Shown here one piece after another: positions 1 to 64,000 of a DNA stretch of 64,000 bases (within the stretch, counting starts at the first letter, position 1; every line of letters begins with the position of its first letter). Made by a program: the position numbers and the translations under genes. The stretch covers positions 1-64,000 of the forward strand of contig JALSGV010000074.1 of assembly GCA_026982565.1 (NCBI GenBank). Reading direction: 5' to 3'. The notes under the pieces are model-generated. The model had not been told where the DNA came from. It was given only the letters and a program-made list of their open reading frames with translations, and did no database searches. Origin of the DNA: Gammaproteobacteria bacterium (GTDB lineage Bacteria; Pseudomonadota; Gammaproteobacteria; SZUA-140).

Positions 1-1
1 G

Positions 2-226
2 CGGCGCCTGCGCCCCAGGATCCTGCTGATCCTTGACTGTTACAAACAGCCATTGAAGAAACACAGGGAAATCGACCTGCAGAAGACCCTGCATGATGCC
101 AGCGGGGGGAAACTGAACATCACCGCCTGCCTGCCTGACGGCGCCTACGATATCGACCTGTCAGCCTTTCGCAAGAACTTCATCGGTCGCTTCCTGGGTC
201 TGGGCAATGCCCTGTTCCATCACTGA
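2..226 (+). CDS. C-terminal part of an unidentified protein (5' end outside window)
   Basis: An open frame enters from the left edge and ends at the TGA at 224-226, giving about 74 residues. The product is basic, has a hydrophobic stretch near its start (ILLILDCY) and ends with GRFLGLGNALFHH. I do not recognise the family. Codon use looks like that of the neighbouring genes, and the frame stays open to the window edge, which suggests a real gene. Its stop overlaps by 7 bp the stop of the convergent response-regulator gene, so the two genes end tail to tail. No function is assigned. Confidence 0.5.
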   Translation, partial: RRLRPRILLILDCYKQPLKKHREIDLQKTLHDASGGKLNITACLPDGAYDIDLSAFRKNFIGRFLGLGNALFHH

Positions 227-1011
227 AGCATCTCCCTGATCAGCTCCCGGACCGCAGCGGCCTCGAAAGGCTTGTCGCAGATGGCTACATTCTCCTTCGT
301 CACCGCCTCCAGGCGCCGGGCGTCCGCTTCGCTGGTCACCATGAGTATGGGCAGATCGGCCTGGCCGCTCTGGTGGCGTATGTGGCCGACCAGCTCGGCG
401 CCATTCATGTGCGGCATGTTGTAGTCTGTCACCACAAAGTCGAAAAGGGCATGCTCCAGGATCTGCGCGGCCTCCTGACCATTGGCGGCTTCGGTGATTT
501 TTTCAATACCGAAACCTTCCAGCGTGCGCCGAATATGATGACGGGCGAATTGACTGTCGTCCACGATCAACACTTTCAACTCCTCTGCAAAGAGATCTCC
601 CAGTTGCAGCGTATCCGGATCCAGGAACTCCACCGTGGCATACAAGGCGCGCTTCAATTCCTCCGCCTGAAAGGGCTTGGGCAGAATCGCCACCACGCCG
701 GCCTGGCGCACCTCGTCCAGGCACTCGAAGCCCTGCTCGCTGGAGATCAACATGAAAGGCACCTGTTTCAACTTGTCATCCTGCCGCATTCCGGCCACCA
801 GCTCGGCGCCCGTCATGTCCGGCAGGTACATGGCGCTGATGACCAGGTCAGGGAGCGTTTTGTTCAGCGCGGCAAACACCTCCCGCCCTTTCTGGACATG
901 CTCCAGATATTTCACGCCACACTGTTCCAGACTCTCCTGAATCACGCGGAACTGCATGCCGGAAGGCTCCGCCAGCAATACTTGCAGTTCACCAATGGAA
1001 ATTGATTTCAT
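220..1011 (-). CDS. tandem-receiver response regulator (first receiver degenerate)
   Basis: The 263-residue protein is two CheY-like receiver domains (about 8-128 and 145-262) with no output domain. The second is complete: acidic pair D151/D152, phosphoacceptor D196 in VTDYNMP, T226 and K247 in DKPF. The first keeps the fold and the lysine of the PKPF motif, but its acidic pocket reads LLAEPS and the phosphoacceptor position is A60 in the stretch VISAMYLP. It therefore should not be phosphorylated. Such proteins normally signal by protein contact, often downstream of a chemotaxis or hybrid kinase, but no kinase is present here. The divergent neighbour is a MinD/ParA-type ATPase, a possible partner by position only. 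Confidence 0.85.
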   Translation of the reverse strand: MKSISIGELQVLLAEPSGMQFRVIQESLEQCGVKYLEHVQKGREVFAALNKTLPDLVISAMYLPDMTGAELVAGMRQDDKLKQVPFMLISSEQGFECLDEVRQAGVVAILPKPFQAEELKRALYATVEFLDPDTLQLGDLFAEELKVLIVDDSQFARHHIRRTLEGFGIEKITEAANGQEAAQILEHALFDFVVTDYNMPHMNGAELVGHIRHQSGQADLPILMVTSEADARRLEAVTKENVAICDKPFEAAAVRELIREMLQ

Positions 1012-1125
1012 CCGAACGGCCTTCCCACGCTCATACGTTTAACCCAAATCATAGATCTGCCGATGACCCCAGTATGAGCCCAACCGGCAGCCATACAGGA
1101 ATTTACGGCAGAAACGGAACAGTAC

Positions 1126-2187
1126 TTGACTGAAATGCACCAGGAAAAAACCATCATCCCCATCGGCGGCGGCAAGGGCGGCATCGGCAAGAGCCTGCTG
1201 AGCGCCAATCTGGCCATCGCCCTGGCAACCATGGGCCACAAGACCGTGGTCGTCGACCTGGACCTGGGGGGCTCCAACCTGCACAGTTTTCTCGGCTTGC
1301 ACGGCGAGGCGCCGGGCATCGGCACCTTTATCCACACGGAAAAAAGCAAGCTCGGGGAATACCTGACATCGACACACTGGCGGAACCTGTCCTTCATTCC
1401 CGGCGACTGCGACGTGCCGTTCACGGGCAATATCCATTACCAGACAAAACTCCGCCTGATGCGCAACCTGCTGGCCATCCCCTGCCGCTACCTGCTCCTG
1501 GATCTGGGCGCCGGCTGCAGTCACAATACCCTGGATTTCTTCAGGATGTCCGACCGGGGCATGGTGGTCACCACGCCGGAAGTCACGGCCGTCAGGAACA
1601 TGCTGGCCTTCTTGAACAACCTGGTATTCCGCGTGATCGAAAGATCGCTGAGGAACAAGCCCCATACCCACAAGGCCCTGAAGAGCATCATCCGCCGCAG
1701 CGGCGCAAGCCAGACCACCCTGTCGGTTGAGGACATCCTGGCCGAGGTCGGCGCCATCGACCCGGAGGCGGCCGCCGGGATTCAGGCAGCCTGCCTGAGA
1801 TACCGCCCGCGACTGGTCCTCAATATGGGGCGCCACCCGGACGATCTCATACAGATCGAAGGCACTTTTGCCGCCACCCGCAAACTCCTGTCCCTGTATA
1901 CGGACCCCTTCGGCTTCGTTTTCGACGACCCGGTTGTACGGGAGAGCATCAACCACGGCACGCCCCTGGTGGAATATGACCCGGACAGCGTGGCGGCAAG
2001 AAGCATCGCCCACATTGCGCAGCGCATCGTATACGTGTGGGACAAAACCCTGGATGAGCCCGACCAGGCGCTGCTCAATCATACCCGCAAATTCTACGAA
2101 TATATCCAGAAGGATAATCAGCGGCGAATCCCCCACAAGCTGTTTTCCACTCCCATCCGGAACCTCTTCCCCAATCTCTTCAGTTGA
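1126..2187 (+). CDS. MinD/ParA/FlhG-type P-loop ATPase
   Basis: This is a soluble SIMIBI-class ATPase of 353 residues. It has the deviant Walker A motif GGKGGIGKS near residues 15-23, the switch region VVVDLDLGGSN and the later stretch LLLDLGAGCS. MinD/ParA proteins dimerise on ATP and position or partition cellular cargo. FlhG-like members control flagellar number and location. The C-terminal half (about 180-350) is longer than in MinD and is not recognised. The start shown is TTG, with GGAA six bases upstream; an in-frame ATG lies at 1135. There is no ParB, MinE or flagellar gene nearby, so the cargo is unknown. The gene is followed closely by moeA. Confidence 0.8.
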   Translation: MTEMHQEKTIIPIGGGKGGIGKSLLSANLAIALATMGHKTVVVDLDLGGSNLHSFLGLHGEAPGIGTFIHTEKSKLGEYLTSTHWRNLSFIPGDCDVPFTGNIHYQTKLRLMRNLLAIPCRYLLLDLGAGCSHNTLDFFRMSDRGMVVTTPEVTAVRNMLAFLNNLVFRVIERSLRNKPHTHKALKSIIRRSGASQTTLSVEDILAEVGAIDPEAAAGIQAACLRYRPRLVLNMGRHPDDLIQIEGTFAATRKLLSLYTDPFGFVFDDPVVRESINHGTPLVEYDPDSVAARSIAHIAQRIVYVWDKTLDEPDQALLNHTRKFYEYIQKDNQRRIPHKLFSTPIRNLFPNLFS

Positions 2188-2203
2188 CCGGGGGATGTAG
2201 GTT

Positions 2204-3457
2204 ATGATGCGCTCCATGACGCATCGAGCCCCCCTACTGTCCGAGTCGCAGGCCCTGCGATGCCTGCTCGACGGCATCGCGCCCGTCGGGGAACGGGAGC
2301 AAGTCGATTTGCCAAATGCCCTGGCCCGCGTCGTCAGCGAGCCGGTAATGGCGCAGAGCGATGTCCCCGCTTTCGACAACAGCGCCATGGATGGTTATGC
2401 CGTCGCCTGCGGCGATATTGCCGCGCATGGCGAAACCCGCCTCGCGATCAGCCAGCGCATCACGGCGGGACGGCAGCCAACCCCCCTCGTGCCCGGCACG
2501 GCCGCGCGTATTTTCACCGGCGCCCCCCTGCCGCCTGGCGCGGATACGGTGGTGATGCAGGAAAACTGCCGTGAAGAAAGGGGACATGTCGTCATCCAGG
2601 GGCCTCTCGCCAAGGGCGGACACGTCAGAAAGGCCGGCGAGGATATCGCGGCCGGGCGTTGCGTCCTGGAGCAGGGAACCGTGATCCGCCCCCAGGAGAT
2701 GGGACTGGCCGCATCCCTGGGCCGCGCCACGCTCCCGGTCTATCGCAGGGTGCGCGTCTCCATCGTGGTGACCGGGAATGAACTGGTGGCCCCGGGCGCG
2801 CCCCTGGCGCCCGGGCAGCTCTACAATTCGAATCGCTATACCCTCTCGGGCCTGCTGTCCGCCCTGGGCTGCGAACTCAGTTACAGTCGCTGCATTCCCG
2901 ATGACCTGGACGCCACCCGTGACGCACTGGCCCGGGCGGCACGGGCCTCGGATTTCATCTTGACCAGTGGCGGGGTTTCCGTGGGAGAGGAAGACTACGT
3001 CAAGCGTGCCATAGCGGATCTGGGCGCGCTGCACGTCCATCACATCGCCATCAAACCCGGCAAGCCTCTCACCTATGGCACTATCCACGGCACCCCCCTG
3101 CTGGGCCTGCCCGGCAACCCCGTATCCCTGTTCGTCACCTTTGTGATCTTCGCCCGCCCGGCCATTCTCAAATTGCAGGGGCGCACTGAACTGGCGCCCG
3201 CCAGGCTCTGGGCGCGGGCGACATTCGAGCGCCGCAACCCCATCAAACGGCGAGAATACCTGCGCGCCAGGCTTCAAGAAGCACAGGACGGCCATGGCCA
3301 CGAGGTCTCAATCCATTCCCGTCAGGGCTCGGCCGTGCTTTCCTCCACTGCCTGGGCGAATTGTCTGGCTGTCATACCGGAACACGGCACCGTGGCGCCG
3401 GGTCAGGCCATAGCGGTCATGCCCTTCTCCAGCCTGCTGTCACCGCTGTCTGATTGA
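2204..3457 (+). CDS. moeA: molybdopterin molybdenumtransferase MoeA
   Basis: MoeA inserts molybdate into adenylylated molybdopterin in the cytoplasm, the last common step of molybdenum cofactor synthesis. The 417-residue protein shows the family order: an N-terminal part with DVPAFDNSAMDGYAV, the MoCF-binding domain with VTGNELV and TSGGVSVGEEDYV, the GLPGNPVS loop, and a C-terminal beta-barrel domain. Length fits the E. coli enzyme (about 411). The start lies in a cluster of ATGs (2204, 2207, 2216); the first is shown. It begins 16 bp after the ATPase stop, so the two may be co-transcribed. No other moa/mob gene lies in the window. Confidence 0.95.
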   Translation: MMRSMTHRAPLLSESQALRCLLDGIAPVGEREQVDLPNALARVVSEPVMAQSDVPAFDNSAMDGYAVACGDIAAHGETRLAISQRITAGRQPTPLVPGTAARIFTGAPLPPGADTVVMQENCREERGHVVIQGPLAKGGHVRKAGEDIAAGRCVLEQGTVIRPQEMGLAASLGRATLPVYRRVRVSIVVTGNELVAPGAPLAPGQLYNSNRYTLSGLLSALGCELSYSRCIPDDLDATRDALARAARASDFILTSGGVSVGEEDYVKRAIADLGALHVHHIAIKPGKPLTYGTIHGTPLLGLPGNPVSLFVTFVIFARPAILKLQGRTELAPARLWARATFERRNPIKRREYLRARLQEAQDGHGHEVSIHSRQGSAVLSSTAWANCLAVIPEHGTVAPGQAIAVMPFSSLLSPLSD

Positions 3458-3468
3458 CCCGGCAGCAC

Positions 3469-5499
<2,031 letters not shown>

Positions 5500-5524
5500 T
5501 GCCCGGTCCTGTTCATGATTCCGT

Positions 5525-6964
5525 TTATCTTGAGAGGGTGCGGGGGTCGAAGGCGTCGCGCACCGCGTCCGAGAACAAGTTGGCCGCCAGCACCAATATG
5601 AACATGAAGACGAAGGCCGCCAGCAGCGACCACCACACCATGGGATCCCGCGCCATCTCCAGGCGCGCGCCATTGATCATATTGCCCCAACTGTGCATGG
5701 AGGGGTCCACCCCCACGCCCACGTAAGACAGTATCGCCTCCGCCAGCACCAGGCCGCTGAAGTCGAGCACCACCGTGATGAGGACTATGTGCATGACATT
5801 GGGCAGCAGGTGGCGGCTCATGATGCGGGAATGCCTGACGCCGAAGGCGGACGCCGCCTGGACGAATTCCGCCGCGCGCATTTTCATGGTCTCGCCGCGC
5901 AGCAGCCGGCACAGGCCCGTCCAGCTCGTTACGCCCAGGATGATGCACAGGAACAGCAGGCGCATGTCGGCGCGCGCCGCGTCGGTCTCGAACAGGTCGG
6001 GGTGGGTATCGATATAGACCTGCAGCATGAGAATCGCCGAGGCGATGAGCAGAATGCCGGGAATGGAATTGAGGGTGGTATAGAGGTACTGGATGACGTC
6101 GTCCACCCAGCCGCGCAGATAACCCGCCATGATGCCGAACAACAACGCGAAGGGCAGCATGACCAGGGTCGTCAGGGTGCCGATGACCAGCGCGGTGCGG
6201 ATGCTCTTGATGGCCTGGTACAACACGTCGTTGCCCACCTTGTCGGTGCCGAAGATGTGATAGTGGCCGGCCAGGCTGGCGATAACGGCGATCAGCACCA
6301 GAAAGACGCCCGCCGTATACAGCATCATGTGCCAGGGAATGGCGGTCCGCCCACCCAGGATCTGTTTGAGGGTGACGGAAAACGATGCGCGCGCGCGCCG
6401 CGCCATGCCCCATATGAACAAGGCGCCCAGGGCCACCCACGCCAGCAGCCCCGCCCCCGCGCCGGACAGGCTGCGCAGCAGGATATCGCGCCCCTTGTCC
6501 CGTTGCGGGTCTTCCAGGTGCGCGCCGCCATATTCAAGCCGCGGATAGAGGCGCGCGCTCGAGCCGTCGGGCAACTCGACCGTTTCCTTGGCATAGAGAT
6601 GGGTGGCGAAAGGAGCGGAATAGGTCTTCTCCACCTGGGTCTTGAGAGGCCCCAGCATCAGGTCCAGCAGGCTGATGACCTCCACCGAGTAGAAGGTCTC
6701 GCCATCATGCCCCTTGTTTTCCAGGGGCTCGCGCATATGGATGGAATCCAGCAAGGCCACCGTTCCGTAGAAGACGATGACCACCGCCGCCACCATGCCG
6801 GTGCGGCTGGAAAACACCTTGCGCCACGGCGCGCGCAGATAGGCCTTGCCGCGCGCGTATGCGCCAAAGGCGATGATCACCGCCAGCAGCATGAATATCA
6901 GGGCGTCGGTCTTCAACAGCACCGGTTTCACGCTGGAAAAATAGGCCATGCCCTCCATCAACAT
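5525..6964 (-). CDS. ABC importer permease, DppC/YejE type, with enlarged N-terminal region
   Basis: The C-terminal half is a typical oligopeptide-family inner-membrane permease, with the GTDKVGNDVLYQAI entry and an EAA-type loop (QAASAFGVRHSRIM) contacting the ATPase. At 479 residues it is much longer than DppC (about 300). The extra part holds two N-terminal hydrophobic helices (about 18-36 and 56-72), a polar segment of roughly 90 residues predicted to be periplasmic, and further helices before the canonical domain. Together with the membrane-anchored binding protein of this operon, this suggests a modified docking arrangement (inference). It follows the first permease by 16 bp. Confidence 0.88.
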   Translation of the reverse strand: MLMEGMAYFSSVKPVLLKTDALIFMLLAVIIAFGAYARGKAYLRAPWRKVFSSRTGMVAAVVIVFYGTVALLDSIHMREPLENKGHDGETFYSVEVISLLDLMLGPLKTQVEKTYSAPFATHLYAKETVELPDGSSARLYPRLEYGGAHLEDPQRDKGRDILLRSLSGAGAGLLAWVALGALFIWGMARRARASFSVTLKQILGGRTAIPWHMMLYTAGVFLVLIAVIASLAGHYHIFGTDKVGNDVLYQAIKSIRTALVIGTLTTLVMLPFALLFGIMAGYLRGWVDDVIQYLYTTLNSIPGILLIASAILMLQVYIDTHPDLFETDAARADMRLLFLCIILGVTSWTGLCRLLRGETMKMRAAEFVQAASAFGVRHSRIMSRHLLPNVMHIVLITVVLDFSGLVLAEAILSYVGVGVDPSMHSWGNMINGARLEMARDPMVWWSLLAAFVFMFILVLAANLFSDAVRDAFDPRTLSR

Positions 6965-6980
6965 CCCGGGTTCCCTCCAT

Positions 6981-7958
6981 TCATGACAGGCGTATCCTCG
7001 GATCCACCAGGGTATAGGAGATATCCGTCAGAATCAGGCCAATGATATACAGGACGGAGCCCACGAAGACCATGGACCTGACGATGGCGAAATCCTGCGC
7101 CTGGATGGCGTCGATGACATAGCTGCCCAGGCCGGGAATGCCAAAGAAAGACTCCAGGATCAGGCTGCCCATGAACAACAGGGGCAGGAGCACCACCACG
7201 CCCGTGAGAATGGGGATCATGGCGTTCTTCAATACGTGGCGGAACAGCACCAGGCGCTCGCTCAAACCCTTGGCGCGCGCCGTCCTGACATAGTCCTTGC
7301 CGATCTCTTCCAGGAAGATGGTGCGGTACCAGCGCCCCCCCGATCCGATACCGTACAGGAGGGCCACCAGCACCGGCAGCACGATGAATTTGAGGGCGTT
7401 CATGCCTGAGTCGTAGCCGGAGATGGGCACCAGGTGGAGCAGCTTGCCGATGACATACTGGCCACCGATGATATAGAACAGGGAAGAAATGGACATGAGC
7501 GCCACCAGCATGATCACGCCCGTCACATCGATGTAGGTGGCGCGGAAAAAGGCCAGCAGCATGGCCACGGTGATATTGGTCAGCAGGCCGAAGACCAGAA
7601 TGGGCACGGCGATGGCAAGGCTGGGCCACATGCGTTGATAGATATCATGGCCGATATCCCTGCCATCATCGGAGAGACCGAAATCAAAGGCAAACAGCCT
7701 GACGGATTTCTGGAAAAAGATGGTATCAGTGAAAGTGGAGAGGCCTTGCGCCTCCTCATTGTAGAGCAACGGCTTGTCGTAACCGCGCTCCGCCTTCCAT
7801 TTCTCGATGGCCTGCGGCGTGACATGTTTCATGCCCAGATGCATGCGCGCCATGTCATCCGGGGTGTTGACGATGAAGAACAGCATGAAGGTGATCAGGT
7901 TGACCCCGATCAGGATGGGCACGGCATAAAGGAGACGGCGCGCTATATAGGCCAGCAT
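6981..7958 (-). CDS. ABC importer permease, DppB/YejB type
   Basis: This is a 325-residue inner-membrane permease. It starts with the family-typical MLAYIARRLLYAVPILIGVN, followed by six predicted helices and the EAA loop with TARAKGLSERLVLFRHVLKNA, which docks on the ATP-binding subunit. The C-terminus GLILTDISYTLVDPRIRLS is classic for DppB/OppB. The ATG at 7956-7958 is chosen because the frame upstream of it only overlaps the binding-protein gene and has no family similarity. The gene lies 50 bp after the binding-protein stop and 16 bp before the second permease, consistent with one transcript. Confidence 0.92.
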   Translation of the reverse strand: MLAYIARRLLYAVPILIGVNLITFMLFFIVNTPDDMARMHLGMKHVTPQAIEKWKAERGYDKPLLYNEEAQGLSTFTDTIFFQKSVRLFAFDFGLSDDGRDIGHDIYQRMWPSLAIAVPILVFGLLTNITVAMLLAFFRATYIDVTGVIMLVALMSISSLFYIIGGQYVIGKLLHLVPISGYDSGMNALKFIVLPVLVALLYGIGSGGRWYRTIFLEEIGKDYVRTARAKGLSERLVLFRHVLKNAMIPILTGVVVLLPLLFMGSLILESFFGIPGLGSYVIDAIQAQDFAIVRSMVFVGSVLYIIGLILTDISYTLVDPRIRLS

Positions 7959-8008
7959 GGAACGCGGGCTCCGGCTATGTTGAAACGAACAGGACTCGGC
8001 ATTGTGGC

Positions 8009-10213
8009 TCAGGACTCTCCGCGTATGGCCGGGGCGCGGTGCTCGCGCCGTATATAGGTGAACACCGCGGGCACGATCAGCGCCACCAGCAGCAGGCCCA
8101 ACAGGCCCAGCGGCCACAATACAGGCTGGTTCCACTGGGCGCGTTTCTCCTTGCGCAAGACCGGGTCGATGCGCTTGTATTTCAGGGTGTTGTTCGCCAT
8201 GAGGTTGGGCTTGGCATTGTGGTACCAGCTGTGATACAGGGCGAAACTCTTGGGGTGAAGTCCCCAGATCCAGGGCGCGTCACGACGCACGATATCGTTC
8301 ATCGCCTCGATGATGCGCAGTCTTTCCGGGCCGTTGTCCATATTCTTCATTTGTTCGAACAGGCGGTTGAATTCGGGGTTGTCGTAGTTGGCCGCGTTCT
8401 CGCCATGATACTTGACCTTGCCATTGGGGCCATAGAGCAGGAAAAAGAAATTCTCCGGGTCCGGATAATCGGCGTTCCAGCCCCACATGAAGATCTGGGC
8501 GTTGCCGTTGCGCATCTTGTCGCGAAAGCGGTTGTAGTCCGTGTTGCGCACCACCAGCTGGATATCGAGCTTCTGGAACTGCTTGCGGTACCAATCCATG
8601 CGCGCCTTGTCGTCGGGTCCCCCACCCGTGACATCGAAATACAGCACCAGGGGCTTGCCCGTTTCCTGGTCTACGCCCTTCTCGTAACCGGCCTCCGCCA
8701 GCAAACGGCGCGCCTCTTCGATGGGTTTTCGCACGGCGCGGCCGTCGATCCAGTCGTAGACATAGGGGTTGATGCCGTCCTGCCCTTCGCGATAACCGAA
8801 GATACCCGGCGGGATGGCGCCCTGGGCCGGAATACCGCGCCCATTGGCGAAGATGGAAATAAATTCCTCGTAATCCAGGGCGATGGAAATGGCCTGCCTG
8901 AGCTTGCGCTGACGCTCGCTGTAACCACCCGTCACCGGGTCCATCATATTGAACCCCATATAGAATATGGAGGTATTGACAGCCGTCTGCAGGCGTATGC
9001 CCTTGGCCCGCATGCGCTCGGTGAGGGCGATGTCGCCCTGGCTGCCGATGCTGATGGCCTGGTCGAAGCTGTCGGAACTGATGCCGGAGGTGTCGTAGTA
9101 ACCCTGCAGAAACTTGTTCCACAGGGGAATACTCTCCTTTTCCAGGCTGTAGACCACCTTGTCGATGAAGGGCAGGGGCCTGCCGGCATCGCTCAACAGC
9201 CCCGCCGCGGCGTCCCCCGCCTCGCCTTCCCGGGGATAGGTTTCGCCGTGGAAATGGGGATTGCGCGCCATGACCATCTTGCGGTTGGGATCGTTGACCG
9301 TCAGGTAATAGGGTCCGGTGCCGACAGGGTACCAGTCAAAGGTGAAATTTTTCTCCGCCATGCCCGGCTGGGAATAGAAGATGTCCGCCTCGACGGGTAC
9401 GGGGGAGAAGAACGGCATGGCCAGCCAGTACACCAACTGGGGATACTTCCCTTTGACCGTGATGCGGTAGGTATAACGGTCGACGGCCTGCACCCCTTCC
9501 AGTGCGTAACGCCGGAGATCCAGAAACTTCCCCTCACCCTCACTGTCCAGGGCCTTATAGGCATTTTCCAGTGTTTTGGCGTAAGCACTCAAGCCAACGA
9601 TGTATTCGCTCATGATACCCAGGATGGGAGAAAACAAGCGTGGATGGGCGAGGCGTTTGATCTGATAGACATAGTCTTCGGCAACCAATTCCCTCGTACC
9701 CGTGCGGGTAAAATCCGCCAGGGTATAGAGACTTTCTATTTCCCCGCGCGTCAAGTCATGATAGAGAAAGCGGCCTTCGCCATCCTTGGCGAAGGCCGGG
9801 TGTGGCTGGTAGCGGATGCCGGGCCGGATACGAATGTCATAGACGCTGTAGGCCACCTCCATGTCTCCGTCATCGGGCATCTCATTGCCATCGGCATCGT
9901 AGTAACGGGGATGCGGCACGGCCTCCGCGGTCAACGGTATGAGGGCATAGGGGCGTTTGAGATAGTGATACTGCAAGGGCGGCTCGTAGATCTGGCCGAT
10001 GAACTGATATTCGCTGGCGCTGTAGGAGCGGGCGGGATCGAGATGCTTGGGACGTTCCGAGAAAGATGAATACATGATGTTCTGATCATCTTCTTCGTGG
10101 GGATAGGGATTGTTCCAGGGCCGGCCATCACAGGCGCCCAGCAGGATCAGCAACAACAGCAAGCAGATCTTGTCATTCGATGCCCGCAGACAGGCCGTTA
10201 TATTCTTCAACAA
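8009..10213 (-). CDS. extracytoplasmic solute-binding lipoprotein (SBP_bac_5 family) with C-terminal membrane helix
   Basis: The first gene of the importer operon encodes a 734-residue oligopeptide-type binding protein. A lipoprotein signal ends in LLGAC with C28 as the lipidated residue. The mature part has family features such as TGPYYL, the region around RQAISIALDYEEF and GWNADYPDPENFF. It is longer than DppA/OppA (about 540). The extreme C-terminus carries a hydrophobic helix (about 698-721) followed by basic residues RREHR, so the protein appears anchored at both ends. The frame has no ATG or GTG before the signal peptide; the start is TTG at 10211-10213 or TTG at 10208-10210, after an in-frame TAA. 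Substrate unknown, probably peptides. Confidence 0.88.
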   Translation of the reverse strand: MLKNITACLRASNDKICLLLLLILLGACDGRPWNNPYPHEEDDQNIMYSSFSERPKHLDPARSYSASEYQFIGQIYEPPLQYHYLKRPYALIPLTAEAVPHPRYYDADGNEMPDDGDMEVAYSVYDIRIRPGIRYQPHPAFAKDGEGRFLYHDLTRGEIESLYTLADFTRTGTRELVAEDYVYQIKRLAHPRLFSPILGIMSEYIVGLSAYAKTLENAYKALDSEGEGKFLDLRRYALEGVQAVDRYTYRITVKGKYPQLVYWLAMPFFSPVPVEADIFYSQPGMAEKNFTFDWYPVGTGPYYLTVNDPNRKMVMARNPHFHGETYPREGEAGDAAAGLLSDAGRPLPFIDKVVYSLEKESIPLWNKFLQGYYDTSGISSDSFDQAISIGSQGDIALTERMRAKGIRLQTAVNTSIFYMGFNMMDPVTGGYSERQRKLRQAISIALDYEEFISIFANGRGIPAQGAIPPGIFGYREGQDGINPYVYDWIDGRAVRKPIEEARRLLAEAGYEKGVDQETGKPLVLYFDVTGGGPDDKARMDWYRKQFQKLDIQLVVRNTDYNRFRDKMRNGNAQIFMWGWNADYPDPENFFFLLYGPNGKVKYHGENAANYDNPEFNRLFEQMKNMDNGPERLRIIEAMNDIVRRDAPWIWGLHPKSFALYHSWYHNAKPNLMANNTLKYKRIDPVLRKEKRAQWNQPVLWPLGLLGLLLVALIVPAVFTYIRREHRAPAIRGES

Positions 10214-10302
10214 AAGACTGTTCTTGCCCGGTTAAATACCATTACAATAGCCGTAAATCACATCGTGCAACCCGAAATCGCAAAGCGGGAGGCCTTTATA
10301 TT

Positions 10303-10324
10303 ACCTGAATCCGAGGGTTCGGGT
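10303..10324. repeat. 10-bp-stem palindrome upstream of fabI
   Basis: The stretch with arms ACCTGAATCC and GGGTTCGGGT around a GAG loop forms a 10-bp stem with two wobble pairs. It lies 43 bp before fabI. A closely similar palindrome is found at 20213-20234 upstream of tig, and a half copy at 35681-35691 upstream of ilvI. It could be an operator, an RNA hairpin in the fabI leader or a member of a dispersed repeat family. Confidence 0.5.
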
Positions 10325-10366
10325 ATTACACAAAATCATATCTTAACTTAGGAAAAGGGTAAAACA

Positions 10367-11149
10367 ATGGGATTTCTGGAAGGTAAACGCGCATTGATCG
10401 TCGGCGTCGCAAGCAAGCGCTCCATCGCCTGGGGAATCGCCCAGGCCATGCACCGGGAAGGCGCCCAACTGGCATTCACATATCAGAACGACAAGCTGCG
10501 GGACCGCCTGGAGAAGCTGGCGGCGGAATGTGACTCCGACATCGCCCTGCCCTGCGATGTCTCCAAAGACGAAGAAATCGATGAAGTCTTCGAGCGCCTC
10601 GATGATTACTGGGATCACATCGATATCATCGTGCACTCCGTGGCCTTCGCGCCACGGGAGGCGCTGGAAGGTCCCTACCTGGACTGCCTGACCCGCGAGG
10701 GCTTTCTGCTCGCCCACGAGATCAGCTCATACAGTTTTGCCGCGCTGGCCAAGGCCGGCATCAACATGATGGAGGGACGCAACGGCGCCATGCTCACCCT
10801 GAGTTACCTGGGCGCGGACCGTTCCATTCCCAACTACAATGTCATGGGTCCGGCCAAGGCCAGCCTGGAGGCCAATGTGCGTTATATGGCCCAGGCCCTG
10901 GGTCCGGACGGCATCCGCGTCAATGCCATCTCGGCGGGCCCCATCAAAACCCTCGCCGCGGCCGGGATCGGCAACTTCCGCCGCTTTCTCGACTATGCCG
11001 AGAAAAATTCACCCCTGCGCCGCAATGTCACCATCGAGGAAGTGGGTAACACGGCCGCATTCCTGTGCTCCGATCTGGCCAGCGGCATCACGGGCGAAAT
11101 CACCTACGTGGACTCGGGCTACAACACCATCGGCATGGGACAGATCTGA
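10367..11149 (+). CDS. fabI: enoyl-[acyl-carrier-protein] reductase (NADH) FabI
   Basis: FabI carries out the last reduction of the fatty-acid elongation cycle, trans-2-enoyl-ACP to acyl-ACP, in the cytoplasm. The 260-residue protein matches E. coli FabI in length. It has the NAD-binding start [16 protein letters not shown], the catalytic Y147 and Y157 and K164 ([10 protein letters not shown]), and the conserved segment [15 protein letters not shown]. An atypical SDR is the only plausible alternative, and the Y-x6-K spacing excludes classical SDRs. The start has an upstream AGGAAAAGG Shine-Dalgarno. It is a single plus-strand gene between the divergent ABC operon and the convergent ppiD. Confidence 0.97.
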
Positions 11150-11170
11150 GCGATCACGTGCTATTATTAA

Positions 11171-11198
11171 CCCGGCAGCAATATATATTGTTGCCGGG
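11171..11198. repeat. 28-bp palindrome between fabI and ppiD
   Basis: The sequence CCCGGCAGCAATATATATTG followed by TTGCCGGG is a palindrome with a single mismatched pair. It sits between the convergent ends of fabI and ppiD, where it could act as a bidirectional transcription stop, although there is no clear T-run. Its outer part, ATTAACCCGGCA...AATATATAT, recurs at 20499-20564 and 35696-35727. Confidence 0.6.
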
Positions 11199-11249
11199 CA
11201 GGCTCAAGCCTATCCACAGCGCGAGGAAGTGGAAAGCCCTGCGGAAATA

Positions 11250-13160
11250 TCAGAGATTTTCCTGAATGATCTCGATCTCGCTGCGCTTTCTGATACCATC
11301 CAGAGTGCCGTTGCCGATCTGGGTTCCATATTTTCGCAAGATCAGATTTTTGAAATCGTCGGCATCTTCTTCACCCCCGGCTGCCTCGCTGCTGCGCACC
11401 GCCTTGACGGCGATGACCGCATAGTCACCGGATGCCAGCGTGACACCCGCCGTACCCGCTTGATCTGAGGCTGGTGGTACAACACTGAATGCCGCTCTCA
11501 GCACCTCGCCCGGCACTGAGCTGTCATCCCGTTTGACTGATTCCGCCTCATGCCATTCCAGCTTATATTCCCTTGCCAGCGCGACGGGGTCCTCGCCTGC
11601 TGCCATGCGCTCACGGAGAGTCTCTCCCAGATCCTTGACCTTCTCCCTCGCGGCATCGCGCTCCAGGCTTGCGACGATTTCATCCTTCACTTCCTCCAGC
11701 GGCCGGTGGCTGGTGGGCCGGTGATCCTTGATGCGCAGGACGACCACATGGTTGGGAGCGAGCGTAACCGGCTCACTATTGTTACCGGCTTCCATCACAT
11801 CGGGACTGAAGGCCATGGCCCTCACCTTGGGGTTGGCGGCGATGCCCTGCCCCGCATGACGGCTGAATAAGGGAGTAGTCTTGATCTCCAGCTCCAACTC
11901 CTGGGCAGCGACTTCCAGGGTGTCGGGTACTTCATAGGTAAGATCGGCCAGCCGTTCGGCAAGGTCGTAGAATTGATCTTCCGCCTTCAACTCCCGGTAC
12001 TCCTGCTCAAGGGCATCCCGCACTTCCTCGAAGGTCTTGCCCTGGCGCGCCTTGATATCGGTCAGCTTGATGATGTGATAGCCGAAATTGGTCCGAACGG
12101 GCTCGCTGATATCCCCCACGGCCATGCTGAACACGGTATCTTCGAACGGTTTGACCATCATGCCTCTTCCAAAGAAGCCGAGATCCCCACCCTCCGCGGC
12201 GGAGCCCGGGTCCTGGGATTCCGCCTTGGCAATCTCTCCGAAGGATTCTCCCGCGCGGATGCGCTCCAATAATTTGAGTGCCTTGTCGCGGGCCGCCTTG
12301 TCAGTGGCTTCGTCCGCATCGGGATCAACGGTGATGAGGATATGACTGGCGCGCCTTTCTTCCGCCTGTATGAAGTCAGCCTGCTGCACTTCATACATAT
12401 TGCGCAAAGCCTCCTCATCCACGTCGACATTGCCTAACAGATCCGATGCCGATATTTCCAGGTATTCAATGCTGACTTGCTCCGGCAAGGCAAAGCGATC
12501 CAGGTTGCTCTCATAGTAGGCCTTGATATCCTCATCGGTAGGAGTGATGTCCTCGCTGAAATCCCTGGCCGGCAGGATCATGTAGCCGATGTCACGCTCC
12601 TGGTTAACCAGGGTGGCAATCTCCTGCAACTCCTTATCGGTGGCGAATTCACTGCCCGTGATGCCGGAAATCAATTGCTCCACCAACATGTCCTGCTTGA
12701 CCTGGGCCTCGAACTCCTTTTCAGTCAGGCCCATGCTGTTGAGAATGCGGGCGTAGAGTTCGCCATCGAAACGGCCATCACGCTGAAACTGGGGATTCTG
12801 TATGATTTCCCGCGCCAGTTGCGTATCGCTGATGCGCAGTCCCGCCTCAGCGGCGGCCTGGGCGACGGCCTCAGAATTGACCAGGCGATCGATGACATCC
12901 CGTTTGATGAGGGCATCGTTCAACAAGGATGGATCGGCATTCTCGCCCAGCAATTGCTGGCGGCGCGCCCTTTCCCTTACATAGACGCGCTGGAATTCGC
13001 CCGTGGTGATTTCCACGTCGTTCACTTTGGCAACCACGGTGTCGGCGGCTCCGCCGCCAAAATAGGAATTGATTCCCCAAAAGGCAAAAGGGATGATGAT
13101 GAGGATGACAATCAACCAGGCAAAGAAGCCCTTGGCATGTTCCCGGATAGTGTTCAGCAT
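11250..13160 (-). CDS. ppiD: periplasmic peptidyl-prolyl isomerase/chaperone PpiD (SurA_N family)
   Basis: PpiD is a membrane-anchored periplasmic chaperone near the Sec translocon that handles newly exported proteins. The 636-residue protein starts MLNTIREHAKG, has one transmembrane helix (about 13-33), a SurA-like N-terminal chaperone domain, and a parvulin domain in the middle (ERRASHILI ... GGDLGFFGRG ... FGYHIIKLT). A long C-terminal region follows. Length agrees with E. coli PpiD (623). The start at 13158-13160 is preferred over an upstream in-frame ATG because homologues begin there. It follows hupB and two tRNA genes, the usual order in gammaproteobacteria. Confidence 0.93.
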   Translation of the reverse strand: MLNTIREHAKGFFAWLIVILIIIPFAFWGINSYFGGGAADTVVAKVNDVEITTGEFQRVYVRERARRQQLLGENADPSLLNDALIKRDVIDRLVNSEAVAQAAAEAGLRISDTQLAREIIQNPQFQRDGRFDGELYARILNSMGLTEKEFEAQVKQDMLVEQLISGITGSEFATDKELQEIATLVNQERDIGYMILPARDFSEDITPTDEDIKAYYESNLDRFALPEQVSIEYLEISASDLLGNVDVDEEALRNMYEVQQADFIQAEERRASHILITVDPDADEATDKAARDKALKLLERIRAGESFGEIAKAESQDPGSAAEGGDLGFFGRGMMVKPFEDTVFSMAVGDISEPVRTNFGYHIIKLTDIKARQGKTFEEVRDALEQEYRELKAEDQFYDLAERLADLTYEVPDTLEVAAQELELEIKTTPLFSRHAGQGIAANPKVRAMAFSPDVMEAGNNSEPVTLAPNHVVVLRIKDHRPTSHRPLEEVKDEIVASLERDAAREKVKDLGETLRERMAAGEDPVALAREYKLEWHEAESVKRDDSSVPGEVLRAAFSVVPPASDQAGTAGVTLASGDYAVIAVKAVRSSEAAGGEEDADDFKNLILRKYGTQIGNGTLDGIRKRSEIEIIQENL

Positions 13161-13267
13161 TGTACGATCCCGCCTGAAATCTGTTGTCCGTATGGAAACG
13201 GGCTTCCTTGTGTCAGCAAAAAAAGGGCACATCATTCATCGTGAGTGATGTACCCCATTCTCATCTA

Positions 13268-13344
13268 TGGCGGAGTGGACGGGATTCGAACCCGCGACCC
13301 CCGGCGTGACAGGCCGGTATTCTAACCAGCTGAACTACCACTCC
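13268..13344 (-). tRNA. tRNA-Asp (GUC)
   Basis: Read on the minus strand this is a complete 77-base cloverleaf starting GGAGTGGTAGTTCAGCTGG, with anticodon GTC in the loop CTGTCAC, the T-loop GGTTCGAATCC and an encoded CCA end. It lies 13 bp after tRNA-Val in the same orientation, so the two are probably one transcript. Confidence 0.97.
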
Positions 13345-13356
13345 TGATATAGGCTT

Positions 13357-13432
13357 TGGTGGGTGCTGAGGGACTTGAACCCCCGACATTCGCCTTGTAA
13401 GGGCGACGCTCTCCCAACTGAGCTAAGCACCC
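13357..13432 (-). tRNA. tRNA-Val (UAC)
   Basis: On the minus strand the 76-base gene begins GGGTGCTTAGCTCAGTTGGG. The anticodon loop CTTACAA gives TAC. The T-arm contains GGTTCAAGTCC and the 3' end carries an encoded CCA. It lies between hupB and tRNA-Asp. Confidence 0.97.
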
Positions 13433-13476
13433 TGTTACTTCGGATCTTCACGATCCCATGCCATGGCATGAGGTCG

Positions 13477-13749
13477 CTATTTTATGGCATCTTTGAGTGC
13501 TTTACCAGCCTTGAAGACAGGTTGTTTGGAAGCCTCGATCTTTATTTCCTCCCCGGTCTGGGGATTACGCCCCGTGCGGGCTGCGCGATCGCGTACAGAA
13601 AACGAACCGAATCCGACCAGGGATACGCTGTCGCCCTTCTTCAGGGTCTTGGTTATTGCCGCCATCATGCCGTCGACCGCCCTGGCGGCATCAGCCTTGG
13701 AAAGATCCGCCGAAGCCGCGACGGCTTCTATCAATTCCGATTTATTCAC
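13477..13749 (-). CDS. hupB: DNA-binding protein HU-beta
   Basis: HU is a small dimeric nucleoid protein that bends and compacts DNA. The 90-residue product [11 protein letters not shown]... has the two-helix N-terminus, the beta-arm with [10 protein letters not shown], and the end [12 protein letters not shown], all typical of HU. The start codon is GTG at 13747-13749, preceded by GGGGGAT. A clear sigma-70 promoter lies at 13834-13863. Its position directly after lon is conserved in gammaproteobacteria. Confidence 0.97.
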
Positions 13750-13833
13750 TTAGTATCCCCCATTAATTAATGCAGCCAGCCGTAACAAACGTGATTCCAA
13801 TACATACAGCCTGTTCCAGCCAATGGACGCGAC

Positions 13834-13863
13834 TTTATACCAATGGCCGCCAACCCCTGTCAA
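13834..13863 (-). promoter_or_regulatory. sigma-70 promoter of hupB
   Basis: On the minus strand a perfect -35 TTGACA (13858-13863) is followed after 18 bp by TATAAA (13834-13839). This places transcription start roughly 75 bp before the hupB GTG. It lies between the lon terminator and hupB, so hupB can be expressed independently of lon. Confidence 0.7.
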
Positions 13864-13883
13864 GGCGGGCTTCCATCATTTAC

Positions 13884-13911
13884 AAAAAAGAGCGCAACGC
13901 ATGCGCTCTTT
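13884..13911 (-). terminator. intrinsic terminator after lon
   Basis: On the minus strand, arms AAAGAGCGCA and TGCGCTCTTT (10 bp, 5-base loop) are followed by a short T-run, 30 bp after the lon stop. This is a textbook rho-independent terminator. Confidence 0.85.
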
Positions 13912-13940
13912 AAAGGATTACCGGGAATCGGCGCGGCTGA

Positions 13941-16382
13941 TCAATGGGGCCGGATATGACCACCCTTCTTCAGCTTTTTCGAGATGCCCTTGCGCTCGAT
14001 GATTTCCTCCTCTGATGCGCCATCGAGAAGGGGCTCAGGCATGCGCTGCAGGGCCGCTTGCAGTACCTCATCGATCCACTTGACGGGTTTGATTTCCAGG
14101 TGTTGCTTGATATTCTTTGGTATATCAACGAGGTCCCTGACATTCTCCTCGGGTATGAGGACAGTCTTGATGCCACCGCGATGGGCAGCCAGGAGCTTTT
14201 CCTTCAGGCCGCCGATAGGCAATACCTCGCCGCGCAAGGTGATCTCTCCCGTCATGGCGACATCGGCGCGCACCGGAATACCGGTCAGGGCCGAGACCAG
14301 GGCGGTACACATCCCGATTCCCGCGCTGGGCCCATCCTTGGGAATGGCGCCCTCGGGCACGTGGATATGCACGTCGTGCTTCTGGTAGAAATCGGCATCG
14401 ATATCGAGCATCTCGGCGCGGCTCCTCACCACAGTCATGGCCGCCTGCACGGATTCCTGCATCACATCGCCGATCTGCCCGGTGATCATCAGCTTGCCCT
14501 TACCTTTCATGACGGTTCCTTCAATGGTCAACAGATCTCCACCCGTCTCCGTCCAAGCCAGGCCGGTGACATGCCCCACTTGGTCATGTTCCTCGGCCAG
14601 TCCATAACGAAAACGCTTCACGCCAAGATATTTGTTCAGATTTCTTGAACTGACATGGGCCTTGTCACGCTTCTTGTCGAGGAGAATCTCTTTCACAACC
14701 TTGCGGCAGATCTTGGAGACCTCGCGCTCCACGTTACGCACCCCCGCCTCTCGGGTGTAGTAGCGGATCATGTCGCGCACAGCGCCGTCGGAAATCACGA
14801 TCTCTTCTTCCCTGAGACCATTGTCCCGAATCTGTTTCGGTATGAGATAGCGCTGGATGATATTGCGTTTTTCGTCCTCGGTATATCCCGACAGGCGTAT
14901 GACCTCCATGCGATCCAGGAGCGGCGCGGGGATATTCATGCTGTTGGCCGTGCACACGAACATGACATCCGACAGGTCGTAATCCACCTCCAGATAATGA
15001 TCATTGAAGGCATTGTTCTGCTCGGGGTCCAGCACCTCGAGCAAGGCCGATGCGGGATCCCCACGGAAATCCATGGCCATCTTGTCGATTTCGTCCAGGA
15101 GAAAAAGAGGGTTGCGCGTTTCCGCCTTGACGAGATTCTGGATGATCTTGCCCGGCATGGAACCGATGTAGGTACGCCGGTGCCCGCGGATCTCCGCCTC
15201 GTCGCGCACCCCACCCAGGGACATGCGCACGAACTTGCGATTGGTGGCGCGCGCGATGGAACGCCCCAGAGAGGTCTTGCCCACGCCGGGCGGCCCCACC
15301 AGGCAGAGTATGGGGCCTTTCAGCTTGTCGACGCGCTGTTGTACGGCGAGATACTCCAGAATCCTTTCCTTCACCTTTTCCAGGCCATAGTGATCCTTCT
15401 CCAGCACGGCCTCTGCACGCGCCAGATCACGGCAGATCTTGGTGCGCTTCTTCCATGGCACATTCACCAGCCAGTCGATATAGTTGCGCACCACCGTCGC
15501 CTCGGCGGACATCGGCGACATCATTTTGAGCTTGCTGAGTTCCGAGTTGGCCTTTTTCCTGGCCTCCTTGGTCATGCCCGATTTGTTGATCTTCTGGGTC
15601 AGTTCCTCGATTTCATTGGGAACATCCTCGAGTTCACCCAGTTCTTTCTGAATGGCCTTCATTTGCTCATTCAGATAATACTCACGCTGGCCCTTTTCCA
15701 TCTGGCGCTTGACCCGGCCACGCACCCGTTTTTCCACCTGCAACAGATCGAGCTCCGACTCGATCAGCGCCATGAGGCGCTCGAGGCGCTCCTGTACTTC
15801 CAGCAGTTCCAGCAATGCCTGGCGCTGCTCGACCTTGAGGGTCATATGGGCGGCGATGGTGTCGCCCAGACGGCTGGGGTCCTCGATACCGGCCAGTGAA
15901 GACAATACCTCGGGAGGCACCTTGTTGTTGAGCTTGACATACTGCTCGAACTGACCGAGCACCGAACGGCTCATCACCTCACCTTCGCGTTCCGAGGGCG
16001 CCATGGACTTCATGACAGCGATCTGGGCGGAGAAATATTTTTCCGTATCGACAAAACGTACGATCTTGGCCCGCTCCAAACCCTCGACCAGCACCTTGAC
16101 GGTGCCGTCAGGCAGTTTGAGCAACTGAAGAATGGTTGCCACAGTACCTACCTGGTACACGTCCTCTGTGGATGGGTCGTCCATGGAGGCGCTTTTCTGC
16201 GCCACCAGCATGATCTGTTTGTCTGCTTCCACAGCCGCATCCAGCGCCTCTATGGATTTTTCACGGCCAACAAACAGGGGGATGACCATGTGCGGATAGA
16301 CTACGACATCGCGCAGCGGTAATACGGGCAGTATCTGCTGATCCATGTCTTTCAATACAGGTATGTTTTCGTCTTGTGACAT
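13941..16382 (-). CDS. lon: ATP-dependent protease Lon (LonA type)
   Basis: Lon is a cytoplasmic hexameric AAA+ serine protease that degrades misfolded and regulatory proteins. The 813-residue protein has the N-terminal LAN domain ([20 protein letters not shown]), a coiled region, the AAA+ module with Walker [10 protein letters not shown] and Walker B FLLDEIDK, and a C-terminal Lon protease domain. The catalytic serine lies in [11 protein letters not shown] and the dyad lysine in [13 protein letters not shown]. Length is near E. coli Lon (784), with a longer charged C-terminus ([18 protein letters not shown]). A sigma-32-like promoter lies upstream and an intrinsic terminator downstream. Confidence 0.98.
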
Positions 16383-16479
16383 AACCTATTTCCTCAGCGA
16401 CTTGACAAACCCGCCCCCGTGACGGGAAGGGCTGTATTATTTGAACTACTAACAGGAGATGATGCTCTCCTGAAAAGGG

Positions 16480-16508
16480 ATATGAGGCTGAACCGGCCCC
16501 TTTTCAAG
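16480..16508 (-). promoter_or_regulatory. heat-shock (sigma-32 type) promoter of lon
   Basis: On the minus strand the -35 element CTTGAAA (16502-16508) is a perfect match to the sigma-32 consensus. After 14 bp comes CCTCATAT (16480-16487), one mismatch from CCCCATNT. It precedes the lon start by about 100 bp. lon is heat-shock regulated in E. coli, which fits. Confidence 0.7.
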
Positions 16509-16560
16509 GAAAGACAAGGACTATCTGCTATTTCAGGAAGCGATATGCGTTGGCAAGGCG

Positions 16561-16583
16561 CCGCCATGCCCCAGGCATGGCGG
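16561..16583 (-). terminator. 10-bp perfect hairpin after clpX
   Basis: Arms CCGCCATGCC and GGCATGGCGG with a 3-base loop form a perfect GC-rich stem beginning 10 bp after the clpX stop. No T-run follows, so it may be a weak terminator or an mRNA 3'-end stabiliser rather than a classical intrinsic terminator. Confidence 0.5.
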
Positions 16584-16593
16584 ATAAAGCACC

Positions 16594-17874
16594 TCAGTCC
16601 TTGCTCAACGATAATTGTTTTTCTCCGCCATCGAAGATAAGGATCGGATCCGACTCGCCGTCGATGACGCCGGCGTCGATGACGACCTTGGAGACCCCCT
16701 CCAACGACGGCAGTTCGTACATGGTATCCAGCAGAATATGCTCGAGGATGGAGCGCAGCCCCCGCGCGCCCGTTTTACGCTCCATGGCCTTGCGCGCAAC
16801 GGCGCGCAGGGCATCCTCGCGGAATTCAAGTTCCGTGTCTTCCATTTCGAAGAGCTTGGCAAACTGCTTGGTCAGCGCATTCTTGGGCTCGGTCAAAATA
16901 CGGATCAATGCGTCCTCGTCCAACTCCTCCAGGGTTGCCACCACTGGAAGGCGGCCGACGAATTCCGGTATCAGGCCATACTTGATAAGGTCCTCAGGCT
17001 CCACCGAATAGAGGACCTCACCCACGCTTTTGGTCTCGTCCTTGCCTTTCACCTCGGCGGAGAAACCGATCCCCCCCTTCTCCGAGCGGTCACGGATGAT
17101 CTTGTCCAATCCGGCAAACGCGCCACCACAGATGAACAGAATATTGGAGGTATCCACTTGCAGAAACTCCTGCTGCGGGTGCTTGCGCCCGCCCTGAGGC
17201 GGCACCGAGGCAATGGTCCCCTCGATCAGTTTGAGGAGGGCCTGCTGCACCCCTTCACCGGAAACATCACGGGTAATGGAAGGATTGTCCGACTTGCGGG
17301 ATATCTTGTCTATCTCATCGATATAGACGATACCGCTCTGGGCCTTCTCGACGTCGTAGTCGCACTTCTGCAACAGCTTCTGAATGATGTTCTCGACATC
17401 CTCACCCACATAGCCGGCTTCCGTCAGCGTGGTGGCGTCTGCAATGGTGAAGGGCACGCTGAGCAGGCGCGCCAGGGTCTCCGCCAGCAGGGTCTTGCCG
17501 CAGCCCGTGGGACCGATGAGCAATATGTTGCTCTTGGAGAGTTCCACGTCATCTTTCTTGACGCCGACTTCCAGGCGCTTGTAGTGATTGTAGACCGCCA
17601 CGGACAGGACTTTCTTGGCGCGCGCCTGCCCTATAACGTATTCATCCAGGATGGCGTTGATCTCCTGCGGCACGGGCAGCTTGCTGCCCTTGAGGCCCGC
17701 TGATTTTTCCTGGACTTCCTCGCGGATGATATCGTTACAGAGTTCCACGCATTCATCGCAGACGAAGACCGATGGCCCTGCAATGAGCTTGCGCACTTCG
17801 TGCTGACTCTTCCCGCAAAACGAGCAATAAAGCAGTTTGTCGCTGTCTTCGCCCCTGTTTTTATCGTCACTCAT
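16594..17874 (-). CDS. clpX: ATP-dependent Clp protease ATP-binding subunit ClpX
   Basis: ClpX is the AAA+ hexamer that unfolds tagged proteins and feeds them to ClpP. The 426-residue protein has the N-terminal C4 zinc-binding domain (CSFCGKS and CDECVELC), Walker A GPTGCGKT, Walker [10 protein letters not shown], and the IGF loop ([11 protein letters not shown]) that docks on ClpP. Length matches E. coli ClpX (424). It follows clpP on the minus strand but is separated from it by about 270 bp that include a MITE-like palindrome. It precedes lon. Confidence 0.98.
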
Positions 17875-18045
17875 AGCCTACCCTGCCGCTTCATGATTTA
17901 ACACAGACCGTCCCTGCAAATCTTTCCCGTGATCCTTGAGACTTCATCTGGCATTCAGGCGTCAGCCCGAATCCCCATCATTCTTTCCACTGCGCTGCTG
18001 ATGTTCGTGTATCCGGCGCCCCATACCAAGTGTTCAGACTTTCTC

Positions 18046-18147
18046 CTAGGAGCCTGTCGGGTTTGGGATGAATCTGCTGCGGTGGTGAGAAATGGGTCCA
18101 TTTACCACCCGCCTCGCTACGATCACCTAAACCCGACAGGCTCCTAG
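18046..18147. mobile_element. 102-bp MITE-like palindromic element between clpX and clpP
   Basis: Perfect 19-bp terminal inverted repeats, CTAGGAGCCTGTCGGGTTT at 18046-18064 and its complement at 18129-18147, bound an element whose interior is also imperfectly self-complementary (GGTGGTGAGAAATG against CATTTACCACC). There is no coding capacity, and the short open frame running through it is not a gene. The right end overlaps clpP so that the clpP TAG stop (18144-18146) lies within the terminal CTAG. No clear target duplication is visible. Size, termini and lack of ORF fit a miniature inverted-repeat element. Confidence 0.75.
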
Positions 18148-18770
18148 CGGCTCGTCAGCACTTCGTCGATCAGACCGTATTCCACGCCCTCTTCGCTGGA
18201 CATGAAAAAATCGCGGTCGGTGTCGGCCTGAATCTTGTCAAGGAGTTGTCCCGTGTGCTTGACCAGAATTTCGTTCAGGCGATCCCGGGTGCGCAGTATT
18301 TCCCGTGCATGGATGTCGATATCGGTCGCCTGCCCCTGAAAACCACCCAGCGGCTGGTGAATCATCATGCGCGCGTGGGGCAGCGCGAAACGCTTGCCTT
18401 TCGCTCCCCCCGCCAGCAGCAGGGCGCCCATGCTGGCGGCCTGGCCCAGGCACATGGTGCTGACATCCGGCTTGACGAATTGCATGGTGTCGTAGATGGA
18501 CAAGCCTGCACTCACTGAGCCACCGGGCGAATTGATATACAAATGGATATCCTTGTCAGGGTTCTCGGATTCCAAAAAGAGAATCTGGGCGGCAATCAGA
18601 TTCGCCATATGGTCTTCCACAGGCCCGACCAGGAAGATGACCCGCTCCTTGAGGAGGCGCGAATAGATATCATAGGCGCGCTCCCCTCGCGATGATTGTT
18701 CCACCACCATGGGAACCAAATTCATTGAACTCATTCCTTGTATCCCCTGCACAGTATTCGTATCGGTCAT
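18144..18770 (-). CDS. clpP: ATP-dependent Clp protease proteolytic subunit ClpP
   Basis: ClpP is the tetradecameric serine peptidase partner of ClpX. The 208-residue protein has the catalytic triad S113 (GQAASMGA), H138 (MMIHQP) and D187, with the same spacings as in E. coli. A short propeptide precedes [16 protein letters not shown]. The ORF ends VLTSR at a TAG contributed by the adjacent palindromic element, so the original C-terminus may have been a few residues longer. It lies directly after tig on the minus strand, the usual order tig-clpP-clpX-lon. Confidence 0.98.
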
Positions 18771-18859
18771 TTGATTCCCACGCTTTAATTATAACCCAGT
18801 TAAAACAACTATTTTTAGTCTTGACAACAAAAAATCTGACACTTTTCCCCAGGCCGGGT

Positions 18860-20170
18860 TCAACGCTTGTTCTTCATCATCTCGTCAAAGGTGGTCGGTT
18901 CTTCCGTAACATCGGCATTTTCTGTAACCCAATCAACCACCTGATCCTCGAGGACGAGTGATTCGATGGAACCGAGGCGCTGCGGGTCGGCGTAATACCA
19001 GTTCATCACACTCTCCGGACTGTCGTATCCCGCTGCCACGGATTCCACCTTGGCGCGCACCACATCGGGCGCCGGCACCATGTTCTGCTGCTTGACGATT
19101 TCGGCCGTCAACATACCCAAGGCCACACGTTTTCTGGCCTGCTCCTCGAACATGGAGCGTTCCAGCTTCAGGTCGCCAAACTGTACCCCCTGGCTCTGCA
19201 GAGTCTCGCGCATCTGGGACATGGAGAGATCGATCTGTTCCTCGACGCGGCCCTGAGGCAACTCGACGGGATTGGCCTTCAATAGGGCCTCCATGACCTG
19301 TTCCTTGATGTTGTCACGAATGGCCTGGTCGAGCTCGTCCTGCATGCTCTTGCGGATTTCCTCGCGCAGACTCTCGATGGCGCCATCGGGCACATCATAA
19401 CTGCGCACGAATTTCTCATCCATTTCGGGCAGCACGGGCTCTGAGACAGAGTGTACCTTGACCTCGAAGACAGCCTCCTTCCCCGCCAGGTCCTTGGCAT
19501 GATAGTCCTCGGGAAAGGTGACATTGATGGTGCGCTCTTCCCCTGCCACGGCCCCTTCGAGCTGCTCTTCGAAGCCGGCTATGAATTTTCCGGACCCCAG
19601 GACGATAGGCACCCGCGTACCTTCATTGCCCTCGAAATCCTCGCCCTCGATAGTGCCCTTGAAATCGATGGTCAATTGGTCGTCCGTCTGTGCCGCCCGT
19701 TCCACCTCCTGCCAGGTCGCCCGTTGCTTGCGCAGGTTTTCCAGCATATTGTCGATATCCTGCTCGCTGATCTCCGCCACGGGCTTGGTGATCTTGATAT
19801 CCTTGACCGGCGCAATATCGAAACGCTCGATGACCTCGAAGACGGCCGTGTACTCATAATCCTCGCCGGCCTTGGCCCCCGTCTCGCGCGGCTCGATACG
19901 AGGCCTGCTGGCCAGTTCGATCTTCTGCTCCTCGATGGCATCGCGGAATGTCGTCTGGGTCATCTCATTGATCACCTCCTGGCGGACATGAGGGCCGTAG
20001 CGCTTGGTCACCACGCTCAGGGGCACCTTGCCAGGACGGAAACCCTTGATCCTCACCGTGCGGGTCAGTGACTTGAGGCGACTGTCTACTTCTTTTTCAA
20101 TCTGCTCCGCAGGGATGGTCACCGTCATGCGGCGCTCAAGGCCTTCGGTCGTTTCAACAGATACTTGCAT
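18860..20170 (-). CDS. tig: trigger factor (ribosome-associated chaperone)
   Basis: Trigger factor binds the ribosome near L23 and shields nascent chains. The 436-residue protein has the N-terminal ribosome-binding domain with the signature GFRPGKVPLSVV, a central FKBP-like PPIase domain (TIDFKGTIEGEDFEGNEG ... IAGFEEQL) and a long helical C-terminal domain. Length matches E. coli (432). The ATG at 20168-20170 is chosen because GAGGTG lies seven bases before it; a GTG three codons upstream falls inside that Shine-Dalgarno. A hairpin repeat (20213-20234) lies in the leader. Confidence 0.97.
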   Translation of the reverse strand: MQVSVETTEGLERRMTVTIPAEQIEKEVDSRLKSLTRTVRIKGFRPGKVPLSVVTKRYGPHVRQEVINEMTQTTFRDAIEEQKIELASRPRIEPRETGAKAGEDYEYTAVFEVIERFDIAPVKDIKITKPVAEISEQDIDNMLENLRKQRATWQEVERAAQTDDQLTIDFKGTIEGEDFEGNEGTRVPIVLGSGKFIAGFEEQLEGAVAGEERTINVTFPEDYHAKDLAGKEAVFEVKVHSVSEPVLPEMDEKFVRSYDVPDGAIESLREEIRKSMQDELDQAIRDNIKEQVMEALLKANPVELPQGRVEEQIDLSMSQMRETLQSQGVQFGDLKLERSMFEEQARKRVALGMLTAEIVKQQNMVPAPDVVRAKVESVAAGYDSPESVMNWYYADPQRLGSIESLVLEDQVVDWVTENADVTEEPTTFDEMMKNKR

Positions 20171-20212
20171 GTAAATCACCTCAACTTAAAATAATGAATC
20201 AACAGTTTTTGT

Positions 20213-20234
20213 TGCCTGAATCCGCGGGTTCAGG
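20213..20234. repeat. palindrome upstream of tig
   Basis: The 22-bp near-perfect palindrome GCCTGAATCCG/CGGGTTCAGGC lies about 45 bp before the tig start. It is closely related to the palindrome at 10303-10324 before fabI. It could form a stable hairpin in the tig leader RNA. Confidence 0.55.
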
Positions 20235-20304
20235 CATGAGCGTCTCCACGACCGCCTTTCCGGTCCCGGCGGTCAGTATTCTGGCCTCGTAAGATCCAAG
20301 TTCA

Positions 20305-20389
<85 letters not shown>

Positions 20390-20498
20390 GCATCCCGCCG
20401 TGACGCAGGTTTGCTTCTGCCCCGCCACCTTGACAGCCCCGGCGCCAGCGCCCGGTATTATACTGGAATTTGCGGTAATGTACGCAAAAACAGTCACT

Positions 20499-20564
20499 AT
20501 TAACCCGGCACGCAATGGCTGAATACGATATATATTGTTGCCGGGTTGATAAAACAATCCGGAG
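20499..20564. repeat. composite palindromic repeat (copy near tRNA-Leu)
   Basis: An inverted repeat with outer arms ATTAACCCGGCA and TGCCGGGTTGAT encloses CTGAATACGATATATATTG. The complement of 20519-20564 aligns almost base for base with 35679-35727 upstream of ilvI, sharing TCCGGATT, TTTTAT, CCGGCAA, AATATATATCGTATTCAG. Part of it also matches 11171-11198. Confidence 0.65.
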
Positions 20565-20616
20565 AGCGGTTTTACAGGGAATTGGACGGGCAGCTTACGC
20601 TGCCCGGGAAGAATAA

Positions 20617-20692
<76 letters not shown>

Positions 20693-20745
20693 ATTATCTT
20701 TAGAAATCAATCATCCCGCACATGAAGCACAGGATCATAGCAATA

Positions 20746-20822
20746 TGGGGTGAACGATGGGACTCGAACCCACGACAACCGGAATCACAATCCGGGGCTC
20801 TACCAACTGAGCTACGCTCACC
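20746..20822 (-). tRNA. tRNA-His (GUG)
   Basis: The minus-strand gene has the anticodon GTG in TTGTGAT, discriminator C73, and an extra encoded G at position -1 (20822), both hallmarks of tRNA-His. The T-loop is GGTTCGAGTCC and CCA is encoded. Confidence 0.97.
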
Positions 20823-20863
20823 ACAATTCTCAATACACTCTGTCCGCCTTCCCGCGGCACACT

Positions 20864-20940
20864 TGGCGCGCCCGGCAGGATTCGAACCTGCTACCCTCGG
20901 CTTAGAAGGCCGATGCTCTATCCAGATGAGCTACGGGCGC
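20864..20940 (-). tRNA. tRNA-Arg (UCU)
   Basis: The minus-strand 77-base gene begins GCGCCCGTAGCTCATCTGG. The anticodon loop CTTCTAA gives TCT. The T-loop is GGTTCGAATCC and CCA is encoded. Confidence 0.97.
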
Positions 20941-21002
20941 ATAAGCATCTTGCCAACCGTTCGACCGCCCTGAAGGCGCGCTGTTCAGTCTGTCCCTGCG
21001 CG

Positions 21003-21079
21003 TGGTCGGGGTAGAGGGATTCGAACCCCCGACATCCAGCTCCCAAAGCTGGCGCGCTACCAGACTGCGCTATACCCCG
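21003..21079 (-). tRNA. tRNA-Pro (UGG)
   Basis: The minus-strand 77-base gene begins CGGGGTATAGCGCAGTCTGG. The anticodon loop TTTGGGA gives TGG. The T-loop is GGTTCGAATCC and CCA is encoded. It is the first gene of the tRNA cluster in the direction of transcription. Confidence 0.97.
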
Positions 21080-21179
21080 ATTCTAACGTGTTTTCCCGCC
21101 TCGCGACTACCCGGCGAGCCATAAGGGTGTGGATAATACGCCGGGGCAAGTCTGTCGTCAAACCCTTTCCTGGACACGG

Positions 21180-22343
21180 CTAAACGGATTCACGACTCCC
21201 GGAAAGCAAGGGGGATACACCGGGACGCAGCCAGCGCCACGCGATATGGAGCGCCACGGCGCTGACCACGGCAGCCAGAAAATAAGTCGCCTGCGGCCCG
21301 ATGGAGTCCCAGGCGTAACCACTGGCGAAGCTGCCCAGGGCCCCGCCCGCGCCGAAACTGAGACTGCTGTACAAGGCCTGCCCCCGCCCCTGGTATTGTC
21401 CGGAAAAATACTTATGAATCAATGAAATCATCACGGCATGATAGACACCGAAGCTGGCCGCATGAAGAATCTGGGCAGTGACGACGAGTGCGGGATGGGT
21501 GACGAAGAAGGCGATGAGAAGCCAGCGCAAGGTGGTCAGCGCCAGACTGACCATCAACAACATCCTGGCCCCGAGGCGCGGCAGGAGGCGGTGCATCACC
21601 AGAAACACGGCGATCTCAGCGATCACGCCCAGGGCCCACAGTTGGCCCACTACGCTGCGCGCATAGCCATTGTCTTCGAGATAGATGGAAAAAAAGGTGT
21701 AATAAGGGCCATGACTCAGTTGCATCAGGAAACACAGCAACAGCACGGCCATGATCCCGGGCTGGCGCAGGGCATCGAAAATGGAACCCCCACGCCGTAC
21801 CGTCTCGACATGCCCCTGTTCCGGCACGGCGAGGCTGCTCAGCCATATTGCCAGGAACAGCAGCATGAGCACCCAGGGCAAGAGGACGATTCCAAAACGC
21901 TCCAGAAAATACCCCAAACCGATGACGGCCAGAATGAATCCCATGGAACCCCACAGGCGGATACTGCTGTAGCGGTGAGTCTCGCTTCCCAGGTAATTCA
22001 GCGTCAGTGCTTCGAACTGGGGCAGGGATGCATTCCAGAAAAAGCTGAACAGACACATGACCAGGGCCAGCCACCAGAAGCCATTGCCCAAGAAAACGCC
22101 ACCGAAGGCCACGAAGGCGAGCAGCGATGCCAGGCGCACGATGCCGATGCGCCGCCCGCTGTGGTCGGCAATCCACCCCCAGATATAGGGCGCGACGATC
22201 TTGGTCACCATGATGATGGCGATCAGGGCGCCGATCTGCTCCGCCCCAAACCCCAGAAACTTGAGATAGACGCTCCAATAGGGCACCAGGGCGCCAATGG
22301 CGGCGAAATAGAACAGGTAGAATCCGGACAGGCGGTAGTACAT
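21180..22343 (-). CDS. MFS transporter, HcaT/MFS_1_like family
   Basis: The 387-residue integral membrane protein has about twelve hydrophobic helices. It opens with the pattern typical of 3-phenylpropionate (HcaT)-like permeases, YYRLSGFYLFYFAAIGALVP followed by YWSVYLKFLGF. It also has the loop DHSGRRIGIVR between helices 2 and 3 and the segment YSSIRLWGSMGF, as in that group and in nucleoside permease relatives. The real substrate cannot be told from sequence. It lies downstream of aroC in the same orientation, separated by a 25-bp perfect inverted repeat that runs into the aroC stop. Confidence 0.85.
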   Translation of the reverse strand: MYYRLSGFYLFYFAAIGALVPYWSVYLKFLGFGAEQIGALIAIIMVTKIVAPYIWGWIADHSGRRIGIVRLASLLAFVAFGGVFLGNGFWWLALVMCLFSFFWNASLPQFEALTLNYLGSETHRYSSIRLWGSMGFILAVIGLGYFLERFGIVLLPWVLMLLFLAIWLSSLAVPEQGHVETVRRGGSIFDALRQPGIMAVLLLCFLMQLSHGPYYTFFSIYLEDNGYARSVVGQLWALGVIAEIAVFLVMHRLLPRLGARMLLMVSLALTTLRWLLIAFFVTHPALVVTAQILHAASFGVYHAVMISLIHKYFSGQYQGRGQALYSSLSFGAGGALGSFASGYAWDSIGPQATYFLAAVVSAVALHIAWRWLRPGVSPLLSGSRESV

Positions 22344-22354
22344 GGGGTCAGGGT

Positions 22355-22413
22355 AAAGAGTAAAGAGGAAAGATAAAAGGGAAAAGTTCTTTTATCTTTC
22401 CTCTTTACTCTTT
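22355..22413. repeat. 25-bp perfect inverted repeat built of heptads, between aroC and the MFS gene
   Basis: The purine-rich arm at 22355-22379 (heptads AAAGAGT, AAAGAGG, AAAGATA, AAAG) is perfectly complementary to the pyrimidine arm at 22389-22413, with a 9-base loop. The right arm includes the last codons and stop (22405-22407) of aroC. The stem is AT-rich and is not a classical terminator, although it ends transcription-side in a gene boundary. Confidence 0.85.
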
Positions 22414-23505
22414 AGTTGCCGGAACGACTGGCGTCTCCGACTGGACCTCCAGGTTCTGGGCGCGATGGCGCAGCACGTGGTCCATTAGCACAATGGCCAG
22501 CATGGCCTCGGCGATGGGCGTGGCGCGGATACCCACACAAGGGTCATGGCGGCCCTTGGTGACCACCTCACAGGCATTGCCGTGGCGGTCGATGGAAAGG
22601 CAAGGCAGCCTCAGGCTGGAAGTCGGTTTCAGGGCGATGCTGGCGACGATGTCCTGACCGCTGGAAATCCCCCCCAGCACCCCACCCGCATGGTTGCCGA
22701 GAAAACCTTCTGGAGTGATCTCGTCTCGATGTTCCGTGCCCTTCTGTTCTATACACGCAAAACCCGCCCCGATCTCAACGCCCTTGACGGCATTGATGCT
22801 CATCAGGGCATGGGCGATCTCCGCATCCAGGCGGTCGAAGATGGGTTCGCCCAAGCCCGGAAACAGGCCGCTGGCCACCACGTTGATGCGCGCGCCGATG
22901 GAATCCCCTTCCTTGCGCAGGGCATCCATGTAGGCCTCCAGCTCGGCCACCTTGTCCTTGTCGGGACAGAAAAAGGGGTTGTTCTCCACCTCGGCCCAAT
23001 CGAAGGCCTCCGCCTTGATGGGCCCCAGTTGCGCCAGATAGCCGCGCACGGTGATGCCATAGCGGGTCAGGAGGTATTTCTTGGCGATGGCGCCGGCCGC
23101 CACGCGCATGGCGGTCTCACGGGCCGAGGAGCGCCCGCCGCCACGGTAGTCGCGGAAACCATATTTCTGCTGATAGGTATAGTCGGCGTGACCCGGCCGG
23201 AAGGTGTCCTTGATATCCGAGTAATCCTTGGAGCGCTGATCGACATTCTCGATGAGCAGACCGATGGGCGTCCCGGTGGTCTGCCCTTCGAATACGCCGG
23301 AGAGGATTTGCACTTCATCGGTCTCGCGGCGCTGCGTGGTATGCCGTGACTGCCCCGGTTTGCGGCGGTCGAGGTCACGCTGCAGATCGGCAGTAGACAA
23401 TGCCAGGCCGGGTGGGCAACCATCCACGATACACCCGAGCGCAGGCCCATGACTCTCGCCAAAGGTCGTAACGGTGAAAAGCTTGCCGATGCTGTTGCCT
23501 GACAT
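22405..23505 (-). CDS. aroC: chorismate synthase
   Basis: AroC converts 5-enolpyruvylshikimate-3-phosphate to chorismate using reduced FMN, the last step of the shikimate pathway. The 366-residue protein has the start [18 protein letters not shown], the catalytic-region motif [12 protein letters not shown], and the later [16 protein letters not shown]. Length fits E. coli (361). The ATG at 23503-23505 is chosen by homology; the longer frame starts nine codons upstream. hemN lies upstream and the MFS gene downstream, with heptad-type repeats on both sides. Confidence 0.97.
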
Positions 23506-23529
23506 GGGGATATTGTAAGGGGAAAGGGA

Positions 23530-23575
23530 CAAGATACAAGGGACAAGACCCCACCCCTTGTATCTTGTATCTTGC
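23530..23575. repeat. heptad-type inverted repeat between hemN and aroC
   Basis: CAAGATACAAGG (23530-23541) is complementary to CCTTGTATCTTG (23556-23567). The flanks continue in sevens: GACAAGA, TACAAGG, GACAAGA, then CCTTGTA, TCTTGTA, TCTTGCC. The design is the same as that of the repeat after aroC, but the heptad sequence is different. Confidence 0.7.
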
Positions 23576-23582
23576 CCTGAGT

Positions 23583-24971
23583 CTAAATCACCTTCGAAAA
23601 GCGCTGCTCCGACTTCTCCCGCAAATAGCGGTCGAAAACCATGCAGATATTGCGGATCAGCAGGCGGCCGGCGGGATTGACCCGGATCGAAGCGGCGTCC
23701 AGTTGCAGCAGGCCGTCAGCCTGCATGGCGCCCAGTTCCTCGAGCTCAGAGGCGAAATAGGCGCCGAAGTCGATGCCGTAACGTTTTTCGACGGTTGCGA
23801 AGTTCAGTTCGAACTGGCAGATCAGTTGGGTTATGACCTCACAGCGCAGCAGATCGTCGTCGTTGAGCTGGATACCGCGGTAGACCGGCAGTTTACCCTG
23901 GTCCAGCAGGCGCTGATAATCCTCGAGCTGCTTGACGTTCTGGCTGTAACTGTTGCCCACCATGCTGATGGATGTCACGCCAAGGCCGATGAGATCGCAG
24001 TCAGCGTGGGTGGAATAGCCCTGGAAGTTGCGATACAGGCTGCCCTCGCGCTGGGCCACCGCCAGTTCGTCTTCAGGGCGTGCGAAATGATCCATGCCGA
24101 TATACACATAGCCGGCATTGTTCAGTTTCTCGATGGTCATCTGCAGGATGTCCAGCTTTTCCGCCGCCGAGGGCAGATCGGCCTCGTTGATGCGGCGCTG
24201 CGGCTTGAACAACTCCGGCAGGTGGGCATAGTTGAACACGGACAGACGGTCGGGCCCCGCCGCGATCACCTTGTCCACGGTGCGGGAAAAACTCCCCATT
24301 CCCTGAAACGGCAAGCCGTAAATCAGATCGACACTGACCGACTTGAAGCCCTCCTCGCGCGCCTGTTCCAGCACCGAGAAGGTCTGCTCCTCGGACTGGA
24401 TGCGATTGACGGCCTTCTGCACCCGCTCGTCGAAATCCTGCACGCCCATGCTCATGCGGTTGAAACCCAGTTCGCGCAAGAAACGAATGGTGTCGGATTG
24501 CACCTCGCGGGGATCGATCTCGATCGAGTATTCGCCCGTGTCGTCGTCATGGAGCCTGAAATGGGCGCGGGTCTGCGCCATCAGGTCCGCCATCTGCTGG
24601 TGGTCGATAAAAGTGGGCGTTCCACCGCCCCAGTGCAGTTGATCCACCACCCGGCTGCCGTCGAACAGCGCCCCCTGCAGGGCGATCTCGCGATGGACAT
24701 TCTCCAGATAGGGAACGGCATGGGCGCGATTCTTGGTGGCGATCTTGTTGCAGGCGCAGTAAAAGCACAGGGTGTCGCAGAAAGGAATATGGAAATACAG
24801 GGATATGGGGCGCAAGGGCGTCTCCCGGTTGGTGGCCTCCACGCAGGCGCGGTACTCTTTCTCGCCAAACCCTTGGTGAAACTGCACCGCGGTGGGATAG
24901 GAAGTATAACGGGGTCCGCTCTTGTCGTAGCGCCGGATAAGGTCGATATCGAATACCAGGGATTGGTCCAT
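23583..24971 (-). CDS. hemN: oxygen-independent coproporphyrinogen III oxidase (radical SAM)
   Basis: HemN decarboxylates coproporphyrinogen III to protoporphyrinogen IX without oxygen in heme synthesis. The 462-residue protein has the N-terminal [13 protein letters not shown], the radical SAM cluster motif [10 protein letters not shown] (CxxxCxxC with a fourth Cys, as in true HemN), the GGGTPTF motif and a C-terminal HemN domain. Length and N-terminus distinguish it from HemW. Start ATG at 24969-24971. It lies upstream of aroC and downstream of prmB on the minus strand. Confidence 0.96.
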
Positions 24972-25040
24972 TGTGTATTTCCTTGATTTCTATCAGCCCA
25001 TTATAGAGGTTTTTTTACAGCGCGGCGAACGGCCCGGCCT

Positions 25041-26006
25041 TCATGGCTTATTGGCGCCCAATTCGAGCAGTTGCCCGTGGGTCAGAAGAAAAACCCCGCT
25101 GCCGCCATGCGCGAACTCCAGCCACATGAAGGGCACATTGGGAAAACGCCGCTCGAGGGCCGCCTGGCTGTTTCCGACTTCAACAATCAGGATACCGTCC
25201 TCGCTCAGATAGTCTGCCGCCCGCGCCATGATTTCTATGGCGAACTCCAGCCCCTCTTCTTCCGCCACCAGCCCAGTGACAGGTTCGTGGCGGTATTCAT
25301 CGGGCAGCACGGCCATCTCTTCCTGGGGCACATAGGGTGGATTGCTGACGATGATATCGTAGGAACGCCGTGGCAGGCCGGCAAACAAGTCCGACTCCAA
25401 GGGATGGACGCGTCGACCCAGGCCATGGCGCTCGACGTTGATGCGCGCGACGGCCAGGGCGTCAGGTGAAATATCCGCGGCATCCACCTCGGCCTGGGGA
25501 AAGGCGTGGGCACACGCGATGGCGATGCAGCCACTGCCGGTGCCCATATCCAGGATACGGTGGACGGCCTGCCCCGGTCTGATCCACGGGCTGAACCCGC
25601 CAGCGATCAATTCGGCGATGGGTGAGCGCGGCACCAGCACGCGTTCATCGACATGGAATTCGAGGCCGCAGAACCAGGCTGTACGGGTAATATAGGCGGC
25701 GGGAATGCGCTCCCGAATACGACGCGAGACCATTTCATGCACAGTCTGGCGCGCCGTCTCATCCAGGCGCCGCTGCAAGGCCCCTTCCAGGTCATCATAT
25801 GAGAGATGCAGCGCATGGCTTACCAGGCAGGCCGCCTCATCCAGGGCATTGTCCGTCCCGTGCCCAAAAAAAACGCCTGATTGCTCCAGTTGCCGCGCCG
25901 CCCACCGGATCGCGTCATCTACCGTGCTGAACTTGTCCAGCTCCCCCGCCACAGAATCTCCACCTTCGACTGCCGAATCAATGCCGCAGTTTACACCTTC
26001 CGACAT
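25041..26006 (-). CDS. prmB: ribosomal protein L3 N5-glutamine methyltransferase PrmB
   Basis: PrmB methylates a glutamine of ribosomal protein L3 using S-adenosylmethionine. The 321-residue protein has a helical N-terminal domain with [16 protein letters not shown] as in PrmB, the SAM-binding stretch [13 protein letters not shown], and the catalytic NPPYVP motif. The FGHGTDN segment and length (E. coli 310) favour PrmB over the related PrmC. In E. coli prmB neighbours aroC; here hemN lies between them. It is divergent from ettA. Confidence 0.93.
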
Positions 26007-26081
26007 CCCCTTTCCTATGTTTATGGATTCCTGCTATTCTTCGCCAATGTTTTGAAACCGGCGCGATCCCAGATTCGAGTT

Positions 26082-27746
26082 ATGGCCCAATATATCTACT
26101 CCATGAACGGCGTGGGAAAAATCGTCCCACCGAAACGCACCATCCTCAAGGACATTTATCTCTCTTTCTTCCACGGCGCCAAGATCGGCGTGCTGGGGCT
26201 GAACGGCGCGGGCAAATCCACTTTGCTGCGCATCATGGCCGGGCTGGACACGGAAATCGAAGGCGAGGCGCGGGCGCAGGCGGGCATCCGCATCGGCTAC
26301 CTGCCCCAGGAACCCCAGCTCGATCCGGCCAAGGACGTGCGCGGCAACGTGGAAGAAGGACTGTCGGAGATCACCGAGGCGCAGCGCAAGCTGGAAGCGG
26401 TCTATGCCGCCTATGCGGAACCCGACGCCGACTTCGACGCCCTGGCGGCGGAACAGGCGCGCCTGGAAAACATTCTCCAGGCCGCCGATGGTCACAACCT
26501 GGAACACAAGCTGGAGGTGGCGGCCGACGCCCTGCGCCTGCCGCCCTGGGATGCCGATGTCACCAAGCTGTCAGGCGGTGAGCGCCGCCGCGTGGCCTTG
26601 TGCAAGCTGCTGCTGTCCAGCCCCGACATGCTGCTGCTGGACGAACCCACCAACCACCTGGATGCCGAGTCCGTCGCCTGGCTGGAACGTTTCCTCCATG
26701 AATTTCCGGGCACGGTCGTGGCCATCACCCACGATCGTTATTTCCTCGACAACGTCGCCGGATGGATCCTGGAACTGGACCGCGGGCAGGGCATCCCCTG
26801 GGAAGGCAACTACTCTTCCTGGCTGGAACAGAAGGAAAAACGCCTGGAGATCGAGGAACGCCAGGAGAGCGCCCGCCAGCGCGCCATCAAGGCGGAACTG
26901 GAATGGGTGCGCAGCAACCCCAAGGGGCGGCACAGCAAGAGCAAGGCCCGACTGGCGCGCTTCGAGGAACTCAACAATCAGGAATTCCAGAGGCGTAACG
27001 AGACGCGCGAAATTTATATTCCACCCGGCCCCCGCCTGGGCGATCAGGTCGTCGAGGCCAAAGGCCTGCGCAAGGGCTTCGGCGACCGCCTGCTCATCGA
27101 CAATCTCGATTTCAGCCTGCCTCCCGGCGCCATCGTCGGCATCATCGGCCCCAACGGGGCGGGCAAGACCACCCTGTTCCGCATGATCACGGGCCAGGAG
27201 CAACCCGACAGCGGAGAGATCCGCATCGGTGAAACGGTGCAGATCGCCTACGTCGATCAGAGCCGTGATTCACTGGATGACAACAAGACGGTCTGGGAAG
27301 AGATCTCGGATGGCCAGGACATCATCACCGTCGGCAAATACGAGACACCTTCGCGCGCCTATTGCGGCCGCTTCAATTTCAAGGGCAACGACCAGCAAAA
27401 GCGCATTGGCGACCTGTCGGGCGGCGAACGCAACCGCGTCCACCTGGCCAAACTGCTGCGCAGCGGCGGCAACGTCCTGCTCCTCGACGAACCCACCAAC
27501 GATCTCGACGTGGAAACCCTGCGCGCCCTGGAAGAGGCGCTGCTGGCCTTCCCGGGCTGCGCCGTGGTCATCTCCCACGACCGCTGGTTCCTGGACCGCA
27601 TCGCCACCCACATCCTTGCCTTCGAGGGCGACAGCCATGTGGAATGGTTCACTGGCAACTATGCCGACTACGAAGCGGACCTGCACCGCCGCCTGGGCAT
27701 CGACGCCGACCAGCCGAAGCGCATCAAGTACAAGAAGCTGGGGTGA
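26082..27746 (+). CDS. ettA: energy-dependent translational throttle protein EttA (ABC-F)
   Basis: EttA is a soluble ABC-F ATPase that binds the ribosomal E site and gates the first elongation steps according to ATP/ADP. The 554-residue protein (E. coli 555) has two ABC domains with Walker [10 protein letters not shown] and GPNGAGKTT and signatures [11 protein letters not shown] and [11 protein letters not shown]. Between them is the P-site tRNA interaction linker ([20 protein letters not shown]). The ATG at 26082 ([13 protein letters not shown]) matches the family start; the frame runs open further upstream over prmB. Its end overlaps convergent rimI by 23 bp. Confidence 0.96.
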
Positions 27747-28179
27747 GTTCGATGGCGAACAACAGGGCGTCCTCCCGTCCCTCGGCCGCCGGATAATACG
27801 CCGGTCGCACGCCTACTTCGTTGAAACCGAAGCGCCGGTAGAGGCTGATCGCGCCGCTGTTTGAAACCCGCACCTCCAGCAGCATGCACTTCGCCCCTCG
27901 TTGGCGCGCCTGCTTCATCAGGAAACGCAGGATGGCGGTGCCGTGGCCCAGCCGGCGGCGCCCGGGATTCACGCACAGGTTCAGCACATGACATTCACCC
28001 GCGGCCACCGAAATCACGCCATAGCCGACGATGTCCCGCCCGGCCTCAGCCACATAACAGAGATGGCCGGCGCGCAGGCAGTCCCTGAAAATGCCTTCAC
28101 TCCACGGGAAGGGGTAAGCGGAACGCTCGATGGCAAGCACGGCCGGGAGGTCCTCCGGCACCATACGACGCATGTACAT
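27724..28179 (-). CDS. rimI: ribosomal protein S18-alanine N-acetyltransferase RimI
   Basis: This 151-residue GNAT acetyltransferase modifies the N-terminal alanine of ribosomal protein S18. It shows the RimI pattern: [19 protein letters not shown] near the N-terminus, the acetyl-CoA loop [14 protein letters not shown], then [20 protein letters not shown]. An alternative ATG lies two codons downstream. It follows the uracil-DNA glycosylase gene by 16 bp, so leuA-udg-rimI may be one unit. It overlaps the end of ettA tail to tail by 23 bp. Confidence 0.93.
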
Positions 28180-28195
28180 GACAGGCCTTTGCCCC

Positions 28196-28867
28196 TTACT
28201 CAGACAACAACCGCCTCACCCGCTTGAGATCCTCCCAGGCCTTGCGCTTTTCCTTGGGCGAGCGCAGCAGATAAGCCGGATGATAGGTCACCACCACGGG
28301 AATTTCCCCGTCGCCATAGTGGTAACGCTGCCCGCGCATGGCGCCGATGCGCTCCTCGCGCTTGAGAAGATTCTGGGCGGCAATCCTGCCCACGGCCAGG
28401 ATCACCTGTGGCCGCAACAGCTCGATCTGGCGTTTCAGCCAGGGCTCGCAACTGACCACTTCCTCCGGTCGCGGATCGCGGTTGTTGGGCGGACGGCATT
28501 TGAGGATGTTGGCGATGTACACGGTTTCCCGCTGCAGGCCGATGGCGCGCAGCATCTCGTTGAGCAGCTTGCCGGCCCGTCCCACGAAGGGCTCGCCCTG
28601 GCGGTCCTCGTCGGCGCCCGGGGCCTCGCCAATGATCAACAGGCGCGCCTCGTGGCTTCCGACGCCGAAGACAGTCTGCGTGCGGGTCTTGTGCAGTTCG
28701 CAGCGCGTGCAGGCGGCGACCTGGGCCTCCAGGGCGCGCCATTCAGCAGCAACATCAAAGGCGACAGCATCATCCACGGCCGCCTCGGGAACAGCCGCGT
28801 CACGGGATATCCACACGGGTATCCCCATGGCATCCAGATAGTGTCTCTGTCGCTCAGTGACGCCCAT
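28196..28867 (-). CDS. uracil-DNA glycosylase, family 4 (iron-sulfur)
   Basis: This enzyme removes uracil from DNA for base-excision repair. The 223-residue protein has the four cysteines that ligate a [4Fe-4S] cluster (C53, C56, C124, C140), motif GEAPG at 80-84 followed by [12 protein letters not shown], and the HPAYLL motif with H196. These define family 4, as opposed to Ung. The first 45 residues are a variable extension, seen in many proteobacterial members. It sits between leuA and rimI on the minus strand; udg next to rimI is a common pairing. Confidence 0.93.
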
Positions 28868-28880
28868 CAGCCCCCCGGCA

Positions 28881-30422
28881 TCACACCTGGGGATGGGCGC
28901 GGCTGCCCGGCTCGATGATCTTGTTCAGGGCGTTGATATAGGCCTTGGCCGAGGCAATGACGATATCGGTGTCCGCGCCCTGGCCGTTGACGATGCGCCC
29001 CCCCTTCTCCAGGCGTACCGTCACCTCGCCCTGGGAATCCGTCCCGCTGGTGATGGCATTGACTGAGTAAAGCTGCAGCTCGGCCTCGCTCTTCACGATG
29101 GAATCGATGGCGCGGAAAGTGGCGTCAACGGGACCACTGCCTGATGCCGTCACCCGGGTCTCCTGGCCGCCGAACCACAGGGTCACCCCGGCCTGGGGTT
29201 TCTCACCGGTCTCAGAACATACTTTGAGGGCCACCAACTTGATGAATTCGTTCTCGGCCGCCAGGTTGGCGTCCGTGACCAGGGCCTGCAGGTCTTCATC
29301 GTAAATCTCGTGTTTCTTGTCGGCCAGGTCCTTGAAGCGCGCGAAGGCCTCGTTCAGTTCCTCCTCGGAGGCGAACTCGATATCCAGTTCCTTGAGGCGG
29401 GTGCGGAAGGCATTGCGCCCGGAATGCTTGCCCAGCACCATGCGATTGGCGTTCCAGCCCACGTCCTCGGCGCGCATGATTTCATAGGTCTCGCGATTCT
29501 TCAAAACGCCGTCCTGGTGAATACCCGATTCATGGGCAAAGGCGTTGGCGCCCACGATGGCCTTGTTGGGCTGTACCGCGAAGCCGGTGATGCCCGCCAC
29601 CAGGCGGCTGGTGGGCACGATCTGTGTGGCATCGATATTGGTCTCGCAGGGAAAGACATCCTGGCGCGTGCGCACCGCCATCACCGTCTCTTCCAGGGCG
29701 GCGTTCCCGGCCCGCTCGCCCAGGCCGTTGATGGTGCATTCCACCTGGCGGGCGCCGTTCATGACCGCTGCGAGGGAGTTGGCGACGGCCAGCCCCAGGT
29801 CGTTGTGGCAATGAACGGAAAAGACGGCGCGGTCTGAATTGGGCACACGTTCAATGAGGTTGCGGATCAAATCGCCGAACTGCTGGGGAATATTGTAGCC
29901 CACGGTATCGGGAATATTGATGGTCCCGGCGCCGGCGTCGATGACGGCCTCGATGACCCGGCACAGGAAATCCGTATCGGAGCGCCCCGCATCTTCCGGC
30001 GAAAACTCCACGTTATCCGTATAGCGGCGGGCATGCCTGACGGCCTGTACGGCCTGCTCCAAAACCTGGTCCGGACTCAGACGCAGCTTCATCTGCATAT
30101 GTATGGGGGAAGTGGCGATAAAGGTGTGGATACGCGACGAGGCGGCCTCCTTCAAGGCCTCGCCGGCGCGGTCGATGTCCTTCTCGAGGGCGCGCGCCAA
30201 ACCACACACCGTACTCTCGCGCACCGCCCTGGCGACGGCCTGCACGGCTTCGAAATCGCCGGGACTGGCGATGGGAAAACCGGCCTCGATCACATCCACC
30301 CGCATGCGCTCCAGCGCCTTGGCGATACGCACCTTTTCGTCACGGGTCATGGAGGCGCCGGGGCTCTGCTCCCCGTCCCGAAGGGTCGTATCGAATATAA
30401 TGAGTTTTTCTTTGCTATTCAT
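28881..30422 (-). CDS. leuA: 2-isopropylmalate synthase
   Basis: LeuA condenses acetyl-CoA with 2-oxoisovalerate, the committed step of leucine synthesis. The 513-residue protein has the HMGL-like TIM barrel with [13 protein letters not shown], the metal-ligand motif [11 protein letters not shown], the GLGERAGNA loop, and the C-terminal LeuA dimer/allosteric domain that binds leucine. Length agrees with E. coli LeuA (523). The other leucine genes (leuBCD) are not in this window. A leader ORF rich in Leu codons lies upstream, suggesting attenuation control. Confidence 0.97.
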
Positions 30423-30548
30423 AACCTAGCTCCAAACAGTCTACAGTGTAACCCACTCGCGGGATTACAAAAAATCTTCATCACTCCGCGGGGCGGAGGC
30501 ATCACAGTGGTCATCGGGGATTGAGGTGGTACGGTAGAATGGGCTGCC
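30423..30548 (-). promoter_or_regulatory. candidate leuA attenuator region (hairpins plus T-run)
   Basis: Between the leader ORF and leuA the minus-strand RNA can form a CTCCGC/GCGGAG hairpin (loop CCC), followed after eight bases by TTTTTT. Closer to leuA it can form a TGTAA-CCC/GGGTTACA hairpin. The CCCCGC of the first hairpin is also complementary to GCGGGG inside the leader ORF, giving mutually exclusive pairings as expected for an attenuator. This is inferred from sequence only. Confidence 0.45.
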
Positions 30549-30662
30549 TTACGGCAGCAGCAGACGCAGGCAGGTGAAACCGGCGCAGCGGGGTACGGGA
30601 GCCCCGCCTTTCACACGGAAAGGGCGCATGTTCTGTGAGTTTATGGAGTGCTTCTCATACAT
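30549..30662 (-). CDS. candidate leucine leader peptide
   Basis: A short ORF upstream of leuA starts at the ATG at 30660-30662 (37 residues) or at the in-frame ATG at 30627-30629 (26 residues). It ends CLRLLLP with Leu codons CTG CGT CTG CTG CTG just before the TAA. Four Leu in five codons at the end of a short ORF in front of leuA is the design of leucine leader peptides. The last Leu codons overlap the arm of a GCTGCC-GTAA-GGCAGC hairpin (30543-30558). Shine-Dalgarno matches are weak for both starts, so translation is uncertain. Confidence 0.5.
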   Translation of the reverse strand: MYEKHSINSQNMRPFRVKGGAPVPRCAGFTCLRLLLP

Positions 30663-30705
30663 GGCTCAAATATAACCCAGCAGTCAGGGAAAGCCAAGCA
30701 ACGGC

Positions 30706-31491
30706 TCAGTCTTTATCTTCTTCGGCTGAATCCCCATCCTCCCTGAGCCCCGCCCTTCTCATGGCGCGCTTCTTACGCACCTGCAGCAGCGTCATGATCA
30801 AGCCTGAAAAGGCATAGGTCACGGCCATGGCGAACAGGACGATGGGGGGGTCGATGGACACGAAGACGAAGATCAGCACCAGCAGCAGGATGGCGACAAA
30901 GGGAACCTTGCCCCTGAGGTCGATATCCTTGAAGCTGTAGTAGCGCACGTTGCTCACCATCAGGAGCCCGGCTCCCAGGGTGAGAATGAAGGTCAGGTAG
31001 CTGATATCCTCGCCCTTGATGTCGTAGTCGCTGCTCAGCCACACCAGGCCGGCGATGAGGGCCGCCGCTGGCGGCGAAGGCAAACCCTGGAAATAGGCCT
31101 TGTCGCCGGTCTCCGACTGGGTGTTGAAGCGCGCCAGGCGCAGCGCCGCGGCGGCGGTGTAGATGAAGGCCGCCAGCCAGCCGAGCTTGCCGAGGGAGGA
31201 GAGCGACCACACATAGACCACCAGGGCCGGCGCCAGGCCGAAGGCCACCATGTCGGAGAGGCTGTCGTACTCGACGCCGAAATCGCTCTGGGTGTTGGTG
31301 AGGCGCGCGACGCGCCCGTCCACCCCGTCCATGAACTGGGCCACGAAGATGGCGATGCCCGCGGCCTCGAAGCGCCCACCGATGGCCGCCACGATGGCGT
31401 AGAAGCCGGCGAACAACGCCGCCGTGGTAAACAGGTTGGGCAGCAGGTAGATGCCCCTGCGGCGCTTTGGCGCCTTGATTTCTTCTGTCAC
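30706..31491 (-). CDS. pssA: CDP-diacylglycerol-serine O-phosphatidyltransferase (phosphatidylserine synthase, PssA type II)
   Basis: This integral membrane enzyme joins CDP-diacylglycerol and serine to give phosphatidylserine. The 261-residue protein has several hydrophobic helices and the CDP-alcohol phosphotransferase motif D58-G59-x2-A62-R63-x8-G72-x3-D76-x3-D80. A basic N-terminal start (KAPKRRRGIYLLPNLFT) and acidic tail are typical of the Bacillus-type (class II) enzyme. The start is GTG at 31489-31491, overlapping the stop of the PSD-like gene by the four bases GTGA, so translation is probably coupled. Confidence 0.93.
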   Translation of the reverse strand: MTEEIKAPKRRRGIYLLPNLFTTAALFAGFYAIVAAIGGRFEAAGIAIFVAQFMDGVDGRVARLTNTQSDFGVEYDSLSDMVAFGLAPALVVYVWSLSSLGKLGWLAAFIYTAAAALRLARFNTQSETGDKAYFQGLPSPPAAALIAGLVWLSSDYDIKGEDISYLTFILTLGAGLLMVSNVRYYSFKDIDLRGKVPFVAILLLVLIFVFVSIDPPIVLFAMAVTYAFSGLIMTLLQVRKKRAMRRAGLREDGDSAEEDKD

Positions 31492-32156
31492 CCCGCTTGA
31501 CCCTCTTCCCCGGTTGTACGTGTGAATGAGGCGATTATATCCGAACCGGCGCGGACCTTGTCACCTTCCTGGACTTCGATACGGGCATCGACGGGCACAT
31601 AGACATCGATGACGCCCCCCAGGGCGATGATTCCGCAACGTTGCCCCTGGCCAATACGCTGCCCGACATGAATATAACATTGAGGCCGGAAGGACCATGG
31701 CTTGAGGTGAATCACCATGACGGCGTCGTCCCCCTCGTCGGTCTGCACCCAGATGGCATAGCGCTCGGCAGCCCCTCTGGAAGCTGGCTCACATTCCAGT
31801 TCCTCCTCGTCGGGCAGAAAGATTTTCATTACCTTGCCCTCCGTGGGAATGCGCAGGGTATAGCTGCCCATGGGGTCCATGCGCAATGAAATACACACGG
31901 CGGGCCGGTCGAGATGGCGGTCGCGCTCCTCGGCGATACGGGTCACCACCCCATCGGCGGGACTGACCAGTCCCAATGGCGAGGGGGGAATGTTCCGCTC
32001 AGGATCACGATACAGATAAGCCACCACCCCGGCCAGCAACCAAGCCGGCATGGACCAGGCCACCCCCGCCATGAAGTGCAGCATCAGCGCCGCCACGACG
32101 CACGCCAGTATCAGAGGCCAGCCCTGGCGAGCGATAAAGGGGTATTCCGAGGTCAC
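31488..32156 (-). CDS. phosphatidylserine decarboxylase-like protein lacking catalytic residues
   Basis: The 222-residue protein has the short-type (proteobacterial/archaeal) PSD architecture: IARQGWPL, one or two N-terminal membrane helices, FRDP-like LYRDPERNIP, PADG with D68, and a C-terminal GQRCGII..DVYVP block. In active enzymes the C-terminal block reads G-S at the self-cleavage site that makes the pyruvoyl group; here it is G180-G181. The histidine of the Asp-His-Ser triad (in NVHSQRSP of homologues) is replaced by Y99. Decarboxylation and self-processing are therefore unlikely. It is translationally coupled to pssA, so a structural or regulatory role in phospholipid synthesis is possible (inference). 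Confidence 0.75.
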   Translation of the reverse strand: MTSEYPFIARQGWPLILACVVAALMLHFMAGVAWSMPAWLLAGVVAYLYRDPERNIPPSPLGLVSPADGVVTRIAEERDRHLDRPAVCISLRMDPMGSYTLRIPTEGKVMKIFLPDEEELECEPASRGAAERYAIWVQTDEGDDAVMVIHLKPWSFRPQCYIHVGQRIGQGQRCGIIALGGVIDVYVPVDARIEVQEGDKVRAGSDIIASFTRTTGEEGQAG

Positions 32157-32228
32157 GGGTGGGACACTGTCCTTGCGTCCATCATTTCATCTGAACCAAC
32201 CCCATCCATGGCCTGTCCCGCCCGGACC

Positions 32229-33257
<1,029 letters not shown>

Positions 33258-33341
33258 TTAATGATAACGATAAACCAATTGTTTCACGGATACTGCGGAG
33301 CGGGCGAGCTTGTTACAAGGCAGGCCCCGGCCGGCGAGGCC

Positions 33342-33833
33342 TCACACCTGCAGGCTCTTCTCCCCGCGGGCGATGCCCGTCACGCCCGAGCGCACCGTTT
33401 CGATGATGAGTTCCTTGTCCAGGGCCTCGATGAAGGCATCCAGCTTTTCACTGGCGCCGGTGATCTCGATGGTAAAGGACTGCTCCGTGACATCGATGAT
33501 GCTGCCGCGGAAGATATCCGTCAGGCGCATCACTTCCTCGCGGCCGCTGTTCATGGCGCGCACCTTGATGAGCAGCATCTCACGCTCGATATGGGTGCCT
33601 TCCGTCAGGTCCTGCAGCTTGATCACGTCGATGAGCTTGTTGAGCTGCTTGGTGATCTGCTCGATGATCTCCTCGGATCCCCGCGTCACCAGGGTCATGC
33701 GCGACATGGAGGCATCCTCCGTCGGCGCCACCGTCAGTGACTCGATATTGTAGCCGCGCGCGCTGAACAGGCCCGCCACCCGCGACAGGGCCCCGGCCTC
33801 GTTTTCCATCAATATGGATATGATATGCCTCAT
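33342..33833 (-). CDS. ilvH: acetolactate synthase small (regulatory) subunit
   Basis: IlvH binds the large subunit and confers valine feedback inhibition. The 163-residue protein has the N-terminal ACT domain (ISILMENEAGALSRVAGLF, then RGYNIESLTV) and the C-terminal ALS_ss domain. The ATG at 33831-33833 gives the same start and length as E. coli IlvH; a GTG two codons upstream (33837-33839) overlaps the ilvI stop in a GTGA and could serve for coupled initiation. Confidence 0.96.
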   Translation of the reverse strand: MRHIISILMENEAGALSRVAGLFSARGYNIESLTVAPTEDASMSRMTLVTRGSEEIIEQITKQLNKLIDVIKLQDLTEGTHIEREMLLIKVRAMNSGREEVMRLTDIFRGSIIDVTEQSFTIEITGASEKLDAFIEALDKELIIETVRSGVTGIARGEKSLQV

Positions 33834-33835
33834 GG

Positions 33836-35530
33836 TCACACCAGAATCATTTCATTCAGCCCGGCGCCCGCCGGGATCATGGGATAGACATTCTCGGTCT
33901 GATCCGTCACGAAGTCCATAAAAACCAGGCGTTTCTTCATGGCCATGGCCTCTTTCAAGGCCGGCGCCACATCGGCGGGATCCTCGATGCGCATGCCCAC
34001 ATGGCCGTAGCTCTCGGCGAGCTTGACGAAATCCGGCAGGGATTCCATATAGGACATGGCGTAACGACCTTCGTAGAAAAACTCCTGCCACTGCCGGACC
34101 ATGCCCAGAAAACGGTTGTTGAGGGTAATGATCTTGATGGGCAGGCCGTACTGCAGGCAGGTGGCCAGCTCCTGAATGCACATCTGAATGCTGCCTTCAC
34201 CGGTCACACAGGCAACCGTGGAGCGGGGGTGGGCGATCTGTACGCCCATGGCGGCGGGCAGGCCGAAGCCCATGGTGCCCAATCCCCCGGAATTGATCCA
34301 GCGGTAGGGCTTGGAAAACTTGTAGAACTGCGCCGCCCACATCTGGTGCTGCCCCACGTCCGAGGTGACATAGGCGTTGCCGCGCGTGACCTTGTAGAGG
34401 TTCTCCAGCACGAATTGGGGCTTGATGACCTCCGGGGAGGTTTCATATTTGAGGCAGTCCGTCTTGCGCCACTCTTCGATCTGCTTCCACCAGGCCTTTA
34501 TGGCGGCCTTGTCCGGCCCGCCCTTCTTCTCCTTGAGAATACGCAGCATGTCCCGCAACACCTGCTCCACCGTACCGACGATGGGAATATCCACACGTAC
34601 GTTCTTGGAAATGGACGAGGGATCGATGTCCACGTGGATGATCTTGGCCTTGGAACAGAATTTCTCGATATTCCCTGTCACACGGTCGTCGAAACGCGCA
34701 CCGATGGCGATGAGCACATCGCAATGGTGCATGGCCATATTGGCCTCATAGGTGCCATGCATGCCCAGCATGCCCAGAAACTGCTTGTCCGTGCCGGGAT
34801 AGGCGCCCAGTCCCATGAGGGTATTGGTGATGGGAAAACCCAGCAGGCGCGTCATTTCGGTGAGCAACTGACTGCCGCCCCCCAGCACGACGCCGCCGCC
34901 CGTATAGATCATGGGGCGTTCGGCGCTGAGCATGAGCTTGACGGCGCGCTTGATCTGGCCGATGTGCCCCTTGGTGACCGGCTTGTAGGAACGCATCTCC
35001 ACCTTGCGGGGGAACACATAATCGGTCTTTGCGGCCGTGATGTCCTTGGGCACATCGACGACGACGGGACCGGGCCGCCCCGTGGTGGCGATATAGAAGG
35101 CGCGCTTCAGGGTGATGGCGAGATCCTCCACCCGCTTGACCAGAAAATTGTGCTTCACGCAGGGCCGCGTGATGCCGACGGAATCCACTTCCTGAAAGGC
35201 ATCGTTGCCGATGAGGTTGGTGGGCACCTGGCCGGTGATGACAACCATGGGCACCGAGTCCATATAGGCCGTGGCAATGCCGGTCACGGCATTGGTCGCG
35301 CCCGGGCCAGAGGTGACCAGGGCCACACCCGGCTTGCCCGTCGCGCGGGCGTATCCATCCGCCGCATGGGTGGCCCCCTGCTCATGCCGCACCAGGATGT
35401 GCTCAACCTTGTCCTGCTTGTACAGCGCATCATAGATATGAAGCACCGCTCCGCCTGGATAGCCGAATACATGTCTGACGCCTTCATCCTTCAGAAAGCG
35501 GACCAGGATTTCAGCACCTGTCAATTCCAC
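33836..35530 (-). CDS. ilvI: acetolactate synthase large (catalytic) subunit
   Basis: This ThDP enzyme makes acetolactate or acetohydroxybutyrate. The 564-residue protein has the catalytic glutamate region HEQGATHAADGYARATG, GPGATN, the central FAD-binding domain, and the ThDP motif from GEGSIQMC to NNRFLGMV. It is closest in layout to IlvI/IlvB with IlvH as partner. The start is GTG at 35528-35530 with GAGGAAAAAGG just upstream. It is the first gene of the ilvI-ilvH-ilvC operon. Confidence 0.96.
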   Translation of the reverse strand: MELTGAEILVRFLKDEGVRHVFGYPGGAVLHIYDALYKQDKVEHILVRHEQGATHAADGYARATGKPGVALVTSGPGATNAVTGIATAYMDSVPMVVITGQVPTNLIGNDAFQEVDSVGITRPCVKHNFLVKRVEDLAITLKRAFYIATTGRPGPVVVDVPKDITAAKTDYVFPRKVEMRSYKPVTKGHIGQIKRAVKLMLSAERPMIYTGGGVVLGGGSQLLTEMTRLLGFPITNTLMGLGAYPGTDKQFLGMLGMHGTYEANMAMHHCDVLIAIGARFDDRVTGNIEKFCSKAKIIHVDIDPSSISKNVRVDIPIVGTVEQVLRDMLRILKEKKGGPDKAAIKAWWKQIEEWRKTDCLKYETSPEVIKPQFVLENLYKVTRGNAYVTSDVGQHQMWAAQFYKFSKPYRWINSGGLGTMGFGLPAAMGVQIAHPRSTVACVTGEGSIQMCIQELATCLQYGLPIKIITLNNRFLGMVRQWQEFFYEGRYAMSYMESLPDFVKLAESYGHVGMRIEDPADVAPALKEAMAMKKRLVFMDFVTDQTENVYPMIPAGAGLNEMILV

Positions 35531-35678
35531 ACCTTTTTCCTCGTAATCGATAGCCGGGGTCGCGCACCCGATAGGCCATGCAAAACGTGCTATTGTAATA
35601 AGAACCCGCGGTAAAAGATAGATACGGATTTGTCGTGTGAACCCGGATAAAGCCCGGGGGATTTATACCCGCACGATG

Positions 35679-35727
35679 ATCCGGATTCAGGTTTTATTAA
35701 TCCGGCAATAATATATATCGTATTCAG
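35679..35727. repeat. composite palindromic repeat (copy in the ilvI/tautomerase intergenic region)
   Basis: ATCCGGATTCAGGTTTTATT is followed by AATCCGGCAATAATATATAT and CGTATTCAG. This is the complement-strand twin of 20519-20564 and shares CCGGATTCAGG with the palindromes before fabI and tig. It lies 28 bp before the tautomerase start and could influence either divergent gene. Confidence 0.65.
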
Positions 35728-35755
35728 GACTTCAACTCAGTCACGAGGAATCAAC

Positions 35756-36100
35756 ATGCCGTTTCTGAAACTGCAAACCAACGTCGAGATATCCCCGGAT
35801 ACCCAAAGGACATTGATGGAGACGCTGTCACGGGAAACCGCCAGCCAACTGGGCAAGCCGGAACGTTATGTCATGGTCGCACTGGAACCCGCTCGCAGCA
35901 TGCTCTTCGCCGGCAGTGACGCCCCCCTGGCATACCTGGAACTGAAAAGCATCGGCCTGCCCGGGGACCTCACCCCGGCGCTTTCCGGGGCTTTGTGCAA
36001 ACGGGTGAGCGAAACCCTGGACATTCCCGGCGACCGCATCTATATCGAATTCGCCGACGCGCCGAGGACCATGTGGGGATGGAACGGCGGGACTTTCTGA
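35756..36100 (+). CDS. MIF/phenylpyruvate tautomerase-family protein
   Basis: The 114-residue protein is a tautomerase-superfamily member of the macrophage migration inhibitory factor branch. It begins M-P, so P2 would become the catalytic N-terminal proline. It has full MIF length and ends in the family-typical RIYIEFADAPRTMWGWNGGTF region (written here in part: IEFADAP, WGWNGGTF). Length and the C-terminal motif exclude the short 4-oxalocrotonate tautomerases. Bacterial members have no agreed physiological substrate. It has AGGAA upstream and is divergent from ilvI. Confidence 0.88.
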   Translation: MPFLKLQTNVEISPDTQRTLMETLSRETASQLGKPERYVMVALEPARSMLFAGSDAPLAYLELKSIGLPGDLTPALSGALCKRVSETLDIPGDRIYIEFADAPRTMWGWNGGTF

Positions 36101-36128
36101 CCCGGATCTGTCGCGACGCTGAAAGGAA

Positions 36129-36800
36129 TTATTTCGTCAGCAGGGCCTGCTTGCCGGCGCCCTTGAAATTGGCATCCAGGAACTTGACCGTTGCGGCCCA
36201 TGTTTCCTCATGCACCCTTGCGCCCTCTTCGTATTCGGAAGGATCCAGCAGGCTGTGATCGGAAACCACTTCCAGCAAGGGAAGATTCAGGCGCCGCGAC
36301 GTATCCCGCGCTGCCGTCGCACGCTGATGGTAGGTAACCAGCGCCGAAAATGCGCCGGGGATCTGGCGGGCGAGGCTGGCCACATGATGGGCGCCCTGCC
36401 CCCATGAGACGCCCACGATCCTGCGCCCGGGCTTCACCAAAACGTCTATTGCCGCTCGCAGATTCGCTTCCACCCACACATGATCGATGGATTTGATGAC
36501 TTCCCTCGCCATGGTCTGGTTTCGCACCTCACGTCCGTCGAAAAAATCGATGGCGACGACCCGGTAACCCAAGGCCGCCAGTTTGTCCGCCCAGCGGATG
36601 AGCTGCGCATTGAATCCCCAGCGGTCGTGCACCAGCAGGGCGCCATAGGGCGCATCCTCCGGCCCGGCCATGTAGGCCTGGAAAGTGGTGTGATAGGCCG
36701 TCTTCAGGTATACCATCCGGCCTTCCTGTGGCGCTTCCCCGGCCTGAAGAGGTAACTGGACAGCGCCGAGCGCCATAATCAATATCAAATGCCGCCACAT
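36129..36800 (-). CDS. exported dienelactone hydrolase-like alpha/beta hydrolase
   Basis: The ATG at 36798-36800 gives a 223-residue protein whose first 20 residues (MWRHLILIMALGAVQLPLQA) look like a cleavable signal peptide; a GTG six codons upstream is an alternative. The body has DLH-family features: LLVHDRWGFN, LAALGYRVVAIDFFDGR, and the nucleophile elbow GVSWG, so the nucleophile is serine, not the cysteine of classical DLH. Substrate is unknown. It is convergent with the tautomerase gene and stands alone. Confidence 0.78.
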   Translation of the reverse strand: MWRHLILIMALGAVQLPLQAGEAPQEGRMVYLKTAYHTTFQAYMAGPEDAPYGALLVHDRWGFNAQLIRWADKLAALGYRVVAIDFFDGREVRNQTMAREVIKSIDHVWVEANLRAAIDVLVKPGRRIVGVSWGQGAHHVASLARQIPGAFSALVTYHQRATAARDTSRRLNLPLLEVVSDHSLLDPSEYEEGARVHEETWAATVKFLDANFKGAGKQALLTK

Positions 36801-36872
36801 GATCCCGACCAAATACACTTTATCAAAGATCCCTGCCTCTGAGCTGATTTCCCCTTAATCATACCGATCATT

Positions 36873-39365
36873 CTACGCCCTTTCCATCAAAGTTTGCAGG
36901 GGCGGGCGATCCAGCACGCGGCGCGTCCCCAAATACCCCGCAATACAGACACCCACTCCCCCGGCCAAGGTACCAAGGAGAATCATGACAGGATCGAGGG
37001 CATAGGGCAGGTGAAATACCCGCGCGCCCAGCACCATGCCCAGCAGCGTGGCCGCCCCCGAAGCCACCAGACCCGCCAGCAGGCCGACGGCGGCAAATTC
37101 GACGAGCAGGGCGCGCACCAGCTGGGCGCGCCCCGCCCCCAGGGTGCGCATGATGGCATTCTCCCGTATTCGCTCATCCAGGGTCGCCTGAATGGTGGCA
37201 AACAACACCAGCAGGCCCGACAGCAAGGTGAAGACAAAGACATAGTCCACCGCCAACACGATGCGCTCCATGACCACACGCACATAGTCCATGATGGCGG
37301 CCACGTCGATCACCGTCACATTGGGGTAATCCCGCACTATGGCGCTGAAATCCTCCGCCTTGCCGGGCGGGATGTAGAGACTGCTGATATGGTTGGCGGG
37401 ATAGCCGTCCAGTATACCGGGCGCGGCGATGACGAAGAAATTGACCCGGAAACTGTCCCACGCCACCTTGCGCAGGCTGCTCACCTGCCCGCTGAAAATA
37501 CTGCCGGCCACTTCGAAGTCCAGGCGGTCTCCCAAGTGTATCCCCAACGTTCTGGCAAGCCCCTCCTCTACGGACAGCCCGTCACCACCCTTTCCCTCAT
37601 CCCACCATGATCCGGCCGTAATCTCATTATCCACCTGCAACTGCGCCGCCCAGGAGAGATTGAATTCCCGCGCCACCAGGCGCTGGGCGCGCTCGTCCCG
37701 GTAGCTGTCTGGCGCCACAGGGGCGCCGTTGATGGCCACCAGCCGCCCCCTGACCATGGGAAAAATGCCAGCCCCCCCGATACCGGCAGCCTGGAAGCGT
37801 CGATGGAGCTCTTCCACCTGGTCACCCTGAATGTTGATCAGAAAACGGTTGGGCGTATCCGGCGGCAGGGTATTCTCCCAGGAGGCAAGCAGATCCACGC
37901 GCACCATTGTCAGCAGCAGCAACACCGTCATGCCTACGCCAAAGGCGGCAACCTGGATACTGTTGCCGCCCGCGCGATGCGTCAGGCTCATCACACCAAA
38001 GCGCCACGAGCGCGGGACACGGTGCTGCCACACACGCAACAGATAAATCAACATCGCGGCAATACCGGCGAGACTCAACAAGACCCCCACCACGCCTGAC
38101 AGCGCATAGGCGCTCATGGCCCAGTCCCCGGTCTGCCAAACGACCAGCAGGCCGAAGGCAATGATGCCGGCGCCATAGATGGAAAGACTGTAAGCGGGCA
38201 AGGCGCCCAGTTCCCTGCGCAAGACGCGCAGCGCGGGCACCCGGCCGATGTGCAACAAAGCCGGCAGGGCGAAGCCCAGCACCGTGACCAGCCCTGTCAA
38301 CATCCCCGCCACGACGGGAAAAAACGAGGGGGCGGGCAGCTCCAGCGCCACCAGGGAACCCAACAGGCCAACCAGCCCCAACTGGGCCAGATAGCCCGCA
38401 AGGCAACCCAGCAGACTGGCGAAGATGGCCAGAAACAACAATTCCAGAAAGTAGGCCGTGACGATTTCACGCTGCGAGGCGCCAAAGCAACGCATGATGG
38501 CGCAGTCATCCAGGCGGCGCCCGGCAAAACGACGCGCGGCCATGGCGATGGCGATGCCCGCCAGCATCACGCTGACCAGCGCGGCCAGGCCTAGAAACCT
38601 GCCGCCACGCTCCAGTGCGGACCGGATTTCCGGACGCGCGCCTTCAGGCCCGGTAATGCGCGCGCCACTTGCCAGCACCTCCTCTGCGGCGCGCCTGAAG
38701 GCGCGGATCCTGTCGGCCGGCCCACTGAGCAGGAGCGAGTATGTGACGCGGCTGGCGGGCTGCACCAGGCCGGTAGCCGGCAGATCCGCCAGGGAGAGCA
38801 GCAGGCGCGGCGCGAGCGTAAACAGGGTGCCCGAGGCGCGGGCAGGCTCATTCACCAATGCCGCCGTAATGTGCAGGCGGGCATTTCCCAAGGTCACTTC
38901 ATCCCCAATCTCCAGACCAAGATGCCGCAGAAGGCGTGGCTCCAGCCACACCTCACCCGCTTGAGGCATATCCTGTGCCGCATGGGGCGGGGCGGGAGAT
39001 CGCTTCGTTATGTGAATGCCCCCCCGCAGGGGATAGGCCGGGCTGACGGCCTTGATGGACGCCAGGCGCGCGGCATCGTCGGACATGACCATGGAAGGAA
39101 ACTCGACGACCTCCGCCTGCGCCAGCCCGGCCTCCCGCGCCAACTGCCTCACGGCGGCGGAAATCGGGCGTGTTGCAGTGACCTTGAGATCGCCCCCCAG
39201 CAATTCACCTGCCTGCAATTCGAGGGCCTGGTTGATGCGGTCGGTGAAAAAACTCACTGCGGTGACGCTGGCCACGGCTACAACCAGGGCCATGCACAAC
39301 AGGCGCAACTCACCAGCCTGCCAGTCCCGGCGCAGCATGCGCAGCGCAAAGCGCAGCCCCTTCAT
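36873..39365 (-). CDS. ybbP: ABC transporter permease, YbbP family (FtsX-like)
   Basis: The 830-residue protein has ten predicted helices arranged as two FtsX-like modules with large periplasmic domains, as in E. coli YbbP (804). Features are the N-terminal FALRMLRRDWQAGELRLLCMALVVAV and repeated FtsX blocks such as DDCAIMRCFGASQREIV and ENAIMRTLGAGRAQLVRA. With YbbA it forms a MacB-like ATP-driven machine, thought to extract rather than import substrates. Its start overlaps the ybbA stop by four bases (ATGA). The opposite gene tesA gives the same neighbourhood as in E. coli. Confidence 0.9.
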   Translation of the reverse strand: MKGLRFALRMLRRDWQAGELRLLCMALVVAVASVTAVSFFTDRINQALELQAGELLGGDLKVTATRPISAAVRQLAREAGLAQAEVVEFPSMVMSDDAARLASIKAVSPAYPLRGGIHITKRSPAPPHAAQDMPQAGEVWLEPRLLRHLGLEIGDEVTLGNARLHITAALVNEPARASGTLFTLAPRLLLSLADLPATGLVQPASRVTYSLLLSGPADRIRAFRRAAEEVLASGARITGPEGARPEIRSALERGGRFLGLAALVSVMLAGIAIAMAARRFAGRRLDDCAIMRCFGASQREIVTAYFLELLFLAIFASLLGCLAGYLAQLGLVGLLGSLVALELPAPSFFPVVAGMLTGLVTVLGFALPALLHIGRVPALRVLRRELGALPAYSLSIYGAGIIAFGLLVVWQTGDWAMSAYALSGVVGVLLSLAGIAAMLIYLLRVWQHRVPRSWRFGVMSLTHRAGGNSIQVAAFGVGMTVLLLLTMVRVDLLASWENTLPPDTPNRFLINIQGDQVEELHRRFQAAGIGGAGIFPMVRGRLVAINGAPVAPDSYRDERAQRLVAREFNLSWAAQLQVDNEITAGSWWDEGKGGDGLSVEEGLARTLGIHLGDRLDFEVAGSIFSGQVSSLRKVAWDSFRVNFFVIAAPGILDGYPANHISSLYIPPGKAEDFSAIVRDYPNVTVIDVAAIMDYVRVVMERIVLAVDYVFVFTLLSGLLVLFATIQATLDERIRENAIMRTLGAGRAQLVRALLVEFAAVGLLAGLVASGAATLLGMVLGARVFHLPYALDPVMILLGTLAGGVGVCIAGYLGTRRVLDRPPLQTLMERA

Positions 39366-40039
39366 GTCAAACGACCCGCATCCAGGTGCAAAGCCCGCGA
39401 GCAGCGCTCCGCCAGGGATGCATCATGGGTCACCATGAGGAGTGTGGCGCCCTGCTCCCGATTGATTTCGAACAACAGCTCGATGATGCGTCTGCCCGTG
39501 GCGCTATCCAGATTACCCGTCGGCTCATCGGCAAACAGCAAGCGTGGACGGGTGACGAAGGCCCGGGCGATGGCCACACGCTGCTGCTCGCCACCCGACA
39601 AGTGGCGGGGATAATGGGTCAGGCGCGCCGCCAGGCCGACCCGCGCCAGGATTTCCGCAGCCTGCTCGCGAGCATCATGACGATCGCCCAGCTCCAGGGG
39701 CAGCATGACGTTCTCCAATGCGGTAAGATTGGGAAGCAACTGGAAGGCCTGAAATACGAAGCCAATGGCATCGCGCCGCAACAGGGCGCGCCCGTCCTCA
39801 TCGAGGGCGAACAGATCCCGGCCGCTGATGCGCACCTCGCCATCAGAGGGAATATCCAGCCCCGCCAATATCCCCAGCAGAGTGGATTTTCCAGACCCGG
39901 AGGCCCCGGTGATGGCCACGGCCTCCCCCGGCAGGATGCTGAAATGTATATCCTGCAGCAAGGTCAGCTCACCTCCCTGGGTAGGCACACGCTTGGCCAG
40001 GCCATTGACCTCGATGATGGGATTGTTACACTGCGCCAT
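39362..40039 (-). CDS. ybbA: ABC transporter ATP-binding protein YbbA (LolD family)
   Basis: The 225-residue ATPase has Walker A GASGSGKST, the Q-loop VFQAFQLLPNLTALENVMLP, signature LSGGEQQRVAIARAF and Walker B LLFADEPTGNLD, the LolD/MacB class pattern. The ATG at 40037-40039 is chosen by family start (MAQCNNPIIEVNGL). That start codon overlaps the tesA start on the other strand within the tetranucleotide CATG. It is followed by ybbP with a 4-bp overlap. Confidence 0.93.
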   Translation of the reverse strand: MAQCNNPIIEVNGLAKRVPTQGGELTLLQDIHFSILPGEAVAITGASGSGKSTLLGILAGLDIPSDGEVRISGRDLFALDEDGRALLRRDAIGFVFQAFQLLPNLTALENVMLPLELGDRHDAREQAAEILARVGLAARLTHYPRHLSGGEQQRVAIARAFVTRPRLLFADEPTGNLDSATGRRIIELLFEINREQGATLLMVTHDASLAERCSRALHLDAGRLT

Positions 40040-40643
40040 GATGAAAAAGCCACTCCTGTCGATTTTTCTGCTCCTGCTGCTGCAGACGGCCCATGGGGCG
40101 CCGCAGATCCTGGTAATGGGTGACAGTTTAAGCGCAGCCCACGGCATGGAGCAAAACGCCGGATGGGTCAGCCTGCTGCAGAGGCGCCTCGAAAAAGAAG
40201 GCTATCCTCACCGGATCATCAATGCCAGCATCAGCGGGGAAACCAGTAGCGGGGGTCTGATGCGCCTGGCCAGAGAGCTGGATGCGCACCAGCCCCAGAT
40301 CGTGATCATCGAACTGGGCGGCAACGATGGACTGCGCGGCCTCCCTCTCCAGGATCTCGAAATGAACCTGGGCGCCATGATTACAGAAATCCAGGACCGT
40401 AACATATCAGCCCTGCTCATTGGAATGCGCCTCCCCCCGAACTATGGCCCTGCCTATACGCGCCGGTTTTCTGAGATCTACCCAGCCCTTGCCCGGCGTT
40501 TCGGTATCCCTCTGGCGCCCTTTCTCCTTGAGGGCCTGGAAAACGATTTCACTTTCTTTCAGACCGATGGTATTCATCCCAATGTTTCAGCACAACCCAA
40601 AATGCTCGACAATGTATGGCCCCATCTGCGGGAATTACTCTAG
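40038..40643 (+). CDS. tesA: multifunctional acyl-CoA thioesterase I / lysophospholipase TesA
   Basis: TesA is a periplasmic SGNH hydrolase acting on acyl thioesters and lysophospholipids. The 201-residue precursor has a signal peptide (MMKKPLLSIFLLLLLQTAHG), block I GDSLSAAHG with the nucleophile serine, the oxyanion glycine, GGND (block III), and DGIHPN with the catalytic Asp and His. ATG at 40038 or 40041 may be used. Its start overlaps that of divergent ybbA, so the promoter of each must lie inside the other gene. Confidence 0.95.
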   Translation: MMKKPLLSIFLLLLLQTAHGAPQILVMGDSLSAAHGMEQNAGWVSLLQRRLEKEGYPHRIINASISGETSSGGLMRLARELDAHQPQIVIIELGGNDGLRGLPLQDLEMNLGAMITEIQDRNISALLIGMRLPPNYGPAYTRRFSEIYPALARRFGIPLAPFLLEGLENDFTFFQTDGIHPNVSAQPKMLDNVWPHLRELL

Positions 40644-40999
40644 CACTTCCACATTGAGCGGCCCACAGGCGTAAGATTTTTCCCACCAGAGGCCTGACAA
40701 CTTACTGTTAATATTTGAATATTTGTATACCAAAGCCCGAGCGCAAGCGTTATAATTGACAGTTATTCAGATCCTTAGACGAGAATAAAGAGGCGATCTC
40801 TACGAACCTGCAACCTTGCAGCGAGCATCGAAACAAAACTATAACGGCCAAGTCACACGAAATCCCGCTAAAGAATATTCGGCCGGGGGGAGATATAGAC
40901 AATAATGCATCTGTTTCATGACACGTTGACCAACAGCACGAGATTGTGCCCTCAGCGCCTTGAGTGTGACAGCCAAACATAAGCGCTGAAAAAACGAAA
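40644..40999. promoter_or_regulatory. AT-rich intergenic region before wecA with a possible promoter
   Basis: This 356-bp stretch has no credible gene and is clearly more AT-rich than its surroundings, especially 40690-40830. TATAAT at 40751-40756 could be a -10 element, but no good -35 sits at the right distance, so any promoter here would need an activator. A transcript from it would have a leader of about 240 bases before wecA. No GGCGGTAG (ops/JUMPstart) element, often found before polysaccharide operons, was seen. Confidence 0.35.
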
Positions 41000-42274
41000 A
41001 TGAATGATCCTGTAAGTTATTTGTTTGCCTTTTTCGCGACGGTCGTGCTCATCGGCGCTTTGACGCCCTTGGCGCACAAGGTTGGCCTGATCGACCGCCC
41101 CACTGCCAGAAAAAGACATGAAGCCGACACCCCCCTCGTTGGCGGTTTGGCCATCTATATGGCCGTGGTTATCAGCATCATGATGCTCGACTACGAATTC
41201 TCTGCGTTTGCCAGTTTCTTCATTCCATCCATTCTCATCATAAGCGTCTGCCTGTGGGACGACCTGCGAGATCTTTCCTATACCATACGCTTGGCCGCAC
41301 AAGTAATTGCCGTGCTGCTGATGTGCATGCTGGGCGGCGTAATCGAGAATATTGGCATCCTCACCCCGGATGGGTCTTTATTCTACCTGGGAATACTCGC
41401 GATCCCCTTTACCATTTTCTTTTCCGTTGGACTCATCAACTCATTCAACATGTGTGACGGCATCGACGGGCTGGTCGGCGCGCTGGCCCTGATCGCCTTG
41501 ACAGGGTTCAGCGTCGCCAGCATGCATGCCGGGCGCACAGAAGAACTGCAACTCATCCTGATCCTGATGAGCGCCATCATTGCTTTCCTGGTATTCAATT
41601 TCAGAACCCCCTGGCGCAAGCGCGGCCTGGTCTTCCTGGGTGATGTAGGCAGCATGTTTATCGGATTTGCCATGCTGTGGCTTGCCATACGGCTGACCCA
41701 GGGAGAAGAAAGGGCATTGGCCCCGATTACCGCCATGTGGTTCCTTGCCTTCCCCTTGTTTGATTCTCTGAGCATCATATTGCGGCGCCTCGTGCGCAGG
41801 CGCTCGCCCTTCTCCCCGGACAGGGAGCATTTCCACCATGTCCTGCTACTGGCTGGTTTTACCGTCAACCAGTCGGTCGGCATTATTATCCTGCTGGCCA
41901 CCCTGGGCGTAGCCTTCGGCCTGACCGGTGAAGCCCTAGGCGTCCATGAGCTGGTCATGCTGTTCCTCTTTGCGTCCTTATTCGGCCTCTACTACTGGGG
42001 CATGATGCGCGCATGGAAGGTGATGCGCTTTCTCAACCGCTCTATCTGCAGAAGGGCGGGGCTCGATCGGCGCAGGAATCGCGACCGCCGCAAAAAAGTC
42101 ATCGAGGATTGGGGAGCCACCCATACGGAGCGCAGAACCGCCGGCAGCGACCGGCGCGTGAGTGACAGACGGAACACCATACATAGAAGCCCTGCCAGCG
42201 CACATCAGAGCATCGACATGCACAAGCAGGATGAGCCCCGTCCTACAAAAGTGGCCAGCAAGCTGGTTAAATAA
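41000..42274 (+). CDS. wecA: undecaprenyl-phosphate GlcNAc-1-phosphate transferase (WecA/MraY family) with basic C-terminal tail
   Basis: WecA-type enzymes start O-antigen or other surface polysaccharides by moving HexNAc-1-phosphate to undecaprenyl phosphate. The first 345 residues carry about eleven helices and the catalytic motifs: RKRHEADTPLVGG, WDDLRD (D87, D88), FNMCDGIDGL (D153, D156), FLGDVGS, and the cytoplasmic DREHFHH. Residues about 350-424 form an unusual hydrophilic tail with repeated DRR/RR groups (LDRRRNRDRRKK, ERRTAGSDRRVSDRRN) not found in E. coli WecA (367 aa). A second initiating-type sugar transferase follows 21 bp downstream. Confidence 0.9.
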   Translation: MNDPVSYLFAFFATVVLIGALTPLAHKVGLIDRPTARKRHEADTPLVGGLAIYMAVVISIMMLDYEFSAFASFFIPSILIISVCLWDDLRDLSYTIRLAAQVIAVLLMCMLGGVIENIGILTPDGSLFYLGILAIPFTIFFSVGLINSFNMCDGIDGLVGALALIALTGFSVASMHAGRTEELQLILILMSAIIAFLVFNFRTPWRKRGLVFLGDVGSMFIGFAMLWLAIRLTQGEERALAPITAMWFLAFPLFDSLSIILRRLVRRRSPFSPDREHFHHVLLLAGFTVNQSVGIIILLATLGVAFGLTGEALGVHELVMLFLFASLFGLYYWGMMRAWKVMRFLNRSICRRAGLDRRRNRDRRKKVIEDWGATHTERRTAGSDRRVSDRRNTIHRSPASAHQSIDMHKQDEPRPTKVASKLVK

Positions 42275-42295
42275 GATTGTTTTGGAGTCCCTTTA

Positions 42296-43018
42296 GTGAC
42301 AGCAATAAGCGAACCGAAAGAAGCCTTTCTTTATCAGCCACCAGATGACATCACAAAAGAAAGATACAAGAATATTTTTGCTCTTTCCCGCCCCCTGCCA
42401 TCCAGGCCACTGAAAGTCGCCTTTGATAAAGCTTTCGCCGTTACTGTTTTAACGATCGCCTCCCCTGTCATCGCTGGACTCTACTTGGCGAACCTTATCG
42501 AAGGCCTGCTGATCCCGGAAAACAAAGGGCCTTTTATTTTTTACTACAATGCCATCAGCGGGGGAAAATTATTCAAGAAATACAAGATCCGCCTCATCAA
42601 GACAAAATACATCGACCAGGAGGGCGCGAAGCGCGGTGACTGGCATGCCTATTCCGCCGAATGGACTCCGGACAGCAGAACTTATGTGGGGCGATTCGTC
42701 AAGAAATTCTACCTGGATGAACTGCCCCAGTTCTATTGCGTCCTCAAGGGAGACATGAGCATCGTGGGGCCACGCCCCCTGGCCGTCCATCATTATGAAA
42801 GAGACCTCAAACAAGGCAACGTCACCAGGAAACTGCTGAAAGGCGGTATCGTGGGAGCGGGGCATGTGCTCAAAGGAAAGCCTGAGATGGGCAATGCCGC
42901 CGTCGAATACGATTATATCGAAAAATACCTCAGCCTTTCCCAACCGGCCCTGCTGCTCATGGACATGAAAATCCTGTGGAAGGCGGTGCTGGTCTTATTT
43001 GAAGGGAAAGGTCTTTAA
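42296..43018 (+). CDS. monotopic sugar-phosphate transferase (bac_transf family)
   Basis: The 240-residue protein belongs to the monotopic phosphoglycosyl transferases (WcaJ/PglC superfamily). It has one N-terminal hydrophobic segment (about 42-65), the catalytic D-E pair in FYLDELPQF, and the block KGDMSIVGPRPL. The usual K-F-R-T-M motif after the membrane helix is altered (KKYKIRLIKTK). It starts with GTG at 42296 preceded by GGAG. Such enzymes load a sugar phosphate onto a polyprenyl carrier. Which sugar is unknown. It probably forms an operon with wecA. Confidence 0.85.
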   Translation: MTAISEPKEAFLYQPPDDITKERYKNIFALSRPLPSRPLKVAFDKAFAVTVLTIASPVIAGLYLANLIEGLLIPENKGPFIFYYNAISGGKLFKKYKIRLIKTKYIDQEGAKRGDWHAYSAEWTPDSRTYVGRFVKKFYLDELPQFYCVLKGDMSIVGPRPLAVHHYERDLKQGNVTRKLLKGGIVGAGHVLKGKPEMGNAAVEYDYIEKYLSLSQPALLLMDMKILWKAVLVLFEGKGL

Positions 43019-43038
43019 CAGACCAGGCCCGCCATCAT

Positions 43039-43788
43039 TCACTCTGGATCACCTACCGCGATTTCCCGTACAAACGGAACAGTCAAACGGCGCTGCGCAA
43101 CCTGGGATGCATAATCCAACCTGTCGAGCACGGCAAGCAATGCATGCAGATCACGGGAAAAGTGGCGCAACAGGTAGAGCGCAACCTCATCCGGCATCTG
43201 CATGCCGCGCTCCCTTGCCCATTGCTGCAGTATCCCGACCTTATGTTCATCCGCCGGTTGTTCGAGATGCAGCACCATGCCCCAGGCCAAGCGTGAGCGC
43301 AGATCCGGCAATCCAATATCCACCGCGCCGGGAGACACCCTGGCGGCAAAGATCATAAGGGCATCCTGCTCACGCAGACGATTGTACAAATGAAAGAGTC
43401 CGGTTTCCCAGTCCTCCTGACCGGCTATTCTGTCTACATCATCGATGCATACCAAGCGCATGGCCTCAAGCCCCTCAAATATTCCAGGAGCAAGCTCCGC
43501 GGCATGGGCAAGTGGAATATAGGCCGTCGCCCCCCCTCTCCCGGCTACGAAGTGACTGGCTGCCTGTAGCAAATGGGATTTTCCACAACCTCCGCCACCC
43601 CACAGATAAATACTCTGCCCTTCCTCTTGGCATACGGCCTCTCCCAGGTAATCCAAAGCCTCAATATTCCGCCCGGCGATGAAATTCCCGAAAGTTGCGG
43701 TATTTGGCAAACGAATACCCAGCGGCAACTGGATACTCACTTCCTGTCTAGCAACCACGCCAGCAGTCTCAAGCCCGGTTTCCATCAT
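43039..43788 (-). CDS. hda: DnaA regulatory inactivator Hda
   Basis: Hda, with the DNA-loaded sliding clamp, triggers hydrolysis of ATP bound to DnaA after initiation. The protein (about 249 residues from the ATG at 43786-43788) has the N-terminal clamp-binding peptide QLPL (VSIQLPLGIRL), a DnaA-like AAA+ domain with Walker A GGGGCGKSHL and Walker B LVCIDDVD, and the sensor region LPDLRSRLAWGMVL. It has no DnaA DNA-binding domain. The start is uncertain because several ATG/GTG codons are available (up to 43845) and none has a strong Shine-Dalgarno. It overlaps the end of pgsA by about 20 bp. Confidence 0.9.
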   Translation of the reverse strand: MMETGLETAGVVARQEVSIQLPLGIRLPNTATFGNFIAGRNIEALDYLGEAVCQEEGQSIYLWGGGGCGKSHLLQAASHFVAGRGGATAYIPLAHAAELAPGIFEGLEAMRLVCIDDVDRIAGQEDWETGLFHLYNRLREQDALMIFAARVSPGAVDIGLPDLRSRLAWGMVLHLEQPADEHKVGILQQWARERGMQMPDEVALYLLRHFSRDLHALLAVLDRLDYASQVAQRRLTVPFVREIAVGDPE

Positions 43789-44341
43789 TGGCGCGGCGCG
43801 CCTGACAGGCGCGCCGCCCCCAGGTCCAGACATAATCCACGCCACTCACCACTGTCGTACCCAGCACCACCAACACCAGCCAGTCCGTCAGCCATGACGG
43901 CAAGAACCCCAGCAGACTTTGTGACAAGACAACGGCAAGCCCCAGAATGATCTGGGCAAAGGTATTCACCTTGCTGATCAGGCTGGGCTCCATTGCATAC
44001 TTGCCGACGAGAAGAAAGTAAGCGGCGGCGCCGGCGACGATCAGGAGATCGCGCAAGATGACGGCCATCACCAGCCACAGGGGCAACAGCTCCAGCCACG
44101 CCAATGTAATATAGGTGCTCACCAGCAATAACTTGTCTGCTAGAGGGTCCAGGACAGAACCAAGGCGGCTGACATAGTTATAACGCTTGGCTATATAGCC
44201 ATCCAAGCCGTCCGAGATGCCAGCGACCGTATAGAGTAACAAGGCGTAGGAGAATTCCTCATGGAGCAGCAGCGTGACAATGGGCACTACCAGGAGAATG
44301 CGCAGCAGCGTAATGATATTGGGTATTTCAGCGTAGTTCAC
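43769..44341 (-). CDS. pgsA: CDP-alcohol phosphatidyltransferase, probable phosphatidylglycerophosphate synthase
   Basis: The 190-residue membrane protein has the phosphotransferase motif D47-G48-x2-A51-K52-x8-G61-x3-D65-x3-D69 and begins EIPNIITLLRILLVVPIVTLL, typical of PgsA-like enzymes. PgsA joins CDP-diacylglycerol and glycerol-3-phosphate, leading to phosphatidylglycerol and cardiolipin. The exact alcohol cannot be proved by sequence. GTG start (44339-44341) overlaps the stop of the DUF2066 gene by four bases; its own 3' end overlaps hda. Confidence 0.82.
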   Translation of the reverse strand: MNYAEIPNIITLLRILLVVPIVTLLLHEEFSYALLLYTVAGISDGLDGYIAKRYNYVSRLGSVLDPLADKLLLVSTYITLAWLELLPLWLVMAVILRDLLIVAGAAAYFLLVGKYAMEPSLISKVNTFAQIILGLAVVLSQSLLGFLPSWLTDWLVLVVLGTTVVSGVDYVWTWGRRACQARRANDGNRA

Positions 44342-45444
44342 TGTAACAAGCGATAAGTGATGACCATACCGGGCTCATCGGCAGGGGGCGGCGGGCCAGC
44401 GTCCGGCGCCAGGGTGCCGCCAAAGGCGATGGCCTGCCTCAAACCTGACTCATCCCCTCTGATTCTCAAGCGGAAGAATACATGATCCCCCTCCACCCGG
44501 GAGACCTGGAGACTGCTAACGGGATCGATGGATTCCAGATAATCCAGCACCCTGGCATAATCCTTCAGGGTATGGATGGCAGATACAGCAAGGATGCTCA
44601 CCCGGTCAGCGCTCCCCCCCCCTCTTTGCGCGAAACGCAGGGCGAGACTGTCGGCCGTACTGTCGATACCCGCCGCCAGCACTGCGCTGGCTTCGCTTGC
44701 TGTCGCGGACCAGTACTGTGGTTCGGCATCGCTGTACAAAGTCCAGCGCGCCTCCCATTCACCACCCTGGCGATGGTACAGGCGCCCCACCAGGACTGCC
44801 TCGCTCTGGTAACGCCGCGAAGCCGCCAGAATGCTGTCCTGAAAATTCCCCCACACATCCGTGAAATGCACAGCCGCCCGGTCCTCGAGATCCAACAGGG
44901 GAAAGAGCACGGGAATACCACGCCGCCGCGCCTCCAGGACAATTTCATCCTGAAGGGTCCTACCTGAATCGGAACCCACCATAAAACGGGATGTCTGATC
45001 CTGGACCGCCAGCCATATCAGGGTGGTGGGCCGGGCGCGCCCCCAGACAGGGTTGCCTGTATCGAACAGCAACTGGTTGACGGCCCTGGGATCGAAACTG
45101 ATGCGTAATTCCAGGGTGGGTAATTCCACGTCTCCTGGTTCACCCCCCTGTCTGGGCAGTTTGTGATAGCGGTATTGCTGAACATACCTCAGGGTATCGG
45201 TAAAGGCGTCTTTCAGGGCAGCTTGCGATGGCGTATCGCGATCACCGCTCACCTTGACCAACACCTCGGCAAAGGCTTCTCGTATGGCGCGCCCCCGCTC
45301 CACGGGTCCCTGCCCCGAAACGGGCACGGCCACTTCATAGAGCGTGGTCACCTCCGCCGCGAAAAGGGTCGACGACAAGGCGCCCGCCCCGATCAGGCAC
45401 ATCGTCAGGCCAAGCCATCCAATCGATGCAAAACGTCGTTTCAT
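44338..45444 (-). CDS. DUF2066 family exported protein
   Basis: The 368-residue protein begins with a signal peptide (MKRRFASIGWLGLTMCLIGA, then GALSSTLFAAE). Its body matches the DUF2066 pattern: EVAVPVSGQGPVERGRAIREAF and VLVKVSGDRD early, then LPTLELRISFDPRAVNQLL. Function is unknown; it is predicted periplasmic. It is the first gene of the DUF2066-pgsA-hda unit with overlapping junctions and is divergent from purM, an arrangement common in gammaproteobacteria. Confidence 0.85.
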   Translation of the reverse strand: MKRRFASIGWLGLTMCLIGAGALSSTLFAAEVTTLYEVAVPVSGQGPVERGRAIREAFAEVLVKVSGDRDTPSQAALKDAFTDTLRYVQQYRYHKLPRQGGEPGDVELPTLELRISFDPRAVNQLLFDTGNPVWGRARPTTLIWLAVQDQTSRFMVGSDSGRTLQDEIVLEARRRGIPVLFPLLDLEDRAAVHFTDVWGNFQDSILAASRRYQSEAVLVGRLYHRQGGEWEARWTLYSDAEPQYWSATASEASAVLAAGIDSTADSLALRFAQRGGGSADRVSILAVSAIHTLKDYARVLDYLESIDPVSSLQVSRVEGDHVFFRLRIRGDESGLRQAIAFGGTLAPDAGPPPPADEPGMVITYRLLQ

Positions 45445-45610
45445 TATCCTGTTGACTTCATTTTGGCCCGTTTTTCCGTAAGCGGATTGTACCGCCTTCT
45501 TTGGCGCTTTGTCAGGTCCTGGAGGTTATTGAATGAGTCAAGGGGCTGTAAGCGCATCGGATTTACGTTAGAATGAGCACCCTTTTCACATAGTGCCGGC
45601 TTATCTGGAA

Positions 45611-46657
45611 ATGAAATCTGACCAAGACCCCCCTTTTCTCAGCTATCAGGACGCTGGCGTGGATATCGATGCCGGCAACAGGCTGGTGGACAGGATAAAG
45701 CCCATCGCACGGCGAACCACCCGCCCCGGCGTACTGGCGGGCCTGGGAGGATTTGGGGCCCTGTTCGAACTCCCCCTGGAACGCTACCGTCAGCCGGTGC
45801 TGGTCTCGGGCACCGACGGCGTCGGCACCAAGCTGAAACTGGCCATGGCATCGGGCCGGCATGACACCATCGGCATCGACCTGGTCGCCATGTGCGTGAA
45901 CGACCTTATCGTGCAGGGCGCCGAACCCCTGTTCTTTCTCGATTATTTCTCCACCGGCCGCCTCGATGTCGACATGGCCGAGCAGGTCATCTCAGGGATT
46001 GGCCAGGGTTGTGAACTGGCCGGCGCCGCCCTGGTGGGGGGCGAGACCGCCGAGATGCCGGGCATGTACGAGGGCGATGAGTACGACCTGGCCGGGTTCT
46101 GTGTCGGCATCGTGGAGAAGGAGCGCCTTATCGACGGCAGCCGCGTGAGCCCCGGCGACGCCTTGATCGCTCTCGCCTCCTCCGGCCCCCATTCCAATGG
46201 CTATTCGCTCATTCGCAAAATCATCGAGGTCAGCAGTGCGGATCTTCATCAACACCACGAAGACGGCACGCTGCTGGACGCCCTGATGGCGCCCACGCGC
46301 ATCTACGTCAAACCCCTCCTGCAGCTGTTCGAGCATGTGCCAGTGAACGCCCTGGCCCACATCACGGGCGGAGGCGTCCTGGAGAACCTGCCCCGCGTAC
46401 TGCCGACCCATTGCAAGGCCGTCATCGATGATTGGCAGTGGCCCGCCATCTTCCACTGGCTGCAGGCGCAGGGCAAGGTGGCGCGGGAGGAAATGCTGCG
46501 CACCTTCAACTGTGGCGTGGGGATGATCCTCTGTGTCGGGCGCCAGGATGCGAAGCAGACACTGGATCGCCTGGAACGGCTCGGGGAAACCGCCTGGGAG
46601 ATCGGCGCCATCGCTGAGCGCTCAAATGATGAGGCCGCGGTTCAGATCCCCGCCTGA
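45611..46657 (+). CDS. purM: phosphoribosylformylglycinamidine cyclo-ligase
   Basis: PurM (AIR synthetase) closes the imidazole ring in purine synthesis, using ATP. The 348-residue protein has [17 protein letters not shown], the loop [29 protein letters not shown], and [11 protein letters not shown], all characteristic. The ATG at 45611 matches the E. coli start region; a GTG six codons upstream (45593) is an alternative. purN follows 21 bp later, giving the conserved purMN operon. Confidence 0.97.
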
Positions 46658-46678
46658 CGCAGCACAGGGCATCGATCC

Positions 46679-47359
46679 ATGGCGACACCGCAGCGCAAAC
46701 TGGACATTGTCGTCCTTGTCTCCGGCAATGGCGGCAATCTGCAAGCCATCATGGACGCCATCGCCGGGAAAGAGCTGCCCGCCACCATCCGCGCCGTCAT
46801 CAGCAACAGGGAAGACGCCTATGGGCTGCGGCGGGCCGCGGCGGCCGGTATCCCGGTCGCGGTCGTCAATCACCGCGAGTTCCCCGACCGGCAGGCCTAT
46901 GACCAGGCTCTGCGGGCGGTGATCGACCGCTACCATCCCGGCCTGGTGGTGCTCGCCGGCTTCATGAGAATCCTCACCCCAGGCTTCGTGGCCCACTACG
47001 CAGGCCGCATGTTGAACATCCACCCCTCCCTGCTGCCCGCTTTTACCGGCCTCAATACCCACCAGCGCGCCCTGGAGGCCGGTGTCAAGGAACATGGCGC
47101 CAGCATTCACTTCGTCACCGCTGATCTGGACGCCGGGCCGGTGATCGTTCAGGCGCGTCTTCCTGTCACGCCCGCTGACACCGCCGAGACCCTGGCGTCA
47201 AGGGTCAAACTCCTGGAGCACCAGATCTATCCCCTGGCCATTCGCTGGTTTGCGGAGGGCCGTGTGCGCCTGCAGGACGATCAGGTCATCTTCGATGACA
47301 AGCCACTGCGCGCTCCCCTGGATTATGCCCAAATAAGCGGCACGGTTTCCCCCTCATAG
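46679..47359 (+). CDS. purN: phosphoribosylglycinamide formyltransferase 1
   Basis: PurN transfers a formyl group from 10-formyl-tetrahydrofolate to GAR. The 226-residue protein has the phosphate-binding start VVLVSGNGGNLQAIMD, the catalytic Asn-His-Asp set in MLNIHPSLLPAF and TADLDAGPVI, and GLNTHQRALEAG. It is slightly longer than E. coli PurN (212) by a C-terminal extension. It is the second gene of purMN and is convergent with dcd. Confidence 0.97.
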   Translation: MATPQRKLDIVVLVSGNGGNLQAIMDAIAGKELPATIRAVISNREDAYGLRRAAAAGIPVAVVNHREFPDRQAYDQALRAVIDRYHPGLVVLAGFMRILTPGFVAHYAGRMLNIHPSLLPAFTGLNTHQRALEAGVKEHGASIHFVTADLDAGPVIVQARLPVTPADTAETLASRVKLLEHQIYPLAIRWFAEGRVRLQDDQVIFDDKPLRAPLDYAQISGTVSPS

Positions 47360-47372
47360 GCAGCGTACGGCT

Positions 47373-47939
47373 TCAGGCCCTGGGGAGGGTCACCCCCTGC
47401 TGCCCCTGATACTTCCCTCCCCGGTCACGGTAGGAGGTTTCACAGACCTCGTCGGACTCGAAAAACAGCACCTGGGCGACGCCCTCATTGGCGTAGATCT
47501 TGGCCGGCAGGGGCGTGGTGTTGGAAAACTCCAGGGTGACATGCCCCTCCCACTCGGGCTCCAGGGGGGTGACATTGACGATGATGCCGCAACGGGCATA
47601 AGTGGATTTGCCCAGGCAGATGGTGAGGATGTTGCGCGGAATGCGGAAATACTCCACCGTGCGCGCCAGGGCGAAGGAATTGGGCGGGATGATACAGACA
47701 TCGGATTTGATGTCCACGAAGCTGTTGGCGTCGAAATTCTTGGGATCGACGATGGCGGAGTTGATATTGGTGAAGATCTTGAAGTCCTCCGCACAACGGA
47801 TGTCGTAGCCATAGCTGGATGTCCCGTAGGAAATCACCCGGTCATCCTCGCGACTCCTGATCTGGCCCGCCTCGAAAGGCTCGATCATGCCATGCTCCAG
47901 CGCCATGCGGCGTATCCAGCGGTCTGATTTAATGCTCAT
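47373..47939 (-). CDS. dcd: dCTP deaminase
   Basis: Dcd deaminates dCTP to dUTP to supply dTTP synthesis. The 188-residue protein matches E. coli Dcd (193) with SSYGYDIR, the nucleotide loop [10 protein letters not shown], and the catalytic-glutamate segment [16 protein letters not shown]. The ATG at 47937-47939 follows a pyrimidine-rich stretch with TTCGTG repeats (47943-47975). It lies downstream of mrp on the minus strand. Confidence 0.97.
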
Positions 47940-48000
47940 TGGTTTTTCGTGTTTTCTCTTCGTGTTCTTCGCGCCAACCCGGCAGCCTCCCAGCCTGCCT

Positions 48001-49092
48001 TCAGGTATTCTGTATGACGATCTCCGGAAAACGCGCGCTGTAGTCCTTGGCCTGGAGCGCCAGCCTGGCCGCCAGTTTGCGCGCGATCTCCCGATAGGCC
48101 TGCGCCACCGAACTGTCCGGCTTGGCGATCACCGTGGGATTCCCATCATCCACGTCCTTGCGGATCTGCAGATCGAGGGGCAGTGCGCCCAGCAGTTCAA
48201 TACCATATTCCCCGGCCATGCGCTGTCCGCCCCCGGCGCCGAAAACAGGTTCCTCGTGCCCGCACTGACTGCAGACATGGGTGCTCATGTTCTCGATCAC
48301 GCCCAGCACCGGCACCTCAACCTTTTCGAACATCTTCACCGCCTTGCGCGCGTCCAGCAGGGCGATATCCTGGGGAGTGGTGACGATCACGGCGCCACTG
48401 ACGGGGATCTTCTGCGCCAGGGTCAGTTGCGTATCGCCGGTACCCGGCGGCAGATCGATCACCAGATAATCCATTTCCCTCCAGTTGGTATCTCCCAGAA
48501 GCTGCTGCAGCGCGGCCGTCACCATGGGACCGCGCCAGATCATGGGGGTCTCGTCGTCCACCAGGTAACCGATGGACATGGTCTGCAGGCCATGACTGAC
48601 GATGGGCTCCATGGACTTGCCATCACGGGACTCGGGCTTGCCGCGGCATCCCAGCATGCGCGGCTGGCTGGGCCCGTAGATATCCGCATCCAGCAGCCCC
48701 ACCCGGGCGCCCTCGGCCGACAGCGCCAGGGCCAGATTGACTGCCGTGGTCGATTTACCCACACCGCCCTTGCCTGAAGCCACGGCAATGATGTTCTTTA
48801 TGTTGGGTAAAGGCTTGATGCCTTTCTGCACGGCGTGGGCGATCACATCATGGCTTACGGACACAGTCAGGCTTGCCATCCCCTCCATGGCGGACAGGGC
48901 GTCTCTCACCTCGCGCTCCACTTGGGCAGCCACACCGGCGGATGGATAGCCGAGGACGATCTTCAGGGACACCCGGCCGTCCTCGACGGACAGATCCTTG
49001 ATTGCACCGGCCGCAACCAGATCCTGCCGCAGATAGGGATCCTGGCAGGTTTTCAAGGCGGCTTCGATTTGCTCGCGTGAGATATTACCCAT
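48001..49092 (-). CDS. mrp: iron-sulfur cluster carrier protein Mrp/ApbC
   Basis: Mrp is a P-loop ATPase that carries and delivers [4Fe-4S] clusters. The 363-residue protein has an N-terminal DUF59/FSCA domain (about 1-90), the Walker [12 protein letters not shown], and a C-terminal CxxC (CSQC) ligating the cluster. The ATG at 49090-49092 (MGNISREQ) is preferred; the frame extends 13 codons upstream without family similarity. It is divergent from metG, as in E. coli. Confidence 0.95.
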
Positions 49093-49241
49093 GTATGACT
49101 TCCTCTGAATGCACTTTGAATACGTTAGCATATTCCGCGGGCGGCAAGTGTAACCTGTATTCAGCGCGAGTTACACCCGGCATTCTTGCCCTGCCACGGG
49201 GAAGATGTATAACTGTCTAACACCAGGGGATTAAACGGGCG

Positions 49242-49269
49242 TTCAAGAATGCATCGAATACGCTATAAT
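49242..49269 (+). promoter_or_regulatory. possible sigma-70 promoter of metG
   Basis: A perfect TATAAT (49264-49269) lies 16 bp after the weak -35 TTCAAG (49242-49247), about 75 bp before the metG ATG. The position between divergent mrp and metG fits a metG promoter. Confidence 0.4.
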
Positions 49270-49344
49270 GAATAGTTTTACTTATGCCTTAGATCCAGGG
49301 TTCTGGTTATTCAGGCCTTGGCGCGGGCCCCGCGAAGAACAGCG

Positions 49345-51429
49345 ATGACAACGACAGCCAACAAGAGAAAAATCCTGGTTACCAGCGCCTTGCCCTATGC
49401 CAACGGCGCCATCCACATCGGTCACCTCGTGGAATACATCCAGACGGACATCTGGGTGAGGCACCAGAAGATGAGCGGCCACGAGTGCTATTATATCTGC
49501 GCCGACGACACCCATGGCACGCCCGTCATGCTGCGCGCCGAGCAGGAGGGCGTCACGCCCGAGACCCTCATCGAGCGCATGCACGGCGAACACCTGCGCG
49601 ACTTCAACGATTTTCACATCGCCTTCGACAACTATTATTCCACCAATTCGCCGGAAAACCGCGAGCTGGCCCAGGGGATCTATTCCCGCCTCAAGGAAGA
49701 CGGTTTCATCGATATCCGCCCCATCGAGCAGTTCTACGACCCGCTCAAGGAGATGTTTCTCCCCGACCGCTACATCAAGGGAGAATGCCCCCGCTGCCAT
49801 GCCGGGGACCAGTATGGCGACGCCTGCGAGGCCTGTGGCGCCACCTACAGCCCCACCGAACTGATCGACCCTGTTTCCGTCGTCTCCGGCGCCACGCCCA
49901 TCAAAAAACAGTCGGATCACCATTTCTTCAAGCTCAGCCAGTGCCGCGCCTTCCTGGAAGAATGGACGCGCCATGGCGGTTCCGCGGATGGCGCCCCTCC
50001 CCTGCAGAAAGAAGCCGCCAACAAGCTGGAAGAATGGTTCGAGGCGGGCCTGCGCGACTGGGATATTTCCCGTGACGCGCCTTACTTCGGATTCGAGATA
50101 CCCGGGGCGGAAGGCAAATACCTCTATGTGTGGCTGGACGCGCCCATCGGCTACATGGCCAGTTTCAAGAACCTCTGCGAGCGCAAGGCCCTGGATTTCG
50201 ATGCCTGGTGGCGTCCTGGCAGCGAGGCGGAACTGTACCATTTCATCGGCAAGGACATTCTCTATTTCCACGCCTTGTTCTGGCCCGCCACGCTGCATTT
50301 CTCGGGCTACCGCACCCCGAGCAAGATCTTCGTGCATGGTTTCCTCACCGTCAATGGCCAGAAGATGTCCAAGTCCCGCGGCACTTTCATCAATGCGCGC
50401 ACCTGGCTCAAGCATCTCGACCCGGAATACCTGCGCTATTATTTCGCCGCCAAGCTCAATGACCGCATCGAGGACCTGGATCTCAACCTGGACGACTTCA
50501 CCGCGCGCGTCAACAGCGACCTGATCGGCAAATACATCAACATCGCCAGCCGCTCCGCCGGCTTCATCAGGAAATCCTTCGGCGGCCGCCTGGCGGCGCC
50601 AGACAATGGCCGGGACCGGGCCATCCTCGATACCCTGCTGGAGGCGACCGCCACGATCCAGCAGCACTATGAGGCGCGCCGCTACAGCGAGGCCGTGCGT
50701 CTCATCATGGACCTGGCCGACCAGGCCAATGCCTATATCAACGAACACGAACCCTGGAAGACCATCAAGGAACCTGACTTGCAGCGCCGCACGCACCAGG
50801 TATGCTCCACAGGCATCAATCTGTTCCGCCTGCTGACCCTGTTTCTGAAGCCCATCCTGCCGCAACTCGCCCAGCAGGTGGAGGATTTTCTCAATATCCC
50901 GCCCCTGCAATGGCGTGATGCGCAGACCCTTCCGGCTGGGCATGAGATCAAGCCCTATCGTCACCTGGCCAAACGCATCGAGGCGCGGCAGACCGATGCC
51001 TTGCTGGAAGACAGTCGCGAATCCATTGCCAGCGCGCCACCCGAGGCGCATTCCCCCACCCGCCATGGGGAAACCCAGCAACACGTTCCCCCGCCCATTG
51101 CGGAGACCATCACCATCGACGACTTTGCCAAGATCGACCTGCGTATCGCCCGCATCGTAGCGGCGGAACACGTGGAGGGCGCCGACAAACTGCTGCGGCT
51201 CACACTGGACCTGGGTGAAGAAAAAAGGAATGTTTTTGCCGGAATCAAGTCCAAGTACAAACCGGAAGAACTCATCGGCCGGCACACGGTCATGGTGGCC
51301 AACCTGGCGCCGCGCAAAATGCGCTTCGGCGTATCAGAAGGCATGGTGCTGGCGGCCGGGCCGGGGGGCAAGGACCTGTGGCTGCTGCAACCCGACGAAG
51401 GCGCGCGGGCCGGCATGCGGGTCAAGTAA
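49345..51429 (+). CDS. metG: methionyl-tRNA synthetase
   Basis: MetG charges tRNA-Met. The 694-residue protein has the HIGH-type signature (IHIGHLVEY), the Cys-rich zinc knuckle [18 protein letters not shown], the KMSKS loop (GQKMSKSRG), an anticodon-binding helical domain and a C-terminal EMAP/tRNA-binding dimerisation domain ([13 protein letters not shown]). Length matches the E. coli long form (677). ATG at 49345 is chosen by homology; an in-frame TTG lies 27 bp upstream. Confidence 0.97.
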
Positions 51430-51546
51430 AACCGGGCGCCTGCATGACGACATGATGAACATTCAATGAGAGCTGCCGTTACCAAGATGAACATCGCTAT
51501 TACTGACAACAACCATGGCGGGCTGCGCGCCCTCTGAACCACCCCT

Positions 51547-52128
51547 ATGACTGAATACCTGCTGGTCCTGGTGAGCACCGTCCTGGTCAACAACTTCGTA
51601 CTGACCAAGTTTCTTGGACTGTGCCCCTTCATGGGCGTCTCGCGCAAGCTGGAGACAGCCACGGGCATGGCGCTGGCCACCACCTTCGTACTGACCCTCT
51701 CCTCCGTGGCCAGTTACCTGGCCAACACCTACCTGCTGGCGCCTCTGGGCCTGGAGTACCTGCGCACCATCACTTTCATCCTGGTCATCGCCGCGGTGGT
51801 GCAATTCACGGAAATGGTGATCCACAAGACCAGCCCCCTGCTCTACCAGGTGCTGGGCATTTTCCTGCCCCTTATCACCACCAACTGTGCCGTGTTGGGC
51901 GTGGCCCTGCTGATCGTGCAACAAGAGACCGGCTTTCTTTATGCCGCCCTGTATGGCTTCGGCGCCGCCGCCGGTTTTTCCATGGTATTGATCCTGTTTG
52001 CCGCCATGCGCGAACGCATTACCGTGGCCGATGTCCCCGTCCCGTTCCGCGGCCCGGCCATCGCCCTGGTGACGGCGGGCCTGATGTCACTGGCGTTCAT
52101 GGGCTTCTCGGGCCTGGTAAAAGGTTAG
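51547..52128 (+). CDS. rnfA: Rnf electron transport complex subunit A
   Basis: RnfA is an integral subunit (six helices) of the Rnf ion-translocating ferredoxin:NAD+ oxidoreductase, known as Rsx in E. coli. The 193-residue protein begins [20 protein letters not shown], followed by [11 protein letters not shown], which is diagnostic, and has the second Cys-containing half-repeat TTNCAVLG that helps hold the membrane [2Fe-2S] centre. It is the first gene of the six-gene rnfABCDGE operon. It follows metG by 117 bp. Confidence 0.97.
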
Positions 52129-52132
52129 TCTC

Positions 52133-52684
52133 ATGCTGGCCGCGATCATGGTATTAAGCGCCCTGGCCGTCATCTTCGGCCTGTTGCTGGGCTTCGCCGC
52201 CGTCCGCTTCAAGGTGGAAGGGGATCCCCTGGTGGACAAGATCGACGCCCAACTGCCTCAGACCCAGTGCGGCCAGTGCAGCTATCCCGGCTGCCGTCCC
52301 TATGCCGAGGCCATCGCCAAGGGCGAGGCGGACATCAATCAGTGCCCGCCGGGCGGCGAAACCACCATCATGGCCCTCGCCGACCTGCTGGACCGCGACC
52401 CCAAACCGCTCAACCCGGAGAATGGCGTGCCCCAGGAAAAGACCGTCGCCGTCATCGACGAGAGCCGTTGCATTGGCTGCACCCTGTGCATACAGGCCTG
52501 CCCCGTGGATGCCATCCTCGGGGCCGCCAAGCACATGCATACGGTGATCGCCAGTGAATGCACGGGCTGCGATCTGTGCGTCGAACCCTGCCCCGTCGAC
52601 TGCATCGACATGGCGCCCATCGAACAGGACATTCTGACCTGGAAATGGCCTTACCCTGAGAACCGACTGGAGAAGGCCTCGTGA
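52133..52684 (+). CDS. rnfB: Rnf complex subunit B (iron-sulfur)
   Basis: RnfB receives electrons from ferredoxin. The 183-residue protein has an N-terminal membrane helix, a [4Fe-4S] domain of the C-x2-C-x4-C type ([10 protein letters not shown] plus the later CPPGG), and an 8Fe ferredoxin domain with [16 protein letters not shown] and [16 protein letters not shown]. It starts 4 bp after rnfA and overlaps the rnfC start by four bases. Confidence 0.97.
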
Positions 52685-54336
52685 GCCGGGAAACCGGCGC
52701 CACACGCCGCCTGTGGAAATTCCACGGCGGCGTCCATCCCCCGCAGCACAAGGAAATCTCCACCACGCTGCCGGTGAGTGCGGCGCGCATGCCCGCGCGC
52801 CTTGTGCTCCCCCTGCACCAGCACATTGGCGAGCCTGCGGAGCCCACCGTCGCAAAAGGGGAAAAAGTATTGAAGGGGCAGATGATCGCACGCCCGCAGG
52901 GCTACGTCAGCGCCCCCGTCCATGCCCCCACCTCCGGCACCATCGCCGATATCGGAGACTATCCGGTCCCCCACCCCTCCGGGCTGAGCGCCGCCTGCAT
53001 GGTCATCGAGCCCGACGGCGAAGAGTGCTGGATGGAACGCCAGCCCATAGAAGACTATACGACCCTCCCTCCCAGCGAACTGCGCAACCTGATCCGCGAG
53101 GCGGGCATCGTCGGCCTGGGCGGCGCCGGTTTTCCCGCCTACATCAAGTACAACCCCGGCCATCAAAAGGCCATTCAGACCCTGATCCTCAACGGCGTGG
53201 AGTGCGAGCCCTTCATCACCTGTGACGACATGCTGATGCGCGAGGCGCCCGGGGACATCATCGGCGGTCTGCGCGTCATCCAGCATGCCCTGCAGGCCCG
53301 GGAGTGCCTCATCGCCATCGAGGACAACAAACCGCAGGCCATTGCCGCCTTGCGCCAGGCCGTGGCCGGATATGATGACATCGAGGTCGTGGAGGTGCCC
53401 ACCCTGTACCCCCAGGGCAGTGAAAAACAATTGATCAAGGTGCTGACGGGCAAGGAAGTGCCGGCCGACGGCCTGGCGCTGAACATCGGCGTGGTGTGCG
53501 CCAACGTGGGCACGGCCGCCGCCGTGCATCGCGCCATCAATCGCGGCGAACCACTCATATCCCGTTACGTCACCATCACGGGCAGCGCCGTGGGCGCGCC
53601 ACGCAACCTGGATGTGCTGCTGGGCACCCCCATGCGCGATCTCATCGAGGAGTGCGATGGCGACCTCGGCCGCATCGAGCGCCTCATCATGGGCGGCCCC
53701 ATGATGGGCTTCGCCCTGCATCGCCACGACCTGCCGGTCATCAAGACCACCAATTGCATTCTGGCGGCAACGGCCAAGGACCTGCCGCCCCAACGCCCGG
53801 AGCTGCCATGCATACGCTGCGGCGCCTGTGCCGACGTATGCCCGGTCAATCTGCTGCCGCAACAGCTCTACTGGTACAGCAAGCACCACAATCTCGACAA
53901 GGTGCAGGAATATGACCTGTTCGACTGCATCGAATGCGGCTGCTGTTCCTATGTGTGCCCCAGCAACATTCCCCTGGTGCAGTATTTCCGTTATGCAAAA
54001 GGCGATATCTGGACCCAGGAGCGGGAGAAGGAAAAATCGGATATCGCGCGCCGCCGCCATGAATTCCGCCAACTCCGGATCGAGCGCGAAAAGGCGGAGC
54101 GCCTGGCCAAACGCAACAGGAAAAAGTCCGCCCTCAAGGCAGATACCGCCATGGCGGAGAGAGACAAGAAAAAGGCGGAAATTCAGGCGGCAATCGCCCG
54201 CACCCAGGCCCGCCGCCAGGCGGCCATGAAAGAAGCCGAAAAACGCCGCAAATCCTTTGGCAAGGAAGCGCGCGGCCCCATGGACGAAACGCCCCAACAA
54301 CCGGATAATGCATCCGATAACGAACGAAAAGAATAA
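52681..54336 (+). CDS. rnfC: Rnf complex subunit C
   Basis: RnfC is the peripheral NADH/FMN-binding subunit. The 551-residue protein has the N-terminal region [12 protein letters not shown], a Complex I 51-kDa-like fold with [13 protein letters not shown], and two [4Fe-4S] motifs, [17 protein letters not shown] and [17 protein letters not shown]. After about residue 440 comes a highly charged Lys/Arg/Glu-rich coiled coil, common in gammaproteobacterial RnfC. The start is GTG overlapping the rnfB stop (GTGA). Confidence 0.97.
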
Positions 54337-54389
54337 ATGCGATTCTTCAATGAGCCTCTGAACGCCGCCCACGGGACGACCATGACGCC

Positions 54390-55466
54390 ATGACCTTGCC
54401 TCCTCCCACATCACCGCACGCCCAGGCGGCAAGCTCTGTCACGCGCACCATGCTGCGCGTCATGATTGCCCTGATTCCCGGGCTCGCCGCCTACATCTGG
54501 TTCTTCGGCTGGGGCATCACTGTCAATATCGCCTTTGCCGTAACCGTTGCTGTCGCTGCAGAGGCCGTCATGCTGTCGCTGCGCAAGCGCCCCATCCTGC
54601 CTTTTCTCAGCGACTGCAGCGCCATCGTCACCGCCATCCTGCTCGCCTTCGCCATTCCGCCCCTGGCGCCCTGGTGGGTCACTTTTATCGGCGTCCTGTT
54701 TGCCATCATCATCGCCAAGCACCTCTATGGCGGCCTGGGATACAATCCTTTCAATCCCGCCATGGTGGGCTACGTCGTACTGCTGATCTCTTTCCCCCGG
54801 GAGATGACCAGCTGGATTCCCACACTCAACTTTTTACCTCAAGAACTCAGTTTCGCGCAACACGCCGCCTTCATCTTCACCGGACAACTGCCCGCGGGGC
54901 TGACCATCGACGCATTGACCGAGGCCACCCCCCTTGACACCCTCAAGACCAACCTGGGGCTGGGCAACACCGTCAGCGAGATCAAATCCCAGCTCGGACT
55001 GGACGAGGCCACCAGCATGCTGTTGAGCGTCATTCCCATCTTCGGCCTCTTTGGCGGCAAGGGCTGGGAATGGATCAACGTGGGCTTCCTGCTGGGCGGC
55101 CTGTGGCTGATTTACAAGAAGGTCATCGGCTGGCAGATTCCGGTTGCCCTGCTGGGTTCGCTGAGCGCCATGTCGGTCCTGTTCTATATTTTCAATCCGG
55201 ACCAGTATGCCTCGCCGGCCTTTCACCTCTTCAGCGGCGCCACCATGCTCGCGGCCTTCTTCATCGCCACGGATCCGGTGACGGCGGCCACCAGCCCCAC
55301 CGGGCGCCTGATTTATGGTGCGGGCATCGGCATCCTCATGTATATCATCCGCGCCTGGGGCGGCTATCCCGACAGTGTGGCCTTTGCCGTGCTGTTGATG
55401 AACATGACGGTTCCCATTATCGACTATTACTTCAAGCCCCGCGTCTTCGGACGTAATGGAGACTAG
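54390..55466 (+). CDS. rnfD: Rnf complex subunit D
   Basis: RnfD is a NqrB-like membrane subunit of 358 residues with about nine helices. It carries the covalent-FMN motif S-G-A-T (FHLFSGATML) and an FNPAMVGY segment after GLGYNP. It contributes to the ion pathway of the complex. It starts 53 bp after rnfC and overlaps rnfG by 11 bp. Confidence 0.96.
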   Translation: MTLPPPTSPHAQAASSVTRTMLRVMIALIPGLAAYIWFFGWGITVNIAFAVTVAVAAEAVMLSLRKRPILPFLSDCSAIVTAILLAFAIPPLAPWWVTFIGVLFAIIIAKHLYGGLGYNPFNPAMVGYVVLLISFPREMTSWIPTLNFLPQELSFAQHAAFIFTGQLPAGLTIDALTEATPLDTLKTNLGLGNTVSEIKSQLGLDEATSMLLSVIPIFGLFGGKGWEWINVGFLLGGLWLIYKKVIGWQIPVALLGSLSAMSVLFYIFNPDQYASPAFHLFSGATMLAAFFIATDPVTAATSPTGRLIYGAGIGILMYIIRAWGGYPDSVAFAVLLMNMTVPIIDYYFKPRVFGRNGD

Positions 55467-56124
55467 CGTGGTGCTGATCCGCCACATGCTCGTCACGGCC
55501 CTCCTGTTGGGTGTATTCGCAGTGCTGGGTACGGGCATGGTGGCGCTGACCCATCACAATACAGAAGAACGTATCGAACAGAATGAGCGTGACTATCTGC
55601 AGCGCACCCTGAATACCCTGATACCACCTTCTGAGTATGACAATGTGCTCTATGAGGACACGATCACCGTGGAGTCCCGCGAACTGCTGGGATCCAAAAA
55701 ACCCGTCGTCATCTATCGCGCGCGCAAGAACGGCAAACCCGTGGCGGCCATTCTCACCCCCGTCGCCCCCGACGGCTACAGCGGCAACATCAAACTGTTG
55801 GTGGCCATTCGCCACAATGGCGAAATCATGGGGGTGCGCGTGGTCTCCCACCTGGAAACCCCCGGCCTGGGTGATGGCATCGATATCGCCAAATCGGACT
55901 GGATCAAGAGCTTCAATGGCCATTCCCTGGACAACCCGGATGAACTGGGCTGGCGCGTGGAGAAGGACGGCGGCATCTTCGATCAGTTCACCGGCGCCAC
56001 CATTTCACCGCGCGCGGTGGTCAAGGCCGTCTATAACAGTCTAAAATATTACCAGCAGCACCGGGACGAGATCTTCGGCCTTCCCGAGCAACCACAAAAG
56101 GAACCATCCCATGGCGCAGCATGA
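55456..56124 (+). CDS. rnfG: Rnf complex subunit G
   Basis: RnfG is a NqrC-like subunit with one N-terminal helix and a periplasmic FMN-binding domain. The 222-residue protein has the flavinylation motif TGATIS in [14 protein letters not shown], where the threonine takes the FMN. It overlaps both rnfD (11 bp) and rnfE (14 bp), so the operon is tightly coupled. A GTG at 55468 is an alternative start. Confidence 0.96.
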
Positions 56125-56806
56125 CTATTCCGAGATCACCCGGCAGGGGCTGTGGAAAAACAACCCAGCCCTGGTGCAGATACTTGGCCTGTGCCCCCTG
56201 CTGGCCGTCACCAGCACGGTCGTCAACGGCCTTGCCCTGGGCCTCGCCACCCTGCTGACCCTGATCCTTTCCAATGTGACGGTCTCCCTGATACGCCATT
56301 ATGTCTCGCCGGAGATCCGTATTCCCGTATTCGTCCTGGTCATCGCCTCAATCGTGACGGTCATCGAACTGGCCATGCACGCCTATTTCCACGAACTCTA
56401 CCTGATCCTCGGCATATTCATCCCCCTCATCGTCACCAATTGCAGCATCATTGCCCGCGCCGAGGCCTACGCCTCGAAGAACCCCGTCGGCCCGGCCTTC
56501 GTCGACGGCCTGATGATGGGGATAGGCTTTGCCGCCGTACTCATCGTGCTGGGCGGAATGCGTGAAGTCCTGGGCCAGGGCACCCTGTTTGCCAACGCCC
56601 ACCTGCTGCTGGGCGAAATGGCGCGCGGATTCGAGGTCATCGTTATCGAGGACTACCGGGGATTTCTCCTCGCCATTCTGCCGCCCGGCGCCTTTATCGG
56701 CCTGGGACTGCTGATCGCCCTCAAGAACGTCATCGACAGCCGCCAGGAGAAACGGCTACAGACGGCGCCCGCCGTATCCACCGAGGCCACGGCAGGCACC
56801 GCCTGA
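56111..56806 (+). CDS. rnfE: Rnf complex subunit E
   Basis: RnfE is the RnfA-like six-helix membrane subunit (231 residues). It has the half-repeats [18 protein letters not shown] and [18 protein letters not shown], whose cysteines share the intramembrane iron-sulfur centre with RnfA. It closes the rnfABCDGE operon; nth follows after 15 bp, the same as in E. coli. Confidence 0.96.
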
Positions 56807-56821
56807 CGGAACCAGTTCGAC

Positions 56822-57454
56822 GTGAACCAGAAGAAGCGCCGCGAGATCTTCGAGCGCCTCAGGGAAGCCAACCCTGCGCCCACCACCGAGCTGCATTACA
56901 AAACCCCCTTTGAGCTGTTGATCGCCGTCATTCTCTCCGCCCAGGCGACCGACAAGGGCGTCAACAAGGCGACCAGGGAACTGTTCAAAGCGGCCAACAC
57001 GCCCCAGGCCATACTGAAGCTGGGGAAGGCGGGCCTGAAGAAACACATCCGCACCATCGGCCTCTACAACACCAAGGCCGACAATATCATGAAGACCTGT
57101 GAAATCCTCGTCCGGGAGCATGATGGCAGGGTGCCGGATGACCGCAAGTCCCTGGAGGCCCTGCCTGGGGTCGGCCGCAAGACCGCCAATGTCATCCTCA
57201 ATACCGCCTTCGGCCAGCCCACCATCGCCGTCGACACCCATATCTTCCGGGTCTGCAACCGCACCGGAATCGCGCCCGGCAAGACCGTCCGCGAGGTTGA
57301 AGACAAGCTGATGAAATGTGTCCCGGACGAATTCAAGCACGACGCCCATCACTGGCTGATCCTCCACGGGCGCTACACCTGCATCGCGCGCAAGCCGCGC
57401 TGCGGGAGTTGTATCATCGAGGATTTGTGTGAATATACGGATAAGACAGAGTAG
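56822..57454 (+). CDS. nth: endonuclease III
   Basis: Nth is a DNA glycosylase/AP lyase for oxidised pyrimidines. The 210-residue protein has the helix-hairpin-helix LPGVGRKTANVIL with the catalytic lysine, the catalytic aspartate in VDTHIFRV, and the C-terminal [4Fe-4S] loop C-x6-C-x2-C-x5-C (CIARKPRCGSCIIEDLC). GTG start. A heptad-type purine run (AAAGAGTAAAGATAAAAG) follows the stop, akin to the one after aroC. Confidence 0.97.
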   Translation: MNQKKRREIFERLREANPAPTTELHYKTPFELLIAVILSAQATDKGVNKATRELFKAANTPQAILKLGKAGLKKHIRTIGLYNTKADNIMKTCEILVREHDGRVPDDRKSLEALPGVGRKTANVILNTAFGQPTIAVDTHIFRVCNRTGIAPGKTVREVEDKLMKCVPDEFKHDAHHWLILHGRYTCIARKPRCGSCIIEDLCEYTDKTE

Positions 57455-57455
57455 C

Positions 57456-57473
57456 AAAGAGTAAAGATAAAAG
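57456..57473. repeat. heptad-type purine run after nth
   Basis: AAAGAGT-AAAGATA-AAAG directly after the nth stop matches the units of the inverted repeat after aroC (22355-22379). No complementary arm is present here, so it looks like a half copy. It also lies in the ribosome-binding region of the next gene. Confidence 0.5.
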
Positions 57474-57476
57474 TTG

Positions 57477-57908
57477 ATGTTTACGCAGGACCGCAATCAG
57501 ATTCGGCAGTTTTATTTTGATACTTGGCGCAAACGGCTGGACGGGGTGCCGCTTGAGCCCATGGAAAGCCTGGTGGCGGGTGTCATCGAACAGCACCCGG
57601 AATATCACAAGTTACTTGAAAACCCGGAAGCGGCCATCGACCGGGACTACCTTCCTGAGATGGGAGAGTCGAATCCTTTCCTGCACATGGGCATGCACAT
57701 CGGGCTGCATGAACAGATCAGCAGCAACCGTCCCCAAGGCATCGGCGAGATCCATCGCACCCTCACCACCAAGACCGGGGATCCTCACGAAGCGGAACAC
57801 CGCATGATGGAATGCCTTGCCGAGGCGCTGTGGCAGGCGCAGCGCGAGAACCGCCTCCCCGACGAGACGGCCTATCTGGAGGCGCTGCAGCGCCTGGTCA
57901 CGCCATAG
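57477..57908 (+). CDS. DUF1841 family protein
   Basis: The 143-residue soluble protein begins MFTQDRNQIRQFYFDTWRK and has ESNPFLHMGMHIGLHEQIS followed by the acidic/His-rich DPHEAEHRMMECL, the pattern of DUF1841, a family of unknown function in beta- and gammaproteobacteria. The conserved histidines suggest metal binding (inference). ATG at 57477 is preferred over the TTG one codon earlier. It lies 22 bp after nth and may belong to the rnf-nth transcript. Confidence 0.85.
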   Translation: MFTQDRNQIRQFYFDTWRKRLDGVPLEPMESLVAGVIEQHPEYHKLLENPEAAIDRDYLPEMGESNPFLHMGMHIGLHEQISSNRPQGIGEIHRTLTTKTGDPHEAEHRMMECLAEALWQAQRENRLPDETAYLEALQRLVTP

Positions 57909-57942
57909 CCTATTACGGTTACGGGGAGAGCCCCCTCGACCG

Positions 57943-58092
57943 TCACCGCCCCATCATGACCAGCAAGGCAGGCACTGTCAGCCAGGCAATGCCTTTCAGC
58001 AAAAAGAACAGGAAACCATAGAGCCCCAGGCGCCGCAACCAGGGCGGAAGCGGGCAGCGTTGAACAATGACTTTTACGAGCTTGCTTTCCAT
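57943..58092 (-). CDS. small membrane protein of unknown function
   Basis: A 49-residue ORF reads MESKLVKVIVQRCPLPPWLR and continues into one hydrophobic helix (LYGFLFFLLKGIAWLTVPALLVMMG). A positive N-terminal part and a single helix fit a small inner-membrane protein. AGG lies eight bases before the ATG at 58090-58092. The frame also runs open upstream for 27 codons, but that part is compositionally unlike the rest. It is convergent with the DUF1841 gene and divergent from the Cyc2-like gene. I do not know a function. Confidence 0.5.
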   Translation of the reverse strand: MESKLVKVIVQRCPLPPWLRRLGLYGFLFFLLKGIAWLTVPALLVMMGR

Positions 58093-58253
58093 TGTTGACC
58101 TGTGCGCATATTGCAGCTCCACTCTCTTAATGAAACATATCGGCAAAACAATGTATCGCTTGAAAAAAGTCAATTATTTGCCGCCACATGCCTCAACGAC
58201 TGGTTTTCTTGACATCAATAGCAAACAAACAAGGTCTTCATAACAGAAAAACG

Positions 58254-58269
58254 TGGCACGCAACCTGCA
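58254..58269 (+). promoter_or_regulatory. sigma-54 promoter of the Cyc2-like gene
   Basis: TGGCACGCAACCTGCA has the GG and GC dinucleotides separated by exactly 10 bp and matches the consensus TGGCACG-N4-TTGCA at all but one position. It would start transcription near 58280, some 33 bases before the ATG at 58313. The upstream arms CGGCAAA (58141-58147) and TTTGCCG (58177-58183) may be an activator site. Confidence 0.75.
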
Positions 58270-58312
58270 TCCTCCTTAGCGCATCAGTTTTTTCTTACAT
58301 GAGGAAGAGATA

Positions 58313-59833
58313 ATGATTACTACAGGTAGTAAGGGACGAATGTTCAAATGGAAACCTGTCAGGCTGATGACCATGATTCCCATGGCGCTGGTCGTGACGT
58401 TTCTGATCCAAATCGGTGATGCCAATGCCATCCCGGCATTTGCAAGGAAATACCAGGCCAACTGCGCCCTGTGTCATACCAACGAGCCGCGCCTGACCGT
58501 ATTCGGCCAGCAATTCAAGGAAAACGGCTACCAGATGCCAGGAAGCACGGACGGCGGCGAAACAGCCAAGGATATCCTGGAAGGCGCCCAAGGCCCCGTC
58601 AGCGTCGACAAGATATCCAATATCATGGCTGTGCGCATCCGCGCGGACGTCCAACGCGTCTCCTTCGAGGAAGTGACGGATGAGATGAAGGACGAGAACG
58701 TGCGCGAGCAATGGGACGTCGATGTGCCCCGCATCGTCAACCTGTTCTTTGGCGGCACGGCCACCAAGAACCTCAGCTATTTCATGGAAACCGAGTTCAA
58801 TACCCAGGAAGGCGGTGACCCGGCGGTCAAGTTCGAGCGCACCTTTTTGATCTTCTCCAACCTGGGCGGCAAGCAGGGCATTGCCAACCTGAAGGTCGGT
58901 AAATTCGACCCCTCGGGGCTGTTCTCTTTTCCGACCCACCGCCAGCAGATCAACCCGGTGGGGCCGGTTGCCGAAGCCAGCAATTTCCCGCCAACCATCA
59001 ACAGGGTCCCCCTGCTCCCGTTGGCCTTCGCCAGCAAGATGTTCGGACTGACAAAAGGCCCGAGTTACGAGGGCAATGAAGACTACGCCCTGCTGCCGGT
59101 GCAGCCCTATCTTTACAACGCGCCGGTACAGACCAGCGTCTCCCTCTACGGCCGGCCCTTGGGCTTTGGCAGCCCCTTCATGTACCAGATCGGCGTTGCG
59201 GTCAACGACAAGGTCAGCACATCCGCGCAGGACAAGGAAAACCGCTACGACACCTACGTCATGGGCCGCTACGACTGGACCATGCTGGGCGGCAAGGCCT
59301 TCCAGGCTTCCGCCTTCTATTACCAGGCGCCTGACGCCGCCATCTCCACCCTCAATATGAGTGGAAATATCGTCTACGCCAGCAAGGCCACGGGCATCAC
59401 CCGTTACGGCTTCGGCGCCCGCGGCACCTGGGGCCAGTGGGACATCTACGGCACCTACATCGTCGACAAAATCGACGAGCCCACTTTCTCGGGCATGGCG
59501 GCCAATTCGGTGTGGGAGGATACGGGCAAGGGCATGAGCCTGGAAGCCGACTGGCGCATGAACGACCACTGGATGCTGGGGCTGCGCTACGACTGGATGG
59601 CGCCCGGTGGCCTGAAGCAATTGCCCATGGGCAGCACGGAGCAGTTGAATATCGATGCTTCATTCCTGGCGCCCATCGTCAAGTACTATCCCCGTCCCAA
59701 TATCGGGCTCTATGCGCGCGCCCACTTCAATCTTGAAGACAGCGCCAAGAATCCCATCGGCGGCGGCACGGCGGAACACCCGCTGACCAACCTGACGAAC
59801 CTGGTTTCGCTGGGCGTGGATATGGCCTTCTGA
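58313..59833 (+). CDS. Cyc2-like outer-membrane monoheme cytochrome-porin
   Basis: The 506-residue precursor has a signal peptide ending near A39 (IGDANA), then IPAFARKYQANCALCHTNEP with one heme c site (C51, C54, H55), followed by RLTVFGQQFKENGYQM. The rest is a long beta-strand-rich region with alternating aromatic residues (VSLYGRPLGFG; YGFGARGTWGQWDIYGTYIV; WMLGLRYDWM) ending in DMAF, a typical outer-membrane barrel C-terminus. This is the layout of Cyc2, the fused cytochrome-porin of iron oxidisers, and of related proteins in other lithotrophs. A role in electron exchange across the outer membrane is inferred. It has AGGAAGAG before the ATG, a sigma-54 promoter and its own terminator. 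Confidence 0.78.
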   Translation: MITTGSKGRMFKWKPVRLMTMIPMALVVTFLIQIGDANAIPAFARKYQANCALCHTNEPRLTVFGQQFKENGYQMPGSTDGGETAKDILEGAQGPVSVDKISNIMAVRIRADVQRVSFEEVTDEMKDENVREQWDVDVPRIVNLFFGGTATKNLSYFMETEFNTQEGGDPAVKFERTFLIFSNLGGKQGIANLKVGKFDPSGLFSFPTHRQQINPVGPVAEASNFPPTINRVPLLPLAFASKMFGLTKGPSYEGNEDYALLPVQPYLYNAPVQTSVSLYGRPLGFGSPFMYQIGVAVNDKVSTSAQDKENRYDTYVMGRYDWTMLGGKAFQASAFYYQAPDAAISTLNMSGNIVYASKATGITRYGFGARGTWGQWDIYGTYIVDKIDEPTFSGMAANSVWEDTGKGMSLEADWRMNDHWMLGLRYDWMAPGGLKQLPMGSTEQLNIDASFLAPIVKYYPRPNIGLYARAHFNLEDSAKNPIGGGTAEHPLTNLTNLVSLGVDMAF

Positions 59834-59864
59834 CAAACAGCATTTCACTCGCCTGCAAACCTGG

Positions 59865-59903
59865 GGGCGGTTACAGCATCAGCCGTGACCGCCCTTTCTT
59901 TTC
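59865..59903 (+). terminator. intrinsic terminator after the Cyc2-like gene
   Basis: Arms GGGCGGTTAC (59865-59874) and GTGACCGCCC (59885-59894), with one wobble pair and a 10-base loop, are followed by TTTCTTTTC. It starts 32 bp after the stop and makes the gene a single transcription unit. Confidence 0.8.
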
Positions 59904-59908
59904 ATTTC

Positions 59909-60313
59909 TTATGGAAAACATGCCGCATAATCCCCGCCTTGGATCAATCGCAGCCCCCGGGTCGCATGGAGGTACTCGTAACACCAGGCTTTTACAGACT
60001 CGCCATTGTCCATCTGCAAGGACACCAGCACACGGCGGTATTCATGGGGTTCAGGGTGCTTGGGCGAGCATTGTTCATAATCATCCAGGTCCCTCAAGGT
60101 TGCGTGGGGCTCCAGAAGGCGGTAGACCTCTCCCTTGACGTGGCTCCCTGCGCCACCCGAAAACGACAAACCCGGATATCCCCCGGCATCGTACAGACAA
60201 CCTGATATCCAGGCGTCTCCCATGTATTCTGCCTTGCCGGCCAGGAGGCTGTGCATGGAGTTGGGAACAGCTCGCCGCAAGGTGCCGTAGGCGAAAAGGT
60301 AGTGCGCGCTCAT
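59909..60313 (-). CDS. gamma-glutamylcyclotransferase-fold protein (AIG2-like)
   Basis: The 134-residue protein has the substrate-loop motif FAYGTLRR near the N-terminus, GCLYDAGGYPGL, a VKGEVYRL segment, the acidic LDDYEQC region containing the expected catalytic glutamate, then YRRVLVSLQ. This is the GGCT/AIG2 fold (YtfP group). Members act on gamma-glutamyl-amine or similar compounds; the true substrate here is unknown. It ends the minus-strand pair with the M48 protease gene, 3 bp away, and is convergent with the Cyc2-like gene. Confidence 0.85.
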   Translation of the reverse strand: MSAHYLFAYGTLRRAVPNSMHSLLAGKAEYMGDAWISGCLYDAGGYPGLSFSGGAGSHVKGEVYRLLEPHATLRDLDDYEQCSPKHPEPHEYRRVLVSLQMDNGESVKAWCYEYLHATRGLRLIQGGDYAACFP

Positions 60314-60316
60314 TTG

Positions 60317-61195
60317 TCAGCCGATGACGCGAGATAGGCGGCGTGCCCAACTTCCCAGTTGTTCGGCCTCGGGCTTGAAGCGATAAACAGGCCGCTCCCC
60401 CGGTTCCTGATAATAAGGCAGCATCTCCGGCGCCAGGTCCCGCAGGCTCTCAATTCTCGTTTGAGGCGCGGGGTGTGTGCTTAAGAGTTCCGGCGGCGCC
60501 TTGCCACCGCTGACGCTTTTCATCTTTTTCCACAAGCTTACGGCTGCGCGGGGATCATAGCCGGCGCGCGCCGCCAGTTCGATGCCGATGCGGTCCGCCT
60601 CGCTCTCCGCCGTCCGGCTGTTGGGCAACTTGACGGCCAGGGCTGCCGCAAGGGAGGCGCCGGCCAGAGCCAGTCCGCTGTTGTCCTGGCTCACCGCCAC
60701 GGCTGTCACGGCCAGGTCGCTGGCCAGCGCCACGGACATCTTCTCCGCCGTATGCTTGGCCAGGGCATGGGCAATCTCGTGACCGAGCACCTGTGCCAGT
60801 TCATCATCCGTCGGCCCGATTTTCTCAACCAGGCCGGTATACAAGGCCATGCGCCCCCCCGCCATGGCCCAGGCATTCACCGTTTCCGGCTCGTCGATGA
60901 TGTGTATGCTCCATTTCCAGTTGGCCGTCTCGGGGCGCAATTTAATGGCCTGGGCAATGAGACGCCCGCTGATGGCCTCCACCCGCGCCTTGAGCCGGGC
61001 ATCGTTGTCGATCTTGCCCTCTTCCGCGGGCTTCTTGAGCATTTCGAAATAGGCTGGCTCCGACGCCTTGATGGCCGCCTCCTCCGAAATCAAAAGAAAC
61101 TGACTGCGCCCGGTAATGGGCGCCGATGCACACCCGGCGAGAAACAATGCAAGCACCAGCATGACGGCCAGCTTGTTTTTCCCGATCAAAGCCAT
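60317..61195 (-). CDS. M48-family metalloprotease lipoprotein
   Basis: The 292-residue protein has a lipoprotein signal (LVLALFLAGC) and a zinc metalloprotease motif GHEIAHALAKHTAE, with the downstream glutamate in ESEADRIGIELAARAGYDP. It then has LLSTHPAPQTRI, as in LoiP/YcaL-type M48 proteins. These peptidases are held in the periplasm by lipidation and take part in envelope protein quality control. The ATG at 61193-61195 has GGAAGAAG upstream. The stop lies 3 bp from the GGCT-like gene, so they are probably co-transcribed. Confidence 0.9.
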   Translation of the reverse strand: MALIGKNKLAVMLVLALFLAGCASAPITGRSQFLLISEEAAIKASEPAYFEMLKKPAEEGKIDNDARLKARVEAISGRLIAQAIKLRPETANWKWSIHIIDEPETVNAWAMAGGRMALYTGLVEKIGPTDDELAQVLGHEIAHALAKHTAEKMSVALASDLAVTAVAVSQDNSGLALAGASLAAALAVKLPNSRTAESEADRIGIELAARAGYDPRAAVSLWKKMKSVSGGKAPPELLSTHPAPQTRIESLRDLAPEMLPYYQEPGERPVYRFKPEAEQLGSWARRLSRVIG

Positions 61196-61395
61196 GGACT
61201 TCTTCCATCTCCGCCTACAATGCCCAGGAAACAATAGCCCAAACCGTGACCGTATTCAATCACGGTCCATTTCTGTGACGCGCTTCACAGAAGTGGATCG
61301 CCACGCGTACTAAATTCCAGATGAGCAAGTGTGACGGCGTTCCTTGCAACAGCGCGGGCACACTTTTCCATCATCATCTCGGGAGGACAGGAAAC

Positions 61396-61608
61396 ATGGG
61401 AAGCAAGACATCGCGTGAATACGTCTGTTTGAACAAGAAGGACCAGGAATTCCTGGAGAATACCTATCTGGAAGACGTTCTCGATATCGAGGGCAGGAAA
61501 AACGTCCCTGTCAGATCGGAGAATGTCCGCAAGGCCATCGAGCGTCATTTCGAGCGCCAGCGCCTGAAGAACCAGATCATCGATTTCGATCTCTACGACG
61601 AACACTGA
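61396..61608 (+). CDS. small conserved-looking protein of unknown function
   Basis: The ATG at 61396, with GGAGGACAGG upstream, gives a 70-residue hydrophilic protein. It has no signal or membrane helix and ends in a charged helix (VRKAIERHFERQRLKNQI) plus an acidic tail (IDFDLYDEH). The tail vaguely recalls small PA3496-type proteins, but that is a weak impression. A longer start at 61321 lacks a Shine-Dalgarno. A good terminator follows, which supports an expressed gene. Confidence 0.6.
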   Translation: MGSKTSREYVCLNKKDQEFLENTYLEDVLDIEGRKNVPVRSENVRKAIERHFERQRLKNQIIDFDLYDEH

Positions 61609-61632
61609 AACGGCGCAGCGCCCCTGTTTCTG

Positions 61633-61670
61633 GCCACGCACCCGGGTTCCGGATGCGTGGCTTTTTCTTT
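61633..61670 (+). terminator. intrinsic terminator after the 70-residue ORF
   Basis: Arms GCCACGCA (61633-61640) and TGCGTGGC (61654-61661), with further CCGG pairing inside the loop, are followed by TTTTTCTTT. This is a classical rho-independent terminator located 25 bp after the ORF stop. Confidence 0.85.
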
Positions 61671-61735
61671 CGAGCGGCGGTCCCAGTCCCTATCCCCTCC
61701 CAGTACTATCTTGCTATACTCCCCCACTGAGTTTT

Positions 61736-61812
61736 GCCCCGATAGCTCAGCTGGATAGAGCGTCCCCCTCCTAAGGGGAAGGTCACACGTTCGAATCGTG
61801 TTCGGGGCGCCA
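61736..61812 (+). tRNA. tRNA-Arg (CCU)
   Basis: The 77-base gene begins GCCCCGATAGCTCAGCTGG, has anticodon CCT in the loop CTCCTAA, the T-loop CGTTCGAATCG and an encoded CCA. It is a single tRNA upstream of the aldolase/dehydrogenase gene. tRNA-Arg(CCU) genes are frequent integration sites, but no integrase or repeated attachment site is visible inside the window. Confidence 0.97.
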
Positions 61813-61867
61813 TCCCGCTGCACGCGCTCAAGCCATCCATCCCGGAAAAATATTAAGGTGACAACAC

Positions 61868-63841
61868 ATGCAAAACCTATGGAATGACCAGGAAGCCGCC
61901 CAATTTACCGATGATCTCGCCCTGCGCGTCTATACGTCGAGGCTGCTGGGGAAGGAAAAGACCCTGGTCCTGCACGGTGGCGGCAACACCTCCGTCAAGA
62001 TCCGCACCCGCAATATCCTTGGCGAGGAAGAGGATATTCTCTACGTCAAGGGCAGTGGCTGGGACCTGGAAACCATAGAGGCGGCCGGTTTCTCACCCGT
62101 GCGTCTCGATCACCTGGTGGCGCTGGCCGGCCTGACCGAACTGAATGATATCCAAATGGTCAACGAGCTGCGCACCCACATGACCCTCGCCAGCGCTCCC
62201 ACCCCGTCGGTAGAGGCCATCCTGCACGCCATTCTTCCCTTCAAATACGTGGATCACACCCATGCCGATGCCGTGGTCTCCATCACCAACACCCGTGACG
62301 GCCTGCAAAGGATCCGCGAAATCTATGGTGAAGACATGGTCATCATTCCCTATGTCATGCCGGGCTTCGACCTGGCGCGCATCTGCCACGAAATCTACAG
62401 CCGGGACGCCACGGACAAGACCATCGGCATGATTCTCATGAATCATGGAATATTCTCTTTTGGAGAAACGGCCAAAATCGCCTACAGCCGCATGATCGAG
62501 CTGGTGAGCCGCGCCGAAAACCACCTCGCCGCGCACCAGGCCTGGAACCTGCCCAGGCCTGCCGCCACCGACGAGGCGGAGAGTCTGCGGGTGGACATTG
62601 CCGGGCTGCGCCGCGAGGCCTCGCGGGAGGCCGGTTTCCCCCTGTTGCTCATGACTCACCGTGACGATCACTGCCTGGGCTTCGCCCAGCGCGACGACCT
62701 GAAGGTCATCAGCCAGCAGGGACCGGCCACACCCGATCATGTCATCCGCACCAAGCGCGTCCCCTTGCTGGGCCGGGACATCGCCGCCTATAGCAGACAA
62801 TACCAGGCCTATTTCGATGAATACGCGCCCCAGGCCAGGGACCCCAAAACCATCCTGGATCGCGCGCCCCGCGTCATCCTCGACCCGCAACTGGGCCTGT
62901 GCGCGCTGGGACGCAGCGCCAAGGACGCCAATATCGTGGCGGACATCTATCGCCAGACCATGGACACCATCCTGCGCGCGGAGCGACTGGGTGGCTACCG
63001 GGCTTTGCCCGCCAAGGATATTTTTGACGTGGAATACTGGGATCTGGAACAGGCCAAATTGAAGAAGGCCGGCGCGCCCCCACTTTTCGCCGGTGAAATC
63101 GCCCTGGTGACCGGGGCCGCCTCGGGCATCGGCAAGGCCTGCGCCGGGCACCTCCTCAAACAGGGCGCCGCGGTGCTTGGCATCGACATCGATCCCGCCA
63201 TCGAAACCCTTTTTGACCACCCGGGATTCATGGGGCGCGTGTGTGACGTCACGGATACGCAGGGCATCTCGGATACGGTCGAGGCCTGCGCCCGAAAATT
63301 CGGCGGGCTGGACATGTTGATACTCAATGCCGGCATCTTCCCTGCCAGCCGCCCTATCGACTCCCTGGATAAGGCATTCTGGAACAAGGTGTTCGACATC
63401 AATCTCGATGCCAACCTCGATCTCATGCGTGAATGCCACCCTCTCCTCAGGCTGGCGCCCAAAGCGGGGCGGGTGGTGATCATCGGCTCCAAAAATATAG
63501 CCGCGCCCGGCCCGGGCGCCGCCGCCTATTCCGCCTCCAAGGCCGCCCTCAACCAGCTCGGCCGCATCGCGGCCCTGGAGTGGGCCGGGGATGGCATACG
63601 CATCAACACCGTACACCCGGATGCGGTATTCGACACGGGAATCTGGAGCGACGACATTCTGCAGTCCCGCGCCAGACATTACGGACTCAGCGTCGAGGAA
63701 TACAAGACCAAAAACCTGCTCAAGACCCACATCACCTCCCATGACGTGGCCGAGCTGGTCGTCGCCATGTGCGGCCCGCTGTTCGAAAAAACCACGGGCG
63801 CCCAGTTACCCATCGACGGCGGCAACGAACGCGTCATCTAG
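61868..63841 (+). CDS. bifunctional class II aldolase / short-chain dehydrogenase
   Basis: The 657-residue fusion has an N-terminal class II aldolase/adducin domain (about 1-400) with LHGGGNTSVKI, metal-binding histidines in DHTHADAV and the MNHGIFSFG segment. The C-terminal SDR domain (about 410-657) has TGAASGIGKACA, LNAGIFPAS and the YSASKAAL catalytic Tyr/Lys. Similar fusions (RhaD/RhaE-like) cleave rhamnulose-1-phosphate or related sugars and oxidise lactaldehyde, but no sugar kinase, isomerase or transporter is nearby, so the substrate is open. It is the last complete gene in the window. Confidence 0.9.
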   Translation: MQNLWNDQEAAQFTDDLALRVYTSRLLGKEKTLVLHGGGNTSVKIRTRNILGEEEDILYVKGSGWDLETIEAAGFSPVRLDHLVALAGLTELNDIQMVNELRTHMTLASAPTPSVEAILHAILPFKYVDHTHADAVVSITNTRDGLQRIREIYGEDMVIIPYVMPGFDLARICHEIYSRDATDKTIGMILMNHGIFSFGETAKIAYSRMIELVSRAENHLAAHQAWNLPRPAATDEAESLRVDIAGLRREASREAGFPLLLMTHRDDHCLGFAQRDDLKVISQQGPATPDHVIRTKRVPLLGRDIAAYSRQYQAYFDEYAPQARDPKTILDRAPRVILDPQLGLCALGRSAKDANIVADIYRQTMDTILRAERLGGYRALPAKDIFDVEYWDLEQAKLKKAGAPPLFAGEIALVTGAASGIGKACAGHLLKQGAAVLGIDIDPAIETLFDHPGFMGRVCDVTDTQGISDTVEACARKFGGLDMLILNAGIFPASRPIDSLDKAFWNKVFDINLDANLDLMRECHPLLRLAPKAGRVVIIGSKNIAAPGPGAAAYSASKAALNQLGRIAALEWAGDGIRINTVHPDAVFDTGIWSDDILQSRARHYGLSVEEYKTKNLLKTHITSHDVAELVVAMCGPLFEKTTGAQLPIDGGNERVI

Positions 63842-64000
63842 ACCCAGAGGGATTATTTCATTTATTTCATAATATTAGCTCACCTTTATAAGGAACTGGT
63901 CGATAATTCAACGGGAAGCACGGCGAAACAGCGTGTGCCGGGAGGTAATTTATTAACAAATCACCTATAATAGACTGACTTGATTAAGAATCACTGGTCA
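63842..64000. other. AT-rich region at the right edge with a possible -10 element
   Basis: No gene is seen after the aldolase/dehydrogenase stop. The sequence is AT-rich and contains TATAAT at 63966-63971 on the plus strand without a recognisable -35 at 17 bp. It may hold the promoter of a gene beyond the window. Confidence 0.3.

Follow-up and report, generated by a model that had tools for sequence, protein, structure and literature searches.

The 64,000-nucleotide stretch of DNA analysed here, hereafter the window, harbours a gene whose product is probably a Cyc2-type protein for electron uptake at the outer membrane, orthologous to the Cyc2 homologue of 'Candidatus Tenderia electrophaga' and driven by sigma-54 (Table 1). 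The open reading frame can be taken as a real gene, since orthologues are found in other genomes at 85, 77 and 51% identity. The protein itself is of a known kind; the putative sigma-54 promoter is the new element, and sigma-54 is not mentioned in any of the cyc2 papers that our literature search listed.

Table 1. Features of the cytochrome-porin locus (window coordinates) and the basis of each assignment
Feature	Coordinates	Strand	Basis and remarks
Sigma-54-type -24/-12 promoter (putative), TGGCACGCAACCTGCA	58254..58269	+	GG 58255-58256, GC 58267-58268; sequence, shuffles, conserved in the two nearest orthologues
Ribosome-binding site, GAGGAAGAG	58301..58309	+	3 nt 5' of the ATG; read from the sequence
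Cytochrome-porin gene	58313..59833	+	ORF of 506 aa; orthologue of the putative Tenderia cyc2
Signal peptide, residues 1-39	58313..58429	+	Likely cleavage between ANA and IPAF; inferred from sequence and alignment
Monoheme domain, residues 40-103	58430..58621	+	Sequence and alignment; low confidence in the model
CxxCH (C51, C54, H55)	58463-58477	+	Within the monoheme domain; Cyc2 motif AIPAFARKY and PRL
Predicted 16-strand outer-membrane beta-barrel, residues 105-506, C-terminal F	58625..59830	+	AlphaFold2 model; Foldseek matches OmpF, OmpT, OprP, OprO
Intrinsic terminator, GGGCGGTTAC/GTGACCGCCC stem then TTTCTTTTC	59865..59903	+	Fold; stem 59865-59894 plus T run

According to Keffer et al. (PMC8406198), a Cyc2 protein is at least 365 aa long, contains a porin and shows the motifs AXPXFAR[Q/K][T/Y], CXXCH and PXL, and we used the same signatures. 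In the window protein the first motif precedes a single CXXCH, which PXL follows closely, the heme-domain stretch reading AIPAFARKY-QAN-CALCH-TNE-PRL-TVFGQQFKENGY (also written AIPAFARKY-QAN-CALCH-TNE-PRL-TVFGQQFKENGYQMPG); P59 and L61 are unchanged across the 21 rows of the alignment. Its 506 aa include a signal peptide judged by eye. An AlphaFold2 model built from 21 sequences (mean pLDDT 70.7, pTM 0.75) comprises a helical N-terminal domain followed by 16 long strands, and Foldseek searches with this model rank general bacterial porins first, among them OprP and OprO, which the Cyc2 authors used as structural homologues of Cyc2. The layout proposed in the preliminary description, a monoheme CxxCH domain fused to a barrel ending in F, is thus supported by the motif, the strand prediction and the C-terminus (...GVDMAF), and the 16-strand barrel suggested there for checking is found in a model whose heme domain is of low confidence, with pLDDT below 50 in parts. 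Sequence searches of Pfam, NCBIfam and the PDB gave no usable family match and none that names the protein, as expected for a porin whose sequence is poorly conserved.

The window protein shares its signal peptide, AXPXFAR[QK][TY], CXXCH, PXL and 16-strand porin with Cyc2 of Mariprofundus ferrooxydans PV-1 and Acidithiobacillus ferrooxidans and with Cyt572 of Leptospirillum (PMC8406198). Unlike Cyc2 relatives encoded in the same family of bacteria (L015, L018), it does not have a segment of the FQHFPALN type, and it stands well apart from these HFPALN-type proteins in the tree. An outer-membrane electron conduit is common to Cyc2, MtoAB/PioAB and the multiheme (MHCR) systems; whereas in the latter two the large barrel houses a cytochrome with many hemes, the window protein has one heme domain fused to a small barrel.

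The gene is present in 3 of the 20 genomes of the window's order. A draw of 369 genomes across the class yielded matches, besides the window's own, in G259 (71%), G369 (60%), G215 (56%) and G054 (51%), and named loci were found in SZUA-140 (85%), S012_109 (about 76%) and 'Ca. Tenderia sp.' BWSM_60 (68%), with others in Chromatiales, 'Ca. Kutchimonas' and Nitrospirota. The tree places the window protein in a six-row gammaproteobacterial clade (100/100), which lies within a larger clade (99/97) that also comprises Chromatiales, Gemmatimonadota and a single Nitrospirota row; a Nitrospirales group comes next (100/99). Other cytochrome-porins occur in these genomes. The window genome encodes a second, distant one of 431 aa (L022; G000:C63:2266-2838, - strand; FARKYNLSCVACHAAFPRLNEFGQNF), with relatives in G016 and G054, and a third type of 396 aa is found in relatives (L012, L014, L020), where an apparent small cytochrome c gene ends just upstream.

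The orthologue in G259, at C1:752265, is 67% identical to the window protein by BLAST and 71% by the genome search. Between 3.6015 and 3.6102 Mb, the 3.66-Mb chromosome of G259 carries genes for two triheme proteins, a 506-aa protein, another triheme protein, two ORFs (461 aa and 376 aa) and an 11-heme protein. 'Ca. T. electrophaga' has been described with triheme cytochromes Tel_16515, 16520 and 16530, the TPR gene Tel_16525 and the undecaheme Tel_16545 (PMC5371394), and the G259 cluster has the same order and count as Tel_16515 to Tel_16545. With locus tags rising in steps of five, Tel_16545 corresponds to about gene 3309 at 3.607 Mb, or 1.09 kb per gene, and the same arithmetic puts Tel_03480 (gene 696) near 759 kb, the G259 orthologue being at 752 kb. 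As the cytochrome gene order and the arithmetic agree, G259 almost certainly represents 'Ca. T. electrophaga' itself or a near twin of it, its orthologue being the published cyc2. Tel_03480 is reported as cyc2, and its transcript rises at the less favourable cathode potential, expression being higher at 470 mV than at 310 mV (PMC5371394). The presumed Tel_03480 and the window protein have the same layout and 67-71% identity over the mature protein. In both cases no cytochrome gene is adjacent and the genome encodes an undecaheme cytochrome; in contrast to the window gene, the G259 orthologue has no -24/-12 site upstream and has other flanking genes, and it belongs to a different family.

The neighbours of the cytochrome-porin gene in the window code for Rnf subunits, an HhH-GPD DNA-repair protein, DUF1841, a gamma-glutamyl cyclotransferase and an M48 peptidase. 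The Rnf (Rsx) genes form a run upstream (window 51547-56806) that, together with the DUF1841 and HhH-GPD genes, looks like ordinary gene order; a functional link between them and the cytochrome-porin was dropped, as it amounted to adjacency only. The terminator stem (z = -3.3) agrees with the earlier reading of a monocistronic unit, and stems of differing sequence follow both nearest orthologues (L024, L025). That no cytochrome or oxidase gene lies near the gene in the window, as originally noted, holds, but this does not set the locus apart as was then thought: none of the nine Tenderia-type copies examined has an adjacent cytochrome gene, and a stand-alone cyc2 has been published for Acidithiobacillus (PMC10654088).

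A different arrangement characterises the sister clade in Chromatiales, Gemmatimonadota and Nitrospirota (L030-L039). A diheme cytochrome c gene lies directly downstream (0-56 nt) in 9/9 of these loci and in 0/9 Tenderia-type loci, the window gene included among the latter. The operon is conserved (L030:9977-17389, L031:9902-16485, L032, L033-L039): beyond the cytochrome-porin and the diheme cytochrome c genes, several loci code for a CarboxypepD_reg-like secreted protein, and there follows a cbb3-like oxidase, as COX1 and FixO subunits (L030, L031), or a sensor kinase, in some cases with a response regulator (Nitrospirales). The operonic cytochrome-porins and the window protein belong to one well-supported clade (100/99) at 32-51% identity, but, unlike the window gene, the operonic genes have the diheme cytochrome next door and are without the sigma-54 site. 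In the window genome, the 240-aa secreted protein of the sister clade has no match and its diheme cytochrome only remote ones, so the window lineage must use other partners.

Candidates for this role are encoded elsewhere in the genome. On contig C146 lie genes for a cbb3-like oxidase, its small subunits and a c-type cytochrome with two hemes. C153 encodes an undecaheme cytochrome at 67 and 61% identity, as well as cytochromes with two, three and five hemes and a sensor kinase, which have relatives in the G259 cluster; these include relatives of MHCR-type cytochromes. The multiheme set on C153, akin to the electron-uptake cluster of Tenderia (L070:8227-11190; contig 41708-44296), shares the contig with RuBisCO. 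The search for periplasmic cytochromes elsewhere in the genome, recommended in the preliminary description, was fruitful, and the electron-transfer context is less obscure than stated there, given an orthologue that is presumably Tel_03480 and, on other contigs, possible partners among periplasmic proteins and oxidases. The combination of RuBisCO, oxidase and multiheme set fits a chemolitho- or electroautotroph. Hou et al. (PMC7329443) reported genes close to the cyc2 of Tenderia in Gammaproteobacteria of a vent chimney that had recently become extinct, and the nearest relatives of the window organism suggest that it may have come from such a place.

The mechanism that we favour would be as follows. 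The 16-strand barrel would span the outer membrane and carry the single-heme domain at its mouth on the periplasmic side, where the heme, presumably bound at the CxxCH, would be reduced by an external donor, which may be dissolved Fe(II), iron from a metal sulphide or an electrode. Electrons would then pass to soluble periplasmic c-type cytochromes and on to the cbb3-like oxidase, and reverse flow would feed carbon fixation. Expression would be turned on by the sigma-54 RNA polymerase.

Alternatively, the protein might be a Cyc2-family cytochrome-porin with another job, such as electron export, uptake from a donor other than iron (reduced sulphur, manganese) or solute transport gated by the redox state of the heme. 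The Cyc2 authors themselves caution that distant Cyc2 homologues are perhaps not iron oxidases, and the barrel is similar to those of porins for solutes. Besides the His of CxxCH, no histidine or methionine is unchanged throughout the wider clade, which leaves the heme ligands uncertain: Met75 is the best candidate for the distal ligand in the window protein, but residue 75 varies within the clade and no alternative stands out. The second cytochrome-porin of the genome also suggests specialised copies. However, the closest studied orthologue, by inference Tel_03480, is tied to cathodic uptake, and in the sister-clade operons the porin gene is accompanied by one for a diheme cytochrome and, at two loci, by one for a terminal oxidase, which speaks for an inward flow of electrons in this clade. 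We therefore regard a different job as rather unlikely, and electron uptake as the better reading.

As for expression, the -24/-12 site, some 59 nt upstream (-59), reads TGGCACG-CAAC-CTGCA and agrees with the consensus at 11 of 12 informative positions. The two nearest orthologues have TGGCACATAATCTGCA at -63 and TGGCGCATTATCTGCA at -70, the surrounding upstream DNA having diverged, so that correctly spaced GG/GC elements are conserved in all three orthologues of the window's order. In dinucleotide shuffles such a site arises in 0.03-0.15% of cases (about 0.0003-0.0015 per upstream region). A scan of the 64 kb with two mismatches allowed gave no more matches than in shuffles, which leaves the pattern alone within chance, and we therefore relied on the position of the site and on its conservation. 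These, together with the low shuffle frequency, make the site credible, and with rpoN present in the genome the near-perfect sigma-54 promoter originally proposed for the cytochrome-porin gene is plausible; its transcript would be expected to start near 58280.

It could be argued that the -24/-12 sequence arose by chance and that an unrecognised promoter, of the sigma-70 or another type, drives the gene, as two-mismatch patterns are no commoner in the window than in shuffles and orthologues outside the order are without the -24/-12 site. Against this, the three orthologues of the order share the site at -59, -63 and -70 in diverged DNA, at a shuffle frequency of about 0.001 each, and the + strand of the region contains no sigma-70-like site. 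Genome-wide, the strict sigma-54 pattern has seven matches versus one for a reversed control. Two of the seven are clear promoters before genes, namely the cytochrome-porin gene and pilA; one precedes a ribonucleotide-reductase-like gene at a distance of 319 nt, and the remaining four are inside or overlap other open frames. A chance origin appears improbable to us, and we retain the sigma-54 promoter.

Expression from sigma-54 needs an enhancer-binding protein, not just a housekeeping promoter. The search for sigma-54 activators that had been proposed turned up rpoN and five strong enhancer-binding proteins, assigned by gene context to a flagellar pair, NtrC (with glnA/ntrB), PilR (with pilA) and NtrX (with ntrY). 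All five lie in such ordinary contexts, and no dedicated activator gene for the cytochrome-porin was found among them. For this reason, the earlier suggestion that sigma-54 control reflects a response to a specific signal stays a guess.

The pilA promoter TGGCATGCAACATGCA (L074, G000:C42:78993-79009, - strand) is nearly identical to TGGCACGCAACCTGCA, including the GCAAC spacer, and the cell thus seems to use the same type of switch for its type IV pilin gene. It is tempting to speculate that PilS/PilR regulates the cytochrome-porin gene together with type IV pili, surface attachment switching on electron uptake, which would refine the preferred explanation rather than replace it. These two genes are those with strict sites close upstream, pilR and pilS adjoin pilA, and an RpoN regulon that includes electron-transfer genes has reportedly been described for Geobacter. 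Nevertheless, similarity between core promoters does not name the activator, NtrC, NtrX and the flagellar activators are also present, and the upstream regions of the orthologues share no 7-9 base words that might mark an activator site. PilR control is thus an attractive, testable guess drawn from one promoter resemblance, and we give it a low probability.

Our analysis extends a group with one member probably linked to life on a cathode to an autotroph with a multiheme uptake cytochrome. The contrast between stand-alone and operonic loci names a candidate path for this Cyc2 branch, from the diheme cytochrome to the cbb3-like oxidase. With the sigma-54 promoter, the regulation of the gene becomes testable. 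Should the electron-uptake protein of this lineage be under sigma-54, and possibly PilR, contact with a mineral surface might switch on uptake, although we hold this last scenario to be doubtful.
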